This document shows positions 1 to 64,000 of a stretch of DNA of 64,000 nt, one piece after another. The notes below the pieces were generated by a model. The model was not told the DNA's origin and did not search any database. It saw nothing but the letters and a program-made list of their open reading frames with translations. Location of the stretch: positions 260,321 through 324,320 of the forward strand of contig JAHQXD010000002.1 of assembly GCA_019449655.1 (NCBI GenBank), written 5' to 3'. The position numbers and the translations under genes are program-made. Position 1 is the stretch's first letter, and each line of letters starts with the position of its first letter. The stretch is from Ferrigenium straubiae. Its GTDB lineage: Bacteria > Pseudomonadota > Gammaproteobacteria > Burkholderiales > Gallionellaceae.

Positions 1-81
1 CACTCCTTTCGCTTTCGCAAAGTTTAGTGTGTTGCATCGACGGGTTGAATCCGCATCCCTTACAGGATTCCTGTGTTCTAT

Positions 82-333
82 TTAAACTTCGACTGGCCAG
101 CGTGGCGCGAACGAATTAGCGGTTTCTTCGACTGAAATGATTCGCGTAACAACGAAAGAGCGAGTTCCTTGTTTCCCGATGTCGTAACAGTAGAACAACT
201 CATGTCCACCTTTGAATCTATAGCTGTACGGTTCTGCTTCTCGGGTTTCAATGCTTCCATCCTCCTCGCGTGCCGTGAGGAGGACCGTGTGCAAATTCTT
301 ACCGGCTGACGCTATGATTTGTTTAATGTTCAT
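82..333 (-). CDS. Small hypothetical protein, WYL-domain-like
   Basis: Encodes 83 residues of unknown function. The run from about residue 30 to the end (EAEPYSYRF, FYCYDI, then FVVTRI and a C-terminal PRWPVEV) resembles the core of WYL-type ligand-sensing domains, but the protein is far shorter than WYL transcription factors and has no DNA-binding part. The start is supported by a GGGAG ribosome-binding site about seven bases upstream. It lies just downstream of, and on the same strand as, the HEPN-like gene, separated by an attC-like spacer. Being a gene is fairly likely; the WYL resemblance is by eye only. Confidence 0.6.
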   Translation of the reverse strand: MNIKQIIASAGKNLHTVLLTAREEDGSIETREAEPYSYRFKGGHELFYCYDIGKQGTRSFVVTRIISVEETANSFAPRWPVEV

Positions 334-426
334 GTGGCGCTCCCTGGGTTAAAACTTCTACGTGCAAGCTCTGGGGGGCGGAGCCGGCTTGCCGGCGTAG
401 CGTCCCACTGGCGCGAAAGGTTAGGC
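334..426 (-). other. attC-like integron recombination site (degenerate 3' end)
   Basis: Read on the minus strand, the site begins with the consensus core GCCTAAC (420-426), which overlaps the stop codon of the HEPN-like gene. It then runs through an imperfect palindrome centred on GCCGGCAAGCCGGC. A matching GTTAGGC core occurs just before the start codon of that gene (1093-1099). Gene cassettes in integrons have exactly this arrangement: GTTRRRY before the gene and RYYYAAC at its end. The expected closing GTTRRRY of this site is not intact; a related but altered stretch (CACGTAGAAG) occupies its place. No integrase gene is visible in the window. Confidence 0.5.
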
Positions 427-1089
427 CTCATATGCAACCTGATCGAGACGTTGTACCAGAAAACCAACAAACTCACGGCACTGTATTGCGTAGTCAGGCT
501 GCATAGGGCGCTGCTGTCCATTAGCCTCTAAATCCCCTTCATGAGCGATTTGGTTACGCCGCTGAACGTAACCAGCAAGTCGACGTTTCAAGTGTTCTGT
601 CGTTGTGTTTGGGCCAGGCCACAAATCGGAAACTGGCTCAAACATATTGTTGAAGCCGATAAGTCGGTAAGCCTCAATTATCTTGTCTGGAGCTTGAAAT
701 GACTGGAACTGTAAAAAGTTGTCCTCAAGCTTCTTCAGTAGCTGACCTATTGTGTCGTGGGCGAGCAGTATTGGCACTGCTTGTCGAAAGGTGTTCGCGT
801 TTTTAACAGGCATGAGTAAGGCAAGTTGTTCCGCTAACGACTCGGGAATAATTGCACCAGGCGAGAATTGGTGTGGAAGCCGATCTTTGACGACACTGTG
901 GACGTAAGTGTCCAGTGCGGATATGGTTGCGACAACTGCGGAGCGTGGGAGCCACAAGAGATCTTGGTTCGGCGCATCGAGCCGACCTCGCGCCCCCAGA
1001 TTCCGGAAAACGCGTAGTTGCCGGTACATTGCCACGAGCTTATCAGAGGCATCGATGTTGCGATTGAACTGTTCCAGAGCGCTCATCAT
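421..1089 (-). CDS. HEPN-domain protein (RiboL-PSP-HEPN-like), in a cassette-like context
   Basis: A 222-residue alpha-helical protein. Near the C-terminus (about residues 177-186) is RRNQIAHEGD, the R-x4-H signature of HEPN domains, many of which are RNases in toxin-antitoxin, defence or stress systems. The N-terminal half (SAVVATISALDTYVHSVV) fits the helix preceding that motif in the RiboL-PSP-HEPN family. The gene starts four bases after a GTTAGGC core and its stop codon sits inside a GCCTAAC core, so it looks like an integron gene cassette. The neighbouring small protein could be its partner, but nothing shows this. Catalysis is inferred from the motif only. Confidence 0.7.
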   Translation of the reverse strand: MMSALEQFNRNIDASDKLVAMYRQLRVFRNLGARGRLDAPNQDLLWLPRSAVVATISALDTYVHSVVKDRLPHQFSPGAIIPESLAEQLALLMPVKNANTFRQAVPILLAHDTIGQLLKKLEDNFLQFQSFQAPDKIIEAYRLIGFNNMFEPVSDLWPGPNTTTEHLKRRLAGYVQRRNQIAHEGDLEANGQQRPMQPDYAIQCREFVGFLVQRLDQVAYEA

Positions 1090-1092
1090 GCG

Positions 1093-1099
1093 GCCTAAC
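1093..1099 (-). other. GTTAGGC core site before the HEPN-like gene
   Basis: On the minus strand GTTAGGC is followed by three bases and then the start codon of the HEPN-like gene. It matches the GTTRRRY crossover core of integron attI/attC sites and pairs with the GCCTAAC core at 420-426. Confidence 0.5.
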
Positions 1100-1418
1100 A
1101 GTTATTGCAGAGCCCCATAGGTCCGGACATTTTTAATATAGAGACAGGCATTTTATCTTCCCATCCTTATGATTCTTAAGTGCTTATATATAGCTGCGTC
1201 TCTTTATTACATCAAAAAATGGAGACACAGGCTCCGAAGCGCATTGAACCACACTGACATGCGTAAATACATAGGCCGAAATAGCTAGATATTTCTGCCT
1301 AGTCTCGATGAATGAGGTTGTCCGGAAAGATGTTGTAAAGCAGCCATTACCCTCATTTGTTGAAAATGGCCGTTTTGGCCGAGGAACAGCCATTCGCCGG
1401 TAGCTTCCTGAAACCCGC
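1100..1418. other. AT-rich spacer, no supported gene
   Basis: About 320 bases of visibly lower GC than the genes to its right. A 69-codon open frame exists at 1184-1393 on the minus strand but has no ribosome-binding site and no recognisable domain, so it is not called. The stretch separates the cassette-like gene from the housekeeping genes. No integrase, promoter or terminator could be identified with confidence. Confidence 0.4.
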
Positions 1419-2414
1419 CTAGCCGATCAGGTCGCGCAACGCCTCTTCCAGCGTCGGGAAGGCGAAGCGGAAGTGCGCCGCCATCATCTTTTGGGGCAGC
1501 ATCCTCTGCCCTTCCAGCAGCATGTCGGCGGATTCGCCCATGGCCAGCTTCAGCATGGTGGCGGGGGCGGTGAAGGGCGCCGGGCGGCGCAAGGCCGCCG
1601 CCAGCGTCCGGGTGAATTCGGCGTTGGTGACCGGATTCGGTGCGGCCAGGTTGTACGGGCCGTGCATCTGGTCGTCGCGCAACAGCCTGAGCATCATCGC
1701 GATGTGGTCTTCGATATGCACCCAGCTTATCCACTGCCTGCCGTCGCCCAGCTTCGCGCCCAGCCCCAGCCGGAACGGCGGCAGCATGCGCGCCAATATG
1801 CCGCCGTCATTGCTCAGCACCGGCGCGGTGCGCAGCAGACAGACGCGCACCTTCGACACGTTACCGGCAGAGTCGGCCGTTTGCGGGAGAAGGTGCGATG
1901 CGCCCACTCCCGCACCAGACGGCTCCGCCGCACCGTGTTGTGGCCGCACTCCCAATTTTTCGGCGGCGCGCGCCGCGTTCTCCCAAGCCACGCAGAGCTC
2001 TGCGGCGAAGCCTGCACCGGCCGCCGATGTTTCGTCCAGCATGCGGTCGCCGCCGTTGCCGTAGTAGCCCACCGCCGAGCCGCTGAGCAGCACCGAAGGC
2101 TTGCACTCGGCGGCGGCGATGCGCCGCACCAGCTCTTCGGTGAGGGTGACGCGGCTGTCCCACAAGACCCGTTTGCGCTGCGCCGACCAGCGCTTGTCGA
2201 TGATAGGCTCGCCCGTGAGGTTGATGACCGCGTCGAAAGTCATGTCGGGGCGCCAATCGGCGAGCGAGCTTAGGGCTTTGACTCCTGCGCCACACTTGGC
2301 CGGGACGGAAGCCGGGTTGCGGCTGAACACGGTCAGCTCATGCCCTTCCGCCAGTAACGCCTTGCAAAGATGCCGGCCGATCAGGCCAGTACCGCCCGTG
2401 ATGAGTATGCGCAT
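1419..2414 (-). CDS. TIGR01777-family NAD-dependent epimerase/dehydratase (YfcH-like) with an in-frame insertion
   Basis: An SDR-superfamily protein of 331 residues. The N-terminus MRILITGGTGLIG is the nucleotide-binding Rossmann motif, and the C-terminal region matches the YfcH/TIGR01777 family, whose substrate is unknown. The start at 2414 is chosen because GGGAGGAG lies just upstream. Between AAEKLGVR and VCLLRTAPVL there are about 33 extra residues not expected in this family. They are encoded by a palindrome-containing repeat at about 1845-1943 and flanked by a duplicated Val-Arg. The frame is kept, so the protein is probably made with an added surface loop. Confidence 0.85.
   Translation of the reverse strand: MRILITGGTGLIGRHLCKALLAEGHELTVFSRNPASVPAKCGAGVKALSSLADWRPDMTFDAVINLTGEPIIDKRWSAQRKRVLWDSRVTLTEELVRRIAAAECKPSVLLSGSAVGYYGNGGDRMLDETSAAGAGFAAELCVAWENAARAAEKLGVRPQHGAAEPSGAGVGASHLLPQTADSAGNVSKVRVCLLRTAPVLSNDGGILARMLPPFRLGLGAKLGDGRQWISWVHIEDHIAMMLRLLRDDQMHGPYNLAAPNPVTNAEFTRTLAAALRRPAPFTAPATMLKLAMGESADMLLEGQRMLPQKMMAAHFRFAFPTLEEALRDLIG
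1845..1943. repeat. In-frame palindromic repeat inside the epimerase gene
   Basis: Ninety-nine bases (33 codons) interrupt a conserved strand of the epimerase. The element holds an inverted repeat with arms TGCGGGAG (1882-1889) and CTCCCGCA (1907-1914). The codons for Val-Arg occur on both sides, which could be a target duplication. Length is a multiple of three and no stop is introduced. Confidence 0.6.
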
Positions 2415-2493
2415 GGCTCCTCCCCCCAAGTTTGCGTATGCTGCCGGTCAGGCTATCCGAACATAGTTCGGATGGCAATAAGCAAAACCCGCT

Positions 2494-3930
2494 ATGATTT
2501 CACCCATGCAAAATCCTGTTTCGACCAATGCCGGATTGCTCGCGCGCAGCCTGTCCGCCGTCTGGCACCCCTGCTCGCAGATGAAGCACTACGAGAGTTT
2601 CCCGCTGGTGCCGATCGCGCGCGGTCAGGGCGTGTGGCTGTATGACTGCGACGGGAAGCGCTACCTGGATGCGGTCAGTTCCTGGTGGGTGAACCTGTTC
2701 GGGCATTGCAACCCGCGCATCAACGCCGCGCTGCGCGACCAGCTCGAGACGCTGGAGCATGCGATGCTGGCGGGCTTCACCCATGAGCCGGTGGTACGGC
2801 TTTCCGAGCGGCTGCGCGAGCTGGCGCCAATCGGGCTGGGGCACTGCTTCTATGGTTCGGACGGCGCCTCGGCGACGGAGATCGCGCTGAAGATGAGCGC
2901 GCATTACTGGCGCAACAGCGGCCAACCGGGCAAGACGCAATTCATCAGCCTGGAGAACAGCTACCACGGCGAAACGCTGGGCGCACTGTCGGTGACGGAT
3001 GTTGCGCTGTTCCGCGATGCCTACGGCGCGCTGATCCGGCAGCAGGCCACCGTGCCAACGCCGGACTGGCGCAAGGCCGAAGCGGGCGAGAGTGCCGAGG
3101 CCTATGCGCTGCGCTGCGCCGCCGCGCTCGAACGGCATTTGCAGCAGCACCACGCGCAACTCGCGGCCTTCATCGTCGAGCCGCTGGTGCAGGGCGCGGC
3201 GGGCATGGCGATGTACCATCCGGTCTATTTGAGCAAGGCGCGCGAGTTGTGCGATCAATATAACGTTCACCTGATCGCCGACGAGATCGCGGTCGGCATG
3301 GGGCGCACCGGCACGCTGTTCGCGTGCGAGCAGGCGTCACCCCTCTCCCTAACCCTCTCCCCCAAGGGGAGAGGGAATGAAAGCAGTGATGCGCTCCCCT
3401 CTCACGTTTACGGGAGAGGGGTTGGGGGAGAGGGAATAACACCGGATTTTCTGTGCCTCTCCAAGGGTATCACCGGCGGCTATTTGCCGCTGTCCGTGGT
3501 GATGACGCGCGACGAAATCTACCAGGCCTTCTACGCCGACGAGACGGCGCGCGGCTTCCTGCATTCGCATTCCTATACCGGCAACCCGCTGGCCTGCCGC
3601 GCCGCGCTCGCCACGCTGGATATTTTCGTGCAGGACGACGTGCTCGCCGCGAACCGCAGCAAGGCTGCGTCACTGAACGCAATGGCGCGGCCATTGTCCG
3701 AGCATCATGCGGTGCGCAACTGGCGCAACACCGGCATGATCTGGGCGTTCGAGGTCGAATCGCCGCATAAGGATTTCGCGCAGCGCTGCTTCGCGCTTGC
3801 GCTGCAAAACGAACTGCTGCTGCGCCCGATCGGCAACACCGTCTATTTCATGCCGCCGTATGTGATCGATGAAGAGGAGATGCAATTGCTGGTGACACGC
3901 ACACGGGAAATCGTCGAGGAGCTGACATGA
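2494..3930 (+). CDS. bioA: Adenosylmethionine-8-amino-7-oxononanoate aminotransferase
   Basis: A PLP-dependent class III aminotransferase that uses SAM to aminate KAPA to DAPA in biotin synthesis. Family-specific sequence includes LDAVSSWWVNLFGH near residue 60, the cofactor-binding SDGASATEIALKM, and the Schiff-base lysine in SKGITGG (K324 from this start). An insertion of 32 codons (3337-3432) lies between CEQA and GITPDF, close to the active-site lysine. It consists of a CCCTCTCCC/GGGAGAGGG repeat and keeps the frame. Start is uncertain: an ATG four codons later (2506) is equally possible. It is translationally coupled to dacB through an ATGA overlap. Confidence 0.9.
   Translation: MISPMQNPVSTNAGLLARSLSAVWHPCSQMKHYESFPLVPIARGQGVWLYDCDGKRYLDAVSSWWVNLFGHCNPRINAALRDQLETLEHAMLAGFTHEPVVRLSERLRELAPIGLGHCFYGSDGASATEIALKMSAHYWRNSGQPGKTQFISLENSYHGETLGALSVTDVALFRDAYGALIRQQATVPTPDWRKAEAGESAEAYALRCAAALERHLQQHHAQLAAFIVEPLVQGAAGMAMYHPVYLSKARELCDQYNVHLIADEIAVGMGRTGTLFACEQASPLSLTLSPKGRGNESSDALPSHVYGRGVGGEGITPDFLCLSKGITGGYLPLSVVMTRDEIYQAFYADETARGFLHSHSYTGNPLACRAALATLDIFVQDDVLAANRSKAASLNAMARPLSEHHAVRNWRNTGMIWAFEVESPHKDFAQRCFALALQNELLLRPIGNTVYFMPPYVIDEEEMQLLVTRTREIVEELT
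3337..3432. repeat. In-frame CCCTCTCCC-type repeat inside bioA
   Basis: A 96-base element with several CCCTCTCCC/GGGAGAGGG arms is inserted in bioA. Its right half (CGTTTACGGGAGAGGGG, then GGGAGAGGGAATA) is nearly identical to the repeat inside prmC near 63400, which shows that both belong to one dispersed repeat family. It adds 32 residues without a stop codon. Confidence 0.75.
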
Positions 3931-5342
3931 GGTGGCTGGCTGGCATTGCTGCGGCATTGCTGCTTGCATTCGATGCCTGTGCTGCCGCGCTGCCCGCAAC
4001 GGTGACGCAGGCGCTGAAGCAGGCGGGCATTCCGCTTTCTAGTGTCGCCATCGAGGTGCGCGAGGCGCACGCGCACAGGCCGCTTCTCAACCTGAACGCA
4101 GACCGGCCGATGAACCCGGCTTCTACGATGAAGCTGCTCACCACCTATGCCGCGCTGGACATGCTCGGCCCGGCCTACAGCTGGAAGACCGAGGCTTGGC
4201 TGGACGGCGAACTGAAGGACGGCGTGCTGCACGGCAATCTGGTGCTGAAAGGCTATGGCGATCCGAAATTCACCCTCGAGCAATTCTGGCTGTGGCTGCG
4301 CGAATTGCGCGCGCGCGGCCTGCACGAAATTCGCGGCGACCTGGTGCTGGACCGCAGCTTCTTCGAGTTGCCGCCGCACGACCCTGCCGCCTTCGACAAC
4401 GACCCGGTGCGCGCCTACAACGTCGGGCCGGACGCGCTGCTGCTGAACTTCAACACGCTGCGCCTGCGCTACCTGCCGAACGGCAACGGCATGAAGGTCA
4501 TCAGCGAGCCGCCGCTCGAAGGCGTGAAGCTGGATAACCGGCTCGCGCCGCAATCCGCCCCCAAGGCATCCAGGAACGGCTGCGACAACTGGGATGACGG
4601 CGTCCTCGTGCAGCCGGATGGCGACAGCGTCGTCCTGCAAGGCGGCTACCCCGGCGAATGCGGCGAGCGCGAACAGCACCTCAGTGTGATGCCGCACACA
4701 CGCTACGTGGAGGCGGTATTTCGTGCGCTATGGCAGGAACTCGGCGGTGCGCTGAAAGGAAAACAGCGCGAAGGCGTCGCGGGCGGCAACGCGCAACTCT
4801 TCTCGACACACCACTCCGAGCCGCTGAGCGCGGTCATCCGCGACATCAACAAGTTCAGCAACAACGTCATGGCGCGGCAGCTGTTCCTGACGCTGGGTGC
4901 AGCCGCGCAGGAGGGCGCCACCTCGACCAATCTCGAGCGCAGCACGCGAACCGTGCAGGGCTGGCTGCAGAAGCAGCAGCTTGATTTCCCCGAACTGGCG
5001 CTGGAAAACGGTGCGGGCCTGTCGCGCAGCGAACGAATCAGCGCGGCGCATCTCGCGCAACTGCTGCAGCACGCCGCCGCTCATCCGTACAGCGCCGAAT
5101 TTGCGGCCTCGTTGCCGATCCTCGGCGTGGATGGTTCGGTCAAAAAACGCCTCAGGGAAAGCGCCGCGGCCAGCCATGCCCACCTCAAGACCGGCACCCT
5201 GGAGGGTGTGAAGACCATCGCGGGTTATGTGCGCTCACAGGGCGGCAGGGAATGGGTCGTGGTGTTCCTCATCAACCACCCGAACGCGAAATACGGACAG
5301 GCCGCGCAGGATGCGCTGGTCGAGTGGGTGCAGGGGCAGTAG
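3927..5342 (+). CDS. dacB: D-alanyl-D-alanine carboxypeptidase/endopeptidase (PBP4 type)
   Basis: A class C low-molecular-mass penicillin-binding protein of 471 residues that trims peptidoglycan peptides in the periplasm. It has a cleavable N-terminal signal peptide (hydrophobic residues 3-20, ending near ACAAA). All three active-site motifs are present: S66-T-M-K69, S311-N-N and K421-T-G. Length matches PBP4/DacB proteins, including their extra inserted domain. Its start overlaps the bioA stop by four bases (ATGA), so the two are co-translated even though their functions are unrelated. Confidence 0.93.
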   Translation: MRWLAGIAAALLLAFDACAAALPATVTQALKQAGIPLSSVAIEVREAHAHRPLLNLNADRPMNPASTMKLLTTYAALDMLGPAYSWKTEAWLDGELKDGVLHGNLVLKGYGDPKFTLEQFWLWLRELRARGLHEIRGDLVLDRSFFELPPHDPAAFDNDPVRAYNVGPDALLLNFNTLRLRYLPNGNGMKVISEPPLEGVKLDNRLAPQSAPKASRNGCDNWDDGVLVQPDGDSVVLQGGYPGECGEREQHLSVMPHTRYVEAVFRALWQELGGALKGKQREGVAGGNAQLFSTHHSEPLSAVIRDINKFSNNVMARQLFLTLGAAAQEGATSTNLERSTRTVQGWLQKQQLDFPELALENGAGLSRSERISAAHLAQLLQHAAAHPYSAEFAASLPILGVDGSVKKRLRESAAASHAHLKTGTLEGVKTIAGYVRSQGGREWVVVFLINHPNAKYGQAAQDALVEWVQGQ

Positions 5343-5355
5343 CCTCGGGCGGAGG

Positions 5356-6510
5356 CTACAGCGTTCGGGTCAGGTCGCCGCGCGCGAAGCCGCATAGCGG
5401 TCCGGCCATCCCCCTGCACAGGGCCATCGCCTTGAACAGTTCGCCCATCTCCGCCGGGCTGGTGAGCTTCTGCAGCTGCGCCGAGAGCGGCAGGTAGTCG
5501 CGCAGGTTTTCCGGCGGGGTATCCTTCAGCAGGTCGGCGATGCCGCAGTTCAGCAGGAAGAACGCCTGCGAGGTGTAGCCGAGCAGCTCCAGCCCGGCAT
5601 CGATGCCGCATTCCGCAATGTCGGTGAAGTTCACGTGCGCGGTGATGTCCTGCAGGCCGGGCAGATAGAACGGATCGTCGTGTGCGTGGTGGCGGTAGTG
5701 GCACATCAGCGTGCCGCGGTTGCGCTGCGGGTGGTAGAACTCGCGCGCGCCGAAGCCGTAGTCGATGAACAGCAGCGCGCCTTTTTCCAGACAGCCCGCC
5801 AAGCTGTTGATCAGGCCGCGTGCGGCGAGGCAGATTTCACTCACATAATCGTCCGGCACGGCGATCTGCTGCGCGGCATGCAGCAGGGCGGAGTCGGCGA
5901 TGGGGCGCTCCTGCCAGACGAAACCGTTGTCGCCGACGGCGACGCCGCGCTCGGCCAGCGCACTGTCCTGCCAGTGCACCAGATGCACCGGCAGGGCGTC
6001 GAGCACCTCGTTGGCGACGACCATGCCGCTGAATTTTTCCGGCAGCGCATCCAGCCAGCGCACCCGCTCCATCAGGTGCGGCAGTCGCTCCTGCAGCAAG
6101 GCCTGCTGGCGCGCGCGCAGGTCGGCGCTCACTTCGAGGATGGCGTAGCTCTCCGGCAGGCTGCCGAGCTTCTCCAGTTCGCCGAGCAGGTCCGCCGCGA
6201 GCTTGCCGCTGCCCGCGCCCAGCTCCAGAATCTGCGGCGCGCTCGCGGCCATGATCTCCGCAACCTGCCGCGCCAGGGTGCGGCCGAACAGCGGCGACAG
6301 CTCCGGCGCAGTGACGAAGTCGCCCGCCTCGCCGAACTTGTGCGCCCCCGCGGTGTAGTAGCCCAGCCCCGGCGCATACAGGGCCAGTTCCATGTAGCGC
6401 GCAAAGGTGATCCAGCCGCCCTGTTCGGCAATGTCGCGGCGGATGAAGTCGCCTAATCGGGCGCTGTGCTGCGCGGCTTCCGGGCTGGGGGGCGGTAGTT
6501 GAAGCGGCAT
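5356..6510 (-). CDS. MidA/NDUFAF7-family SAM-dependent methyltransferase (DUF185)
   Basis: A 384-residue member of COG1565. Family features are the N-terminal GDFVTAPELSPLFG and the SAM-binding ILELGAGSGKLAADLL. The mitochondrial homologue NDUFAF7 methylates an arginine of a complex I subunit; the bacterial role is not settled. The start at 6510 (MPLQLPPPSP) is preferred over an upstream ATG at 6576, which would overlap the divergent promoter region. It is transcribed away from the pteridine reductase gene. Confidence 0.85.
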   Translation of the reverse strand: MPLQLPPPSPEAAQHSARLGDFIRRDIAEQGGWITFARYMELALYAPGLGYYTAGAHKFGEAGDFVTAPELSPLFGRTLARQVAEIMAASAPQILELGAGSGKLAADLLGELEKLGSLPESYAILEVSADLRARQQALLQERLPHLMERVRWLDALPEKFSGMVVANEVLDALPVHLVHWQDSALAERGVAVGDNGFVWQERPIADSALLHAAQQIAVPDDYVSEICLAARGLINSLAGCLEKGALLFIDYGFGAREFYHPQRNRGTLMCHYRHHAHDDPFYLPGLQDITAHVNFTDIAECGIDAGLELLGYTSQAFFLLNCGIADLLKDTPPENLRDYLPLSAQLQKLTSPAEMGELFKAMALCRGMAGPLCGFARGDLTRTL

Positions 6511-6517
6511 GGTCGGG

Positions 6518-6523
6518 TATAAT
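6518..6523 (+). promoter_or_regulatory. Probable -10 box for the pteridine reductase-ttcA genes
   Basis: A perfect TATAAT lies about 30 bases upstream of the pteridine reductase start in the short divergent gap. No convincing -35 at normal spacing was found. Confidence 0.4.
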
Positions 6524-6553
6524 TCGCGAGCTTGAGAGTGGAGCGCGAGTCTA

Positions 6554-7306
6554 ATGGAACAGGCGATGCAAGGCAAAGTGGTGCTGGTGACCGGCGGGGC
6601 GAAGCGCGTGGGCGCGGCGATCTGCCGCCGCCTGCACGCGGCGGGCGCGGAGCTCGCCGTGCATTATCACCGTTCCGAGAAGGAGGCTCAGGCCTTGCAG
6701 GACGAGCTGAACGAGCTGCGCCCGAAAAGCGCGGCTGCATTTCAGGTCGACCTGCTCGACCTGGATGCCCTGCCGAAGCTGGTCCACAAGGTCGTCAAAA
6801 AATTCGGGCGGCTGGACGTGCTGGTCAACAACGCTTCGAGTTTCTACGCCACGCCACTCGCGGAGGTGGACGAGCGGCAGTGGCACGACCTGCTCGGCAC
6901 CAACCTGCACGCGCCGCTGTTCCTCGCGCAGGCTGCGGCGGACGAATTGCGCAGCAGTCACGGCTGCATCGTGAACATTGCGGACATTCACGCCGAGCGG
7001 CCGATGCAGGGGCATCTGCTGTATAGCGTCGCCAAGGCGGGGCTGGTCGCGCTGACCCGCGCGCTGGCGCAGGAAATGGCGCCGCAGGTGCGCGTCAACG
7101 CCGTCGCCCCCGGCGTGATCGTGTGGCCGGATGGACAGGCATGGGAGGACGTGGAGTTGCGCCGCAAGATCGTCGCGCATACCCTGCTCAAGCGCGAGGG
7201 CGAGCCGGACGACATCGCCCGGACCGTGGCCTTCCTGGTCCAGGATGCGCCCTACGTGACCGGACAAGTCATCGCCATCGATGGCGGCAGAAGCATCAAC
7301 ATTTAA
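6554..7306 (+). CDS. Pteridine reductase (SDR family, PTR1/FolM-like)
   Basis: A 250-residue short-chain dehydrogenase that should reduce dihydropteridines (dihydrobiopterin or dihydrofolate) with NADPH. The cofactor loop is TGGAKRVG, the TGxxxRxG variant typical of pteridine reductases. The usual catalytic serine is replaced by aspartate: D144, Y157 and K161 show the same 13- and 4-residue spacing as the Asp-Tyr-Lys triad of Leishmania PTR1. The C-terminus ends with the family-typical DGGRSINI. Start could also be the ATG at 6566. It is followed 12 bases later by ttcA. Confidence 0.85.
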   Translation: MEQAMQGKVVLVTGGAKRVGAAICRRLHAAGAELAVHYHRSEKEAQALQDELNELRPKSAAAFQVDLLDLDALPKLVHKVVKKFGRLDVLVNNASSFYATPLAEVDERQWHDLLGTNLHAPLFLAQAAADELRSSHGCIVNIADIHAERPMQGHLLYSVAKAGLVALTRALAQEMAPQVRVNAVAPGVIVWPDGQAWEDVELRRKIVAHTLLKREGEPDDIARTVAFLVQDAPYVTGQVIAIDGGRSINI

Positions 7307-7318
7307 CCTGGAATCATC

Positions 7319-8179
7319 ATGAACGACGTTGCACAACCCATCCATTTCGAGCGCCATTCGACCAACTTCAACCGCCTCAAGGGGCGGCTCGAGCATCAGG
7401 TCGGCAAGGCGATCGCAGATTTCAACATGATCGAAGCGGGCGACACGGTGATGGTCTGCCTGTCCGGCGGCAAGGACTCGCATGCACTGCTCGATATCCT
7501 GCTCACCCTGCGCAAGCGCGCGCCGATCGATTTCCGCATCATCGCGATGAACCTCGACCAGAAGCAGCCGGGCTTCCCTGAAGAAGTGCTGCCGGAGTAC
7601 CTCAAGTCCATCGGCGTGGATTTCCACATCGAAAACCAGGACACCTATTCCATCGTCAAGGAAAAAATCCCCGAGGGCAAGACCACCTGCTCGCTGTGCT
7701 CGCGGCTGCGGCGCGGCATCATCTACCGCGTTGCGAACGAACTCGGTGCTAACAAGATCGCGCTCGGCCACCACCGCGACGACATGATCGAGACGCTGTT
7801 CCTGAACATGTTCTTCGGCGGCAAGCTCAAGGCGATGCCGCCGAAGCTGGTCACCGACAAGGGCGACCACATCGTGATCCGTCCGCTGGTCTATTGCGCG
7901 GAAAAGGACATCGCCCGCTACGCGCGCGGCATGGAATTCCCGATCATCCCGTGCAACCTGTGCGGCTCACAGGAAAACATGCAGCGCAAGAACGTCAAGA
8001 AGATGCTCGCCGCATGGGAGCTCGAGTATCCGGGGCGCAGCCAGACCATCTTCACCGCAATGCAGAGCGTCAAGCCCTCGCACCTGCTGGATAGCGGCCT
8101 GTTCGATTTCAAGAATCTCAAGATTGGCGACAAGGTGGCGGAAGGCGACATCGCTTTCGATGACGAGACGAGCTGTTAG
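7319..8179 (+). CDS. ttcA: tRNA 2-thiocytidine(32) synthetase TtcA
   Basis: An iron-sulfur dependent thiolase that converts cytidine 32 of some tRNAs to 2-thiocytidine. It has the ATP pyrophosphatase P-loop SGGKDS near residue 49, the cluster cysteines C124-x-x-C127, and a further C212-x-x-C215 pair, all typical of TtcA. A GGAA ribosome-binding site precedes the start. Length (286) fits the family. It probably shares a transcript with the pteridine reductase gene upstream. Confidence 0.95.
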
Positions 8180-8190
8180 GACGGCTGGCC

Positions 8191-8229
8191 GGCAAGCGTA
8201 ACATGCTTGCCGAGCCGGGCGGCTCGGCC
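8191..8229. terminator. Two adjacent hairpins after ttcA
   Basis: Two perfect 7-bp stems follow each other: GGCAAGC/GCTTGCC and CCGAGCC/GGCTCGG. There is no T-run after them, so a role as terminator or mRNA-end stabiliser is only inferred from their position after the stop codon. Confidence 0.4.
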
Positions 8230-8258
8230 GGGAGTATCGCTCATACAAAGGGAGGGAT

Positions 8259-8765
8259 ATGAGAATCAGGTCTTGTATCGCTGTTGCCCTACTGGCAGTC
8301 GCGGGCTGCTCGGTGTTTCCCCACGCCGGACAAGAAACCGTCTATGACCAGGTCGTGACCGTTCTCAGGCCCATCGAGAAGGTGCCGGTCGCTGTCAGTT
8401 TCCAGGACGGCGCGTTCTATCGCGTGAAGGTGAGCAATACCCTGCCGGTCACGATCAACCTGCTGTGGGACGAGAGCACCTACGTCAACACCGGCGGCGA
8501 ATCGGTGCGGCTCATCCGCGTGCTGGACCGGCGGAACCTTCCCGATCACCTGCAGTTGCCGCAGGCCGACTCACCCATCGCGCCTAATTCTCAGCTGCAG
8601 GCGGATTTCGCCGGCGAGAGCTGGATCGAGCTCGCGCGGCACGGCGGTGCGCCCAGGCCCAGAGAGAGTTTCAGGAAGGCGAAAATCAACCTGCTTTTCG
8701 ACATCAACGGCAAGCGGGTCGACTGGCGCGGCGAGGTCGCGTTCGTGCCCAGGAAGCCGCACTGA
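8259..8765 (+). CDS. Putative lipoprotein of unknown function
   Basis: A 168-residue protein with a lipoprotein signal peptide: a basic start, a hydrophobic stretch and the lipobox LAVAGC with the lipidated cysteine at position 17. The mature part is mixed alpha/beta with no domain recognised. AAAGGGAGGG precedes the ATG at good spacing. It lies between ttcA and the convergent YhcH-type gene and gives no contextual clue. Confidence 0.75.
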   Translation: MRIRSCIAVALLAVAGCSVFPHAGQETVYDQVVTVLRPIEKVPVAVSFQDGAFYRVKVSNTLPVTINLLWDESTYVNTGGESVRLIRVLDRRNLPDHLQLPQADSPIAPNSQLQADFAGESWIELARHGGAPRPRESFRKAKINLLFDINGKRVDWRGEVAFVPRKPH

Positions 8766-8769
8766 GCGG

Positions 8770-9216
8770 TTATACCGCGACCTTGAAGATGGCCTTGCGG
8801 ATGTTGTCTGAGCTGACCAGCGGCGCGTGCGCATCCTCCGGGAAGAAGATGCAGAACGCGCCGGGCGGGGTGGCGATCCAGCTTGCCGCAGCGTCGTGGA
8901 AGAAGCGGATGTCCTTCTCCTCGCTGTAATCACTCACCGGCTGCGTGCATTCCGCCAGCGCCTTCCAGCCCATCTCGTCGGTGCCTTCCAGCACCAGCTG
9001 GATGTCGATGTACTTGCGGTGGCACTCCAGCTTCGCCGCCTCGCGCGCGCGTCCCGGCACGCTCTCCATGATGACGAAGAGCTGCTTATCGACGATGGGA
9101 TAACGCCCCGGCGCGAGCGAGAGCAGGTCGGTGTTGCGCATGTATTCGAAGACGCGCGGGAACAGCGGATGCAGCGCGGCGTAGCGGTCGGCTTGGGAGA
9201 GAGTGGAAAAAATCAT
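8770..9216 (-). CDS. YhcH/YjgK/YiaL family protein (DUF386)
   Basis: A 148-residue cupin-like protein. Family hallmarks include GRYPIVDKQLFVIMESVPG, HRKYIDIQLVLEG and FPEDAHAP, in which conserved His and Glu residues bind a metal. Homologues are linked to sialic acid or sugar-acid metabolism and to beta-galactosidase regulation (EbgC), usually as anomerase-like proteins. Here there is no sugar operon next to it, so its substrate is open. It lies just downstream of trhP on the same strand. Confidence 0.85.
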   Translation of the reverse strand: MIFSTLSQADRYAALHPLFPRVFEYMRNTDLLSLAPGRYPIVDKQLFVIMESVPGRAREAAKLECHRKYIDIQLVLEGTDEMGWKALAECTQPVSDYSEEKDIRFFHDAAASWIATPPGAFCIFFPEDAHAPLVSSDNIRKAIFKVAV

Positions 9217-9228
9217 CTGGATATCCGT

Positions 9229-10569
9229 TTAAATAAAACGAGCAATCATGCCATTTTGGTATTGGCCCTGCAGCGGTATCTGCACGCGATGCCCGCTGCC
9301 CGGCGCGACGCTGACGGCTTCGCCATCGAGGTTTTTCATCTCGGTGAGTTCGACGATGCGGTTGCCGGAAGGGTGGATGATCTCGAGCCGGTCGCCGACC
9401 TGGAATTTGTTTTTTACGTCGATCTCGGCGATGCCGTTCGCGCAGCTCACGATGTCGCCGACGTATTGCTGGCGCGTGCTTTCGGAGTGGCCCTGCATGT
9501 AGTTCTGGTGCTCGTGGGTATGGTGGCGTTCGAGGAAGCCATCGGTGTAGCCGCGGCTCGCGAGCGCATCGAGCGCGCCGAGCAGTGCGTAGTTGAATGG
9601 TCTGCCCGCGGCCGCGTCGTCGATCGCCTGCCGGTATACCTGTGCGGTGCGCGCGACGTAGTAGATGGACTTGGTGCGGCCTTCGATCTTCAGCGAATCC
9701 ACGCCGATCTTCACCAGCCGTTCGACATGCTCCACCGCGCGCAGGTCCTTGGAGTTCATGATGTAGGTGCCGTGCTCGTCTTCCAGCACCGGCATCAGCT
9801 CGTCCGGGTGATCCTGGCGCGAGATCAGGTAGGCGCGGTCGGCGAGTGGGTGGCGCGGCTGGCTGCCGCAGGACGACAGCGCGCTTTCGCTTAGCGCCTT
9901 GTCGAAGTCGAAATCAATTTTTTGGATGTCGCCGGTGCCGCCCTCGATCGCGTTGTCCACCTTGTAGTCCCAGCGGCAGGAGTTGGTGCAGGTGCCCTGG
10001 TTGGCGTCGCGGTGGTTGAAGTAGCCGGACAGCAGGCAGCGACCGGAATAGGCCATGCACAGGGCGCCGTGGATGAACACCTCGAGTTCGATATCCGGGC
10101 ACTCCTGGCGGATCTCCTCGATCTCGTCCAGCGACAGCTCGCGCGACAGGATCACGCGTGTGAGGCCCAGCGATTGCCAGAATTTCACTGCCGCATAGTT
10201 AATGGTGTTGGCCTGCACCGACAGATGAACTTCCGCCTCCGGCCAGCGCTCGCGCACCATCGCGATCAGGCCGGGGTCGGCCATGATGAGTGCGTCCGGC
10301 CGCATCGCGATGACCGGCTGCATGTCAGCCAAGTAGGTCTTGAGCTTGGCGTTGTGCGGCATCAGGTTGCTGGCGACGTAGAACTTCCTGCCGAGCGCGT
10401 GCGCCTCCTGAATGCCGCTGGCCAGTTCTTCGAGCTGGAATTCGTTGTTGCGCGCGCGCAGGGAATAGCGCGGCTGTCCGGCGTACACCGCGTCCGCGCC
10501 GAAGGCGTAGGCGGTGCGCATTTTTTCCAGCGTGCCGGCGGGCAGGAGAAGTTCGGGGGATTTCATCAT
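9229..10569 (-). CDS. trhP: U32-family tRNA hydroxylation protein TrhP (YegQ)
   Basis: Resembles E. coli YegQ/TrhP, one of two enzymes that make 5-hydroxyuridine at the tRNA wobble position with prephenate as cofactor source. The peptidase-U32 signature is visible as EVFIHGALCMAYSGRCLLS, followed by CTNSCRW, giving the four cysteines of the family. The N-terminus (ELLLPAGTLEKMRTAYAFGADAVY in the first 27 residues) is diagnostic. Length of 446 is normal. Either of two adjacent ATG codons could be the start. Confidence 0.88.
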   Translation of the reverse strand: MMKSPELLLPAGTLEKMRTAYAFGADAVYAGQPRYSLRARNNEFQLEELASGIQEAHALGRKFYVASNLMPHNAKLKTYLADMQPVIAMRPDALIMADPGLIAMVRERWPEAEVHLSVQANTINYAAVKFWQSLGLTRVILSRELSLDEIEEIRQECPDIELEVFIHGALCMAYSGRCLLSGYFNHRDANQGTCTNSCRWDYKVDNAIEGGTGDIQKIDFDFDKALSESALSSCGSQPRHPLADRAYLISRQDHPDELMPVLEDEHGTYIMNSKDLRAVEHVERLVKIGVDSLKIEGRTKSIYYVARTAQVYRQAIDDAAAGRPFNYALLGALDALASRGYTDGFLERHHTHEHQNYMQGHSESTRQQYVGDIVSCANGIAEIDVKNKFQVGDRLEIIHPSGNRIVELTEMKNLDGEAVSVAPGSGHRVQIPLQGQYQNGMIARFI

Positions 10570-10585
10570 TAGTTTAAAAACATTT

Positions 10586-10704
10586 CACCACGAAGACACG
10601 AAGAACACGAAGATTTACGAGACCGGATGTGCTCATCTGTCGAGCAAGCCAAATTGTGGAAACTTCTTACGCATTTCTTCGTGACCTTCGTGTGCTTCGT
10701 GGTG
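10586..10704. repeat. Inverted CACCACGAAG-type repeat between metF and trhP
   Basis: The left arm (CACCACGAAGACACGAAG and onward, 10586-10612) and right arm (10675-10704, ending CTTCGTGTGCTTCGTGGTG) are near-complementary. They are built of short ACGAAG units and enclose about 60 bases. Similar dispersed repeats are common in proteobacterial gaps. It could form a large hairpin in the metF-trhP transcript. Confidence 0.6.
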
Positions 10705-10712
10705 AGCGGGGT

Positions 10713-11549
10713 TTATCTTGACAGTCCCAGCCGCTTCCAGATTTCCAGCGACGGCCCGGCCTGGTTCAGCGTGTAGAAGTGCAGCCCCGGCGCGCCGCCC
10801 GTGAGCAGCTTCTCGCACAGCAGTGTGACCACGTCGAGGCCGAAGGCCTGCACCGACTCGTTGTCGTCACCGTAGCCTTCCAGTGTCTTGCGTACCCAGC
10901 GCGGGATCTCCGCGCCGCAGGCGTCGGAAAAGCGCGCGAGTTGCGAGAATTTCACGATGGGCATGATGCCCGGCACGATGGGGAGGGTGACGCCGAGCTT
11001 GCGGCATTCATCGACGAAATGGAAATAGCTGTCGGGATTGTAGAAATACTGGGTGATCGCCGAGTTCGCGCCGGCCGCGGCTTTGCGCTTGAAGTTGGCG
11101 AGGTCGTCGCGCGCCGAGCGGGCCTGCGGATGGACTTCCGGATAGGCCGCTACCTCGATGTGGAAATGCTCGCCGGTCTGCGCGCGGATGAACGACACCA
11201 GTTCGTTGGCGTACTGGAATTCGCCGGCGGTCGCCATGCCCGAGGGCAGGTCGCCGCGCAGCGCGACGATGCGCCGGATGCCGAGCTGCTTGTAGGTCTG
11301 CAGGACTTCGCGGATGCTCTCTCGCGTCGAGCCGATGCAGGACAGGTGCGGCGCGACTTCGAGTCCCTCGGCCTTGATCTGCTGCACGACTTCCAGGGTG
11401 CGCTCGCGCGTGGAGCCGCCTGCGCCGTAGGTGACGGAAAAATAGTCCGGGCCGAGCGCCGCCAGTTGCTTGCGCGCGGCGGCGAGCTTTTCCGCGCCTT
11501 CCGGAGTTTGCGGTGGGAAGAATTCGAAGCTGTAAAGCGGTTTATTCAT
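10713..11549 (-). CDS. metF: 5,10-methylenetetrahydrofolate reductase
   Basis: Reduces methylene-THF to methyl-THF, the methyl donor for methionine synthesis, with an FAD cofactor. The N-terminus MNKPLYSFEFFPPQTPEG, VTYGAGGSTRERT and the HLSCIGSTRESI region are family-specific; length from this start is 278. The start at 11549 is chosen because AGGAA lies six bases upstream. It stands two genes below ahcY, so the methyl-cycle genes metF and ahcY are clustered on one strand. Confidence 0.94.
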   Translation of the reverse strand: MNKPLYSFEFFPPQTPEGAEKLAAARKQLAALGPDYFSVTYGAGGSTRERTLEVVQQIKAEGLEVAPHLSCIGSTRESIREVLQTYKQLGIRRIVALRGDLPSGMATAGEFQYANELVSFIRAQTGEHFHIEVAAYPEVHPQARSARDDLANFKRKAAAGANSAITQYFYNPDSYFHFVDECRKLGVTLPIVPGIMPIVKFSQLARFSDACGAEIPRWVRKTLEGYGDDNESVQAFGLDVVTLLCEKLLTGGAPGLHFYTLNQAGPSLEIWKRLGLSR

Positions 11550-11556
11550 GCCATTC

Positions 11557-11916
11557 CTAATCATTGCGTGGCCTCATGACTTGTGCGGCGGCTGCGGACA
11601 GCGCCCACGAAAAAATACTGTACAGGACCGCACCGAGCACGCCGTGCCAGAAGCCGTCCACGACGAAACCTTTCAGCACCGACCCGACGAACCAGAACAG
11701 CAGGCCGTTGATGACGAAGATGAACAACCCCAGGGTAAGCAGCGTAACCGGCAGCGTGAGCAGCAGCAACAGCGGGCGGATCAGCGTGTTGACCAATCCG
11801 AGGAAGAACGCGGCGATCATCGCATCGACGAAGCTGTCCAGATGGATGCCCGGCACGAAGTTCGCCACAGCCAGCAGAGCCAGCGCGTTCAACACCCAGA
11901 TCAGCAGCAGTCTCAT
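11557..11916 (-). CDS. Phage-holin-4-family / YvlD-like membrane protein (PF04020)
   Basis: A 119-residue protein with four predicted membrane helices and the family motif GLVNTLIRPLLLLLTLPVT. Despite the Pfam name these are chromosomal inner-membrane proteins with no shown lysis role. The start at 11916 has an ideal GGAAGGAG site; the open frame extends further upstream only through a repeat. It sits between metF and ahcY on the same strand, and its stop is just upstream of the metF start, so the two are probably co-transcribed. Confidence 0.85.
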   Translation of the reverse strand: MRLLLIWVLNALALLAVANFVPGIHLDSFVDAMIAAFFLGLVNTLIRPLLLLLTLPVTLLTLGLFIFVINGLLFWFVGSVLKGFVVDGFWHGVLGAVLYSIFSWALSAAAAQVMRPRND

Positions 11917-11945
11917 CGATCTCCTTCCAGGTTCGGCGTCAAAGG

Positions 11946-12003
11946 CCGTTCGTGCCGAGCTTGTCGAATCATAAATGGCCTTCGACAAGCTCGGCACGAA
12001 CGG
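11946..12003. repeat. 23-bp perfect inverted repeat after ahcY
   Basis: Arms at 11946-11968 and 11981-12003 (CCGTTCGTGCCGAGCTTGTC and its complement) are perfectly complementary over 23 bp with a 12-base loop. It belongs to the dispersed TTCGACAAGCTC-type repeats also present at 58685-58740, 62753-62780 and within prmC. Its position just past the ahcY stop would let it act as an RNA-end hairpin. Confidence 0.75.
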
Positions 12004-12013
12004 TTACCGGATA

Positions 12014-13417
<1,404 letters not shown>

Positions 13418-13448
13418 GAAGCACTCCATTCATAAAAAGTTAATGAAT

Positions 13449-13526
13449 GGGTGCCGTTGAAACAGTTATGGCTCCGAGCCTGACGGGGGAATGTGGATCA
13501 AACCCGCTGCAGCACCCCTCGGAGGG
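13449..13526 (-). promoter_or_regulatory. SAH riboswitch in the ahcY leader
   Basis: The minus strand reads CTCCGAGGGGTGCTGCAGCG and then, after a loop, CCGTCAGGCTCGGAG. This matches the S-adenosylhomocysteine riboswitch: the outer CUCCGAG/CUCGGAG helix, the conserved GCUGCA-CGG core and a downstream GCACCC (around 13449) that can form the pseudoknot with GGGTGC. A hairpin between the two closes the second helix. These RNAs turn ahcY on when SAH accumulates. Position directly before ahcY confirms the call. Confidence 0.92.
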
Positions 13527-13531
13527 CGCGG

Positions 13532-13537
13532 ATTATA
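13532..13537 (-). promoter_or_regulatory. -10 box of the ahcY promoter
   Basis: A perfect TATAAT on the minus strand lies six bases before the riboswitch, so transcription would begin almost exactly at the aptamer's first helix. The -35 is not clear. Confidence 0.6.
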
Positions 13538-13567
13538 AACGCAAAAAGGATATTTTGCTGGGATTGC

Positions 13568-14797
13568 TTACCACGACGCGGCGGGCATGCCGCTCCACAG
13601 CTCGTGGATGTCGCGGATGCCCCACTTTCCCGAGTCTTCGTGCGAGACGATCTTGTCCTTGCAGGCGGGTTTCGACAAATCCACCATCTCCGGCGGGATC
13701 CGGGCGTTGGACTTGATCGAGAAGAACACTTTGACCACCGGGGTGAGCAGCGATTTTCCGCTTTGTTCGATGACTACGCCCAAATGACCGGATTCCAGCT
13801 TGACCAGCGAGCCGATCGGGTAGATACCGACGCTTTTGACGAAGGCATGAAATATCTCGGTGTCGAAATGCCCCTTGCTCCATTCCGCCATCTTGCGCAG
13901 CGATTCGGCGGGCTCCCAGCCGTTCTTGTAGGGGCGGTTGGAGGTGATCGCGTCGTAGACGTCGCACACCGCCCCCATCTTGGCATACAGGCTGATCTGC
14001 GCCTCCGTGAGCCGCTCCGGATAGCCGCTGCCGTCCACTTTTTCGTGGTGGTGCAGGCAGACGTCCAGCGCCGCTTGGTTGATGCCGTTACCTTCCAGCA
14101 GCATCCTGTGCCCCTCGACCGGGTGGTTCTTCACCGCCGCGAACTCGGTATCGGTCAGCTTGCCGGGCTTGTTGAGGATGCTCAGCGGGATCGTCATTTT
14201 GCCGACATCGTGCAGCAGCCCGGCCAAGCCGGCCTGGCGCACCTGCTCGTCGTCGAGCCCCAGTTGCCGCGCCAGGGACACCATCAGCGCGCACACTGCG
14301 ACCGAATGCATGTAGGTGTAATCATCCTTGTTTTTGAGGCGCGCCAGCCCGATCAATGCACCGGGATTGCGCATCACCGAGGTGGAGATTTCCTCGACGA
14401 TGGGCAGTGCGTCGTCGGAACTCAGCGCCTTGCCCATGCGCGCCTCCCTGAACATGGAGGAAACGGCCTGCTTGGATCTGGCGCAGATCTTGATGGCACG
14501 TGCGGCTTCCTGAGCGACATCGACGCGCTGAATTGTCTTGATGGCCGTATCGGCCTGTGCAAGCGTGGTTTCGACTTCCGCCGCGATCGCTTTCTCGTCT
14601 TCTCCGTCCGCGACGCCCAAACCTTTGGCGTCGTCTATCCATACTTCCTTGAGGCCGGTTGCGAGGAGGGTTTTCAGGTCGCTGGGGTTGTCCAGCAGGA
14701 AGGCGCCACGCCAGAACGGATGATCCATCCACGAGCCACACAACTCATGGACGAACATGCCCAGGCGCAGTTGTTTGACATGGATACGTATCAGCAC
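13568..14797 (-). CDS. HD-GYP domain protein, probable cyclic-di-GMP phosphodiesterase (DUF3391 N-terminus)
   Basis: A 409-residue soluble protein. Residues 1-120 look like the DUF3391 domain found before many HD-GYP domains. The HD-GYP domain has HDVGK with IPLSILNKPGKL after it and HHHEKVDGSGYP, the metal-binding and GYP motifs needed to hydrolyse cyclic-di-GMP. The start is a GTG. It is divergent from nothing: waaA ends just before it on the same strand, and ahcY follows. It may tune the switch between motile and attached life. Confidence 0.88.
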   Translation of the reverse strand: MLIRIHVKQLRLGMFVHELCGSWMDHPFWRGAFLLDNPSDLKTLLATGLKEVWIDDAKGLGVADGEDEKAIAAEVETTLAQADTAIKTIQRVDVAQEAARAIKICARSKQAVSSMFREARMGKALSSDDALPIVEEISTSVMRNPGALIGLARLKNKDDYTYMHSVAVCALMVSLARQLGLDDEQVRQAGLAGLLHDVGKMTIPLSILNKPGKLTDTEFAAVKNHPVEGHRMLLEGNGINQAALDVCLHHHEKVDGSGYPERLTEAQISLYAKMGAVCDVYDAITSNRPYKNGWEPAESLRKMAEWSKGHFDTEIFHAFVKSVGIYPIGSLVKLESGHLGVVIEQSGKSLLTPVVKVFFSIKSNARIPPEMVDLSKPACKDKIVSHEDSGKWGIRDIHELWSGMPAASW

Positions 14798-14877
14798 GGA
14801 TGTCTCGATGTGTCGGAGGATAGGGCGAATTCTAGCTTATAAAACAGGGTTATTGAACAGCCAAATCAACTGCCGAA

Positions 14878-16149
14878 TCAACCGTCGATAACCGAGGCGA
14901 TGAGTTGCAGCGATTTGTCCGTCGCCCCGCGGTTGGACGCCACAAACCCGGCGCAGCATTGCCGCATTTCGCGCAGCGCTTCCGGGTCGTCCAGCAGGCG
15001 CCGGGTTTCGCTGGCCAGTTCGCCGCCATCCTGCACCTGCATTGCCGCTCCGGCGGCGATTGCCAGCCTCGTCGCCTCGGCAAAATTGTAGGTGTGCGGG
15101 CCGATCAGCACCGGGGCGCCGGCCGCGCAGGCCTCGATCAGGTTCTGTCCGCCGTAGGGCAGCAGGCTGCCGCCGACGAAGGCGAGGTCGGCGGCGGCGT
15201 AGTAGGCGAACATCTCGCCCATGCTGTCGCCCAGCACCGCCCCGGTTTCCGGCGGGATAGCGCTGCCCTGCTCCATTTCGCTCCGGCGCCGGAACGGGAT
15301 GCCGTGCCGTTCCAGCAGAGCGGCGACCTCCGCGAAGCGCTGCGGATGGCGCGGCACGATCACCAGCAGCAGGCCGGGGATCTGCACCTGCTGCAGCGCG
15401 TCGAGCAGCAAGGCTTCCTCACCGTCGCGGGTGCTCGCGGCGAGGAACACCTTGCGCGATGCGCCGAACTGCCCGCGCAATTGCCTGCCCAGTTCCAGCA
15501 TCGCGGGCGGCGGCTCGATGTCGAACTTGAGGTTGCCGGTCACGGCAACATTTTTTGCGCCGAGGCCGGCCAGGCGCGCGGCATCGTCGGTGGTCTGCGC
15601 GGCAACGGCGGCGAGTTCGCCCAGCGCGTCGCGGGTCAGCCGCGCGAATCGTGCATAGCCGCGCGCCGATTTTTCCGAGAGGCGCGCGTTCAGCAGCAGC
15701 AGCGGCGTGCCGGTCTCGCGGCAGGCATGGATCAGGTTGAACCAGATTTCCGTCTCCATCAGGATGCCGAGCCGCGGCTTGAAATGATTCAGGAACCGGT
15801 TCACCGCAAACGGGTAGTCGTAGGGCAGATACACGCGCAGCACATCGTCGCCATACAGTTGCTCGCTCGTGGCGCGCCCGGTCGGCGTGGTGTGGGTGAG
15901 CAGGATCTGGTGGTCGGGGTAGCTTGTGCGGAGCCGCGCGATGAGGCTCTGTGCGGCGCGCGTCTCGCCTACCGAAACGGTGTGCAGCCAGATGATCGGC
16001 CGGTCGCTCTGCGCGGGATAAAAGCCGAAGCGCTCGCCGACATGGCGCAGGTATTCCGGCTGTTTGCGCGCGCGCCAGGCTAGACGCAGGAAGATATACG
16101 GCAACAGCAGCCATAGCGTGAGGGTGTAAAAAAATCGCGGGTTCAGCAT
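14878..16149 (-). CDS. waaA: 3-deoxy-D-manno-octulosonic acid (Kdo) transferase
   Basis: A GT30 enzyme that adds Kdo to lipid A precursor at the inner membrane. It begins with one membrane anchor (FYTLTLWLLLPYIFLRL), followed by HTVSVGETRAA, which carries the catalytic glutamate, LMETEIWFNL, and the C-terminal donor-site GGSLLPYGGQNLIE. The start at 16149 gives 423 residues, the usual size, and overlaps the stop of waaC by seven bases, so the two are coupled. Confidence 0.95.
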   Translation of the reverse strand: MLNPRFFYTLTLWLLLPYIFLRLAWRARKQPEYLRHVGERFGFYPAQSDRPIIWLHTVSVGETRAAQSLIARLRTSYPDHQILLTHTTPTGRATSEQLYGDDVLRVYLPYDYPFAVNRFLNHFKPRLGILMETEIWFNLIHACRETGTPLLLLNARLSEKSARGYARFARLTRDALGELAAVAAQTTDDAARLAGLGAKNVAVTGNLKFDIEPPPAMLELGRQLRGQFGASRKVFLAASTRDGEEALLLDALQQVQIPGLLLVIVPRHPQRFAEVAALLERHGIPFRRRSEMEQGSAIPPETGAVLGDSMGEMFAYYAAADLAFVGGSLLPYGGQNLIEACAAGAPVLIGPHTYNFAEATRLAIAAGAAMQVQDGGELASETRRLLDDPEALREMRQCCAGFVASNRGATDKSLQLIASVIDG

Positions 16150-17132
16150 GCCGCCATTCCTTGCAGCGCCTCGATGACGGCGGCGACATCCGGTGCGTGG
16201 CCGGCATTGCCGAGATTGACGGCACATCGCCCCGCGTACAGGCCGGTGAGCGCCGGATCGGTAGCGGTGTAGATGCCGACGGTGGGCACGCCGAGTGCCG
16301 CCGCGAGGTGGGCGAGGCCGGTGTCCACGCCCATCACCGCCCGTGCGCCGCCGAGCAAGGCGGCCGCCTCGTTCAGGTTCAGGCGCGGCGGCGCGACCGC
16401 ATCGGGAATCGCCGTGGCGAGGCGCAGGCTGCGCGCCTGTTCCGCCTCGCTGCCCCACGGTAGAACGCAGCGGATATTTTTCTCATGCAGGTAATGCCCC
16501 AGCGCGATCCAGTTTGCCTCGTTCCACAGCTTGTCGGCGCGGCTGGTAGCGTGCAGCAGCACGGCGTAAGCGCCTTCCACGAGCCAGACAGGTTGTGCGA
16601 GGACGGGCGGACGGATGCCGTAATCGGCTCGTTCTTGCAGCGTATAACCGAGCGCCTGCGCGGCGAGCTGGCGGTTGCGTTCGACGGCGTGCTGCCCCTT
16701 CGCGACCTGAAAAGTCTGCTGGTACAGGCCGGATGCCAGTGGCTCGCGTGCGCTGTTCCGGTCAAAGCCGCAGCGCAGCCCGCGTGCGCCGCGCATCAGC
16801 AAAGCGCTCTTGAGCAGGCCCTGCGTGTCGATTGCAATATCGTAATGTTGTGCTGTCAGCGTGCTGCGAAATGCCGCGATTTCGCGCCATGTGGCGGCGC
16901 TCAGCAGCTTGCCGCGCCAGCGCCGCACCGCAACCGGGATGACGTTGCGTACCGCCGAGTGCAGCCTGGGCAGCGCGGCAAAACTTTCCTCCACCAGCCA
17001 GTCGATCTGCGCGTCCGGGTAGCGGCGCGCGATGTCGCTGGCCACCGGCAGGTTGTGCAGCACGTCGCCCAGCGACGAGGTCTTGACCAGCAGGATATGC
17101 GGCGTTTGTATGTCGGCAAAAAGAGGCGCCAT
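16143..17132 (-). CDS. waaC: Lipopolysaccharide heptosyltransferase I
   Basis: A GT9 enzyme that attaches the first L-glycero-D-manno-heptose to Kdo2-lipid A. Signatures are ILLVKTSSLGDVLHNLPV at the N-terminus, IDTQGLLKSAL, and the donor-binding GVDTGLAHLAAALGVPTVGIY. Start is uncertain: 17132 (MAPLFADIQ) gives 329 residues, but an ATG at 17162 is also possible and neither has a good ribosome-binding site. Coupled to waaA downstream. Confidence 0.93.
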   Translation of the reverse strand: MAPLFADIQTPHILLVKTSSLGDVLHNLPVASDIARRYPDAQIDWLVEESFAALPRLHSAVRNVIPVAVRRWRGKLLSAATWREIAAFRSTLTAQHYDIAIDTQGLLKSALLMRGARGLRCGFDRNSAREPLASGLYQQTFQVAKGQHAVERNRQLAAQALGYTLQERADYGIRPPVLAQPVWLVEGAYAVLLHATSRADKLWNEANWIALGHYLHEKNIRCVLPWGSEAEQARSLRLATAIPDAVAPPRLNLNEAAALLGGARAVMGVDTGLAHLAAALGVPTVGIYTATDPALTGLYAGRCAVNLGNAGHAPDVAAVIEALQGMAAC

Positions 17133-17215
17133 AGGAGAGTCGTGGTTTCGGGTGGTTCGCATCTTATAGGATGCGGTGCGGCTTGAGGAAGGGCATGGTT
17201 CCCTGACGGTGATGC

Positions 17216-17221
17216 TAAAAT
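17216..17221 (+). promoter_or_regulatory. Extended -10 for the glycan genes starting at 17249
   Basis: TGCTAAAAT is an extended -10 (TGnTAAAAT) placed about 28 bases before the initiating-transferase start, in the gap divergent from waaC. Confidence 0.4.
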
Positions 17222-17248
17222 GCGCCACCCTGATTTCCGGTAAATGGC

Positions 17249-18232
17249 ATGACGTATTATGTTCCACTGCTTAGCGCACTGGTGACGCTGATGTTGACAT
17301 TCATTCTGATGACGAGCAAAACCGGCGCTATTGTCCGAGATATACCCAACGAGCGTTCGCTGCATAGTGTCCCGATTCCGCGGGTTGGCGGCATCGCGTT
17401 GATGGTGGGAATATTGTCAAGCTGGGCATTGCTGATGCAGTTCCTGGCGTGGTGGATTGCATTGCCCGCAGCAGGTTTGTTCGCGCTGTCGCTGCTGGAT
17501 GATGTACGCGGCCTCTCCCCGCAAACGCGCCTTGCCGGCCACTTCCTTGCTGCGCTGGTCGCCTTGGCGGGTGCCGGCGTACCGTTGCTGTGGTTCATTC
17601 CTGTATTGCTGTTCGTCGTGTGGATGACCAATTTGTACAATTTCATGGATGGTTCGGACGGGCTGGCGGGCGGCATGGCATTGTTTGGTTTCGGCAGCTA
17701 CGGGATTGGCGCATGGCTGACTGGCAACGAGATGTTCGCGCTGCTGAATTTTTCGGTCGTGTCGGCGGCGGCAGGTTTTCTGGTTTTTAATTTTCATCCG
17801 GCCAAGGTATTCATGGGCGACGCCGGTTCGATTCCGCTGGGTTTCCTTGCCGCCGTATTCGGTGTGTCGGGCTGGCAGGCCGGGTATTGGCCGTTCTGGT
17901 TCCCGCTGCTGGTGTTTTCACCGTTTGCGGCCGACGCGACCATGACGCTGTTCAAGCGCATGCGGCGCGGCGAAAAGCTTTCCCAGGCGCATCGCAGCCA
18001 CTATTACCAGCGCCTTGTGCAGATGGGCTGGGGGCACCGCAACACCGCATTCGCCGAATATGCGCTGATGTTGCTGGTTGGCATATCTGCTTTGTGGGGG
18101 ATTGGCCTGGATGCTCATGGGCAGGCCTATCTGCTGATCTGGTGTGCCGTAATTTATTCAGGGCTGATGATGTGGATCGATTGGCGCTGGTATCTGTATC
18201 GGGCAAAACAGGAGAATGCCGATGTTGCGTAA
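17249..18232 (+). CDS. Undecaprenyl-phosphate sugar-1-phosphate transferase (WecA/WbpL-like)
   Basis: A polytopic membrane protein of the MraY/WecA family (327 residues, about ten helices) that loads the first sugar phosphate on the lipid carrier for O-antigen or capsule. Catalytic motifs are NFMDGSDGLAGG and FMGDAGS, and the cytoplasmic HRSHYYQRL is typical of WbpL-type enzymes, which use UDP-FucNAc or UDP-GlcNAc derivatives. The following WbpM-like dehydratase overlaps it, as in Pseudomonas B-band O-antigen loci, which supports an FucNAc- or QuiNAc-like first sugar (inference). Confidence 0.88.
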   Translation: MTYYVPLLSALVTLMLTFILMTSKTGAIVRDIPNERSLHSVPIPRVGGIALMVGILSSWALLMQFLAWWIALPAAGLFALSLLDDVRGLSPQTRLAGHFLAALVALAGAGVPLLWFIPVLLFVVWMTNLYNFMDGSDGLAGGMALFGFGSYGIGAWLTGNEMFALLNFSVVSAAAGFLVFNFHPAKVFMGDAGSIPLGFLAAVFGVSGWQAGYWPFWFPLLVFSPFAADATMTLFKRMRRGEKLSQAHRSHYYQRLVQMGWGHRNTAFAEYALMLLVGISALWGIGLDAHGQAYLLIWCAVIYSGLMMWIDWRWYLYRAKQENADVA

Positions 18233-20063
18233 ATCGAATGCTCGTACCGCGCTGGCTATCCTGCACGATACGGCGGCGGCGGCATTTGCGTTGATCGGTG
18301 CGTATCTGCTCCGGTTCAATTTCGAGGTGCCACCGGATTTTACCGCAGAAATAAAATACAACCTGTTGTGGATCGTCCTGCTGCAAATGGCAATATTCTG
18401 GGGGTTTGGTTTGTATCGCGGCATGTGGCGATATGCCAGCCTCAACGATTTGCGCCGCATCGTGCTGGCAGTGCTGTTCGCGGCAATAGTCATCCCGTTT
18501 GTGCTGTGGATGCTGCGCAGCGATATGGTGGTGCCGCGCTCGGTGCTGATATTGGACCCGTTGTTGCTGATGCTGATTATGGGCGGCAGCCGGGTGCTGT
18601 ACCGGATGTGGAAGGAAACCGGGCTGTATGGACGCATGAAGTTGTCTGCCGAGCCGGTTCTGGTGCTGGGCGCCGGCGATGCAGCGGTCATATTGTCAAA
18701 AGACCTTGAAAAAAACCCTTCCTGGCAATTGGTCGGCTTTCTGGACGATGATGCCAACAAGCAAGGCTGCATCCTGAATGGCGTAAAAGTGCTGGGCCGT
18801 CTGGACGATCTGGCGCACTGGGTCAATCATTTCGGCGTCGAGCGCGTCATCATCGCCATGCCGTCCTGTTCGCACCAGCAGCGCAAGCGTGCGATCCAGC
18901 TTTGCAACCAGGCCAATGTGAAGGCGCTTACGGTGCCTTCTTTCGACGACCTGGTGAGCGGCAAGGTGGGGGTATCGCAGCTGCGCGCGGTCGAACTGGA
19001 CGATCTGCTCGGGCGTGATCCGGTGGCGTTGGATGACGCCGGATTGCATGGCCTGTTGGCCGGAAAAACGGTTATGGTCACCGGTGCGGGCGGCTCGATC
19101 GGCTCCGAAATGTGCCGCCAGATTGCGCGGTTTGCGCCTGCGAGGCTGATACTGTTCGAGTTGAGCGAATTTGCGCTGTATACCATCGAACAGGAAATGA
19201 AGCAGGCTTTCCCCGCCTTGAATTTCATTTATCTCGTGGGCGATGTGCGCGATGCGGAGCGGGTCGACGAAGTCATGCGGCAGCATCGGCCGGGAGTGCT
19301 GTTTCACGCGGCGGCTTACAAGCATGTGCCGCTCATGGAAAAGTACAATGCATGGCAGGCGATCCGCAACAACGTGCTGGGCACCTGGACGGTGGCGCAT
19401 GCGGCGCAGCGGCATGGCGTCGGAAAATTCGTGATGATTTCCACCGACAAGGCGGTCAATCCGACCAACGTGATGGGCGCTTCCAAGCGGCTCGCGGAGA
19501 TGGTGTGCCAGGCGTTGCAGCCATCCGGCGATACGCGCTTCGTCATGGTGCGCTTCGGCAATGTTCTCGGCAGCAACGGCAGCGTGATCCCCAAGTTCCG
19601 CGAACAGATTGCGCAAGGCGGGCCGGTCACGGTCACCCATCCCGAGATCACCCGCTATTTCATGTCCATTCCCGAGGCGGCGCAACTGGTGTTGCAGGCC
19701 GGGCTGATGGGGCAGGGTGGCGAGATTTTCGTGCTGGATATGGGGGAGCCGGTGAAGATCGTCGATCTGGCCAAGGACTTGATCCGTCTCTCCGGCTTCA
19801 CCGAAGAGGATGTCAGGATCGAGTTTACCGGGCTGCGCCCCGGCGAGAAACTCTACGAGGAGCTGCTGGCGGATAACGAGCATACTTTGTTGACGCCGCA
19901 TCCCAAGCTGCGCATCGCCCAGGCACGGCAAGCCGATGCGGCCTGGCTGGGGAATCTGCTGGATTGGGCCAAGTTGCCCGGCATGCCCGATGAGCAGGTG
20001 CGCGCCGCGCTGCAGGATTGGGTGCCGGAGTATCGGCCGGCGCTGAACGGCCATAAGCCATGA
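18222..20063 (+). CDS. Membrane-bound nucleotide-sugar 4,6-dehydratase (WbpM/FlaA1/CapD family)
   Basis: A 613-residue protein with four N-terminal membrane helices (about residues 12-125), a first Rossmann region (VLVLGAGDAAVIL) and a second SDR domain with GAGGSIGSEMCRQIARF, HAAAYKHVPLME and STDKAVNPTNVMGASKR. This layout is that of WbpM, which makes UDP-4-keto-6-deoxy-GlcNAc for O-antigen. The start at 18222 is preferred because GGAG is seven bases upstream. It overlaps the preceding transferase by 11 bases. Confidence 0.92.
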   Translation: MLRKSNARTALAILHDTAAAAFALIGAYLLRFNFEVPPDFTAEIKYNLLWIVLLQMAIFWGFGLYRGMWRYASLNDLRRIVLAVLFAAIVIPFVLWMLRSDMVVPRSVLILDPLLLMLIMGGSRVLYRMWKETGLYGRMKLSAEPVLVLGAGDAAVILSKDLEKNPSWQLVGFLDDDANKQGCILNGVKVLGRLDDLAHWVNHFGVERVIIAMPSCSHQQRKRAIQLCNQANVKALTVPSFDDLVSGKVGVSQLRAVELDDLLGRDPVALDDAGLHGLLAGKTVMVTGAGGSIGSEMCRQIARFAPARLILFELSEFALYTIEQEMKQAFPALNFIYLVGDVRDAERVDEVMRQHRPGVLFHAAAYKHVPLMEKYNAWQAIRNNVLGTWTVAHAAQRHGVGKFVMISTDKAVNPTNVMGASKRLAEMVCQALQPSGDTRFVMVRFGNVLGSNGSVIPKFREQIAQGGPVTVTHPEITRYFMSIPEAAQLVLQAGLMGQGGEIFVLDMGEPVKIVDLAKDLIRLSGFTEEDVRIEFTGLRPGEKLYEELLADNEHTLLTPHPKLRIAQARQADAAWLGNLLDWAKLPGMPDEQVRAALQDWVPEYRPALNGHKP

Positions 20064-20812
20064 CCTCTCTTTCCATCGTCCTCATCACCAAAAATGAGGC
20101 GGCCAACATACGCGATTGCCTGCAGTCCGTGTCGTGGGCGGATGAGATCGTGGTGGTGGATGCCGGCAGTACCGACGATACGGTGAGCATCTGCAAGGAG
20201 GTGGGGGCGCAGGTGTATGTGCACCCCGATTGGCCGGGTTTCGGGCCGCAGAAGAACCGTGCCCTTGGCTATGCGAGCAAGGACTGGGTGTTCTCGATTG
20301 ATGCGGACGAGCGCGTTACGCCGGAGCTGCGCGCCGAATTGATACAGGCCATGAACGAGGGGCGTGTGCAGGGATTCTATTTGCCGCGTCTGTCGCAATT
20401 CTGCGGCAAATTCATCCGCCATTCCGGTTGGTATCCGGACTATGTGCTGCGCTTGTTCAAGCGCGGAGCGGGGAGGTTTTCGGATAGTCTGGTGCACGAG
20501 AGCGTGCTGCTGACGGGCCGGACGGACAGGCTGAAAAATCCGCTGCTGCATTACAGCTATCTCACGGCGGATGACGTGCAGCGCAAGGTGGAGCATTATT
20601 CCGCCGCCGCCGCACAACAGATGTTTCAATCCGGGAAACGGTCCACCTGGCTGGCTGCCGCCCTGCGCGCCGGCTGGGCGTTCGTGCGCACCTATGTCTT
20701 GCGGCTGGGGGTGCTGGATGGAATCGCCGGATTGAGCATCGCACGCATGAATGCCCGCACTACCTATCTGAAATACCGCAAACTCGAGGCGTTGCGCGCC
20801 GCCTCCCGATAG
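20060..20812 (+). CDS. Family 2 glycosyltransferase (WaaE/KdtX-like)
   Basis: A 250-residue cytoplasmic GT2 enzyme starting in a four-base overlap with the dehydratase stop. The N-terminus SLSIVLITKNEAANIRDCL and the nucleotide-binding VVVDAGSTDDT with IDADERVTPEL match the WaaE/KdtX group, which adds glucose to the heptose region of LPS core or builds other surface glycans. The substrate cannot be read from sequence. Ends three bases before the convergent gene at 20816. Confidence 0.85.
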   Translation: MTSLSIVLITKNEAANIRDCLQSVSWADEIVVVDAGSTDDTVSICKEVGAQVYVHPDWPGFGPQKNRALGYASKDWVFSIDADERVTPELRAELIQAMNEGRVQGFYLPRLSQFCGKFIRHSGWYPDYVLRLFKRGAGRFSDSLVHESVLLTGRTDRLKNPLLHYSYLTADDVQRKVEHYSAAAAQQMFQSGKRSTWLAAALRAGWAFVRTYVLRLGVLDGIAGLSIARMNARTTYLKYRKLEALRAASR

Positions 20813-20815
20813 CCG

Positions 20816-21655
20816 CTAGCCCAGCGCGCGCTTCAATCTGCTGCGCAGCAATTGCCAGCGCAACTCGCGGGTATCTTCGGGCTCTTCCAGACGCAAGCCT
20901 TGGGCGGGTATTCCGCGTCGCAGGTAATAGCGGTCGAAAACCGATTGGCGCATCCCCCACTTGTTCAGGAACTGCCTGCCGCCGTCGTTCTTCTTTACCT
21001 TGCCGGTGGATTTGCACTGGAAGTGATAGACCAGCGAATCGCCCGCGCCCAGGAAGATGCGGCAGCCCGCGTGCCACAGCTTCATGGAAAAATCGTTGTC
21101 GCTGCTCATGCCGGGAGAGAACTCGCTGCTGTATCCGCCCACCTTGAACCACCAGCGCCTGCTGACCAGCGTGGGCGGCCAGGTCGCACCGTACCAGTCG
21201 GCCTTGCGCAGTTGCGGCAATTCTTCGAGCAGCCCCGCTTCGTTGAAAGTATCCGCGTCGCTGCCGTAATCGCGCACGATCACGCAGGGATTGCGAGTAT
21301 CGCGCGGCTCGATCATGGTGCCGGAGAGCATGAACAAATCGGTGTCCAGCCGCCCGAGCTTGTCGACCAGCGCTTGATCCCAGCCGGGGCAGCAGTACAT
21401 GTCGTCGTTCAGATACAGGATGTAATCCTGCGCGGCATGCATCGCCGCTTCGTTTACCGCCAGGCAGATGCCGATGTTCTCAGGAGAGTGGGTGTGCGTG
21501 ATGCCCTGTTCGCGCACCCAGGCAAGCGTGCCGTCGCTGCCGTCGTTGACATGCACGATGATCTGGTGCGCGTAGGCGGAATGCTGCCAGATGCTGCGTA
21601 TGCAGAGTTGCAGCAGCGCAAGGTTGTTCCAGCTGGGGATGATGATGGAGAACAT
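20816..21655 (-). CDS. Family 2 glycosyltransferase (paralogue of the gene at 26261)
   Basis: A 279-residue GT2 protein beginning FSIIIPSWNNLALLQLCI, with VNDGSDGT and the DxD-type YLNDDMYC. It is clearly related along its length to the enzyme at 26261-27175 (shared SPGMSSDNDFSMK/SPGMSSDDDLLMK, HFQCKST/HFGCKST, and C-terminal KWG). The acceptor is unknown. It lies immediately downstream of the methyltransferase gene on the minus strand, forming a two-gene unit. Confidence 0.85.
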   Translation of the reverse strand: MFSIIIPSWNNLALLQLCIRSIWQHSAYAHQIIVHVNDGSDGTLAWVREQGITHTHSPENIGICLAVNEAAMHAAQDYILYLNDDMYCCPGWDQALVDKLGRLDTDLFMLSGTMIEPRDTRNPCVIVRDYGSDADTFNEAGLLEELPQLRKADWYGATWPPTLVSRRWWFKVGGYSSEFSPGMSSDNDFSMKLWHAGCRIFLGAGDSLVYHFQCKSTGKVKKNDGGRQFLNKWGMRQSVFDRYYLRRGIPAQGLRLEEPEDTRELRWQLLRSRLKRALG

Positions 21656-21667
21656 TTGTCTGCCCGG

Positions 21668-22654
21668 TTATGGTTTGCGCGTACGGATCAGCACGTTCTG
21701 GCCGGTATGCGGACTGGATTGCTGCGCGCGGTATTCCTGCAACTCCTTGCGGTAACCCCAGGCCAGCAGGCCCAATTCATCCAGCCAGGATAATTTGCCG
21801 GTTTGTTTTTGCCGGTTCGAGCGGCTCACGCGATACACCACGGCGGAACCGGCCGAGTAGGTGCGGGCATCGATCACCTCGAAGCCGGCGCGTTGCGCAA
21901 GCAGCCGTAGCGATTCCACGGAGAACAGGTGCAGATGCCTTGGAGGCTCCCAGCCGCGCCAGAATGCGCCGAATTCGCCGGCCCCGATGCTCTCCACGTT
22001 GGGAGTGGTCATCACCAGCAGTCCGCCGGGCTTCAGGATGCGCAGGCTTTCGGCGAGCGCGGCATAGGGATCATGCAGATGTTCGATGGTCTGGCTCATG
22101 GTGATCGCATCGAAACTGTCCGATGGCAAGGCGCATTGCGTCAGATCGCCGACATGCCCCTTGATGCCGTAGCGCGCAATGGCCTTCTCGATCGCCTGTG
22201 CGTCGAAATCGATCCCCTCTACCTGCCAGCCGCGCTTCTTCATCCGATTGAGGAAACGCCCGCCTCCGCAGCCGACGTCCAACAGCTTGCCGGGCGGCTC
22301 ATGCTTCAGCGTCATGTAGCGCAGATAATCGGCCTCGCGTTTCAGTCCGTTGGTGATCCAGAGGGGTAGCAAGCCAAGCTTGATAAAGCGGTGTACCAGA
22401 CTGAGCGTGGCCCCGGTAAGGCGATTGCCGGATTTGCGCGTGTGTGTGTGATAGGTGGTGTATGCCTTCCAGAGCTCGTGCGGCGGCGGTGCCGGGTCCA
22501 GCCAACACGCGCCGCAGGCAGGATTGGAGCAATGCCGGAAACCCCATGAGCCGCCGAGATTGCCGTCCGGGTCGGTGATGCCGGTCTGTGCAAATTCGCC
22601 CGCCGAGCCGCACAGGTTGCATAAAGGCCGCGGCTCACTTGCTATACTATTCAT
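21668..22654 (-). CDS. Class I SAM-dependent methyltransferase with N-terminal cysteine motif
   Basis: A 328-residue protein. The first 50 residues hold CNLCGS and CSNPACGACW, a possible zinc site seen in glycan-locus methyltransferases. The SAM fold follows, with LLDVGCGGGRFL, the SQTIEHLHDP motif and LKPGGLLVMTTPN. Probably modifies a sugar or a glycan-linked molecule. The start at 22654 follows from the domain start; upstream in-frame sequence overlaps the divergent gene. Confidence 0.82.
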   Translation of the reverse strand: MNSIASEPRPLCNLCGSAGEFAQTGITDPDGNLGGSWGFRHCSNPACGACWLDPAPPPHELWKAYTTYHTHTRKSGNRLTGATLSLVHRFIKLGLLPLWITNGLKREADYLRYMTLKHEPPGKLLDVGCGGGRFLNRMKKRGWQVEGIDFDAQAIEKAIARYGIKGHVGDLTQCALPSDSFDAITMSQTIEHLHDPYAALAESLRILKPGGLLVMTTPNVESIGAGEFGAFWRGWEPPRHLHLFSVESLRLLAQRAGFEVIDARTYSAGSAVVYRVSRSNRQKQTGKLSWLDELGLLAWGYRKELQEYRAQQSSPHTGQNVLIRTRKP

Positions 22655-22723
22655 ATTTGGGTTGTCGGTCGGATGATTCAACGCGTACATTCTATAACGG
22701 CACCCCATTATTTTAGAGGCAGG

Positions 22724-24922
22724 ATGAAAATAATTCACATCGTGAGGCGTTACGGGCCAGTGGGCGGGATGGAACGCTACGTCTGGGAGACGACACGCGA
22801 GCTTGTGAAACTCGGGCATCAGGTGCAGGTGTTGTGCGAATGCTGCGTCGCCGAAAAACCGCAAGGGATAACGGTGCATGAATTTGGCACGATGATTTAT
22901 CGGCCGCGCTGGCTCTATTACTGGCGCTTCGGGCGGCGCGTTGAAAAATGGCTGCGTGCGCACCCACAACCCGGTTGGCTGATCCATAGCCACGAACGCG
23001 TCGGGGTGCACCACCTCACCACTCTCCATGGACAGCCATTCGCCTCGGTGCGCGAGAAGCCCTGGTGGAAAATGGCTTCACTGCGCGTGGCGATGCATCT
23101 CTATATGGAGCGGCGCGCGTTGCGCGCGGCACGGCACATTGTGCCGAATTCCGGGATCATTGCGCGCCAGTTGGCGCGCTACTATCCGGAGTATGCGCAC
23201 AAACTCACCGAACCGGTTATGCCCGGCGCGGTGTGCGACACCGAGAGGGCGCTGCGCACCGTGCCCAGGGACGGAGGCATCATCGGCTTCGTCGGCAGAG
23301 AGTGGCAGCGCAAGGGATTGCCGTTGGCGGCCGAGATCGCCGCGCAATTGCGCCGTGAACGGCCGAACCTCGAGTTGTGGGTGATCGGTCCCGATGAGCG
23401 GAATGTGCGGCACTTGTTTTCCGGCTGGCAAGGCGGCTTCCGGTTGTTCGGCTGGCGTTGCAACTCTTTACATTTCAATGAGATCGATGTGTTGCTGCAT
23501 CCGGCGAAAGTCGAGCCTTACGGCATGGTCATCAGTGAGGCGATGGCGGCGTGTGTCCCGGTGGTGGTGTCCGATGCCTGCGGTGCGGCAGCGCAGGTGG
23601 ATGCACAGGCAGGGGAAGTTGTGTCGCTGGACGAATCGCTGGAAAGATGGGTGCGGGCGGTTATGGAGCAACTGGATCGGACGGAAGCCGCACCACCCTT
23701 CGTGCGCAAATGGGAGACAGTCGCGCAGGAGTCCGCAGCAATTTATACGGATGCCATTAGCCGGACGCAGCGAAAGATCGCCGTTGTCGTACCAAAATAT
23801 GGGTTGATCGGCGGCGGAGAGCGTTTCGTCAGTGAAATTACCGGGCGCCTGGCACGGAATGAAAACTTCGAAATGCATGTCTTTGCAAACCGGTGGATTG
23901 TCAATTCGGACCGGATCGAGTTTCACAAGGTGCCAACCGTCCGCTTTCCTCGTTTCCTGCGCCCGCTGTTTTTCGCCTGGTATGTAAAGCGGAAGATAGA
24001 TCGCATGAATTTTGATTTGGTGCATACCCACCACTGGATTTTCAATGCAGATATATTTTCCCTGCACGGCATACCTCACGCCTACTGGGTCAGGAAGGTA
24101 CGGAACGGACGCCCCAGCCTTTACGATTATGCGTTGAGTGCCGTCGAGCGGCGCGCAATAAAAGGCGGTGCATCATCCTGGTTCCTCCCCGTATCCTCCA
24201 TTGCCATGGATGCATTCCGCCACGAATATGCAACGCTGCCCGGTCATTGGCAAATAGCCCATCCCGGCGTTGACGTTGCGCGTTTCCTAGTGCCGGATCG
24301 CACCGCTTGCCGCGCTGATATCAGAGGGCGCTATGGAATCGGTGCATCGGACATCCTCCTGCTGTTTGTCGGGATGAATTTTGAGGTCAAGGGGCTGGAC
24401 ACCATCATCGCAGCGCTGGCCCAAGCTCGAACCGAGGGGCAAGAGAAAAATATCCGGCTCCTGGTGGTGGGAAGGGGGGATGAGGATAAGTACCGCAAGA
24501 AGGCACAATCGCTGGGTATGGCCGAATCCGTGGCTTTCGCCGGAACACAGGTTGAAGGGCTGGAGCGTTATTACCGGGCGGCGGATATATTCATCATGCT
24601 TTCCAAGTTTGATACCTTCGGTATGGTGGTGCTGGAAGCAATGGCCGCCGGGCTGCCTGCCATTGTCAGTTCAAACGTCGGGGCAAAAGACCTTGTAGAA
24701 GAAGGAGTCAACGGATTTGTCATTTCCGCACCACAGGATGTGGATGCTGCCGCAGAGTGCATCGCCCGGTTGTCGGACAAGGCACGGCGGGAAGCAATGG
24801 GAATTGCGGCGGCGCAAACCGCATCGGCCCACGATTGGGAGAGGCTGGCGGCGAATATGGAGCATCTTTATGAGGATGTTCTTTCCAGAAAACAGGGAGC
24901 ATCGGTGGGAAACCCCGTTTGA
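22724..24922 (+). CDS. Fused double GT4 glycosyltransferase
   Basis: A 732-residue protein with two complete GT-B (GT4) units in one chain. Unit one, residues 1 to about 350, starts MKIIHIVRRYGPVGGMERYVWE and has HPAKVEPYGMVISEAMAA. Unit two, about 360-732, restarts with IAVVVPKYGLIGGGERFVSE and has LLLFVGMNFEVKGLD and LSKFDTFGMVVLEAMAAGLP. Both keep the donor-site E-x7-E pattern. Such a protein could add two sugars in sequence. The AGAGG site before 22724 supports this start. The next gene overlaps or follows directly. Confidence 0.88.
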   Translation: MKIIHIVRRYGPVGGMERYVWETTRELVKLGHQVQVLCECCVAEKPQGITVHEFGTMIYRPRWLYYWRFGRRVEKWLRAHPQPGWLIHSHERVGVHHLTTLHGQPFASVREKPWWKMASLRVAMHLYMERRALRAARHIVPNSGIIARQLARYYPEYAHKLTEPVMPGAVCDTERALRTVPRDGGIIGFVGREWQRKGLPLAAEIAAQLRRERPNLELWVIGPDERNVRHLFSGWQGGFRLFGWRCNSLHFNEIDVLLHPAKVEPYGMVISEAMAACVPVVVSDACGAAAQVDAQAGEVVSLDESLERWVRAVMEQLDRTEAAPPFVRKWETVAQESAAIYTDAISRTQRKIAVVVPKYGLIGGGERFVSEITGRLARNENFEMHVFANRWIVNSDRIEFHKVPTVRFPRFLRPLFFAWYVKRKIDRMNFDLVHTHHWIFNADIFSLHGIPHAYWVRKVRNGRPSLYDYALSAVERRAIKGGASSWFLPVSSIAMDAFRHEYATLPGHWQIAHPGVDVARFLVPDRTACRADIRGRYGIGASDILLLFVGMNFEVKGLDTIIAALAQARTEGQEKNIRLLVVGRGDEDKYRKKAQSLGMAESVAFAGTQVEGLERYYRAADIFIMLSKFDTFGMVVLEAMAAGLPAIVSSNVGAKDLVEEGVNGFVISAPQDVDAAAECIARLSDKARREAMGIAAAQTASAHDWERLAANMEHLYEDVLSRKQGASVGNPV

Positions 24923-24984
24923 CAATCCATGGGGTCAGTTGGCACTTTGCCCCGATCAATATGCAATCAGCCCATTGTGAACCG

Positions 24985-26244
24985 ATGAACACCAAGCGCT
25001 CTTATTATTTCCATTTTGTCGAAAAGACTACAGCACTGCTCCTTTTGGTCTACCCAGCCCTGATGCTGACGGTGAAGGGGGGGATGAACGCTGTGTTTCT
25101 GTTCATGCTGTTGCTTGCCCTTTCGACCTGGATGGTTCGCCCTGCCGGCATGAATGCCGTAGCATGGAAACCGGAATGGACAGCCTATGTGGCGGCCATG
25201 TTTTTGCTGTCATTTACCATTCTTGCCAGCCAAATTGCCCACAAGAATATTACTGCGCATCCCCATGACGCGGCTTCGCGTTATTGGCTGGCTATACCGA
25301 TCTTCCTGTTGTTGCAGCGCCTCCCTTTGCGGGTGATGGGCCTGCTGCAATACGCTTTTCCGCTCGGTGCCATTGGTGGCTTGATTATGGCCTTCAGGAA
25401 TTATGCGGGCTGGCTGATCAGCCCTACGCTGGACAAGATACATTTCGGTGACCTTGAACTGATACTGGGGATGCTGTCACTGTTTTCCCTGAATTGGCTC
25501 GGGCGGGATGCCCCGGCGCTGCGCGTGTTGAAGATACTGGGCGGCATCGCAGGCGTATGGGCATCCCTTGGCTCCGGATCGAGAGGCGGTTGGCTGGCGA
25601 TTCCGCTGTTCATCGGGTTTTTCTTTTATTTCAGCGTGGGCAAGGGTTTTCTGAAGACGATAAAGATCAGCCTGTTAGTTGCAGTGCTGGCCATGACGGC
25701 TAGCTATTTCGCTATCGATACATTTCATCAGCGCGTGAATCAGTTTGCCAATGATATTAGAGCCTTCGAACAGGGGAATCGGGACACTTCAACAGGTATA
25801 CGGTGGCAACTCTACAAGGCGGCCGTCGATGTTTTTTATCGCCATCCGTTCGTGGGTGTCGGGCCTGAAGGCTTTGCATCAGAGATGCGGCCGATGGTAG
25901 AAGCAGAGAAGCTCACGCCGGATGCAGGCCGGTTAGGGCAAGGTGAGGTGCACAACGATATTCTGGCAAAGACTGTTGGAATGGGAATATTGGGGCTGGT
26001 TGCCATTCTTGCTAGTTTTCTCGTCCCGCTGAGATTATTCTGGCTCGCAACGAAATCCGGGTCGGCCCCGATCCGGCGGTCGGGTATTCTGGGGGTGGTT
26101 TTCGTGAGCGGTGTTTTCGTGTTCGGCCTGACGGTGGAATTCCTGAATCTGACCATGGCCACTGCCTTCTATGGCTTTACCGTTGCTGTGCTGCTGGCGG
26201 CTTGCTACAACGTTCATCACGGCGAACTGTCCGCCAAGCCCTAG
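24985..26244 (+). CDS. O-antigen ligase/polymerase-like membrane protein (Wzy/WaaL family)
   Basis: About 419 residues with some 10-12 membrane helices and a large periplasmic loop containing the Wzy_C-type stretch DTSTGIRWQLYKAAVDVFYRHPFVGVGP and then GEVHNDILAKTVGMGILG. These match O-antigen ligase family proteins, which either polymerise O-units or join them to lipid A-core. Sequence cannot tell ligase from polymerase. Starts at 24919 (TTG, in a four-base overlap with the previous stop), 24961 or 24985 are all possible. Confidence 0.82.
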   Translation: MNTKRSYYFHFVEKTTALLLLVYPALMLTVKGGMNAVFLFMLLLALSTWMVRPAGMNAVAWKPEWTAYVAAMFLLSFTILASQIAHKNITAHPHDAASRYWLAIPIFLLLQRLPLRVMGLLQYAFPLGAIGGLIMAFRNYAGWLISPTLDKIHFGDLELILGMLSLFSLNWLGRDAPALRVLKILGGIAGVWASLGSGSRGGWLAIPLFIGFFFYFSVGKGFLKTIKISLLVAVLAMTASYFAIDTFHQRVNQFANDIRAFEQGNRDTSTGIRWQLYKAAVDVFYRHPFVGVGPEGFASEMRPMVEAEKLTPDAGRLGQGEVHNDILAKTVGMGILGLVAILASFLVPLRLFWLATKSGSAPIRRSGILGVVFVSGVFVFGLTVEFLNLTMATAFYGFTVAVLLAACYNVHHGELSAKP

Positions 26245-26260
26245 TTCGAGAGGGGAATAC

Positions 26261-27175
26261 ATGTTCAGCATCGTCATCCCGAGTTGGAACAATCTGCCCT
26301 ATCTGAGGCTTTGCGTCGAGAGTCTGAAAAAACACTCGAGGTTCGAGCACGAGATCATCGTGCACCTGAACGACGGTTCGGATGGCTCGCTTGAATGGGT
26401 GAAATCGCAGGGCATCAAATACACGCAGTCGGACAGGAACGTCGGTGTTTGCCTATCGGTGAACCATCTGATGGCTCAGGCACAGCACGACTGGGTGTTG
26501 TATATGAACGATGATATGGTCGCCGCGCCTGGCTGGGATACGGCTTTCGCCGAGGCGGTTAAATCGGCGGACAGTGACCTTGCGCTGTTTTTCGGCACGC
26601 TCATCCAGCCGGAGAACGGCGGCAACGATATCATCATCAAACAGAGTTTCGGCGAATCGCCGGCCACATTCGACGAGGCGAAGTTTTTGCAGGGCTATCT
26701 GGCGGATACCCGCGGCGACAGGGAGGGCTCCGCTTCACAGCCCACCCTCGTTCACAAAAAATGGTGGGGTATGGTCGGCGGATACAGCCTGGAGTTTTCG
26801 CCGGGCATGAGCAGCGACGACGATCTGCTCATGAAGTTCTGGGTGGCGGGCTGCCGCAACTACCGCGTCGTCGGCGGCAGCCGTTTCTACCATTTCGGCT
26901 GCAAGAGCACCGAACGCATCAGGCATAACCTGGGCGGGCGCATCTTCGTGATGAAGTGGGGCATCACGCAGATCGAGTTTTACCGTTTCTATCTGGCGGC
27001 GCTGCGCAGGCCGGATGGCGGCAGGCCGGCAGGCAATCCGGACAACTGTGTGCGTGCTTCCTGGCTGGGCAAGTTGCGCCGTGTGGGTTACGCCTTGCGC
27101 TACAACTACCCGCTGGAGGATATCGAGGCGTGGGATCCTGCGCCGGGGCGCAGCAAGTGGAGCCGGGGGAGTTAG
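26261..27175 (+). CDS. Family 2 glycosyltransferase (paralogue of the gene at 20816)
   Basis: A 304-residue GT2 enzyme starting FSIVIPSWNNLPYLRLC behind a strong GAGAGGGGA site. It shows LNDGSDGSLEW, the metal-binding YMNDDMV and the SPGMSSDDDLLMK motif. High similarity to the gene at 20816 points to duplication within the locus. The C-terminal 40 residues differ. Its stop overlaps the convergent SGNH-protein gene by four bases. Confidence 0.86.
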   Translation: MFSIVIPSWNNLPYLRLCVESLKKHSRFEHEIIVHLNDGSDGSLEWVKSQGIKYTQSDRNVGVCLSVNHLMAQAQHDWVLYMNDDMVAAPGWDTAFAEAVKSADSDLALFFGTLIQPENGGNDIIIKQSFGESPATFDEAKFLQGYLADTRGDREGSASQPTLVHKKWWGMVGGYSLEFSPGMSSDDDLLMKFWVAGCRNYRVVGGSRFYHFGCKSTERIRHNLGGRIFVMKWGITQIEFYRFYLAALRRPDGGRPAGNPDNCVRASWLGKLRRVGYALRYNYPLEDIEAWDPAPGRSKWSRGS

Positions 27176-28188
27176 TGCAAGCTCCCGGTATGCTGTGCCT
27201 TTTGTATGGTCTTGAATATTTCCTCTCCCATCAGCAGATAGCCAACCGTCGAGAAGTGCGTGTTGTTCGCGGGATAAAGATCGACGGTTTTTCTGTCGAT
27301 GGCCTGTTGCGTCATGCGCAACAGGTTGGGTGCTCCGAAGCGCCGTTCCGCCTCGTTCCAGAATTGCTTGCCGGGATACAGATAGGCCGTGGACTTGTTC
27401 GGCACTAACGCCCAGATCGGCGTAATGCCGCCCAGGCGGGCATTGAGTTTTTCGATGTTGCTCAACACGCTGCCATCCATCTCCCCCTCTTTGTCCTCGC
27501 CCAGGAATAGCGTGTCGTTACAGCGCCTGTGGCTGAACAATTCACAACCATTCTTTATGCGCGCAATTTTGGCGCCATTCGGCAGTGCAACCAATCTGAA
27601 GTCCGGGGTATCGCTCAGTTTTTCATATTCCCTGAAACTCAGTGCAGCCTGGATGCCTATCGAGATACGGCCGCTGCGATTGCTGTGATCCGGGTCAAAT
27701 GACACGGCAGGAGGGGAGCGCGGCCTGTCGGCGGATACATTGGTATGGGTATCCATGTGTTGGCAAGCGGTAAACTTTTCCAGTCCTTCCGGAATGTTGC
27801 GTTCGATGATCTGCAGCACCACGAATTGCCCCCTGAATCCCTGCGCTTTTAACCAGGGCATGAAGTCGGTACAGATCGCGCGTATGCTGTCCCAGTGCAC
27901 AGTGCGCACCTTCAGGCCGTGTTGGGTCAGGACTGTCTGCCATACGCGGCCGTCCGAGAAGCTGTCGCCGATGACCAGCACGTCCGCCTCCTGCATGGAG
28001 GATTGCCGCATCAGCGCCGGGTCGATGGCGGGCCGTGGCTTGCGCCAGCCGAATTGCGATTCGGGCAGCATCCCGAGGCGGGTGAGATCGCCCTCGAAGC
28101 CGGCCATCGGCAGGAAGTAATAGCCGATCGCACCGTAACCGATCACGATTGCGGACACGAGGATGGAAAAGAGTTTGGCGTGCCTCAT
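27172..28188 (-). CDS. SGNH-hydrolase-like protein (AlgX/AlgJ type), partner of the MBOAT protein
   Basis: A 338-residue exported protein with one N-terminal hydrophobic segment (residues 6-27). VLVIGDSFSDGRVW carries the GDS nucleophile and NNTHFSTVGYLLMGEEI carries the late histidine of the SGNH fold, as in AlgJ/AlgX. In alginate and similar systems such proteins pass acetyl groups from an MBOAT membrane protein to the polymer. The MBOAT gene lies two bases upstream, so the pair probably O-acetylates the glycan made here. Confidence 0.8.
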   Translation of the reverse strand: MRHAKLFSILVSAIVIGYGAIGYYFLPMAGFEGDLTRLGMLPESQFGWRKPRPAIDPALMRQSSMQEADVLVIGDSFSDGRVWQTVLTQHGLKVRTVHWDSIRAICTDFMPWLKAQGFRGQFVVLQIIERNIPEGLEKFTACQHMDTHTNVSADRPRSPPAVSFDPDHSNRSGRISIGIQAALSFREYEKLSDTPDFRLVALPNGAKIARIKNGCELFSHRRCNDTLFLGEDKEGEMDGSVLSNIEKLNARLGGITPIWALVPNKSTAYLYPGKQFWNEAERRFGAPNLLRMTQQAIDRKTVDLYPANNTHFSTVGYLLMGEEIFKTIQKAQHTGSLH

Positions 28189-28190
28189 GG

Positions 28191-29675
28191 TCAGAACTGG
28201 AAGTAAAGAAATGGGCTGTAACTGCCGAACTGGTCTACCGCAAGATACAACATGCCGAACACGATGGCGGCCTGCAGCAGCGCCAGCAACATACTGCCCT
28301 TGACGAAGCGGATACGGGAAGAATTCGGCAGCAGCCATACCCAGAGCAGGCCCGGAACCAGCAGGCGCATCAGGTCGCGCCCCGACACGTCGGTGAGCAG
28401 CAGCAGGTTGCCGTGGATTACGGCATCGAACGAGATCGGGCGCGAGGCGATGCCGAACATCGCCTTGAGGATGAACAGCGCATGTGCCATGCTGTCCGCG
28501 CGGAATACCACCCATGCGGCGACAACGGCGATGAAGGTGAGCGCGCCTCCCGCCAGCGCGCCCAGCCAATTGGGAATGCGCGCGAGCCTTTCTCCGGTAA
28601 TCTCGCGCCACAGATGATTGATGGCGAGATACGCGCCGTGCAGCGCGCCCCAGACCACGAACGTCCAGCCTGCGCCGTGCCACAGCCCGCCGAGCAGCAT
28701 CGTAGTCATCAGGTTCAGGTAACGGCGCAGCTTGCCTTTGCGGTTGCCGCCCAGCGGAATATACAGATAGTCGCGCAGGAAGCGCGACAGCGTCATATGC
28801 CAGCGCCGCCAGAATTCGATGATGCTGGTCGCCTTGTAGGGCGAGTTGAAATTGATGGGCAGGCGGATGCCGAACATCAGCGCGACCCCCAGCGCCATGT
28901 CGGTATAGCCGGAGAAATCGAAGTAGATTTGCAGGGTGTAGGCCAGCGCGCCCGACCATGCCTCATAAATGGTAGGCAGCGTGCCTGTCGTCATGGCATG
29001 CCGCGCGCCGTCGAAAATGGCCGTGGCGAACGGCGCGAGCGAATCCGCCCAGAGCACCTTCTTGCACAGCCCCAGCGTGAACAGTAGCAAGCCGGTGGCG
29101 ACATGTTCCCAATTGACGCGGTAAGTCGAAGCATGCGCGAATTGTGGCATCATCTCCTTGTGGTGCAATATCGGGCCGGCAATCAGGTGCGGGAAATAGG
29201 TGACGAACAGCAGGTAGTGGACGAAGTTGTACTCCTTCACCTTGCCCTGATAGGTATCCACCAGGAAGGCGATCTGGGTGAAGGTGAAGAAAGAAATGCC
29301 CAAGGGCAGCATGATCTCGCCCAAGCTCCATTGCGTGCCCGCCGCGGCATTGACGCTGGCGACGAAGAAATTCGCATACTTATAATAGGCCAGCAACGCC
29401 AGGTTGGAGGCAATCGCCGCGATCAGCAGCCCCTTTTTGCGCCGGTCTTTATGACTGACGCCTGCCTTGGCAATCCACATCCCGAAGGCGTAGTTGCCGA
29501 TGATGGAGCCTGACAGCAGACCGATATAGGCCGGGTTCCAGTAGCCATAGAAGAACAGCGAGGCAAGGGCCAGCCACCCCGCGGCAAAGGCGTGGCTCAG
29601 CCGCGCCAGCCAGAAGAATCCCAGCAACACGACGGGCAGATAGAGGAAGATGAATCCGTAGGAGTTGAACAGCAT
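28191..29675 (-). CDS. MBOAT-family O-acyltransferase (AlgI-like)
   Basis: A 494-residue polytopic membrane protein. The N-terminus LFNSYGFIFLYLPVVLLGFF and the central FFTFTQIAFLVDTYQGK are typical of AlgI-like MBOAT proteins, and the catalytic histidine is in GGLWHGAGWTFVVWG. It would bring acetyl groups across the inner membrane for polysaccharide O-acetylation. Followed two bases later by the SGNH-type partner on the same strand. Confidence 0.92.
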   Translation of the reverse strand: MLFNSYGFIFLYLPVVLLGFFWLARLSHAFAAGWLALASLFFYGYWNPAYIGLLSGSIIGNYAFGMWIAKAGVSHKDRRKKGLLIAAIASNLALLAYYKYANFFVASVNAAAGTQWSLGEIMLPLGISFFTFTQIAFLVDTYQGKVKEYNFVHYLLFVTYFPHLIAGPILHHKEMMPQFAHASTYRVNWEHVATGLLLFTLGLCKKVLWADSLAPFATAIFDGARHAMTTGTLPTIYEAWSGALAYTLQIYFDFSGYTDMALGVALMFGIRLPINFNSPYKATSIIEFWRRWHMTLSRFLRDYLYIPLGGNRKGKLRRYLNLMTTMLLGGLWHGAGWTFVVWGALHGAYLAINHLWREITGERLARIPNWLGALAGGALTFIAVVAAWVVFRADSMAHALFILKAMFGIASRPISFDAVIHGNLLLLTDVSGRDLMRLLVPGLLWVWLLPNSSRIRFVKGSMLLALLQAAIVFGMLYLAVDQFGSYSPFLYFQF

Positions 29676-29933
29676 CAGGCAGCGCGATCTTTCAGCATGG
29701 AACGGGTGTCAGGCAAGAGGCGGAGGTTTTACCGAGCGACGCAAAAATTTATTGCACCATTCTACAGCGAAATACGGCCGGCCGATGCCCGCATGACTGC
29801 GGGAAAATTCAATCGATACCGGGGCATTGCCGCCCGATGCGGTGGGGGGAAACTGGTTTGCGGGGGCGGGATGCTGCATAATGAGCGGGTTGAGGGATAC
29901 GGAATGCAGGGGTAGGGCAGCGCGCAACAATTT
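29676..29933. other. Divergent intergenic gap, 258 bases
   Basis: Lies between the MBOAT gene (minus) and the rhamnosyltransferase-like gene (plus). It must hold both promoters. A TGCATAAT stretch near 29874 could be an extended -10 for the plus-strand genes, but no good -35 was found. No repeat or RNA gene is visible. Confidence 0.35.
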
Positions 29934-30815
29934 ATGGATGTCTCTATCATTATCGTGTCATACAACACTGCCGACCTGACGGTTGCCTGCCTGGAATCCG
30001 TCTTTGCGTCGCAGCGGGTCAGCTATGAGGTCTTTGTTGTCGACAATGCCTCGCAGGACGGGAGCGCCGCGATTGTCCACGAGAAATTTCCCGGTGTGAG
30101 GCTCATCGCCAACGAGGCGAACCGCGGTTTCGGGGCCGCAAACAACCAGGCGCTACGGGAATGCAGCGGCCGCTATGTGATCTTCCTGAACCCCGACACC
30201 ACGGTTGAGCCGGACTCTTTTTTCAGGATGGCTACCTACATGGATGCGCATCCGGAAGTGGGCCTCGCGGGCCCCAGGGTGCTCAATCCGGACGGGACAC
30301 GGCAGGACTCGGCATCAGACCGTTATCCGGGACACCGGTACGGAGCTTCAGACCTTGGCGCCCTTCCCGGGAGCATTGCCTGCGTGCTGGGGGCCTGCCA
30401 GATCGCCAGCGCGAGCCTGTTGCGCGAAATCGGCGGGTTCGATGAGGATTTTTTCCTGTACGGCGAGGACCAGGATCTTTGCCTGAGAATCCGCAAGCGC
30501 GGCTTCGAGATCGGCTTTATCGACGACGCAGTCATCATGCATCACGGGGGGCAGAGCGAGCGCGCCACCCTTCCGGCGGAGGTCGTGAGGAAGAAGATTC
30601 GTGCGGAATTGCTCTTTTACCGCAAGCACTACCGCCCGGAGACCGTGAGGAGGCTGTGCCAGAGGCAGCGCCGCCGGGCATTCTGGCGCATTCTTTCCAT
30701 CCGCTTGCTGATGCCGGTGATGCCGGACAAAACTGAAGCGCAGGGGAAATTAGCCAGATACCGGGTGATTCGCGAAGAGGCCGGGGCGTCACCGGAATTA
30801 ACAAACAGTTTTTAA
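29934..30815 (+). CDS. Family 2 glycosyltransferase (rhamnosyltransferase/WbbL-like)
   Basis: A 293-residue GT2 enzyme: VSIIIVSYNTADLTVACLES, VVDNASQDGS, the DxD site FLNPDTTVEPD, then the GGFDEDFFLYGEDQDLCLR acceptor-side motif. This arrangement is common in WbbL-type rhamnosyltransferases, but the sugar is not proven; no dTDP-rhamnose genes are in the window. First gene of a tightly spaced plus-strand series running to 35306. Confidence 0.85.
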   Translation: MDVSIIIVSYNTADLTVACLESVFASQRVSYEVFVVDNASQDGSAAIVHEKFPGVRLIANEANRGFGAANNQALRECSGRYVIFLNPDTTVEPDSFFRMATYMDAHPEVGLAGPRVLNPDGTRQDSASDRYPGHRYGASDLGALPGSIACVLGACQIASASLLREIGGFDEDFFLYGEDQDLCLRIRKRGFEIGFIDDAVIMHHGGQSERATLPAEVVRKKIRAELLFYRKHYRPETVRRLCQRQRRRAFWRILSIRLLMPVMPDKTEAQGKLARYRVIREEAGASPELTNSF

Positions 30816-30823
30816 GGAACAGA

Positions 30824-31627
30824 ATGCCGCTATTGCTCGGTACCGATATAGACCAACTGGTCGAAAAGAACATACAGGGTCACGTCGCGCGCGCGGGAGG
30901 CACCGTCGACCAGCTGATCGACTATGGACGATGCCGGGTCGAGGACATCAATATTCCGGACGGCGGCTTCGGCAAGGTGCTGCAGACCGGCCGACGGGCC
31001 GCCTCGGCAAAATCCCTCTCCATCCTGAAGCGGCATCTCAAGCAGGAGTTCAAGTTCCTCGTGCACGGTCCGAGAATTCCAAGGGATCGCAAGACGATAG
31101 TCCTGGACATGCACGATGCCCATGCCATGCCGGAGCTGCACAACCGGTACGACGCCGCAATATCGTCGAACCTGATCGAGCATTCCCCGAACCCCATCGG
31201 GCTGCTGCTCAACTTCTACTTCATTACCAGGAAAACCGGCCACCAGTTCCATGCCATCCCGCACTACGCCTACACCTATGACCGGTTCAGGAAGCCGACC
31301 CCTCTGGAGCACTTCGTGGAAGATTTTGAAAACCGGGCCGGCTACGCTGATACCACCCACGTCGAGGACTACCGGCAGTCGGCCATCGAAAAAGACGGCT
31401 GGCAGAGGCGGTTCCATGAAACCTATCCCCTGGAATATCCGTTCATCCACTTCCATGTGTTCGACGAGCACAACACGAAGGCCCTGCTGTCATATGTGTT
31501 TCAGGACGTGACCGTGGATGTTTACAAGACCGAGAGGTTCTCGGACAACGTTGCCCTGTGCAGCAATTCGCTGAATCCCGAGTTCGCCGAAAAATACAAA
31601 AAGTTTCTGCAGGAGATGGGGGAATAA
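30824..31627 (+). CDS. Methyltransferase-like protein with degenerate SAM motif
   Basis: A 267-residue protein. The stretch ISSNLIEHSPNPIGLLLNFY and the following HAIPHYAYTYDRFR with TPLEHFVEDF match the middle of class I methyltransferases found in glycan loci. The usual glycine-rich SAM loop is not evident, so activity is uncertain. AAGGA precedes the start. It overlaps the next gene by one base (TAATG). Confidence 0.65.
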   Translation: MPLLLGTDIDQLVEKNIQGHVARAGGTVDQLIDYGRCRVEDINIPDGGFGKVLQTGRRAASAKSLSILKRHLKQEFKFLVHGPRIPRDRKTIVLDMHDAHAMPELHNRYDAAISSNLIEHSPNPIGLLLNFYFITRKTGHQFHAIPHYAYTYDRFRKPTPLEHFVEDFENRAGYADTTHVEDYRQSAIEKDGWQRRFHETYPLEYPFIHFHVFDEHNTKALLSYVFQDVTVDVYKTERFSDNVALCSNSLNPEFAEKYKKFLQEMGE

Positions 31628-32568
31628 TGACGAATCTCCACACGAACAGCATGCCGAGCGCAGCCTCCCTTGAGCACCTTCTGGGCAGCAAACACTTCCG
31701 TTATGCGCGCCTCGCCATCGAAGGCATGGACAACGAGCCGGTCTTCGCGCGAAACGCCCCCGGCCAGCGGGAAGAGGAAATCTGCCTGTTCCACGAATCG
31801 GTGCCGTCGGGCGATGCCTACGTAGCGCTGCTTGCCGACCGCATCGAGGCGGGGATAAAAAATCACTCCTCCCTTCCGGTCGTCCGTTTTGCCGACGGGG
31901 AGTACGCGTTCTACAGCGGCTCGCTGAAATGCAACGGCCTCTACCGGCAGGCCGAATCGGTGGCCGCGATCAAGGCGGCATTCCCCGCGCACGCGGAAGC
32001 GCTACGCTATCTGGCCGCCTCGGGCATCCTGGCGCCGCTGGTCTTTCCCGGCAACACGCGGGAGCGCCGTGGGCTGCGTGCCCTGTTCGGCAAGAAAGAC
32101 GGCAGGGACTGGGCCATCCATTTCCTGAAATTCCTCGCACGCCATGAGATCAGGCTTGCACAAACAAACTACATCCCGTTCTACTGCGTCTACGCCTACC
32201 TTTCGAGCACCCGGTTTGCCAAGGCAGTTGACGGCAAAACGGTGTGCGTCGTCAATTCCGATTTCAACGAGGCGGCATGCACAGCATGGTTCGAGCGGGC
32301 GGGATCGCGCCCCAGGCTGGTCCATGTGCCGATACCGGCTTCCTATGTCGCCACGCAATGGGATTTCATGCGCGAAGAGGCTTTTCAGCATGTTCCGGAA
32401 AATCCGGATTGCTTCATGGTGGGAGCAGGCGTCGGCGCGCTCGAGGTGTGCGTGGACGCAGCACGCCGCTTTTCTGCGCCGGCGATCGATTCGGGACATA
32501 TCCTCAACATGATGAACGACCTCGAGAGCAAGTCCGCCGGGCCGCGCCTCTATACCTTCCGCCGATGA
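31627..32568 (+). CDS. Putative glycosyltransferase of GT-D-like (DUF1792-like) type
   Basis: A 313-residue protein of no firm family. VVRFADGEYAFYSG resembles the RFGDGE motif of GT-D fold glycosyltransferases (DUF1792), and FMVGAGVGALEVCVDAA followed by AIDSGHILNMM resembles their late ALGPTA and DIGH motifs. On that basis a glycosyltransferase is suggested. It starts in the stop codon of the preceding gene and its own stop overlaps the next start (ATGA), so three genes are translationally coupled. Confidence 0.6.
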   Translation: MTNLHTNSMPSAASLEHLLGSKHFRYARLAIEGMDNEPVFARNAPGQREEEICLFHESVPSGDAYVALLADRIEAGIKNHSSLPVVRFADGEYAFYSGSLKCNGLYRQAESVAAIKAAFPAHAEALRYLAASGILAPLVFPGNTRERRGLRALFGKKDGRDWAIHFLKFLARHEIRLAQTNYIPFYCVYAYLSSTRFAKAVDGKTVCVVNSDFNEAACTAWFERAGSRPRLVHVPIPASYVATQWDFMREEAFQHVPENPDCFMVGAGVGALEVCVDAARRFSAPAIDSGHILNMMNDLESKSAGPRLYTFRR

Positions 32569-33725
32569 GCAGCGCTTTCCGCATGCTCAGACGCTCCTTC
32601 CGCGCATGGCGCAACCGCCGCCGCCTGGAGCGGGAAGAGACGCACTACCGCAACAGCTTCTGCCAGCACGGCCTCTCGATTCCCGGAGAAACGGAAATCC
32701 GTGCGCGGATTGCCCTTCGCCTTCCGGGCAGAACGCCCAAGGCGAAGGGCGATCTGCATATCCTCGCCATCTACCACAACTACAACTGGGAAGGTCCGTC
32801 GCTTGGCCCGTCGCTGGCGGCTTTCGGGGAGGTGAAACACCTGGACTGGCGCGACCCCGCGCTTGCCGCAGGCAAGCAGCCGGGTGATGCCGGCTGGAGG
32901 GAGGCAATGAACGCGGGGTTGCTGCGGACGGTGCAGGCCTGGGCTGTGGAGCGGCCGTTCGACGCGGTGTTCACCTATCTTTCCGGCGAGCAGGTGGATT
33001 CCGGCGCCCTAGAGAAACTGCGCGGGTTCGGTGCGCCGATGGCCAACCTCGCCCTGAACGACAAGGAGACGTTCGTCGGCAGGGTGCGCGGTGGTCATGC
33101 GGCGGGCGCCAGGGACATCTGCCGCCACTTCGATCTGTGCTGGACCAGCACCATCGACGCGCTCGAGAAATACGTCGTCGAAGGCGCCACGCCGCTCTAC
33201 CTTCCGGAGGGCGCGAATCCGGGCATCCACCGGCCCTACGACGAGGAAAAGGTGTATGACGTTTCCTTCGTCGGGCAATGCTACGGCAACCGTCCCGGGG
33301 TCGTCGCCAGGCTGCGCGAAGCTGGCGTGCGCGTGGAAGCCTTCGGCCCCGGCTGGCCGAGCGGCCCGCTGACCATGGAGGAGATGGTGCGCACCTGGTC
33401 GCGCAGCAAAATCAACCTCGGCTTCGGCGGGGTGCTGGGGCACAATGAGACGTTTTGCCTGAAGGGGCGGGACTTCGAGGTGCCGATGAGCGGCGGGCTC
33501 TACCTCACCGAGCACCACGAAGAGCTGCTGCCGTTCTACGAGATCGGCCGCGAGATCGTCACCTACACCGGCTTCGGCGATCTCCTGGAAAAAATTCGCT
33601 GGCTGTTGTCCGATCCCGAGCAGGCGGAGATAATCCGCCGCGCAGGCCGGGTTCGCGCTTTGCGGGAGCATAGCTGGGAAATGCGTTTTGACCGGGTGTT
33701 CCGGATGCTGGGCGCACTGGACTGA
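32565..33725 (+). CDS. CgeB-like glycosyltransferase (PF13524 type)
   Basis: A 386-residue GT-B-like protein. The C-terminal half has YDVSFVGQCYGNRPGVVARL, INLGFGGVLGHNETFCLKGR and the FEVPMSGGLYLTEHHEELL segment typical of CgeB/Glycos_transf_1_2 domains. The basic N-terminus (residues 1-30) may bind membrane. The start codon overlaps the previous stop by four bases. Substrate unknown. Confidence 0.8.
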   Translation: MSSAFRMLRRSFRAWRNRRRLEREETHYRNSFCQHGLSIPGETEIRARIALRLPGRTPKAKGDLHILAIYHNYNWEGPSLGPSLAAFGEVKHLDWRDPALAAGKQPGDAGWREAMNAGLLRTVQAWAVERPFDAVFTYLSGEQVDSGALEKLRGFGAPMANLALNDKETFVGRVRGGHAAGARDICRHFDLCWTSTIDALEKYVVEGATPLYLPEGANPGIHRPYDEEKVYDVSFVGQCYGNRPGVVARLREAGVRVEAFGPGWPSGPLTMEEMVRTWSRSKINLGFGGVLGHNETFCLKGRDFEVPMSGGLYLTEHHEELLPFYEIGREIVTYTGFGDLLEKIRWLLSDPEQAEIIRRAGRVRALREHSWEMRFDRVFRMLGALD

Positions 33726-33743
33726 GAATATTGGAGGAACTGT

Positions 33744-34382
33744 ATGTCGCAAAAAAAAGGATTTTTCCGGTCATTGAAACGTCAGTATGATCGCCGCCGC
33801 CGGGAACGGCGCTTCTGCGAGGAGACCCTGCGGGGAGGGTATTCCTTGCCGCCACAGTCGGTAAAACTGGCGGTGATTCGGCACAATATCCCGAACCCCC
33901 GCCCGCATGTGTTTGTCGAGACGGGAACCTATTTCGGCGATACGGTGGCGGCCATAAAGGACATGTATTCGAACGTGATTTCGATCGAGGTTGACGAGAC
34001 GCTCTACAAAAAAGCCTGCATGCGGTTTGCGGCTGACAAGAATGTTCATATCGTGCATGGAGACTGTGCACGGGAATTGCCCGCAATACTCGCCTCGCTG
34101 GGAGAGCCGGCGGTGTTCTGGCTGGATGGTCATTACAGCGGCGGAGAGACCGGCAAGGGAGAGATCGAAGACCCGATCCTTATCTCGTTGAACCAGATTG
34201 CAGCATCCCCGATCAGGGGACATGTGATCTTCATTGACGACGCGCGGACTTTCGATGGGCGCGAGGGGCATCCCGATCTTTCGGAAGTTTTGAATTGCAT
34301 CAAGAAGATCGATAGCCGCTATATCATCCGGGTGCAGAGCGATATTATCGTTGCCACGGTAGTTCCACTCCAGGTTTGTTGA
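33744..34382 (+). CDS. Class I SAM-methyltransferase-like protein
   Basis: A 212-residue protein with FVETGTYFGDTVAAIKDM as a SAM-binding loop, ISIEVDETLYKKA, and FWLDGHYSGGETGKGEIEDP, a signature of a small methyltransferase group in polysaccharide clusters. GGAGG precedes the start at good spacing. Likely modifies a glycan or sugar nucleotide; the target is not known. Confidence 0.75.
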   Translation: MSQKKGFFRSLKRQYDRRRRERRFCEETLRGGYSLPPQSVKLAVIRHNIPNPRPHVFVETGTYFGDTVAAIKDMYSNVISIEVDETLYKKACMRFAADKNVHIVHGDCARELPAILASLGEPAVFWLDGHYSGGETGKGEIEDPILISLNQIAASPIRGHVIFIDDARTFDGREGHPDLSEVLNCIKKIDSRYIIRVQSDIIVATVVPLQVC

Positions 34383-34463
34383 AGGTGCCGAGGGGTGATT
34401 GGTTGTTAATCTGTCTTTTCAGTGGACTTTACTATTTCAGGTTTTATCAAAAGGGTTATTGAT

Positions 34464-35306
34464 ATGAAGACTGCTGCTGATTTATCCGGCTATAAGAAAA
34501 ATATAACTTCGCAATTTGGAGAGGACGGGATTATCGAAGAAATCCTGAACCGTATTGGGATTGAGAATGCGTTTTGCGTTGAGTTTGGGGCATGGGATGG
34601 CAAGCATTTCAGCAATACATGGCAGTTGTGGCATGACAAGGCATGGAGTGCTGTTCTAATAGAAGGCAATCCTGATAAGGTGGTGCAACTTGAAAAAAGC
34701 TTGGCGGAATTTAAGAAAGTTGTCGCATGTTGTGCATACGTCGGCCTCGCGGGCGAGAATACTCTGGATGCGATTCTGGAGAAGGTTGGCGCACCGCGAA
34801 TTATTGACGTGCTGTCCATCGACATTGATGGAAATGACTACCATGTCTTCGAATCAATCAATTTATTTTCCGCAAGAGTGGTGCTGGTTGAGTTTAATCC
34901 GACAATTCCTCCACATGTCGAATTGGTTGCTGCGCCGGGGAATTATTTCGGTTCATCTGCATTGAGCATTTGCAAGTTGGCTAAGGCAAAAAATTATTCG
35001 CTGGCAGCCTGCACTACTGCAAATCTTATCTTCGTGAGAAATGCCGATTTCGATAAGCTGGGTTTTGATGAGCCAATGCTGGCCGAGATTATGCCAACTG
35101 ACTGTTTGACATATGTTATAACTGCTTTTGACGGAACAAGCTACTTGTCCCGCAGGCCACCTTATAAGGATTTAAGAAAACCGTCGTTGTGGGGTCTACT
35201 TAAGGCCTATGGCAGAAATTTACTCGGAAAAAAGAACGATGATTTTGTGGTGTTGAAAAAGCAGATGGATACGATTACTCCTGTTTCAATTTATTCTGGG
35301 TTCTGA
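34464..35306 (+). CDS. FkbM-like methyltransferase family protein, AT-richer than neighbours
   Basis: A 280-residue protein with SQFGEDGIIEEILNRIG, CVEFGAWDGKHFSN and LSIDIDGNDYHVFE, typical of FkbM-type methyltransferases. The gene is visibly richer in A and T than those on either side, which suggests recent acquisition. The ATG at 34464 is chosen; a GTG at 34422 would add 14 residues. The 3' end overlaps the convergent heptosyltransferase gene by 21 bases. Confidence 0.75.
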   Translation: MKTAADLSGYKKNITSQFGEDGIIEEILNRIGIENAFCVEFGAWDGKHFSNTWQLWHDKAWSAVLIEGNPDKVVQLEKSLAEFKKVVACCAYVGLAGENTLDAILEKVGAPRIIDVLSIDIDGNDYHVFESINLFSARVVLVEFNPTIPPHVELVAAPGNYFGSSALSICKLAKAKNYSLAACTTANLIFVRNADFDKLGFDEPMLAEIMPTDCLTYVITAFDGTSYLSRRPPYKDLRKPSLWGLLKAYGRNLLGKKNDDFVVLKKQMDTITPVSIYSGF

Positions 35307-36365
35307 ACAGCGACTCTCTTCTTCAAGTATTTGAAGGGCGGCTTGGGCGACGGGTTCGGCTGCAAGCTCATCGAGGCAGCGGCTCCTTCCGCTTCCCTCG
35401 CATCCCATCATGCTGCACGGGAGGCAATCCATCACGGGACTCACGATCCGGTGGCGCTCGTTGATGACACGCCATGCCCGCCAGTCGGAAGGGCCGTGTA
35501 CCGTGACCGTCGGGGTGTCCAGTGCCGCGGCAATGTGCGGCGCGGCACTATCGACGCCCAGATGCAACGAGCTCATGGAAATCACCGCCGCAAGCTCGCC
35601 GAGGGTGGTCTTCCCGGCCAGATTGAAAGCTCTTTCTTCACGCCCCGCAACAATGTCCTGGCAGCCGGCCGCTTCTTCCGGAGATCCGATCAATACGGCC
35701 GGTATGCGATGCGCCTCCCATATCCGGTCTATTACCTCTTTCCATTTCGCATTATCCCATTCCTTGTATTTCCAGCGCGAAAATGGATTGACTGTCACCA
35801 TGCAGGTTCCGGGGGCAAGCCCGGCTTCCTCGAGCAGAGCCGTGGCGCGCAGCCGGTCGTCCGGTGCGATGTAGAGCCGCGGCGTGGAATCTTCCGTGGT
35901 GATGCCAAGCTCGCGCACGACGCGCAGGGATTGATCCGCGCCGGGATGAACGGGCGGCGGTGCAACCTTGAGGTCGCGGATGATTTTCGTAAACAGGGCT
36001 TCATGCCAGAACTGCTTCTTGACTCCCTGGCAGCCGATCCGTTCCGGCGCTCCCGTAAGGAACGAGAGGATCGCTCCGCGGTCTCCGGTCCGCAGATCGA
36101 TCACGAAGTCGTAATGCTTCTGCCGCAGACGCCGCGCGAATGAAACAAACTCGCGCAGGCGGCGGAACAGGGAGCCGCGGGTTCTTGCAGTCTCTATGAC
36201 TTCGTGAACATTCGGGTCGGCGGCCAGCAGGGAGCCATATGGCCTGAAAACCAGGATGGATACGCGGGCACCCGGGCAGGATTCTTTTGCGGCGCGGATC
36301 GTCGGAGCGGTGAGGACAACATCACCGATGTCTCCCAATTGGATCAGAAGAATGTTGCGGGGCAT
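35286..36365 (-). CDS. GT9 heptosyltransferase-family protein
   Basis: A 359-residue GT-B protein of the WaaC/WaaF/WaaQ family: NILLIQLGDIGDVVLTAPTIRAA, FVIDLRTGDRGA and the donor site LGVDSAAPHIAAALDTPTVTVHG. Probably adds heptose to LPS core or a related glycan; the exact position cannot be told. Start at 36365 lacks a clear ribosome-binding site. It is the last of a minus-strand run that begins with the UDP-xylose synthase gene. Confidence 0.85.
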   Translation of the reverse strand: MPRNILLIQLGDIGDVVLTAPTIRAAKESCPGARVSILVFRPYGSLLAADPNVHEVIETARTRGSLFRRLREFVSFARRLRQKHYDFVIDLRTGDRGAILSFLTGAPERIGCQGVKKQFWHEALFTKIIRDLKVAPPPVHPGADQSLRVVRELGITTEDSTPRLYIAPDDRLRATALLEEAGLAPGTCMVTVNPFSRWKYKEWDNAKWKEVIDRIWEAHRIPAVLIGSPEEAAGCQDIVAGREERAFNLAGKTTLGELAAVISMSSLHLGVDSAAPHIAAALDTPTVTVHGPSDWRAWRVINERHRIVSPVMDCLPCSMMGCEGSGRSRCLDELAAEPVAQAALQILEEESRCSEPRIN

Positions 36366-36394
36366 GTGAAGATAGGGATAAATCCTGTGCTGTT

Positions 36395-37201
36395 TTATGC
36401 TTGCTTGTCTTTTGCCAGAGCCACGAAGTTCGAGGCGAGGAACTGCTCGCATTCCTCGTTGTATTTGGTGATTTTTATTAAAAATCCGGAGGGAGCAACC
36501 CTGTAGATATCCATATTCGTATCTTTGAAGAAATGCCAGTAGTCCCGGAAAAATCTGCGTGTATCGACATTGCAGCCCCCAAACTCGAAGAGAATGATAT
36601 CTATCACATTTTTTGCGATCATGTTTCTTGAGCCGTACAAGGCATCCAGTTCATGGCCTTCTATATCGAGCTTCAGCAAGTGGATGTGCTCGATACCGTT
36701 TTCCTCGCAATAATTGTCCAGGTTTTCTATCCTGACGGTCTCGGACTGGTCAAAGTGAATTCCGTAGTGATCCAGATCCCTTTTGGTAAGGGATGCACCC
36801 TCGGCGCCCTGCGCGTTGTAATACAAGACCATCTCGGTACGCTCTTTTCCCAGCCCGACGTTGTTCAGTATTATTTTCGGATCGATGGGGCTGTTGGCCG
36901 TCAGTATCTTGAAGGTTTCGCGGCCGGGTTCAAAGCAATGGATCTGGCAATCCTTACCCTTGGTTTTTTCCAGGGTGAATTTGAGGAACTGGCCCTTGTT
37001 GGCGCCGACATCGAAAATGCAATAAGGGGGCTGGCAATGCCGGCTCAATAAGTCGAATACCACGAATTCACCGCTGTTGCAGAAGTCGCCGCCCGAGCCG
37101 ATTCCCATGGCGTGATTCAGGACGCGCACCTGCTTTGCCATCAGGCGCTGCACAAAGGCATTGCGGGAAATCTTGACCAGGAAATCTTTGTAAAGTCCCA
37201 T
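36395..37201 (-). CDS. FkbM family methyltransferase
   Basis: A 268-residue protein: CIFDVGANKGQFLKFTLE is the SAM-binding motif, HCFEPGRETFKIL the acidic motif II, and LLKLDIEGHELDAL the hallmark FkbM motif. Such enzymes O-methylate hydroxyls, often on sugars of surface glycans. It sits between the DUF268 gene and the heptosyltransferase gene, all on the minus strand with short gaps, as one unit. Confidence 0.88.
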   Translation of the reverse strand: MGLYKDFLVKISRNAFVQRLMAKQVRVLNHAMGIGSGGDFCNSGEFVVFDLLSRHCQPPYCIFDVGANKGQFLKFTLEKTKGKDCQIHCFEPGRETFKILTANSPIDPKIILNNVGLGKERTEMVLYYNAQGAEGASLTKRDLDHYGIHFDQSETVRIENLDNYCEENGIEHIHLLKLDIEGHELDALYGSRNMIAKNVIDIILFEFGGCNVDTRRFFRDYWHFFKDTNMDIYRVAPSGFLIKITKYNEECEQFLASNFVALAKDKQA

Positions 37202-37213
37202 GAATAATTTCTC

Positions 37214-37921
37214 TTATTTTGTGAACTGGAAGAGACCACAGCCGTATTTTGCGTCCCGTCCTATGCCGGGGTCGACATCTTTCAGGAAGCGGCCCTTGTC
37301 GTTGACAAACGAGAATTCAACAAGCTTCAGCCCCGAAAAATATTCCAGGATCTGCTCGGTGGAGTGGATGCGGTGTGCATTGAAGCAAACACGTGGCCTG
37401 CCGATGGGCAAGCCAAAGTAAAGATTCCCGCCGGGGGCGAGAACCCGCTGAAGCTCCCGGCATGCCTTGACCGTGCCCAATGGATCGAGCGGATCGCCAT
37501 AGCGGCCCAGCCCGATATGCTCGGCTACGTGCAGGCATGAAAGCGAAGAAACCGATCCGTCCGGATAGGGCATTCCGAGGATGGAGCCCGGCTTGCTATC
37601 AAGGTTGGGCAAGTCGGTGACCAACGGTCGAATGTCAATGAAAGTTACCCGGGTGATCGTGGAAAGGAAGCCCACGTAATCGACCTTGGAGCCGACGTCG
37701 ACGTGAGCTTCGACGCCGCTCTCGAGTATTTTCCGGAAGGCCCATATATCCTGATAAAAATAGTGCGTGTCGAATGCAGTCGTCGAAGTCCGCTCATCCA
37801 ATATCGGATATAAGTCGCGCATGGAGATGTCTTCCGCGCCTTCCATGCTCTTGTACTGGCGAAGTTCGGAAAAGAACGAAGCATATTTCGGGATATTTTT
37901 GAGCCTGAGCTTGAATTTCAT
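37214..37921 (-). CDS. DUF268 family protein
   Basis: A 235-residue methyltransferase-like protein of the DUF268 family: HVDVGSKVDYVGFLS, FIDIRPLV, and LHVAEHIGLGRYGDPLDPLG are characteristic. Function is unproven, but members occur in polysaccharide loci next to FkbM proteins, as here. Thirteen bases separate it from the FkbM gene downstream. Confidence 0.82.
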   Translation of the reverse strand: MKFKLRLKNIPKYASFFSELRQYKSMEGAEDISMRDLYPILDERTSTTAFDTHYFYQDIWAFRKILESGVEAHVDVGSKVDYVGFLSTITRVTFIDIRPLVTDLPNLDSKPGSILGMPYPDGSVSSLSCLHVAEHIGLGRYGDPLDPLGTVKACRELQRVLAPGGNLYFGLPIGRPRVCFNAHRIHSTEQILEYFSGLKLVEFSFVNDKGRFLKDVDPGIGRDAKYGCGLFQFTK

Positions 37922-37963
37922 TTTGAGGAGTTTCTGAATGGGGGGATCAACATGCGTTTTGGA

Positions 37964-38896
37964 CTACAAGATCCTGCGGAAGTAATCCACGGTTTCCTTG
38001 AGCCCGTCTTCCAGATGGACTCGCGGCGCCCAACCGAGCGTGCCCTGCGCAAGGGTGATGTCCGGCTGCCTCTGGCGGGGATCGTCCTGGGGCAGCGGCT
38101 TGTGAACCAGCTTGCTGCTTGAGCCGGCGATCCTGAGGATGGTTTCCGCCAGTTCGAGCATGGTGTACTCGCCCGGGTTGCCAAGGTTGACCGGCCCGGT
38201 GAGCGACTCATCGGAGCCCATCAGGCGGATGAAGCCCTCGATCATGTCGTCCACGTAGCAGAAGCTGCGGGTCTGCTGCCCGTCGCCGTAGATCGTGATG
38301 TCCTCGCTGCGGAGGGCCTGCACGATGAAGTTGCTCACGACCCGCCCGTCGTTGGGGTGCATCCTCGGGCCGTAGGTATTGAAGATGCGCGCGACCTTGA
38401 TGCTCAGGTTGTGCTGGCGGTAGTAGTCAAAGAACAGGGTCTCGGCGCAGCGCTTGCCTTCGTCGTAGCAGGAGCGCGGGCCGATGGGATTGACGTTGCC
38501 CCAGTAGCTTTCCTGCTGCGGATGCATCACCGGGTCGCCGTACACCTCGGAGGTCGAGGCCTGGAAAATCCGCGCCTTGACCCGCTTGGCGAGGCCGAGC
38601 ATGTTGATCGCGCCGTGCACGCTGGTCTTGGTCGTCTGCACCGGGTCGAACTGGTAGTGCACCGGCGAGGCCGGGCACGCGAGGTTGTATATTTCATCGA
38701 CCTCCACGTACAGCGGGAAGGTGACATCGTGGCGCATGAGCTCGAAATAGGGATTGCCGACCAGGTGCGCGATGTTCGTCTTGCTGCCGGTGAAGAAATT
38801 GTCGACGCACAGGACATCGTTGCCATCCCTGATCAGCCGGTCGCAAAGATGGGAGCCCAGAAAACCGGCGCCCCCGGTAACCAATATGCGTTTCAT
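37964..38896 (-). CDS. UDP-glucuronate decarboxylase (UDP-xylose synthase)
   Basis: A 310-residue SDR enzyme that converts UDP-glucuronate to UDP-xylose. N-terminal [16 protein letters not shown] binds NAD, and [34 protein letters not shown] (the YxxxK pair) and [15 protein letters not shown] mark it as UXS rather than a 4,6-dehydratase. A GGAAGG site precedes the start. No UDP-glucose dehydrogenase is visible nearby, so the substrate must be made elsewhere. Confidence 0.93.
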
Positions 38897-38956
38897 CGTG
38901 CCCTTCCTGAAAAATCTGTTACGCTATTTTACAGGTAAACACGGCGGGAAAGCGCG

Positions 38957-39778
38957 ATGGCGATTTATGCGGTGGGCGATGTGCAGGGCTGCTATGACGA
39001 GCTGGCGCAGTTGCTGGAGCAGGTGCGCTTCGACCCGGCGCAGGACAGGCTGTGGCTGGTCGGCGACCTGGTGAACCGCGGGCCGGGCTCGCTGGAGGTG
39101 CTGCGGCTGGTCCGGTCGTTAGGTGACAGCGCGATCACCGTGCTCGGCAACCACGACCTGCACCTGATCGCCGTCGCGGAAGGCATCGGCGAACTGCACC
39201 GCACCGACACCCTGGACGGCATCCTCAACGCGCCGGACCGCGACGAACTGCTGCACTGGCTGCGCCATAGGCTCCTGCTGCATGCCGAGGGAAGCTACGT
39301 GCTCGTGCACGCCGGGCTGCTGCCGCAATGGAGCGTGGCGCAGGCCGCGAGCCTCGCGCGCAAAGTCGAGGCCGCGCTGCGTGCCGACGACTACGTCACC
39401 TTCCTCGAGCATATGTACGGCAACGCCCCGCATGGCTGGGACGACAGCCTCACCGGCTACAAGCGCCTGCGCGTCATCGTCAACGCCTTCACCCGCATGC
39501 GCATCTGCACGGTGGAGGGCGAGATGGAATTCAAGTTCAAGGGCGAGATGCCGGACATCCCGCAAGGCTACCTGCCGTGGTTCGATATCCCCGATCGCGC
39601 CAGCCGCGATGCCACCGTTGTCTTCGGCCACTGGTCGGCGCTCGGCCTGCTGCTCCGCAAAAACGTCATCGCGCTCGACACCGGCTGCCTGTGGGGCGGC
39701 ACGATGAGCGCCATCCGGCTCGACGACCGGCAGCTGTTCCAGGCAGCTTGCAACAACCCGGTGGCGAAGCATTGGTGA
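38957..39778 (+). CDS. apaH: Symmetrical bis(5'-nucleosyl)-tetraphosphatase
   Basis: Hydrolyses Ap4A to two ADP and also removes Np4 caps from RNA. The phosphoesterase motifs are [10 protein letters not shown] at residues 6-15, [12 protein letters not shown] and GNHDLH, with HAGLLPQW further on. Length of 273 and the family-typical GHWSALGL and DTGCLWGG near the end agree. It is a housekeeping gene set inside the glycan locus, with its own GGGAAAG ribosome-binding site. Confidence 0.95.
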
Positions 39779-39878
39779 TGACTACGCAGGTACTATTACC
39801 CCCCTGTATACCGCCGGTTGGCCATCAGACTGTTTGAGAAAAGTTTTATTTGGCATCTTAATAATCAACTGTGGCTTT

Positions 39879-39884
39879 ATAATG
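39879..39884 (+). promoter_or_regulatory. -10 box upstream of manC, with a leader hairpin
   Basis: A perfect TATAAT lies about 170 bases before the manC start in the 278-base gap after apaH. The leader it would produce contains a perfect 7-bp hairpin (TGGCGTT/AACGCCA, about 39899-39921). The -35 is unclear. Apart from these the gap shows nothing recognisable. Confidence 0.5.
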
Positions 39885-40056
39885 CTCCCATGCAGAGGTG
39901 GCGTTCCGTGTAACAACGCCATTGGAAGGAGCGGACCATCAGTTTTCATCTCTTCCTGCATTTCCAATCTCTTGAGTTGGGCACACCATCGGTATGCAAT
40001 GTCAAGCAAGGGCGGCATATGGGAGTGTCATCGGTTTGTTCGATATTTTTAATTCG

Positions 40057-41484
40057 ATGGGCAGTTTTTTGAAACAGAAAGATATTTGCGCGACTATTCT
40101 TGCAGGCGGCAGTGGTAGCCGCCTGTGGCCGCTATCGCGTCAGCACTTGCCCAAGCAATTTCTTCCACTGGATGGCGACGTATCGTTGCTTCAAGCCACC
40201 ATCGACCGCCTGTCCCCGCTAATCGATGCCGAAAATATCCTGATCGTTACCCAGGAGGCACTTGCCAAAGGCGAGGCCTATCACGCCCTCCAGCCTTATC
40301 AGAGCATCTTTGAACCCGTCGGTCGCAACACCGCGCCAGCCATCGCACTGGCGGCGGCTTATCTGATGTCAGATGGTTCCGACCCCATCATGGTCGTGCT
40401 GCCGGCCGACCACGTCATCAAGGATGAGGTGCGTTTCCGCGCGCATTTAGGTGCTGCGATTGAAGCCGCCGAAAGCGGCAAGCTCGTCACTTTCGGCATC
40501 CAGCCCACCCGGCCGGATACCGGGTTTGGCTACATCAAAATCAGGGGCGGCCTGGTTCATGCCTCCGGCGTCTATGAAGTCGAGCGGTTTACCGAAAAAC
40601 CGGACAGAGCCACTGCCGAACAATTCATAAGGGAAGGCAATTACTACTGGAACTCGGGCATGTTTGTCTGGCGTGCCTCGGTGATCCTTGCTGAAATTCG
40701 GCAATACCTGCCGGCAGTATATGAAGTGATTCAAGCCATCGTTGCCGAGAGCCGCGCTGCAGGAACGTTCCAGCAGGCCGTCGATAGGCATTTTGCGGCC
40801 ATGCCTTCCATCTCCATCGATTACGGCGTACTGGAAAAATCCGGCCACGTATCGCTGATCCCCTGCGATATCGGCTGGAATGATGTGGGAAGCTGGCAGG
40901 CCGTGCATGAAATCTCCAGCAAGGATGAAAACGGCAATGCCCTGCAGGGCAACGTCATCGCGCTGGGCTGCAAAAACAGCTTGGTTCGCGCCGAGAAAAG
41001 GCTGGTTGCCGCCATCGGCCTTGAGGATATTTGCGTTGTCGAAACCGCCGACGCCGTGCTCGTTTCAAAGAGCGACCAGACGCAGCGCGTGCGCGAAGTC
41101 GTCGATATCCTGCATAAAAACGGTGCCACCGAGCATGTCTATCATGCCAAGGTCAACCGGCCATGGGGCAGTTATACTGTCCTCGAGGAAGATCCGGATG
41201 GCTTCAAAATCAAGCGCATTGAGGTTGCCCCTGGTGCGCGCCTCAGCCTGCAGAGTCATAGTCGGCGCTCCGAACACTGGGTGGTGGTGTCAGGCACCGC
41301 AACCGTCACCAACGGCGACGAGGTAATTACGGTGCGGAAAAACCAGAGCACCTACATTCCGATAGGCGCAACACACCGACTCGAGAATCTGGGTACCGAA
41401 CCGCTGCATATCGTTGAAATCCAGGTCGGTGAATACCTTGGGGAAGACGATATTCAGCGTTACGAAGACAACTACGGCAGATAG
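40057..41484 (+). CDS. manC: Mannose-1-phosphate guanylyltransferase / mannose-6-phosphate isomerase
   Basis: A bifunctional 475-residue enzyme that makes GDP-mannose. The nucleotidyltransferase half starts with ATILAGGSGSRLWPLSR and includes FTEKPDRATAEQF; the C-terminal cupin (from about residue 355) has RPWGSYTVLEEDPDGFKIKR and PGARLSLQSHSRRSEHWVVV of type II phosphomannose isomerase. The start at 40057 gives the usual family length. It heads the manC-gmd-fcl set for GDP-fucose. Confidence 0.95.
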   Translation: MGSFLKQKDICATILAGGSGSRLWPLSRQHLPKQFLPLDGDVSLLQATIDRLSPLIDAENILIVTQEALAKGEAYHALQPYQSIFEPVGRNTAPAIALAAAYLMSDGSDPIMVVLPADHVIKDEVRFRAHLGAAIEAAESGKLVTFGIQPTRPDTGFGYIKIRGGLVHASGVYEVERFTEKPDRATAEQFIREGNYYWNSGMFVWRASVILAEIRQYLPAVYEVIQAIVAESRAAGTFQQAVDRHFAAMPSISIDYGVLEKSGHVSLIPCDIGWNDVGSWQAVHEISSKDENGNALQGNVIALGCKNSLVRAEKRLVAAIGLEDICVVETADAVLVSKSDQTQRVREVVDILHKNGATEHVYHAKVNRPWGSYTVLEEDPDGFKIKRIEVAPGARLSLQSHSRRSEHWVVVSGTATVTNGDEVITVRKNQSTYIPIGATHRLENLGTEPLHIVEIQVGEYLGEDDIQRYEDNYGR

Positions 41485-41505
41485 CCGCACAGGAAGGAGT
41501 ATCGA

Positions 41506-42600
41506 ATGAGCCAGGCCAAAAAAGTTGCCTTGATTACCGGCGTGACCGGCCAGGACGGCGCATACCTTGCCGAACTGTTGCTCGACAAAGGCTATGAGGT
41601 GCACGGAATGAAGCGCCGCAGCTCCATGTTCAACACCGCTCGCATCGATCACCTGTTTCACGACATGCATGAGAAAGGCCTGCCGTTCTTCCTGCATCAC
41701 GGCGACATGACCGATTCTTCCAGCCTGGCGCATATCATCCAGAAGGTGCAGCCGGACGAGATATACAACCTTGCGGCACAAAGCCACGTGGCGGTGTCGT
41801 TCGAAGAGCCGGAATACACGGCCAACTCCGATGCGCTGGGCGCCTTGCGCATCCTGGAAGCGATCCGCATCCTCGGCATGGAAAAGAAAACCCGCTTCTA
41901 TCAGGCATCCACTTCTGAGCTGTATGGCTTGGTGCAGGAAACACCGCAGAAGGAGACGACGCCGTTCTATCCGCGCAGCCCCTATGCGGTGGCCAAGCTC
42001 TATGCCTACTGGATCACCGTCAATTACCGCGAAGCCTATGGCATGTATGCCTGCAACGGCATCCTGTTCAACCACGAGTCGCCGATACGCGGCGAGACCT
42101 TCGTCACGCGCAAGATCACGCGCGCGCTGGCGCGCATCAAGCTAGGCCTTCAGGAATGCCTCTATCTCGGCAACCTGAATGCGCTGCGCGACTGGGGGCA
42201 CGCCAGGGACTATGTCGAGATGCAATGGCTGATGCTGCAACAGGAACAGCCGGAAGATTTCGTCATCGCCAGCGGCGTGCAATACAGCGTGCGCGATTTC
42301 GTGAATGCGGCGGCCAGGGAACTCGGCATGGACATTACCTGGCGCGGCAAGGGGGTGGAAGAGAAGGGCTTCGACGACGCCGGAAAATGCATCGTTGCCG
42401 TTGATCCGCGCTACTTCCGGCCTACAGAAGTGGAGACGCTGCTGGGCGATGCCAGCAAAGCGAAGAACAAGCTCGGCTGGACGCCAAAGATTACATTTGA
42501 TGAGCTGGTGAGCGAAATGGTGCGCGAAGACCTCAAGGGGGCGGAGCGCGACGAACTGGTGAAGAGACATGGCTACAATGCCGTGGGACATCACGAATAA
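41506..42600 (+). CDS. gmd: GDP-mannose 4,6-dehydratase
   Basis: A 364-residue SDR enzyme, first step from GDP-mannose to GDP-fucose (or GDP-rhamnose/perosamine). [19 protein letters not shown] binds [18 protein letters not shown] is diagnostic, and [15 protein letters not shown] holds the YxxxK pair. AGGAAGGAG precedes the ATG. The next gene, fcl, begins close to or within its 3' end. Confidence 0.97.
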
Positions 42601-42619
42601 CCTGCCTGCCTTTCCCCTC

Positions 42620-43579
42620 ATGGAACAAGATAGCAAGATTTACATCGCGGGCCATCGTGGCCTGGCCGGCTCCGCCTTGATGCGGCAACTGCAAGCCAGG
42701 GGCTACCATAAACTCATTACGCGTACACACACCGAGCTTGACTTGACCGACCAGGCCGCGGTGCGCGACTTTTTTTCTGCGGAAAAACCGGAATATGTCC
42801 TGCTGGCTGCAGCAAAAGTGGGCGGCATCCTTGCCAATAATACCTACCCTGCAGAATTCATCCGGCAGAACCTGGCGATCCAGACCAATGTCATCCATGA
42901 GGCCTGGTGCAGCAAGGTCAAACGCCTGTTGTTTCTGGGTTCGTCCTGCATCTATCCGAGAGACTGCCCGCAGCCCATCAGGGAAGAATATCTGCTTACC
43001 GGTCCGCTCGAGCCGACCAACCGGCCTTATGCGGTGGCCAAGATAGCCGGTATTGAAATGTGCTGGTCATATAATCGCCAATACGGCACGAAGTACCTTG
43101 CCGTTATGCCAACCAATTTGTATGGGCCGGGCGACAATTACGACCTGGAAAACTCACATGTACTGCCTGCATTGATCCGCAAGATTCACGAAGCCAAACA
43201 GCGCGGCGACAAGGAAGTGGTCGTTTGGGGTACCGGCGCGCCACGGCGGGAGTTCCTTTACAGCGATGACATGGCAGATGCCTGTTTGTACCTCATGAAT
43301 TTGCCTGAAAGGCAGGCAGCTGGTTTATTTGCCCAAGATCGGCCGCCACTCGTGAATATCGGTTGCGGAGCGGACCTGACGATCCGGGAACTGGCTGAAT
43401 TGGTCAAGAGGGTGGTCGGGTTCGATGGTGAGCTTGTGTTTGATACTGCAAAGCCGGATGGAGCTCCTCGCAAGCTGCTGGATGTTGGCCGCATGGCCGG
43501 ATTGGGCTGGTCAGCAACGGTGCCGCTGGAAAAAGGCATAAAGCAGGCATACGCAGACTATTTGAAAAGCGCCCACTAG
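42620..43579 (+). CDS. fcl: GDP-L-fucose synthase
   Basis: Epimerises and reduces GDP-4-keto-6-deoxymannose to GDP-L-fucose. IYIAGHRGLAGSALMRQL, FLGSSCIYPRDCPQPI and RPYAVAKIAGIEMCWSYN (YxxxK) are typical. From 42620 it is 319 residues, the usual size; an upstream ATG at 42569 inside gmd is possible. With manC and gmd it completes GDP-fucose synthesis, though no fucosyltransferase can be singled out here. Confidence 0.95.
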   Translation: MEQDSKIYIAGHRGLAGSALMRQLQARGYHKLITRTHTELDLTDQAAVRDFFSAEKPEYVLLAAAKVGGILANNTYPAEFIRQNLAIQTNVIHEAWCSKVKRLLFLGSSCIYPRDCPQPIREEYLLTGPLEPTNRPYAVAKIAGIEMCWSYNRQYGTKYLAVMPTNLYGPGDNYDLENSHVLPALIRKIHEAKQRGDKEVVVWGTGAPRREFLYSDDMADACLYLMNLPERQAAGLFAQDRPPLVNIGCGADLTIRELAELVKRVVGFDGELVFDTAKPDGAPRKLLDVGRMAGLGWSATVPLEKGIKQAYADYLKSAH

Positions 43580-43582
43580 TCA

Positions 43583-44467
43583 TTACCCTGTAATTTCCGC
43601 CAGCAACTCCACCATCATCTCCTCCGCCTGCCGCGCATACCCTCCGCCGAAAAGATTCGTATGGTTGAGGATGTGGTACAAGTTATACAACCCCCTGCGC
43701 ACCGCATAGCCCGCATCCAGCGGATATGCGGCGCGATAGGCGGCGTAGAAATCGGCGGGGTAGCCGCCGAACAGCTCGGTCATCGCGAGATCGCATTCGC
43801 GGTCGCCGTAGTAGGGTGCTGAGTCGAAGACCACCGGCGTGCCGTCCGCGAGGAAGGCGTGATTGCCGCTCCACAGGTCGCCGTGCAGCAGTGCGGGCTG
43901 CGGGGTGTAGCCCGTGAAGAAGGCGGGCAGGGTATCGAGCAGCTTCTCGCCGAGCGTCTGCAGCCTGCCGCCGTGGCCGTTCCGCGCCACGAGGCGTAAC
44001 TGGAAGCCGAGGCGTTGCTCGCGCCAGAACGTTATCCAATTATCTTCCCAGCCGTTCGGCTGCGGCGTCGTGCCGATGAAGTTGTCCTGCGCGAAGCCGA
44101 ATCGTTCGTTCGTGCTGCGATGCAGCGCGGCGAGCTGTGCGCCGAGGAGGCGCGCATCGCCGCGCGGATTCAGTTCCAGGTATTCCAGCACGAGGAAGCT
44201 ATGCGCGCCTGCCGTGCCGTGCGCAATTGGTTGCGGCACGCGGAGGGTTTGCGTCGCGGCGATGGCTTCGAGGCCGGCCGCCTCCGCGGCGAACATCGGT
44301 TGATGGCGCGCGTCGTTGAGCTTGACGAAGAACTGCCGCCCGTCCTGCCCGCAGATGAGAAAAGTCTGGTTGATGCAGCCGCCGCCGGTTGCCGCATGTG
44401 ACATGAGCCGGAAGGGCTGCCGTGTCGCCGAGGCGATGGCGGCCGAGATGGCCGGCCAATCCGTCAT
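43583..44467 (-). CDS. Fructosamine/ketosamine-3-kinase family protein
   Basis: A 294-residue aminoglycoside-phosphotransferase-like kinase that phosphorylates sugar adducts on protein amines so that they detach (deglycation). GGGCINQTFLI lies in the N-lobe, LLHGDLWSGNHAF is the catalytic loop and VVFDSAPYYGDRECDLAMTELFGG the metal-binding segment, all family-specific. Its first bases touch the end of the lipoprotein gene upstream on the same strand. Confidence 0.9.
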   Translation of the reverse strand: MTDWPAISAAIASATRQPFRLMSHAATGGGCINQTFLICGQDGRQFFVKLNDARHQPMFAAEAAGLEAIAATQTLRVPQPIAHGTAGAHSFLVLEYLELNPRGDARLLGAQLAALHRSTNERFGFAQDNFIGTTPQPNGWEDNWITFWREQRLGFQLRLVARNGHGGRLQTLGEKLLDTLPAFFTGYTPQPALLHGDLWSGNHAFLADGTPVVFDSAPYYGDRECDLAMTELFGGYPADFYAAYRAAYPLDAGYAVRRGLYNLYHILNHTNLFGGGYARQAEEMMVELLAEITG

Positions 44468-44970
44468 CAGGGCTTGGGTGGTTCTTTCGGGGTGTCTTTG
44501 GCCGGTTCTTTCGGCGTTTCGGCCGCGGTCTCATGCTCGACGCGCGCCTCGCCACGCTTGCGCAACACGCGCACGCGCTCGCCGACCTTGAACTCGTCCG
44601 GCTTGCCGGGCTGCATCACGTAGGTGCTCTTGCCTTCCTCGCCGTCCAGCTTGACCCAGATTTCCAGGCCGGATTTGGTGGCGATGCCGGACTGGTTGCC
44701 GAGCGTGCTGCCGAGCACGCCGCCGAGGATGGTGCCGACTACTGCCCCGCGCCCGCCGCCGGTATTCGAGCCGCCGACCTGGCCGAACAGGCCGCCGAGG
44801 GAGGTGCCGCCGCCGGAGCTCGCGTCCAGTTCGATCGGCGTGACGCTTTCAACCACGCCGCGCTTGATGGTGGCGACATTGTTGGCGTCGCCATTGCTGC
44901 CGACGCCGCCCTGCCGGTCGCTGGCGCATCCGGCCAGCAGCAGGGCGATGAGGAGCGGAAGGATGCGCAT
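44467..44970 (-). CDS. Glycine-zipper outer-membrane lipoprotein (SlyB/Pcp-like)
   Basis: A 167-residue lipoprotein: signal peptide with LLLAGC (cysteine 15), a glycine-rich zipper (GRGAVVGTILGGVLGSTLGNQ at roughly residues 72-92), then a small beta domain ending FKVGERVRVLRKRGEARV. The C-terminal tail is Pro/Lys/Glu-rich (KEPAKDTPKEPPKP), which is unusual. Its layout is shared with the protein at 56649-57104. Probably stabilises the outer membrane. Confidence 0.85.
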   Translation of the reverse strand: MRILPLLIALLLAGCASDRQGGVGSNGDANNVATIKRGVVESVTPIELDASSGGGTSLGGLFGQVGGSNTGGGRGAVVGTILGGVLGSTLGNQSGIATKSGLEIWVKLDGEEGKSTYVMQPGKPDEFKVGERVRVLRKRGEARVEHETAAETPKEPAKDTPKEPPKP

Positions 44971-44973
44971 GAT

Positions 44974-45912
44974 TTACAGCGGCACGTCGAAGCCGAAGTG
45001 CTGCTTGAACTGCGCCCTCAGTTCGTCGCGGGTAGGCGCATGGTTCTGCCCGCCGCGGCTCGCGATCTTGATGGTGCCGAGCAGCGAGGCCAGGCGTCCG
45101 GTGGTTTCCCAGTCCCAGCCTTGCTGGATGCCGTGCAGCAGGCCGGCGCGGTACGCGTCGCCGCAGCCGGTAGGGTCGGTCAGCGCGGCTGCCTTGGCGC
45201 AGGGGATGGCGATCTCCTTGCCGCCGGCGTAGATGGTCGAGCCTTCGCCGCCGCGGGTCATGATGAAGGCGCGCGTCATTTTGGCGAGTTCCTCGATCTT
45301 CTTGCCGGTCTTGTCCTGCAGCAGTTGCGCCTCGTAGTCGTTCACCGTCACATAGTCGGCCTGCTCGATGAAGCGCAGCAGTTCATCCTTGCCGAACATC
45401 GGCATGCCCTGGCCCGGGTCGAATATCCACGGGATGCCCGCCTCGCGGAATTCGCGCGCGTGCTGCAGCATGCCCTCGCGACCGTCCGGCGAGACGATGC
45501 CGAGGCTGACGTTCTCCGCGTCGCCGACATGGTTGCGCTCGGAGAAACTCATCGCGCCGGGATGGAAGGCGGTGATCTGGTTGTCGTCCAGGTCGGTGGT
45601 GATGAACGCCTGGCCGGTGTAGCTGTCCCGCACATGGCGGATATGCGCCTGCGACAGGCCGAGCTTTTCCAGGCGCGCCGCATAGGGGTCGAAGTCGTCG
45701 CCCACCGTCGCCATGATCATCGGCTTGCCGCCGAGCAGCTTCAGGTTGTACGCGATGTTGCCCGCGCAGCCGCCGAACTCGCGGCGCATCTCCGGGACGA
45801 GAAAGGCGACGTTCAGGATGTGGATCTTCTCGGGCAGGATGTGTTTCTTGAATTGATCCTGGAACACCATGATGGTGTCGTAGGCCATCGAACCGCAAAT
45901 CAGCGTGTGCAT
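44974..45912 (-). CDS. PfkB-family carbohydrate/adenosine kinase
   Basis: A 312-residue ribokinase-fold enzyme. GGCAGNIAYNLKLLGGKP is the N-terminal substrate-binding signature and LTDPTGCGDAYRAGLLHG the C-terminal catalytic signature with its base aspartate. Proteins of this subgroup are annotated as adenosine kinases or sugar kinases; the substrate is not certain. An adenosine kinase would suit ahcY metabolism, but the genes are far apart. AGGG precedes the start. Confidence 0.85.
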   Translation of the reverse strand: MHTLICGSMAYDTIMVFQDQFKKHILPEKIHILNVAFLVPEMRREFGGCAGNIAYNLKLLGGKPMIMATVGDDFDPYAARLEKLGLSQAHIRHVRDSYTGQAFITTDLDDNQITAFHPGAMSFSERNHVGDAENVSLGIVSPDGREGMLQHAREFREAGIPWIFDPGQGMPMFGKDELLRFIEQADYVTVNDYEAQLLQDKTGKKIEELAKMTRAFIMTRGGEGSTIYAGGKEIAIPCAKAAALTDPTGCGDAYRAGLLHGIQQGWDWETTGRLASLLGTIKIASRGGQNHAPTRDELRAQFKQHFGFDVPL

Positions 45913-45943
45913 CGCAAAACCCTAAATAGATTGAGAGGCGCAA

Positions 45944-45949
45944 ATTGTA
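45944..45949 (-). promoter_or_regulatory. Extended -10 for the PfkB kinase gene
   Basis: On the minus strand TGATACAAT gives an extended -10 about 30 bases before the start codon, in the gap divergent from the permease gene. Confidence 0.4.
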
Positions 45950-46029
45950 TCACTGGAGCGGCGGTTGTCTGCTGCGGCGAACGGTGCGATAAGGCATAAT
46001 CCCGCCACAAAAAATTCAGGGGGAACACC

Positions 46030-47439
46030 ATGCCGTTGCCGATATTCCGCACCAAGCCGATCAACACCGACGATGCCGTCTGCGACACCGGGCTGAAGCG
46101 CTGCCTGAGCGCCTTCGACCTCACTTTGCTCGGCGTCGGCGCGATCATCGGCACCGGCATCTTCGTGCTGACCGGTATCGCCGCGGCCAACCAGGCCGGC
46201 CCGGCGGTGGTGCTGTCCTTTATCATTTCCGGTTTCGCTTGCGCCTTCGCCGCGCTGGCCTACGCGGAGCTGGCTGCCGCCGTGGGCGGCTGCGGCAGCG
46301 CGTACGGCTACAGCTACGTCGCGTTCGGCGAGATCGTCGCGTGGGTGATCGGCTGGATATTGCTGCTGGAATACAGCGTGTCGGTGGCGGCGGTCGCCAA
46401 CGGCTGGTCGGGCTATTTCAACAACGCGCTCTCCGCGATGGGCATGGGCCTGCCGGAGGCGCTCACCAAATCGCCGGCGCTCGGCGGCATCATCAACCTG
46501 CCCGCCGCTTCCATCATCCTGATCCTGATGGGGCTGCTCATCGTCGGCGTCAGGCAGAGCGCGCAGCTCAACACCGCGATGGTGTTCGTCAAGGTGTCGG
46601 CCATCGCCATCTTCGTCAGCATCGCCGCGTTCAACGTCGATCCGGCCAACTGGCAACCGTTCATGCCCTACGGCTGGTTCAACACCCTGCCGGACGGCAA
46701 GACCACCGGCGTGCTCGCGGGCGCGTCGCTGGTGTTCTTCGCCTATGTCGGCTTCGACGCCGTCTCGACCGCGGCAGAGGAGGCCAAGAACCCGCAGCGC
46801 GACCTGCCGGTCGGCATCATCGCCTCGCTCGCCTTCTGCACCGTGATCTACATCATCGTCTCCGGCTTGCTGACCGGCATCGTGCCCTACACCAGCCTCG
46901 GCGTATCCTCGCCGGTCGCGCATGCGCTGCAAATGCTTGGCTACAACTGGGCCTCGGCGCTGGTCGCCACAGGCGTCATCGCGGGGCTGACCACCGTGAT
47001 GCTTGTGCTCTACTACGCGCTGACCCGTATCATCCTCTCGATGTCGCGCGACGGGCTGATGTCGCCATTCCTCTCCAAGGTCGACCCCGAAAGAAAGACG
47101 CCGGTGCGCGTGATCGTCATCACCGGCATCATCATGTCCGCCGCCGCGGGGCTATTCCCGCTCGGTGTGCTCGCGGAACTGGTCAACATCGGCACGCTGG
47201 CCGCCTTCGTGCTGGTCTGCCTCGGTGTCATCGTGCTGCGCGTGCGCCATCCGGACCTGCCGCGCCCGTTCAAGAATCCGTTCGGCCACCTGTTCCCGGT
47301 GCTCGGCATGGTCTCCTGCGCCGCGCTCATGGCCTTCCTTCCGGCACAGACCTGGCTGCGCTTCATCGTCTGGCTGACCCTCGGCGTGATCATCTATTTC
47401 ACCTATTCCATCCGCCACAGCAGGCTGGCGCGCGACTAG
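46030..47439 (+). CDS. APC-family amino acid permease (YfnA/CAT-like)
   Basis: A 469-residue inner-membrane transporter with about 12-13 helices. TLLGVGAIIGTGIFVLTG is the APC superfamily helix 1 signature, and FAYVGFDAVSTAAEEAKNPQRDLP the conserved helix 6 region of cationic amino acid transporter-like permeases. Substrate specificity is open. A strong CAGGGGGAA site precedes the start. It is followed by the convergent SARP-cyclase gene. Confidence 0.92.
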   Translation: MPLPIFRTKPINTDDAVCDTGLKRCLSAFDLTLLGVGAIIGTGIFVLTGIAAANQAGPAVVLSFIISGFACAFAALAYAELAAAVGGCGSAYGYSYVAFGEIVAWVIGWILLLEYSVSVAAVANGWSGYFNNALSAMGMGLPEALTKSPALGGIINLPAASIILILMGLLIVGVRQSAQLNTAMVFVKVSAIAIFVSIAAFNVDPANWQPFMPYGWFNTLPDGKTTGVLAGASLVFFAYVGFDAVSTAAEEAKNPQRDLPVGIIASLAFCTVIYIIVSGLLTGIVPYTSLGVSSPVAHALQMLGYNWASALVATGVIAGLTTVMLVLYYALTRIILSMSRDGLMSPFLSKVDPERKTPVRVIVITGIIMSAAAGLFPLGVLAELVNIGTLAAFVLVCLGVIVLRVRHPDLPRPFKNPFGHLFPVLGMVSCAALMAFLPAQTWLRFIVWLTLGVIIYFTYSIRHSRLARD

Positions 47440-47444
47440 AGCCG

Positions 47445-49106
47445 CTATTCGCGCGGGGATTTTTCCGCGCCTTCGAGGCGGACGATCATGTCCACGACGA
47501 ACTGCCGGAAGGACTCGTTTTCCGCGAGCTGTTTGCAGAATTCTGCGTCGTCTTTCAGCAGCAAGTCGGCGATGCGCGTGAGCGCGGCGCCCAGCTCGGC
47601 GCGCATCGCGTCCGGTACGTTCTTCCTTGCCTCCTGATAGCGCGGGTCGGCGGCGACCCTGGGCGCCATGTCCTCGGCAATCTGGCGCGCGATGCGGTTG
47701 CTGTCGGCGAAGAGCGCGCCGAATGGTTTGCCCATGCGGAAATTGTCCGCTCCCTTCCCGGCGGCGCGCTCCCCTTTCACCCTGTACACCTTCAGCGGAT
47801 AGGGGATGTCGCGGAGTTGCCCTTCCCCCAGGCTCCTGCAACCGAAATGCTTTGCCACCAGGCGATAGGTGTCCGCGCTCAGCGCGACTTCGCCGCTCTT
47901 CACCGCGAGGCGCAGGCGAATGGCGAGCCCCGATGTCAGGCCGATGGTGTCGGGAATGCCCGCGGCCGTGCCTGCGACGATCAGGCCGGTGTGGACGCCT
48001 GCGCGCACTTCGAGGGAGGGCGTCGCTTCGGCCGCGCACGCCAGCGCGGCCTGCACCGCCTGGCGCGCGGCGCTCTCGTCGGATACCGGATAGCCGAAAT
48101 AGGCCAGCAAGCCGCCGCCGTGCGCCTGGACGATATGTCCGGAGAAGCGCTGGATGATGCCGGTGCAGCACTTCTGGGGCGTTTGCAGCAGGGATAGGGC
48201 CCTGCTTGGATTTCCGGTCCGGGGGGACAATTCGCAGTACAGGACCGTCACGTGATGCCGCTCCGCCGAGAGCGGCGGAACGGAGGAGACCGGCGGCTTT
48301 CCTTTTGCATAGGCCCGATCCGGCTGGAATTCGCCTTTGCGGATGCGATCGGCCAGGCTCCGGGTCTTTTCGCCGGGGAGTATTCCCAGTTCTTTTTTCA
48401 GCGCGCGGCAGCAGGCGTCATACTGGGCGATGGCCGCGCCGTTCTGTCCGTTCAGCGCAAAAAGGCGGATTGCCCGGCGGTGCGCCTCCTCATTCCAGGG
48501 TTCCAGTTCTACATAGCGCAACGTGAACGGCAGCGCCCTGGTATAGGCTTTCGCCTGTTCGTGACAATCCGAGAGGCGTCCCAGCAGCGTGATGGCATGG
48601 CGGCGCATGGATTCGCGCTGCATCTGCAGCCAGTCCTCGAAATCCGGGCAGTCCGGCAGGGAAAGCTCCGCCATGAATTCCCCGCGGTAAAGCCCGGCCA
48701 TGTATTCCATTTTTGCGATGCAGGGATCGCAATACTGCGGGTAGGGCGTTTCCACGCAGGCGGGCACCGTGGCGGCAAATTCCACCGTGTCCATGCGATA
48801 CGGGCTGTCCGGGTTGAAGCACAGCCACTCGCGATTGGCCAGCAGGAAAGGGCGTGTGCCGGTGTCGCCGCCCAACGACTGGCGCAAATGGAAAAAAGTG
48901 TGGCGCAAATTGAATCGGGCAGCCTCGGCCGGCAAGTCCGGCCAGAAAAGTTCGGCCAGTGCTTCACGGCGGTGCTTGTGGCCTGCCTTGATCGCCAGGT
49001 AGACCAGCAGCGCAGTCATTTTTCCGCCGCTCAGGCCTGGAAGAGGCCTGGTTCCATGTCTGGCCAGAAAGGCGCCAAAGGTGGAGAGAGATAAGGTTTT
49101 CGTCAT
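47445..49106 (-). CDS. SARP/BTAD transcriptional regulator fused to a degenerate nucleotidyl-cyclase domain
   Basis: A 553-residue protein. Residues 1-100 look like the OmpR-like DNA-binding domain of SARP regulators (LSLSTFGAFL, ALAELFWPDLPAEAARFNLR), followed by a bacterial transcriptional activator domain to about 265 (YVELEPWNEEAHRRAIRLFA). Residues about 310-450 form a class III cyclase-like domain (VLYCELSP, VQAHGGGLLAYFGYP, VRAGVHTGLIVAG). Both metal aspartates are lost: Glu replaces one and GDG has become GGG, so catalysis is unlikely and a sensing role is inferred. The C-terminal 100 residues are helical and unknown. The start at 49106 has an AGG site. Confidence 0.85.
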   Translation of the reverse strand: MTKTLSLSTFGAFLARHGTRPLPGLSGGKMTALLVYLAIKAGHKHRREALAELFWPDLPAEAARFNLRHTFFHLRQSLGGDTGTRPFLLANREWLCFNPDSPYRMDTVEFAATVPACVETPYPQYCDPCIAKMEYMAGLYRGEFMAELSLPDCPDFEDWLQMQRESMRRHAITLLGRLSDCHEQAKAYTRALPFTLRYVELEPWNEEAHRRAIRLFALNGQNGAAIAQYDACCRALKKELGILPGEKTRSLADRIRKGEFQPDRAYAKGKPPVSSVPPLSAERHHVTVLYCELSPRTGNPSRALSLLQTPQKCCTGIIQRFSGHIVQAHGGGLLAYFGYPVSDESAARQAVQAALACAAEATPSLEVRAGVHTGLIVAGTAAGIPDTIGLTSGLAIRLRLAVKSGEVALSADTYRLVAKHFGCRSLGEGQLRDIPYPLKVYRVKGERAAGKGADNFRMGKPFGALFADSNRIARQIAEDMAPRVAADPRYQEARKNVPDAMRAELGAALTRIADLLLKDDAEFCKQLAENESFRQFVVDMIVRLEGAEKSPRE

Positions 49107-49158
49107 CGCGTACCTGTACCAGTTCTTTCCGGGCCGTTGATCCTGAAGGTTACCGAGC

Positions 49159-49217
49159 ACCAACGATACACCAACTGATGGCCTGGGGGAATGGTCTGAA
49201 CCAACGTTAGCCCAACG
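49159..49217. promoter_or_regulatory. Putative SARP operator: two pairs of heptamer direct repeats
   Basis: Heptamers ACCAACG (49159), ACCAACT (49170), ACCAACG (49200) and CCCAACG (49211) form two pairs, each with exactly 11 bp from start to start, and the pairs are 41 bp apart (about four helical turns). SARP regulators bind heptamer direct repeats with 11-bp spacing near promoters. The site lies in the gap between the SARP-cyclase gene and the divergent HD-GYP gene. Confidence 0.55.
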
Positions 49218-49278
49218 ATGCGCTTTTACTGTAGCAGTGGGTTGATACGGTTCAATTATGCAGTGGCCAAGGTAGAGC

Positions 49279-50748
49279 ATGAATACCAGCAGTTGTTTTT
49301 TCGAGAGAGTACAAGATGTTTGTCGTGAGATTGGTCAGGCAGCCTCGCTGGAATCGCTATACGAAAACCTCGTTCATTTCATTGCAAGAGCCTGCGGGTC
49401 TCCTGCTTCGGCGCTCATGACCGTTGCAACATACGGCGCAGCCAGCAACTCCTTCCGGGTTGCCCAGGGCACGGGGCGATTCTCCGATACCGCAGGCCAG
49501 ACCCTGCGCGATGAGCAAGTTCAGGAATTACTGCGCGACATCACTGGCCGGCGTTCGAGCCATTATGGCCGGAACGCAGTCGGGTTCTACCTCCCATGCA
49601 TCGAGAACTTTGCCGTACTTGTTTATATCGAGCTGCAGCAAGAGCTCGATGCAGAAAAAAGAGGGTTGCTCTCTTTTATCAACGACAAGGCTGCGAGCAC
49701 CATCCAGGTGCACGCTCTGACCAGACGGGCGGATCGAACCGGACGCGCCATGGTTGTCGCACTCGCCAATCTTGCTGAACACAAGGATCAAGATACCGGC
49801 GAACACGTTCTGCGCGTAGCCATCATGACCGATGAGATCGTTCAGGTGTTGAATGAGCTCGGGCACTACAAAAACCTGATCACCCGTGAATTCGGGCATT
49901 TCATCAGCACCGCCAGCATTCTTCACGATGTAGGCAAGGTCTCCATTCCGGAAAGCATCCTGCAGAAACCGGGGAAACTGGATCCGCAGGAGCGGAAAAT
50001 CATCGAGGAGCACACCCTGAAGGGCAAACAGGCACTGGAAAAAGCCAGCCGCATCCTCGATGGCGGCGACTATCTGCTCAGGCTTTCCGGCGAGATCGCC
50101 CTTTGCCATCACGAGCACTACAACGGCCAGGGATATCCGTCCCGGATCGCCAGCGATGAAATACCGCTTTCCGCGCGCATCGTCGGGCTGGTTGACGTTT
50201 TCGACGCGCTCGCCTCGGCAAGGCCATACAAGAAAGCATGGCCCGAGAAAGAGGTCATCGACTATATCGTCAGCCAGTCCGGCCGGCAGTTCGACCCGTT
50301 GATCGTGGAGGCTTTTCTGAAAGTCATGGACTGCCGCCGGGAGGCATCCCTGATTCGATGGACGAGCACGATGTCGGTAAAAGAGCCGTGCATGGACGAT
50401 GATCACCGCGTTTTGATCGCGCTCATCAATCAACTGGCCACGGCGGAAAAGATCGGAAACCGGCGCAACATCGAGTTCGTGCTGGACGAACTGGTCGATT
50501 ACGCGATTGACCACTTCAGCCGCGAAGAGCGCTATCTGCAGGATGCGGGGTATCCGTTCGAAAACCTGGTTGCACACAAGCTGCAGCATGCCGCCTTCAC
50601 CGAGACCATTCAGGATATCCGCTGGCAATACCAGCATGGGTTCTGCAGAAGAATCGACCGGGAGGTGCTGCTCTTTTTGCGCGACTGGCTGGGCAAGCAC
50701 ATCCTTGTCGAGGACATGAAATATGCCTCATCGCTGGGCAGCGCATAG
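49279..50748 (+). CDS. GAF-like / HD-GYP phosphodiesterase with C-terminal hemerythrin domain
   Basis: A 489-residue soluble protein. Residues 1-145 form a GAF-like sensor region. The HD-GYP domain (about 150-350) has HDVGKVSIPESILQKPGKL and HHEHYNGQGYP, with the metal ligands intact, so cyclic-di-GMP hydrolysis is likely. Residues about 365-485 are a hemerythrin domain (DDDHRVLIALI, HFSREERYL, HKLQHAAF, KHILVED), giving a diiron site that binds oxygen. It should link oxygen or redox state to cyclic-di-GMP. First of three plus-strand genes. Confidence 0.88.
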   Translation: MNTSSCFFERVQDVCREIGQAASLESLYENLVHFIARACGSPASALMTVATYGAASNSFRVAQGTGRFSDTAGQTLRDEQVQELLRDITGRRSSHYGRNAVGFYLPCIENFAVLVYIELQQELDAEKRGLLSFINDKAASTIQVHALTRRADRTGRAMVVALANLAEHKDQDTGEHVLRVAIMTDEIVQVLNELGHYKNLITREFGHFISTASILHDVGKVSIPESILQKPGKLDPQERKIIEEHTLKGKQALEKASRILDGGDYLLRLSGEIALCHHEHYNGQGYPSRIASDEIPLSARIVGLVDVFDALASARPYKKAWPEKEVIDYIVSQSGRQFDPLIVEAFLKVMDCRREASLIRWTSTMSVKEPCMDDDHRVLIALINQLATAEKIGNRRNIEFVLDELVDYAIDHFSREERYLQDAGYPFENLVAHKLQHAAFTETIQDIRWQYQHGFCRRIDREVLLFLRDWLGKHILVEDMKYASSLGSA

Positions 50749-50778
50749 ACAGCAATATTTTCAGCAAAGGGAATCACC

Positions 50779-52404
50779 GTGAAAACCAATTTACCCGTCA
50801 CCCAGACCGAGCGCCCCTTTCCCAAGGGGGAATACATCGTCTCAAAAACCGACCTCAAGGGCATAACGACCTACGCCAACGATACATTCGTCAAAATTTG
50901 CGGGTTTTCGACCGAGGAGCTGATCGGCAAGAACCACAATGTCGTCCGCCATCCCGACATGCCGCCGCAGGCGTTCGCCTGGCTGTGGAACACCCTTAGG
51001 GACGGGCGTCCGTGGCGGGGCGTGGTCAAGAACCGCTGCAAGAACGGCGATTATTACTGGGTCGATGCGCTGGTCGTGCCGGTGCGCAAGAACGACCAGA
51101 CCATCGGCTACATGTCGGTGCGCACGGAGCCGACGCGGGAACAGATTGCCGTCGCCGAACCCTTGTATAAATCGCTCAAGGCGAGCGGCGCGAGCATTCC
51201 GGAGCCCTCGCGCCGGCAGCGCATCTCGCTGTACACCAAGCTTGCCGGCCTGGTTGCCGCGATGGTTCTCCTGCAAGGGATCGCGGGGCTGATTTGGCTG
51301 CTCGGCGATGCGCTGGGGCTGCCCAAGGACGTAGCCAACAGCCTGTTGCTGCTGTCCGGCATCGGCGTCGTGGCCGCTGCGGCCACGCTGGCACTCCTGC
51401 AGAACTCCATGCTGACCGCCATCGACCGTACCACTCGGCACCTCGACCAGATCAGCCAGGGCGACCTCACCGGCGAGATTCCCATCCATCGGCTGGATGA
51501 GCTCGGCAAGCTCAACGACGGGCTGATTGCCATGCAGACCCATCTCAAGGTGATGATGGCCGAGATCGCCGAGATGGCCGGCGCGGTCGGCGATAACGCG
51601 AAAAATTTCAGCTGCGAGATGGAGGGGGTTTACCGGCAGTCGGAGCAACAGTCCGATTCCGTGTCCAACATCGCCGGCACCATGGTGGAGATGAGTGCTT
51701 CGGTAAGGGAGGTCGCCGATTCCGCGCGGGCGACCGCGGATGCAGTCGGCGAATCGGGCGATGAATTGCGCAAGGTGACGGCGCAAATGCATCAAAGCCG
51801 CGCGGCATCCAATGCCGTGGTGACTACCGTGTCCGAGGCAAGCGGCACCATGCTCAACTTGTTCCAGTCCATCCACCAGATCGGCACCATCACCCGGGGC
51901 ATCAAGGAGATCGCCGAACAAACTAATTTGCTGGCGCTCAATGCCGCCATCGAGGCTGCACGCGCCGGCGAGATGGGGCGGGGCTTCGCGGTCGTGGCGG
52001 ACGAGGTGCGCAAGCTGGCGGAAAGGTCGCGCGTCCAGACCGAGGAAATCGGCCGCACCGTGACGGCCATCCAGAGCGCCACCCAGATTGCGGTCGGAAG
52101 CATGGACTCCGCCGGCGAGCAGGTGAAGAAAACCGATGCCGAAATGGACGTGACCGAGAGCGAATTGCTCAAGGCGGCGGAGCATGGCGGGCGCATCATC
52201 GGCATGGCGCAGCAGATTGCGAGCGCGTCCGCGCAACAGTCGCAGGCGAGCGAGGAAGTCAGCGCCAACATCAGCAGGATAGCCGCCGCCATCGAAGCCA
52301 ACCTGGCCTCCGTCGCACAGACGCGCGAACGCGCCGGCGAGCTGGATGCGACCGCCATCAAGCTGCACGAGCTGATCCATTTTTTCCGCTATATCAGATC
52401 GTGA
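50779..52404 (+). CDS. PAS-domain methyl-accepting chemotaxis protein (Aer-like)
   Basis: A 541-residue receptor starting with GTG behind AAAGGGAA. The N-terminal PAS domain (TYANDTFVKICGFSTEELIG, HPDMPPQAFAWLW, NGDYYWVDALVVPV) is of the aerotaxis-receptor type, probably with a flavin. Two membrane helices lie at about 157-175 and 184-210, followed by a HAMP-like linker. The signalling tip is intact (EIAEQTNLLALNAAIEAARA). It should report redox or oxygen to the chemotaxis kinase. Confidence 0.92.
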   Translation: MKTNLPVTQTERPFPKGEYIVSKTDLKGITTYANDTFVKICGFSTEELIGKNHNVVRHPDMPPQAFAWLWNTLRDGRPWRGVVKNRCKNGDYYWVDALVVPVRKNDQTIGYMSVRTEPTREQIAVAEPLYKSLKASGASIPEPSRRQRISLYTKLAGLVAAMVLLQGIAGLIWLLGDALGLPKDVANSLLLLSGIGVVAAAATLALLQNSMLTAIDRTTRHLDQISQGDLTGEIPIHRLDELGKLNDGLIAMQTHLKVMMAEIAEMAGAVGDNAKNFSCEMEGVYRQSEQQSDSVSNIAGTMVEMSASVREVADSARATADAVGESGDELRKVTAQMHQSRAASNAVVTTVSEASGTMLNLFQSIHQIGTITRGIKEIAEQTNLLALNAAIEAARAGEMGRGFAVVADEVRKLAERSRVQTEEIGRTVTAIQSATQIAVGSMDSAGEQVKKTDAEMDVTESELLKAAEHGGRIIGMAQQIASASAQQSQASEEVSANISRIAAAIEANLASVAQTRERAGELDATAIKLHELIHFFRYIRS

Positions 52405-52447
52405 CTGCAACGGGGTACTTCGTGCAACGCAAGAAAGGGAGAGCCTG

Positions 52448-53734
52448 ATGGCGGCGGCGCATGCCTTGGCCTGGGGCGAACAGCTGGAGACGGGGCTGGA
52501 TAGCGTGGACAGCCAGCACCGGCGGCTCATCGCGATCATCAATGCGCTGAGCAGCCTGCACGAGCAGGGGGCTGCGGCCGAGGAGCTTGCGGCCGTTCTC
52601 GCCGAGCTGCGCGACTACACGGTGTACCACTTCCAGCATGAAGCCGACCTGATGCAATCCCTGCCGGTCAACCCGGCCAACCGGGAGGCTCATCTCAAGG
52701 CGCACCAGGGATTCGTCGATCTCATCGTGCGTGCCGGAGAAATGATCGCGACCAACCCCAGGGATGTCACCGACCATTTGCTGGCCTTCCTGGTGAAATG
52801 GCTGGTGCACCACATCACCGGCGTGGACGCGCGCATGGCCAGGGAAATTTTTGCGCTGCGCTCCGGTGTCGCTGCCGCGCAAGCGGGGCTTGCGGAGAAT
52901 CCGCTCCACGATGCGCTCGTCGACACGGTCAGCAACCTTTACGACAGCATCGGCGCGCGCACCTTCGAGATTCTCGAATTGAACCGCCAATTGCAGATTT
53001 ACCACGACGCACAGCAGGAAGAAAACGCGCTGGCGCAGGACATCATCCTGCGGCTGATGAAGCGCGGCGGTTTATCCGGCTCGCAACTGCATTACTGGTT
53101 TGTCCCCACCGCCACTTTCAGCGGCGACATCATTGCCGCTATCCCTAGCCCCGGAGACCGTTTCTATGCATTGATGGCGGATGCCACGGGCCATGGCCTT
53201 GCCGCGGCCATCACAGTTCTGCCGGTGCTGTCGACGTTCCACGCCATGGCCGAGCACGGCCATCCCATCGGGGAAATTGTTGCCGAAATCAACCGGAATT
53301 TGCGCGCAACCTTGCCGGTTGACCGTTTTGTGGCGGCTGCCCTGCTGCACATCGACGAAGCGGCGGGCACGGCCGAAGTCTGGATCGGCGGCATGCCCGA
53401 TCTGCTGCTGCTGAATCCGGAGGGGATGGTGGTGCGCAGGATGAGTTCGCAGCACCTGCCGCTGGGCATCGTCGATTCCGGTGACGGTATGGCCGCCACT
53501 GCCAGGATTGCCTGGCCAGCGGGCAGCCAGATCGCGATGTATTCCGACGGCCTGATCGAGGCCTCCAGCGAGGCGGGCGAGATGTTCGGCATCGAGCGGC
53601 TGTGCAAGGCGTTGCTGGCTGCCCCCGCGGATCGGCGCGTGGCCGCAGTGCAGGATGCGGTAACGGCGCATATCGGCCCGACCGCGCCGCACGACGACAT
53701 ATCGCTGATGCTGATCGATTGTAAAAATGCCTGA
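52448..53734 (+). CDS. Hemerythrin-SpoIIE/PP2C phosphatase fusion
   Basis: A 428-residue protein. Residues 1-135 are a hemerythrin domain (SVDSQHRRLIAII, YHFQHEADLM, HLKAHQGF, WLVHHITGVD), all diiron ligands visible. A helical linker leads to a RsbU/SpoIIE-type PP2C serine phosphatase (about 195-425) with metal-binding ADATGHGLAAAI, MYSDGLIEA and PHDDISLMLI. Such phosphatases act on anti-sigma-factor antagonists. An oxygen-controlled phosphatase is inferred; no partner STAS protein is seen nearby. GGGAGAG precedes the start. Confidence 0.88.
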   Translation: MAAAHALAWGEQLETGLDSVDSQHRRLIAIINALSSLHEQGAAAEELAAVLAELRDYTVYHFQHEADLMQSLPVNPANREAHLKAHQGFVDLIVRAGEMIATNPRDVTDHLLAFLVKWLVHHITGVDARMAREIFALRSGVAAAQAGLAENPLHDALVDTVSNLYDSIGARTFEILELNRQLQIYHDAQQEENALAQDIILRLMKRGGLSGSQLHYWFVPTATFSGDIIAAIPSPGDRFYALMADATGHGLAAAITVLPVLSTFHAMAEHGHPIGEIVAEINRNLRATLPVDRFVAAALLHIDEAAGTAEVWIGGMPDLLLLNPEGMVVRRMSSQHLPLGIVDSGDGMAATARIAWPAGSQIAMYSDGLIEASSEAGEMFGIERLCKALLAAPADRRVAAVQDAVTAHIGPTAPHDDISLMLIDCKNA

Positions 53735-53819
53735 TTCTTTACGGGTCATGCGCTTGGCCTGACCGTCCATTTCACTTGTTTAACCCACCACAGCAAGCTG
53801 GCGGTGCGCGAATAGAGAA

Positions 53820-56537
53820 CTACTGCCTGCGCCTCAGCCACGTCTTTTCGATTTCCACCGCCGCAAACAGCACCACACCGAATAGCAGGATGCGCCACCA
53901 CGCCATCGCATCGAGGGCGGAGGTGCCGAACAGTCGCTGGAGCAGCGGTGCGTAGGTGAACAGCGCCTGCAACGCGACGGCTACGGCGATCGAGATGAGC
54001 ACTGGGCGCGATCCGGTAAAGGTGTTTGCGCCACAGGACGACGCAAGCAGGAAACGGCAGTTGAACAGGTAGAAGATTTCACCCATGACTATCGCGTTCA
54101 CTGCCGCGGTGCGCGCGGTCTCGATACTCGCGCCGTGCCCCTGTTCCCAGAGGAAGAAGCCCAGCGCGCCGGCCACCATCAGGCATGACACCAGAAATAC
54201 GCGCCACAGCAGGAACCGGCTGAGCAGCGGCTCCGCCGGATCGCGCGGCGGGCGGCGCATCACGCCCGCTTCCGGCGCCTCGAAAGCCAGCGCCAGCGAC
54301 AGCGTGACGGCGGTGACCATGTTCACCCACAGGATTTGCACCGGCGTGATCGGCAGCGTCAGGCCGAGGAAGATCGCAGCGACGACGACCATCGCCTCGC
54401 CGCCGTTGGTCGGCAGGATGAACACGATGGCTTTTTTCAGGTTGTCGTAAACGGTGCGTCCTTCTTCCACCGCCGCATCGATCGAGGCGAAATTGTCGTC
54501 GGCCAGCACCATCCCGGCCGCCTCGCGCGCCGCCTCGGTGCCTTTTTTACCCATTGCCACGCCGACATCGGCTCGCTTCAGCGCGGGCGCATCGTTCACG
54601 CCGTCGCCGGTCATCGCCACCACTGCGCCGTTGGCCTGCAACGCCTGCACCAGGCTGAGTTTGTGCTCCGGGCTGGCGCGGGCAAAGATGTCTGCCCGGG
54701 TTGCCGCGACACGCAGGGCAGCCTCGTCCATTTGTTCGATTTCCGCGCCACTCAGCGCGCCTTCCGCCGCCAGGCCGAAGCGCGCGCCGATGGCGCACGC
54801 GGTATCGAGATGGTCACCCGTGATCATCTTTACCGAGATGCCGGCTTCGCGGCAGCGTGCCACGGCAAGCAAGGCCTCGTCGCGCGGCGGGTCGCCGATG
54901 CCGAACACGCCGAGCAGCGAAAAGCCGTGCCTTACATCGGCCATGCTGAGCTCGCGCTGCTCCTTGCCGGCGGGGCGCATCGCTATGGCGAGCAGGCGCA
55001 GTCCCTGCCGCGCCGCATCCTGCATCGCCTGCTGCCAGTCGATGAGGCGCAAAGGACGATCCTCGCCGTCCGCGCGCTCGAACTGGCATATTTCCAGCAC
55101 GCTTTCCGGTGCGCCCTTGAGGATGATGAAGCCGTGCCCTTCGAGATCGTGGTGCAGCGTCGCCATGAAGCGATGCTGCGACTCGAACGGGATCAGGTCG
55201 GTGCGGCGCAGCGCCTCGCGTTCGAAGGAGATGTCGAGTCCGCTTTTGGCGGCTAGCGTGAGCAGCGCGCCTTCGGTAGGGTCGCCTTCAATGTGCCAGC
55301 CCGCACCGGTGGCAGGATACGCGTGCAGTTCCGCATCGTTGCACAGCAGCGCGGTGCGTCCCAGTTCGATCAGCTCGGGGAAATCGTCGACGAATACCTC
55401 GCGCCCGGCGATGGAAAAACCGCCATGCGGCGAATAGCCGCTGCCGCTGACCTCGAATACGCGGCCTGCGGTGAGGACGCGCTGTACGGTCATCTCGTTC
55501 CGGGTCAGCGTGCCGGTCTTGTCGGAGCAGATCACCGTCACCGAGCCGAGCGTTTCCACCGCAGGCAGACGGCGGATGATGGCGTTGCGTTTTGCCATGC
55601 GCTGCACGCCGATGGCCAGCGTGATGGTCATCACGGCGGGCAGTCCTTCCGGGATGGCGGCAACCGCCAGGCCGACAGCGGCAAGGAACATTTCCGGCCA
55701 GCCGTAGCCGCGCATCCACACGCCGAAGGCAAAGGTCAGTCCGGCCAGCAGCAGGATGGCCGCGGTCAGTTGCTGGCCGAAACGCGTCATCTGGCGCAGC
55801 AGCGGCGTTTCCAGGGCGGTTACTGCGGCGATCATGCCGCTGATGCGGCCAATCTCGGTCGCCGCACCGGTGGCGACCGCTACACCGCGCGCCTGCCCAT
55901 AGACCACCAGCGTGCCGGAGTAAGCCATGCAGCTGCGGTCGCCGATTACGGCCTGCGCATCCACCGTCGCGGTGTTCTTTCCCACCGTCGCCGATTCGCC
56001 GGTCAGCGCGGCCTCCTCGACACGCAACTGGTGCGCTTCAATCAGGCGCAAATCGGCGGGCACCTTGTCGCCGGAGGCCAGCAGCACGATGTCGCCGGTC
56101 ACCACCTGTTCCGCCGGAATCTCGCGCCGCTGCCCGTCGCGCAGCACCGTCGCGTTCGGTGACAGCATGTTGCGGATGGCGTCCAGCGCGCGTTCCGCCT
56201 TGCCTTCCTGGATGACCCCGATGATGGCGTTGATCAGCACCACGCCGGCGATTACGCCGCAGTCCACCCAGTGGCCGAGCAGTGCGGTGATCAGCGCGGA
56301 GACCAGCAGCACGTAGATCAGGACGTTGTTGAACTGGCGTGCGAAACGCACCAGCAGGCTGTCGCCCTTCGCGGCGGGCAGGCGGTTCGGGCCGTATTGC
56401 TGCAGGCGGCGCGCTGCTTCGTCTTTGGGTAATCCGGCATGATCCGCCGCTAGCGCGCGCAACACTTCCTGCACCGGCAGGCTGTGCCAATCGGAAGAGT
56501 GTTCGGGGTGTGAGGTGAGGCCAACAGCTTTATTCAT
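53820..56537 (-). CDS. P2-type cation-transporting ATPase
   Basis: A 905-residue P-type ATPase with an N-terminal cation ATPase domain, about ten membrane helices, AAIPEGLPAVMTITLAIG in helix 4, and the phosphorylation site CSDKTGTLTRNEMT. TGES, MTGDGVNDAPAL and the C-terminal helix bundle are present. The PEGLP motif resembles Ca2+/Mn2+ pumps of the PacL type, but the ion is not certain. The start at 56537 is backed by GAGGGTG; the longer frame upstream is unlikely. Confidence 0.92.
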   Translation of the reverse strand: MNKAVGLTSHPEHSSDWHSLPVQEVLRALAADHAGLPKDEAARRLQQYGPNRLPAAKGDSLLVRFARQFNNVLIYVLLVSALITALLGHWVDCGVIAGVVLINAIIGVIQEGKAERALDAIRNMLSPNATVLRDGQRREIPAEQVVTGDIVLLASGDKVPADLRLIEAHQLRVEEAALTGESATVGKNTATVDAQAVIGDRSCMAYSGTLVVYGQARGVAVATGAATEIGRISGMIAAVTALETPLLRQMTRFGQQLTAAILLLAGLTFAFGVWMRGYGWPEMFLAAVGLAVAAIPEGLPAVMTITLAIGVQRMAKRNAIIRRLPAVETLGSVTVICSDKTGTLTRNEMTVQRVLTAGRVFEVSGSGYSPHGGFSIAGREVFVDDFPELIELGRTALLCNDAELHAYPATGAGWHIEGDPTEGALLTLAAKSGLDISFEREALRRTDLIPFESQHRFMATLHHDLEGHGFIILKGAPESVLEICQFERADGEDRPLRLIDWQQAMQDAARQGLRLLAIAMRPAGKEQRELSMADVRHGFSLLGVFGIGDPPRDEALLAVARCREAGISVKMITGDHLDTACAIGARFGLAAEGALSGAEIEQMDEAALRVAATRADIFARASPEHKLSLVQALQANGAVVAMTGDGVNDAPALKRADVGVAMGKKGTEAAREAAGMVLADDNFASIDAAVEEGRTVYDNLKKAIVFILPTNGGEAMVVVAAIFLGLTLPITPVQILWVNMVTAVTLSLALAFEAPEAGVMRRPPRDPAEPLLSRFLLWRVFLVSCLMVAGALGFFLWEQGHGASIETARTAAVNAIVMGEIFYLFNCRFLLASSCGANTFTGSRPVLISIAVAVALQALFTYAPLLQRLFGTSALDAMAWWRILLFGVVLFAAVEIEKTWLRRRQ

Positions 56538-56648
56538 TTTCACCCTCGAGAACGATGTGGTGAATAGATCAAATGGCGGATACGTGCCTGACGGCACTTA
56601 TCCGCTTTGCTGCTGCTATTGCGCTAAGTTGGCTGCGCCTTATGCCGG

Positions 56649-57104
56649 TTAATGGCTGATGCGGGTTACGCCGCTGCCGGTCAGCACGCGTACCCTTTCA
56701 CCGGGCTGGAATTTCTCGTCCCCCGCCTGGGTTACCGCGATCAGCTTGCCGTCATCGAATTTGACGGTGATTTCCATGGCGGATTGACGGGTCGCACCCT
56801 CTTCGATGGCAGAGCCCACCACGCCGCCGGCCACCGTACCCAGTACGGCGCCCACTGAGCTGCCCTTGCCGGAGCCGGCATTGCTGCCTCCAATGCCCCC
56901 CACCACCGCTCCTGCTGCGGTGCCGATCCCAGACTTGGTGCCTTCGATCAGCACCTCGCGCACGCTCTCGACCGTGGCCATGCGCACGTCCTCAACCTGC
57001 CGGGCCTGGTCGCGGGTGTACGTCGAGCCTGACAGGCCGGAAGCGCATCCCGCGAGGGCGGCGATAGCCAGTAATAGAGCGGTTGCTTTGCCGAAGTTAA
57101 ACAT
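56649..57104 (-). CDS. Glycine-zipper outer-membrane lipoprotein (SlyB-like)
   Basis: A 151-residue lipoprotein with LAGC lipobox (about residue 20), a glycine-zipper membrane segment (GTAAGAVVGGIGGSNAGSGK then VGAVLGTVAGGVVGSAIEE) and a small beta domain ending FQPGERVRVLTGSGVTRI. It is of the SlyB/Pcp type and resembles the protein at 44467. The start at 57104 has AAGGGA upstream. Stands alone between the ATPase and gcvPB. Confidence 0.87.
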   Translation of the reverse strand: MFNFGKATALLLAIAALAGCASGLSGSTYTRDQARQVEDVRMATVESVREVLIEGTKSGIGTAAGAVVGGIGGSNAGSGKGSSVGAVLGTVAGGVVGSAIEEGATRQSAMEITVKFDDGKLIAVTQAGDEKFQPGERVRVLTGSGVTRISH

Positions 57105-57135
57105 GGAGATCCCTTTCATAAAGTAACGCCAAGCG

Positions 57136-58587
57136 TCAGTCGTTAGACTTCCACGTCAAGTCAAGTTCCCGCGCGGCCTTCACGTCGTCGAGGCGGCGCA
57201 CCGGCATGGTGTGCGGCGCGCCCTTCACGAGTTCCGGCGTGGCATGGGCCTCGTCGCGGATTTCCTTCATCGCGTTGACGAAGGCGTCCAGCGTCTCCTT
57301 CGATTCGGTTTCGGTCGGCTCGATGAGCAGGCACTCCGGCACCAGCATCGGGAAGTAGGTGGTGGGCGGGTGAAAGCCCTTGTCCAGCAGGCGCTTCGCG
57401 ACGTCCATCGCGGAGATGCCGGTCGCGTCCTTGAGCGGCTTCATCGAGACGATGAACTCGTGGCTGGCGCGGCGCTGCGGGAAGGCAACGGTAAAACCGG
57501 CCTTGGTGAGTTCCGCCATCAGGTAGTTGGCATTCAGCGTGGCGAATTCGGCGACGCGGTGCATGCCTTCCGCGCCGAGCATGCGTGCATACACGTAGGC
57601 GCGCAGCAGGATGCCGATGTTGCCGCTGAAGGCGGACAGGTGGCCGATGGATTGCGGCAAGTCCTGCTCGGTTAAGTAGCGATAGGCTTCGTCCTGTTTA
57701 GCGACTACCGGCAGCGGCAGGAACGGCAGCAAACGCTGCGCGACGCCTACCGCGCCCGCGCCCGGCCCGCCGCCGCCGTGCGGCGTGGAGAAGGTCTTGT
57801 GCAGGTTCATGTGGATCACGTCGAAGCCCATGTCGCCGGGCTTGACCTTGCCGAGGATCGCGTTCAGGTTTGCGCCGTCGTAATACAGCAGGCCGCCCGC
57901 GTCGTGCACGATCTTCTGGATGTCGGCGATACGTTTTTCGAACACGCCCAGCGTGGATGGATTGGTCAGCATCAACCCGGCGGTCTGCGGGCCAGTTGCG
58001 GCGCGCAGCGCTTCGAGATCGACGTCGCCGTTCGCGTCGGTCGGAATTTCCTTCACCGTGTAGCCGCACATCACCGCGGTCGCGGGGTTGGTGCCGTGCG
58101 CCGCGTCCGGCACGATGATCTCGGTGCGCGCCGTATCATTGCGCGCCTCGTGGTAGGCGCGGATCATCGCGATGCCCGCGAACTCGCCCTGCGCGCCGGC
58201 CATCGGCATCAGCGATACACCCGCCATACCGGTCACGTCTTTCAATATTTCCTGCAGGTCATGCAGGCACGCGAGCACGCCCTGCCCGGTGGCTTCCGGC
58301 GCGAGCGGATGGCGCGCGAGGAAGTTCGGCAGCATCGAAAGCTGGTTGCAGGCGCGCGGGTTGTACTTCATCGTGCAGGAGCCGAGCGGGTAGAAGTGCG
58401 TGTCGATGGAGAAGTTCTTCTGCGACAGCTCGGTGTAGTGGCGCACCACGTCCATCTCCGAGGCTTCCGGCAGCAGCGGCTTATCCCCGCGCAGCAGCGC
58501 AGCCGGGATGCCGCCGGCTGCTGCGGCGTGCTGCGGAGCCTGTGCTGCATTGCGGCGGCCGGGATGGGAGCGTTCAAAAATCAGCAT
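57136..58587 (-). CDS. gcvPB: Glycine dehydrogenase (decarboxylating) subunit 2
   Basis: The C-terminal half of the split P-protein of the glycine cleavage system. [12 protein letters not shown] near residue 70 and [16 protein letters not shown], with the PLP lysine at about K264, are conserved. With GcvPA it decarboxylates glycine and loads the aminomethyl group on GcvH. The final codons (…SND) and stop coincide with a copy of the GTCTAACGACT repeat also found after gcvT. Last gene of the operon. Confidence 0.96.
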
Positions 58588-58684
58588 GATGTGTAACCTT
58601 AGTGAGACAGTTGATTCGTAGGTTGGTGGTTTTAGCGCTAAGCTGGAAAATATTTTATTGATCCCGCCAAGCGAAGTTCGAAGT

Positions 58685-58740
58685 CCGTTTGCCCTGAGGT
58701 ATCGAAGGGTGAACGGGCTTCGATACCTCAGCCCGAACGG
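58685..58740. repeat. Inverted repeat between tpx and gcvPB
   Basis: Two arms around CCTGAGGTATCGAAG and CTTCGATACCTCAG form a long near-perfect hairpin, with CCGTTT and GAACGG at the outer ends. It is a member of the dispersed TTCGA-CTCAG family of this window and lies in the tpx-gcvPB gap of the operon. Confidence 0.7.
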
Positions 58741-58746
58741 TAAGTT

Positions 58747-59256
58747 TTAAATGGCCTTCAGTGCCGCCAGTGCCGCATCGTAATTCGGCTCGTTCTTGAT
58801 CTCGCTGACCAGCTCGGTATAGCGCACCACGTTGTTGCCATCCAGCACGATCACCGCGCGCGTGGCGAGCCCGACCAGCACGCCGCTGGCGATCTCCACG
58901 CCGTAGTTGCGCAGGAACTCGCGGCCGCGCATCAGGGACAGGTTGACCACGTTGTTCAGGCCTTCGCTGGCGCAGAAACGCGATTGGGCAAACGGCAGGT
59001 CGGCGGAGATGGTGATCACCACGGCATTGTCCAGCGTGCTTGCAACCTGGTTGAAGCGCCGTTCGGAAGCCGCGCAGGTTGCCGTGTCCAGGCTGGGGAC
59101 GATGTTCAGCACCTTGCGCTTGTTGCCGAAACTGGCCAGCGTGATGTCCTGCAGATCCTTGTTCACCAGCGAAAATTCCGGTGCGGTTTGTCCTACCTTG
59201 GGGAAGTTGCCGTTCAGTTGCACGGGGTTGCCGCCGAGTGTCGTACTGTGTGCCAT
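58747..59256 (-). CDS. tpx: Thiol peroxidase (atypical 2-Cys, Tpx)
   Basis: A 169-residue periplasm/cytosol peroxidase that reduces hydroperoxides with thioredoxin. The peroxidatic C61 ([10 protein letters not shown]) and resolving C95 (SRFCASEG) are at the same positions as in E. coli Tpx. The alanines in DTATCAAS vary from the common DTPVCATS. It sits in the gcv operon, between gcvPA and gcvPB. Confidence 0.95.
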
Positions 59257-59284
59257 ATCGTTCTCCCTGTGAAGTTAGTGAAAC

Positions 59285-60637
59285 CTAGTGAAGTGCGTGG
59301 CGTAACGCCGCCACAAAGCGTTGCAAATCCTCATTGGTCTTGGTTTCGGTGGCGCACACCAGGATCGCGTTGCCCAGTTGCGGGTAGTGCGGTTTCAGGT
59401 CAAAGCCGCCCGAGATGCCCTGATCGGCCATGCTCGCCAGCACTTTGGCGGAAGACTCGGGCAAATGCAAGACCACTTCGTGGAAATGCGGCGCGATGAA
59501 CAGCCGCTTCACACCTGGGATGCCGCCGGCCTGCACTGCGAGGGCCTGCGTGTTGGCATGCGAAGCTGCGGCAACGCGGCGCAGCCCGTCGCTGCCGAGC
59601 AGCGCCATGTGTATGGTTGCAGCGGTGACCATCAGCCCCTGGTTGGAGCAGATGTTGGAAGTCGCCTTGGCGCGGCGGATATGCTGTTCGCGTGCCTGCA
59701 GCGTCAGCGTGAAGCCCGGCTTGCCGTCCAGATCGACGGTGCGGCCGATGATGCGCCCCGGCATCTGGCGCACCAGCGCCTGCTTGCAGCACATGAAGCC
59801 AAAGTATGGGCCGCCGCTGGAGAGCGGTGCGCCGAGCGGTTGGCCGTCGCCTACCGCAATATCCGCGCCTTTTTCGGCCCATTGTCCCGGCGCTTTCAGC
59901 AGGGCGAGCGACAGCGGGTTCGCCAGCGCGATGGCCAGCGCGTTTTGCGCATGCGCCCAGGCGGTCAGCGCATCGACGTCTTCCAGCGCGCCGAAGAAGT
60001 TCGGCTGCGGGATGACCAGCGCGGCGAGATCGCTGCCCGCGTGCTGTTTCAGCGCCTTGAGGTCGGTGGTGCCGGTCGCGGCGTCGAACGGGACCTCCAC
60101 CAGTTCGATGTTCTGCAGCCTGACGATGCTCTGCGCGACGCTGCGGTACAGCGGGCTGACCGTGGCGGGGATCAGCACGCGGCGCGAAGACTTGTGCGAA
60201 CGCACCGCCATCAGGATCGCCTCGGCCAGTGCGGACGCGCCGTCGTACAGGCTGGCGTTGGACGCGTCCATGCCGGTCAGCGACGCGATCATGGTTTGGT
60301 ATTCGTAGAGCGTTTGCAGCGTGCCCTGGCTGGCCTCGGCCTGATACGGAGTGTAGGCGGTGTAGTACTCGCCGCGCGTGGCGATCTCCCAGACTGCGGC
60401 GGGGATATGGTGCTCATAGGCACCCGCGCCGATGAAGTTGAGCGGCTGGCCGTCCTGCGCGGCACGCTCCTGCATCAGGCGCGCAACCTGCATCTCGTTC
60501 AGGCCGTCGCCGATGGCGGTCAGCTTGCCGCTTTTCAGCGCGGCGGGAATTTCATCGAACAGCGCGTCGATGTTCTTCGCGCCGATGCTCGCGAGCATCG
60601 CCGCGATGTCCTGCTCGGTGTGGGGGATGAAGGGCAT
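59285..60637 (-). CDS. gcvPA: Glycine dehydrogenase (decarboxylating) subunit 1
   Basis: The N-terminal half of the split P-protein (450 residues). [17 protein letters not shown] at the N-terminus, [36 protein letters not shown] and [10 protein letters not shown] are family-typical. It works as a complex with GcvPB. Directly downstream of gcvH, with tpx intervening before gcvPB. Confidence 0.96.
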
Positions 60638-60661
60638 TTTATAAACCGTGAAAAGTGAAAG

Positions 60662-60712
60662 GTGAAACGTGAAAGGTGGGAAAGGCGCTGCGTTTCACTT
60701 TTCACGTTTCAC
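60662..60712. repeat. GTGAAACGTGAAA inverted repeat between gcvH and gcvPA
   Basis: A 13-bp perfect stem (GTGAAACGTGAAA at 60662-60674 against 60700-60712), part of a purine-rich array of GTGAAA units beginning near 60648. It would form a hairpin in the operon mRNA just upstream of gcvH's stop-distal gap. Confidence 0.65.
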
Positions 60713-60716
60713 AGAT

Positions 60717-61118
60717 TTAATGGGCTTCGCTGTCCACGACGGCCTGATACGCCGCCGCATCCATCAGTGCCGCGACATCGGCCGCGTTGTCCGGCTTCAT
60801 CCTGAACATCCACGCGCCGTACGCGTCGGCGTTGATTTTCTCGGGGGCGCTGCCCAGTTCATTGTTCACCGCGACCACTTCGCCGGAAACCGGCGCGTAC
60901 ACGTCGGCGGCGGCCTTGACCGATTCCACGACCGCGCATTCTTCCTTGGCCTTGAGCTTGCGTCCGACTGCGGGGTTCTCGACGAACACCATATCGCCCA
61001 GCAGTTCCTGCGCGTGCTGGGTGATGCCGATGCTGATGGTGCCGTCGGCTTCGCTCCTGATCCATTCATGGGAGGCGGTGTACTTTAAATTACTTGGCAG
61101 GTTGCTCGGGTTGCTCAT
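60717..61118 (-). CDS. gcvH: Glycine cleavage system H protein
   Basis: A 133-residue lipoyl carrier protein. [27 protein letters not shown] is split by domain strands, and the lipoylated lysine is K68 in [11 protein letters not shown]. It shuttles the aminomethyl group between P, T and L proteins. Follows gcvT; L protein is not in this operon, which is normal. Confidence 0.96.
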
Positions 61119-61131
61119 TTTGAATCTCCAG

Positions 61132-61185
61132 TTGTTAGTCGTTAGACGTTAGTCGCTAGTTGGTTTTGTCGCAGTGCGGTTTTAA

Positions 61186-61203
<18 letters not shown>
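61132..61203. repeat. GTTAGTC/GTTAGAC repeat between gcvT and gcvH
   Basis: A tandem run of related heptamers (GTTAGTC, GTTAGAC, GTTAGTC, GCTAGTT) from about 61135 is followed by partly complementary AACTAACCGCTAACGAC. Its right end supplies the last codons and stop of gcvT, and the same unit ends gcvPB (57131-57145). Confidence 0.55.
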
Positions 61204-62457
<1,254 letters not shown>

Positions 62458-62475
62458 GTTCGCTTTCTGCAAATG

Positions 62476-62504
62476 AAAAAGGCGCAGCGCAGTTGCGCTA
62501 CGCC
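62476..62504 (-). terminator. Intrinsic terminator in the gcvT leader
   Basis: On the minus strand GGCGTAGCGCA pairs with TGCGCTGCGCC and is followed by TTTTT, nineteen bases before the gcvT start. It directly follows the second glycine aptamer, as expected of a riboswitch expression platform. Confidence 0.8.
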
Positions 62505-62685
62505 CCATCTGTCCTTGGTACCTGAGAGATTGCAGCTCACGCTGCGTGCCCCTTCGGTGATTGGTTAATCCAACACTCTCCAGATTTGCCTGTCCCCATG
62601 GTTCCTTGTACCTGAGCGGTTGCGGGTGTTGCGCCTTCGGCGGTGTCGCAGTCCGTGAAACGGAGCCGGGCGACACGCTCTCCCA
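62505..62685 (-). promoter_or_regulatory. Tandem glycine riboswitch in the gcvT leader
   Basis: Two aptamers in series read on the minus strand. Each has GGAGAG near its 5' side, a CGAAG-type core (CACCGCCGAAGGCGCAA, then CACCGAAGGGGCA) and the conserved 3' CUCAGGUA-CAAGGA-CAG string. The pair matches the cooperative glycine riboswitch. It lies between the gcvT promoter and a terminator, so glycine probably relieves termination and turns on the cleavage operon. Confidence 0.93.
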
Positions 62686-62706
62686 TGGGCCTGAACGGCA
62701 GAGTGA

Positions 62707-62735
62707 ATTATGCCGCAAAGGGAAAGGACTGACAA
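62707..62735 (-). promoter_or_regulatory. Promoter of the gcv operon
   Basis: TTGTCA (62730-62735), a 17-base spacer and CATAAT (62707-62712) on the minus strand, each matching the sigma-70 consensus at five of six bases. It is about 20 bases upstream of the first glycine aptamer. Confidence 0.75.
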
Positions 62736-62752
62736 ATGAAGACACTGAAAAG

Positions 62753-62780
62753 TCCGTTCGCCCTGAGCTTATCGAAGGGC
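62753..62780. repeat. Single TTCGA-CTCAGGGCGAACGG repeat copy
   Basis: GTCCGTTCGCCCTGAGCTTA and the following TCGAAGGG form one arm of the dispersed repeat seen at 11946 and 58685. It lies between prmC and the gcv promoter. Confidence 0.6.
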
Positions 62781-62785
62781 GGAAG

Positions 62786-63772
62786 CTATCGGGGGATCGC
62801 CCCGCCGCTTACCCGCTCGATGTCCGCGAGGTCGCGCGCCGAAAACACCCCGGCGTACTCCGCCGCATCGAGCAGTTCGCGCACCCGTGTGGCCTGGTCG
62901 TAGCCGTGTTCGAACAGCAGCCAGCCGCCGGGGTTGAGATGATCTTTCGCCTGCGCGACGATGCGGCGAATGTCGTCCAGCCCGTCTGCGCCGGAAGCCA
63001 GCGCACCGTGCGGCTCGAAGCGCAGGTCGCCCTGCGCGAGATGCGCGTCGCCCTCGGCGATGTAGGGCGGGTTGGAGACGATCAGGTCGAAGCGTTCGCC
63101 GGCCAATGCCGAGAACCAGTCGCTGCACAGCAGGCGCACGTTGGCGATCAAAATATCCGTTCGCACTGACCCTTCGACTTCGCTCAGGACTAAAGGCTTT
63201 GTCGAAATGTGAGCGGGTTCATGTTGAACCAACAGCCGCAGCGCATTTTCCCGCGCCACCTCCAGCGCCTCGGGCGAAGCATCCACCGCCGTGACCTCGA
63301 CATCCGGCCGCGCACGGGCGATGGCAAGCGCGATCGCGCCGCTGCCGGTGCCGAGGTCGAGCACACGGAACGCCCCTCTCCCTCCGCTACGCTCTTCCCT
63401 CTCCCGTTCACGGGAGAGGGGCAGGGGAGAGGGAATACGCTCGAGCGCCAGCTCCACCAGCAACTCGGTCTCGGGGCGCGGGATCAGCGTCGCGGGCGTG
63501 ACTTTGAAGTTCAGCCCGAAAAATTCGCGCTCGCCGAGGATATAGGCCAGCGGCTCACCCTTGAGGCGGCGCTGCAGCAGCGCGCGGTAACTCGCTTCCT
63601 GCGCGTCATCGAGCACCTGCTCGGGATGCGCCAGCAGATGCGCGCGCGACACGCCCAGCACCTGCTGCAACAGCATCTGTACCTCGATACGCGCAGTGTT
63701 AGAGTTCAGCGCCAGCGCGGATTCGAGCACGGCTTTATTTTGCGTCTGGAAGGACTGGATAGCGTACGGCAT
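62786..63772 (-). CDS. prmC: Peptide chain release factor glutamine methyltransferase, with two in-frame repeat insertions
   Basis: Methylates the GGQ glutamine of RF1/RF2. It has the N-terminal helical domain, [12 protein letters not shown], the SAM site [16 protein letters not shown] and the catalytic NPPY. At 328 residues it is longer than usual (about 280-295). One insertion (about 20 residues, [11 protein letters not shown] and on) precedes VLDLGTGSG; a second (about 29 residues with [15 protein letters not shown]) lies before [10 protein letters not shown]. Both are repeat DNA. It stands upstream of the gcv leader on the same strand. Confidence 0.92.
63145..63235. repeat. In-frame TTCGA-CTCAGG repeat inside prmC
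   Basis: The stretch around CCCTTCGACTTCGCTCAGGA is a copy of the TTCGA/CTCAG repeat family; with its flanks it adds about 29 residues to PrmC between two conserved motifs without a stop codon. Boundaries are approximate. Confidence 0.6.
63370..63437. repeat. In-frame CCCTCTCCC-type repeat inside prmC
   Basis: CCCTCTCCCGTTCACGGGAG and the following GGGAGAGGGAATA match the repeat inside bioA at 3337-3432 almost base for base. It adds about 20 residues before the SAM motif of PrmC and keeps the frame. Confidence 0.7.
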
Positions 63773-63839
63773 AGACTAATTAGATATGGGAGTGCAGCTA
63801 TCAAAATGTTAAATGCCCTTAATTCCTTAAGTTGAGGCG

Positions 63840-64000
63840 CTAAATACGGAACGCGGCTTTAGTGACTGCAATTCGCTCAGCTAAGTTTCTGACAGCCATT
63901 GTTAGAAAATTCGATAAGTCGGAGCCTTCACTGTAGTTCGTTGAATAGAGCGTAGAGACACGTCGGTCTGCGACAAACTGATAAGCATTAGACCATTTCT
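63840..64000 (-). CDS. Possible 3' end of a gene running off the window
   Basis: On the minus strand a frame is open from the window edge for some 52 codons to a TAG at 63840-63842. It reads like a natural protein end (LYSTNYSEGSDLSNFLTMAV, then RNLAERIAVTKAAFRI). No family is recognised. The stretch is AT-richer than prmC. It could be the C-terminus of an accessory gene. Confidence 0.35.
   Translation of the reverse strand, partial: KWSNAYQFVADRRVSTLYSTNYSEGSDLSNFLTMAVRNLAERIAVTKAAFRI

Follow-up and report, generated by a model that had tools for sequence, protein, structure and literature searches.

We identified in Ferrigenium straubiae a rare protein in which a diiron hemerythrin sensor is joined to a PP2C phosphatase of the SpoIIE type through a linker similar to that of hemerythrin kinases and cyclases. 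The fusion and its shared linker are the worthwhile result of this analysis. The protein is encoded at positions 52448–53734 of the + strand of the window, the 64,000-nucleotide stretch of DNA that was analyzed, and has Pfam matches to Hemerythrin (2.8e-12) and SpoIIE (4e-40). We give an even chance to the reading that it is a natural sensor swap, in which a diiron hemerythrin and its own transmitter helix, otherwise employed by kinases and diguanylate cyclases, were joined in register, within the coiled coil, to a SpoIIE phosphatase, giving an oxygen- or redox-gated partner switch.

Domain organization of the gene cluster

The phosphatase gene is the last of three consecutive + strand genes with intergenic gaps of 30 and 43 bases. 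The first (49279–50748) encodes a predicted phosphodiesterase of c-di-GMP that carries a diiron sensor at its C-terminus, and the second (50779–52404, GTG start) an Aer-like PAS-TM-HAMP-MCP chemoreceptor without hemerythrin; a SARP-type protein is encoded divergently on the - strand (47445 to a probable start near 49106). The open reading frames and Pfam matches agree with the sequence-only reading, which had placed HD-GYP-hemerythrin, Aer-like MCP and hemerythrin-PP2C genes in a row. Its description of the first protein as GAF-HD-GYP-hemerythrin needs one correction: the N-terminal domain is DUF3369 in Pfam, which is GAF-like (in one relative, L088, a GAF_3 match overlaps DUF3369 weakly). From their tight same-strand spacing the three genes probably form one transcript; a promoter and terminator scan of the cluster gave no more signals than shuffled sequences did.

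Across the 5 contigs of this 2.66-Mb genome, Pfam gives 10 matches to hemerythrin, of which 9 exceed the family cut-off. The diiron site has seven ligands, five His, one Glu and one Asp, in the order H-H-E-H-H-H-D. By the ligand columns of the alignment all seven are intact in both hemerythrin domains of the window, as they are in 5 aligned orthologs (L079, L130, L081, L082 and L083), in agreement with the sequence-only reading of two predicted diiron sensors fused to different outputs, HD-GYP and PP2C. It is rather unlikely, in our view, that they sense cellular redox, peroxide or NO and not oxygen itself, or serve in iron handling; autoxidation by O2 would in that case still let them report oxygen.

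A rare hemerythrin-phosphatase fusion

Among 120 family genomes, full-length orthologs of the hemerythrin-phosphatase were found in G034 (72% identity) and G005 (67%). When 84,980 species genomes were scanned for two short peptide patterns, a search that reaches close relatives alone, four further records came up from three distinct lineages besides the window: Nitrosomonadales nzgw565, Gallionellaceae BIN13, Methylophilaceae MTYP and a groundwater betaproteobacterium, with the G034 and G005 copies counted among them. Their identities to the window protein are 72, 67, 67 and 64%, the last being that of the groundwater bacterium, and the MTYP protein is 99.8% identical to that of BIN13. In 399 order and 369 class genomes, with at most four candidates per genome, no full-length fusion beyond the window's own was present among the matches listed. 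The fusion is rare, consisting of the window protein and four records, three of them distinct.

In its phosphatase part the Asp residues of the motifs SGD, ADATGHG, SDGLIE and HDDIS are present and are invariant in all five hemerythrin-phosphatase sequences; we take them to include metal ligands, as in the SpoIIE family, which would argue against a pseudo-phosphatase or adaptor of the kind seen in RssB proteins. The latter reading is prompted by the best sequence matches among solved PP2C structures, which are 3es2 and 3eq2, both entered as probable two-component response regulator, and Rv1364c, the first two presumably of RssB type, and we regard it as improbable. The structure model of the protein is weak (mean pLDDT 65, pTM 0.49).

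The architecture resembles that of partner-switching phosphatases of the RsbU/RsbP type, in which a helical linker likewise connects an N-terminal sensor to a SpoIIE-type PP2C. It differs from them in that the sensor is a hemerythrin and no partner genes lie alongside. We found no literature joining hemerythrin with SpoIIE, or hemerythrin with HsbA, in a search with most subscription journals outside its scope, which makes both results weak evidence.

The shared linker and the junction

Relatives match the hemerythrin-phosphatase either over the hemerythrin and linker (approximately residues 4–205) or over the phosphatase part, where matches begin mostly at residues 150–190 and in a few cases from about 110; two cyclase alignments run on to residues 278 and 292, at 27–32% identity. 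The two parts are jointly matched in orthologs only, with the Pfam architecture confirmed for a subset of the ORFs. The hemerythrin and the helix that follows it resemble hemerythrin kinases and cyclases, and the C-terminal part resembles REC-PAS-PP2C (L014) and REC-PP2C (L016) proteins. The closest non-orthologous phosphatase part in the family genomes belongs to a REC-PAS-PP2C protein of G111 (48%), which has the same run YHDAQ-EEN-LAQ-II before the catalytic domain.

The linker, residues 132–195 (52841–53032, + strand), was examined with an HMM seeded with 11 hemerythrin kinase or cyclase proteins from which the hemerythrin domains were removed. The kinase or GGDEF output is confirmed by Pfam in 8 of the seeds, and L091, L092 and L101 are assigned as kinases by length and likeness only. 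The HMM finds all four hemerythrin-phosphatases searched (E 3.8e-10 to 2.5e-7) and none of the 25 other PP2C proteins among the 29 at hand (best E 0.31; best E in 200 shuffles, 0.27), a test that is partly circular in that the seeds were picked for matches running into the linker and the linker limits were set from an alignment that included hemerythrin-phosphatase rows. By the HMM and BLAST ranges, hemerythrin kinases and cyclases share the linker as far as approximately residue 186, and the low-confidence structure model has a helix at residues 152–205. Because the hemerythrin and linker match kinases and cyclases while the G111 protein shares the pre-catalytic run, the junction is estimated to lie near residues 175–195, inside a predicted coiled coil.

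Among known systems the N-terminal half comes closest to Bhr-DGC and the hemerythrin histidine kinases: a similar N-terminal hemerythrin and linker occur in the hemerythrin kinases and hemerythrin-GGDEF proteins of the family, the Vibrio Bhr-DGC itself standing outside the alignment. The output of those proteins is GGDEF or HisKA-HATPase, whereas here it is PP2C. Coiled-coil linkers were proposed in 2025 to be exchangeable among PP2C phosphatases, cyclases and kinases (PMC12143880), and the shared linker described here is what that proposal would predict; the term hemerythrin is absent from that main text. In the S-helix network of 2006 hemerythrin was a node and PP2C was among the outputs (PMC1592074). 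The likeness concerns the text of that paper, where hemerythrin is mentioned twice, as an abbreviation in a figure legend and in a methods list. The family provides such a case with a metal sensor: similar linkers serve three outputs and the position of the junction has been estimated, so that the exchangeable-linker rule of PMC12143880 becomes testable by swaps in laboratory proteins.

Candidate partners of the phosphatase

The genome encodes two other SpoIIE proteins, a PAS-PP2C-HATPase_c_2 and a REC-PP2C. The former lies in the order CheR-CheD-CheB-STAS-[PAS-PP2C-HATPase]-FlhB-FlhA, and therefore one partner switch is located among motility genes. The REC-PP2C gene overlaps a REC-HD-GYP gene by 4 bases, with a hybrid kinase upstream; taken with the window, HD-GYP and PP2C outputs therefore come close together twice in the genome. 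A general adjacency of the two domains was considered and rejected, since it was found at only 1 of 29 family PP2C loci (L012–L040, flanks of at most 1.5 kb, local models). A further HD-GYP/PP2C pair appears, in match lists only, on contig C74 of G019.

No STAS or anti-sigma gene was present beside the hemerythrin-phosphatase among the window neighbors scanned. There are 5 STAS matches and 5 HATPase_c_2 matches above the cut-off in the genome, all of them away from this gene. By analogy with its family, the hemerythrin-phosphatase would act on a STAS protein.

The HD-GYP-hemerythrin protein

The protein encoded at 49279–50748 has Pfam matches to HD_5 (1.1e-29), DUF3369 (4.9e-12) and Hemerythrin (3.8e-12; PF01814), the last at the C-terminus, residues 372–483 (50392–50727, + strand). 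The HD, HHE and GYP motifs are all readable in the translation, and the protein can be aligned with solved HD-GYP enzymes. Orthologs in the 120 family genomes are those of G032 (66%), G086 (63%) and G034 (45%).

HD-GYP with a C-terminal hemerythrin recurs in the family and is not unique to the window. The domain order was read in 12 fetched regions, chosen from match lists or for long hemerythrin ORFs: nine further ORFs in nine genomes (L179–L187, 33–36% identical, local models) have it, and the three other regions (L188–L190) are without HD-GYP. In the alignment four of these nine ORFs have all the ligands and five are missing one His.

In G086 a hemerythrin kinase, a REC protein and the HD-GYP-hemerythrin protein are encoded in this order on one strand. 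The G053 locus encodes a hemerythrin-HATPase protein and, after it, a DUF3369-HD-GYP protein without hemerythrin and with a REC match below the cut-off; an Aer-like MCP (33%) lies 1.4 kb from these genes. A two-protein pathway from hemerythrin to HD-GYP and its fused version may therefore coexist in the family.

The nearest characterized protein is Bhr-HD-GYP of the iron-oxidizing bacterium Ferrovum sp. PN-J185 (Kitanishi et al. 2020, as described in PMC9388753), which likewise combines HD-GYP with a hemerythrin having the full set of diiron ligands and, according to that review, is active only in the ferrous state. Its hemerythrin is N-terminal, whereas that of the window protein is C-terminal and DUF3369 precedes HD-GYP.

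Conservation of the gene set

The sequence-only reading had regarded the three genes, together with the divergent SARP gene, as an integrated oxygen-response module. In the relative loci read (L079–L088, L127–L130 and L159–L178), intact orthologs of any two of the three genes never occurred together; L079–L088 are ten loci around orthologs of the hemerythrin-phosphatase, HD-GYP-hemerythrin and MCP genes and in G053, and contig ends hide most of the MCP upstream side in G019, G104 and G024. G034 carries both hemerythrin genes, on separate contigs, and in the four other hemerythrin-phosphatase records neither a window-like MCP nor an HD-GYP-hemerythrin gene adjoins. The orthologs thus lie largely scattered, contrary to what conservation of the set would demand, and among these loci the complete set was seen nowhere but in the window.

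G088, of the same genus, has orthologs of both MCP and SARP (67% for the latter) as divergent neighbors. The interval between them, about 610 bases, is collinear with the window in three blocks, 48901–49315 (70%), 50275–50422 (62%) and 50641–52404 (82%), the first and last of which extend into the SARP and MCP genes. Residues 334–394 of the HD-GYP-hemerythrin protein match this interval with an E-value of 3e-6 and residues 469–484, in another frame, with 7e-4, values that come from a search of the ~610-base stretch alone with neither low-complexity nor composition correction. Local scores peaked at 71, as compared with maxima of 54 for 300 shuffled DNAs and 50 for 300 shuffled proteins. The collinear blocks and these matches indicate that an HD-GYP-hemerythrin gene was once located between SARP and MCP in G088 and has decayed there, so that SARP|HD-GYP-hemerythrin|MCP is an older arrangement; a recent insertion of the gene between SARP and MCP is ruled out by the remnant, which represents a loss in G088. 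By this comparison the remnant shows that the adjacency of the HD-GYP-hemerythrin and MCP genes is older than the divergence from G088. The sequence 3' of the G088 MCP gave no remnant of the hemerythrin-phosphatase (its best match, over 30 residues, had a non-significant E of 0.02), and on the same comparison that gene is best regarded as gained or lost separately from the other three. What stands of the proposed module is the shared history of SARP, HD-GYP-hemerythrin and MCP, while the occurrence of the three sensor genes together in relatives does not. The three-gene set is a local assembly and plausibly a local regulon, not a conserved integrated module.

The Aer-like chemoreceptor and its neighborhood

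The chemoreceptor has Pfam matches to PAS_3 (3.9e-16), HAMP (9.2e-8) and MCPsignal (4.3e-40); its membrane segment was read from hydrophobic stretches in the translation, not by a prediction tool. The best orthologs in the 120 family genomes are from G088 (87%), G019 and G104 (52%), and G024 (49%). Like the aerotaxis receptor Aer, it consists of PAS, a membrane segment, HAMP and an MCP signaling domain; unlike Aer, it adjoins hemerythrin regulators.

Hemerythrin ORFs at the Pfam level lie within 3 kb of Aer-like MCPs at 2 of 25 loci (G032 and G053) in 22 genomes, which rises to 4 of 25 with a degenerate hemerythrin in G019 and the G088 remnant. Based on 186 hemerythrin matches in 22 relatives, approximately 3 per Mb, about 0.45 would be expected within 3 kb, giving P 0.075 for two and 0.0012 for four with a distance limit that was chosen afterwards. 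The association is weakly above chance. In G019 and G032 the hemerythrin ORF is directly 3' of the Aer-like MCP (52% and 40% identical, respectively), that of G019 having lost two ligands and having no Pfam match.

These data bear on whether the neighbors have a joint function at all. They might be three independent sensors in a sensor-rich genome, assembled by gene gain and loss, a reading to which we tentatively assign somewhat less than an even chance. The separation of the orthologs in the relative loci read, the loss of the HD-GYP-hemerythrin gene in G088 with SARP and MCP retained, and the hemerythrin density given above are all in its favor, but it is opposed by the tight same-strand spacing, by the age of the HD-GYP-hemerythrin/MCP adjacency and by the gene order in G019 and G032. 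Clusters of multi-domain hemerythrins with chemotaxis and sensing genes were reported in Sideroxydans and Gallionella (PMC3770913); the table of that paper has columns for PAS/PAC, GGDEF, histidine kinase and MCP, and none for HD-GYP or PP2C in the part available.

Proposed signal transduction

The joint-function reading, to which we lend about as much belief as doubt, is that three regulators with oxygen or redox input, probably co-transcribed, have outputs that all bear on the choice between motile and sessile life. The HD-GYP-hemerythrin protein would hydrolyze c-di-GMP while its diiron site is reduced, by analogy with Bhr-HD-GYP, and the Aer-like MCP would mediate energy taxis. In the hemerythrin-phosphatase, a change of redox state at the diiron site would alter the dimeric coil as well as the phosphatase switch, which in turn would lead to dephosphorylation of a phosphorylated STAS partner; a candidate is the STAS protein encoded between cheB and the PP2C gene upstream of flhB. 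The function we propose is a STAS-type partner switch under redox or O2 control, which may act on motility. The domains, the intact metal-ligand residues, the similarity of the linkers, the order of the genes and the remnant in G088 are observed; co-transcription, oxygen or redox as the signal, the direction in which the response runs, the exact place of the junction, a STAS protein as substrate and any crosstalk are inferred. According to a 2022 review, in the part consulted, the characterized hemerythrin outputs are MCP, c-di-GMP enzymes (cyclase and HD-GYP) and a P-type ATPase (PMC9388753). If the proposal is true, protein dephosphorylation is added to the outputs of hemerythrin sensors.

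The divergent SARP-type gene

The SARP ORF as called (47445–49280) has a BTAD match (3.1e-16) and a weak guanylate-cyclase-like match (5.9e-4) under the Pfam cut-off. Its true start is very probably near 49106 and not at 49280, because the alignment to the G088 ortholog does not start before residue 58 and there are two stops in the upstream extension in G088; about 170 bases would therefore separate the divergent genes. The domain and ortholog data gathered contain no tie of this protein to oxygen. In the 120 family genomes it has one close ortholog, that of G088, and one fragment, in G004; relatives at 48–50% identity are found inside longer ORFs of G086, G100, G045 and G048.

Hemerythrins near Aer-like chemoreceptor genes

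Two loci have a hemerythrin gene adjoining that of an Aer-like MCP. At L085, the gene of a degenerate single-domain hemerythrin (1631-2059), with two of the seven diiron ligands substituted and no Pfam match, overlaps the 3' end of the MCP gene by four bases and is followed by an HD-GYP gene. At L160, a HAMP-PAS-GGDEF-EAL protein with a C-terminal hemerythrin (6724-9594) is encoded immediately past the MCP. According to a 2022 review (PMC9388753), an EAL phosphodiesterase with hemerythrin had yet to be discovered; the L160 protein is a case of this architecture, and another was found at L106, where an N-terminal hemerythrin precedes PAS-GGDEF-EAL.

A second group of HD-GYP proteins (L179-L187) has hemerythrin at the C-terminal end, and in five of the nine the alignment shows one His ligand missing, its position occupied by S, Q or K. 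The window also encodes a DUF3391-HD-GYP protein (13568-14797), with a 77% ortholog in genome G019 located two ORFs past the MCP ortholog.

Genomic context of the SARP and PP2C genes

Genome G004 has a fragment of a SARP ortholog (L156, 9863-10261; 64% over residues 58-191), and in the 19 kb around it the other three genes of the window set were all unmatched. The contigs labelled Gallionellaceae BIN13 (L128) and Methylophilaceae MTYP (L129) may include one with a wrong name or bin, since their common neighbouring genes are 99-100% identical in protein.

Elsewhere in the window's own genome, the order CheR-CheD-CheB-STAS-[PAS-PP2C-HATPase]-FlhB-FlhA was observed (contig C5, 540001-548000), in which STAS and the PAS-PP2C-HATPase protein are a partner-switch pair amid chemotaxis and flagellar genes; the PAS of the latter and the PAS of the window MCP share 50% identity. 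On contig C1 (134001-146000), a hybrid kinase with Hpt, REC-HD-GYP and REC-PP2C are encoded in succession on the same strand, the last two genes overlapping by four bases.
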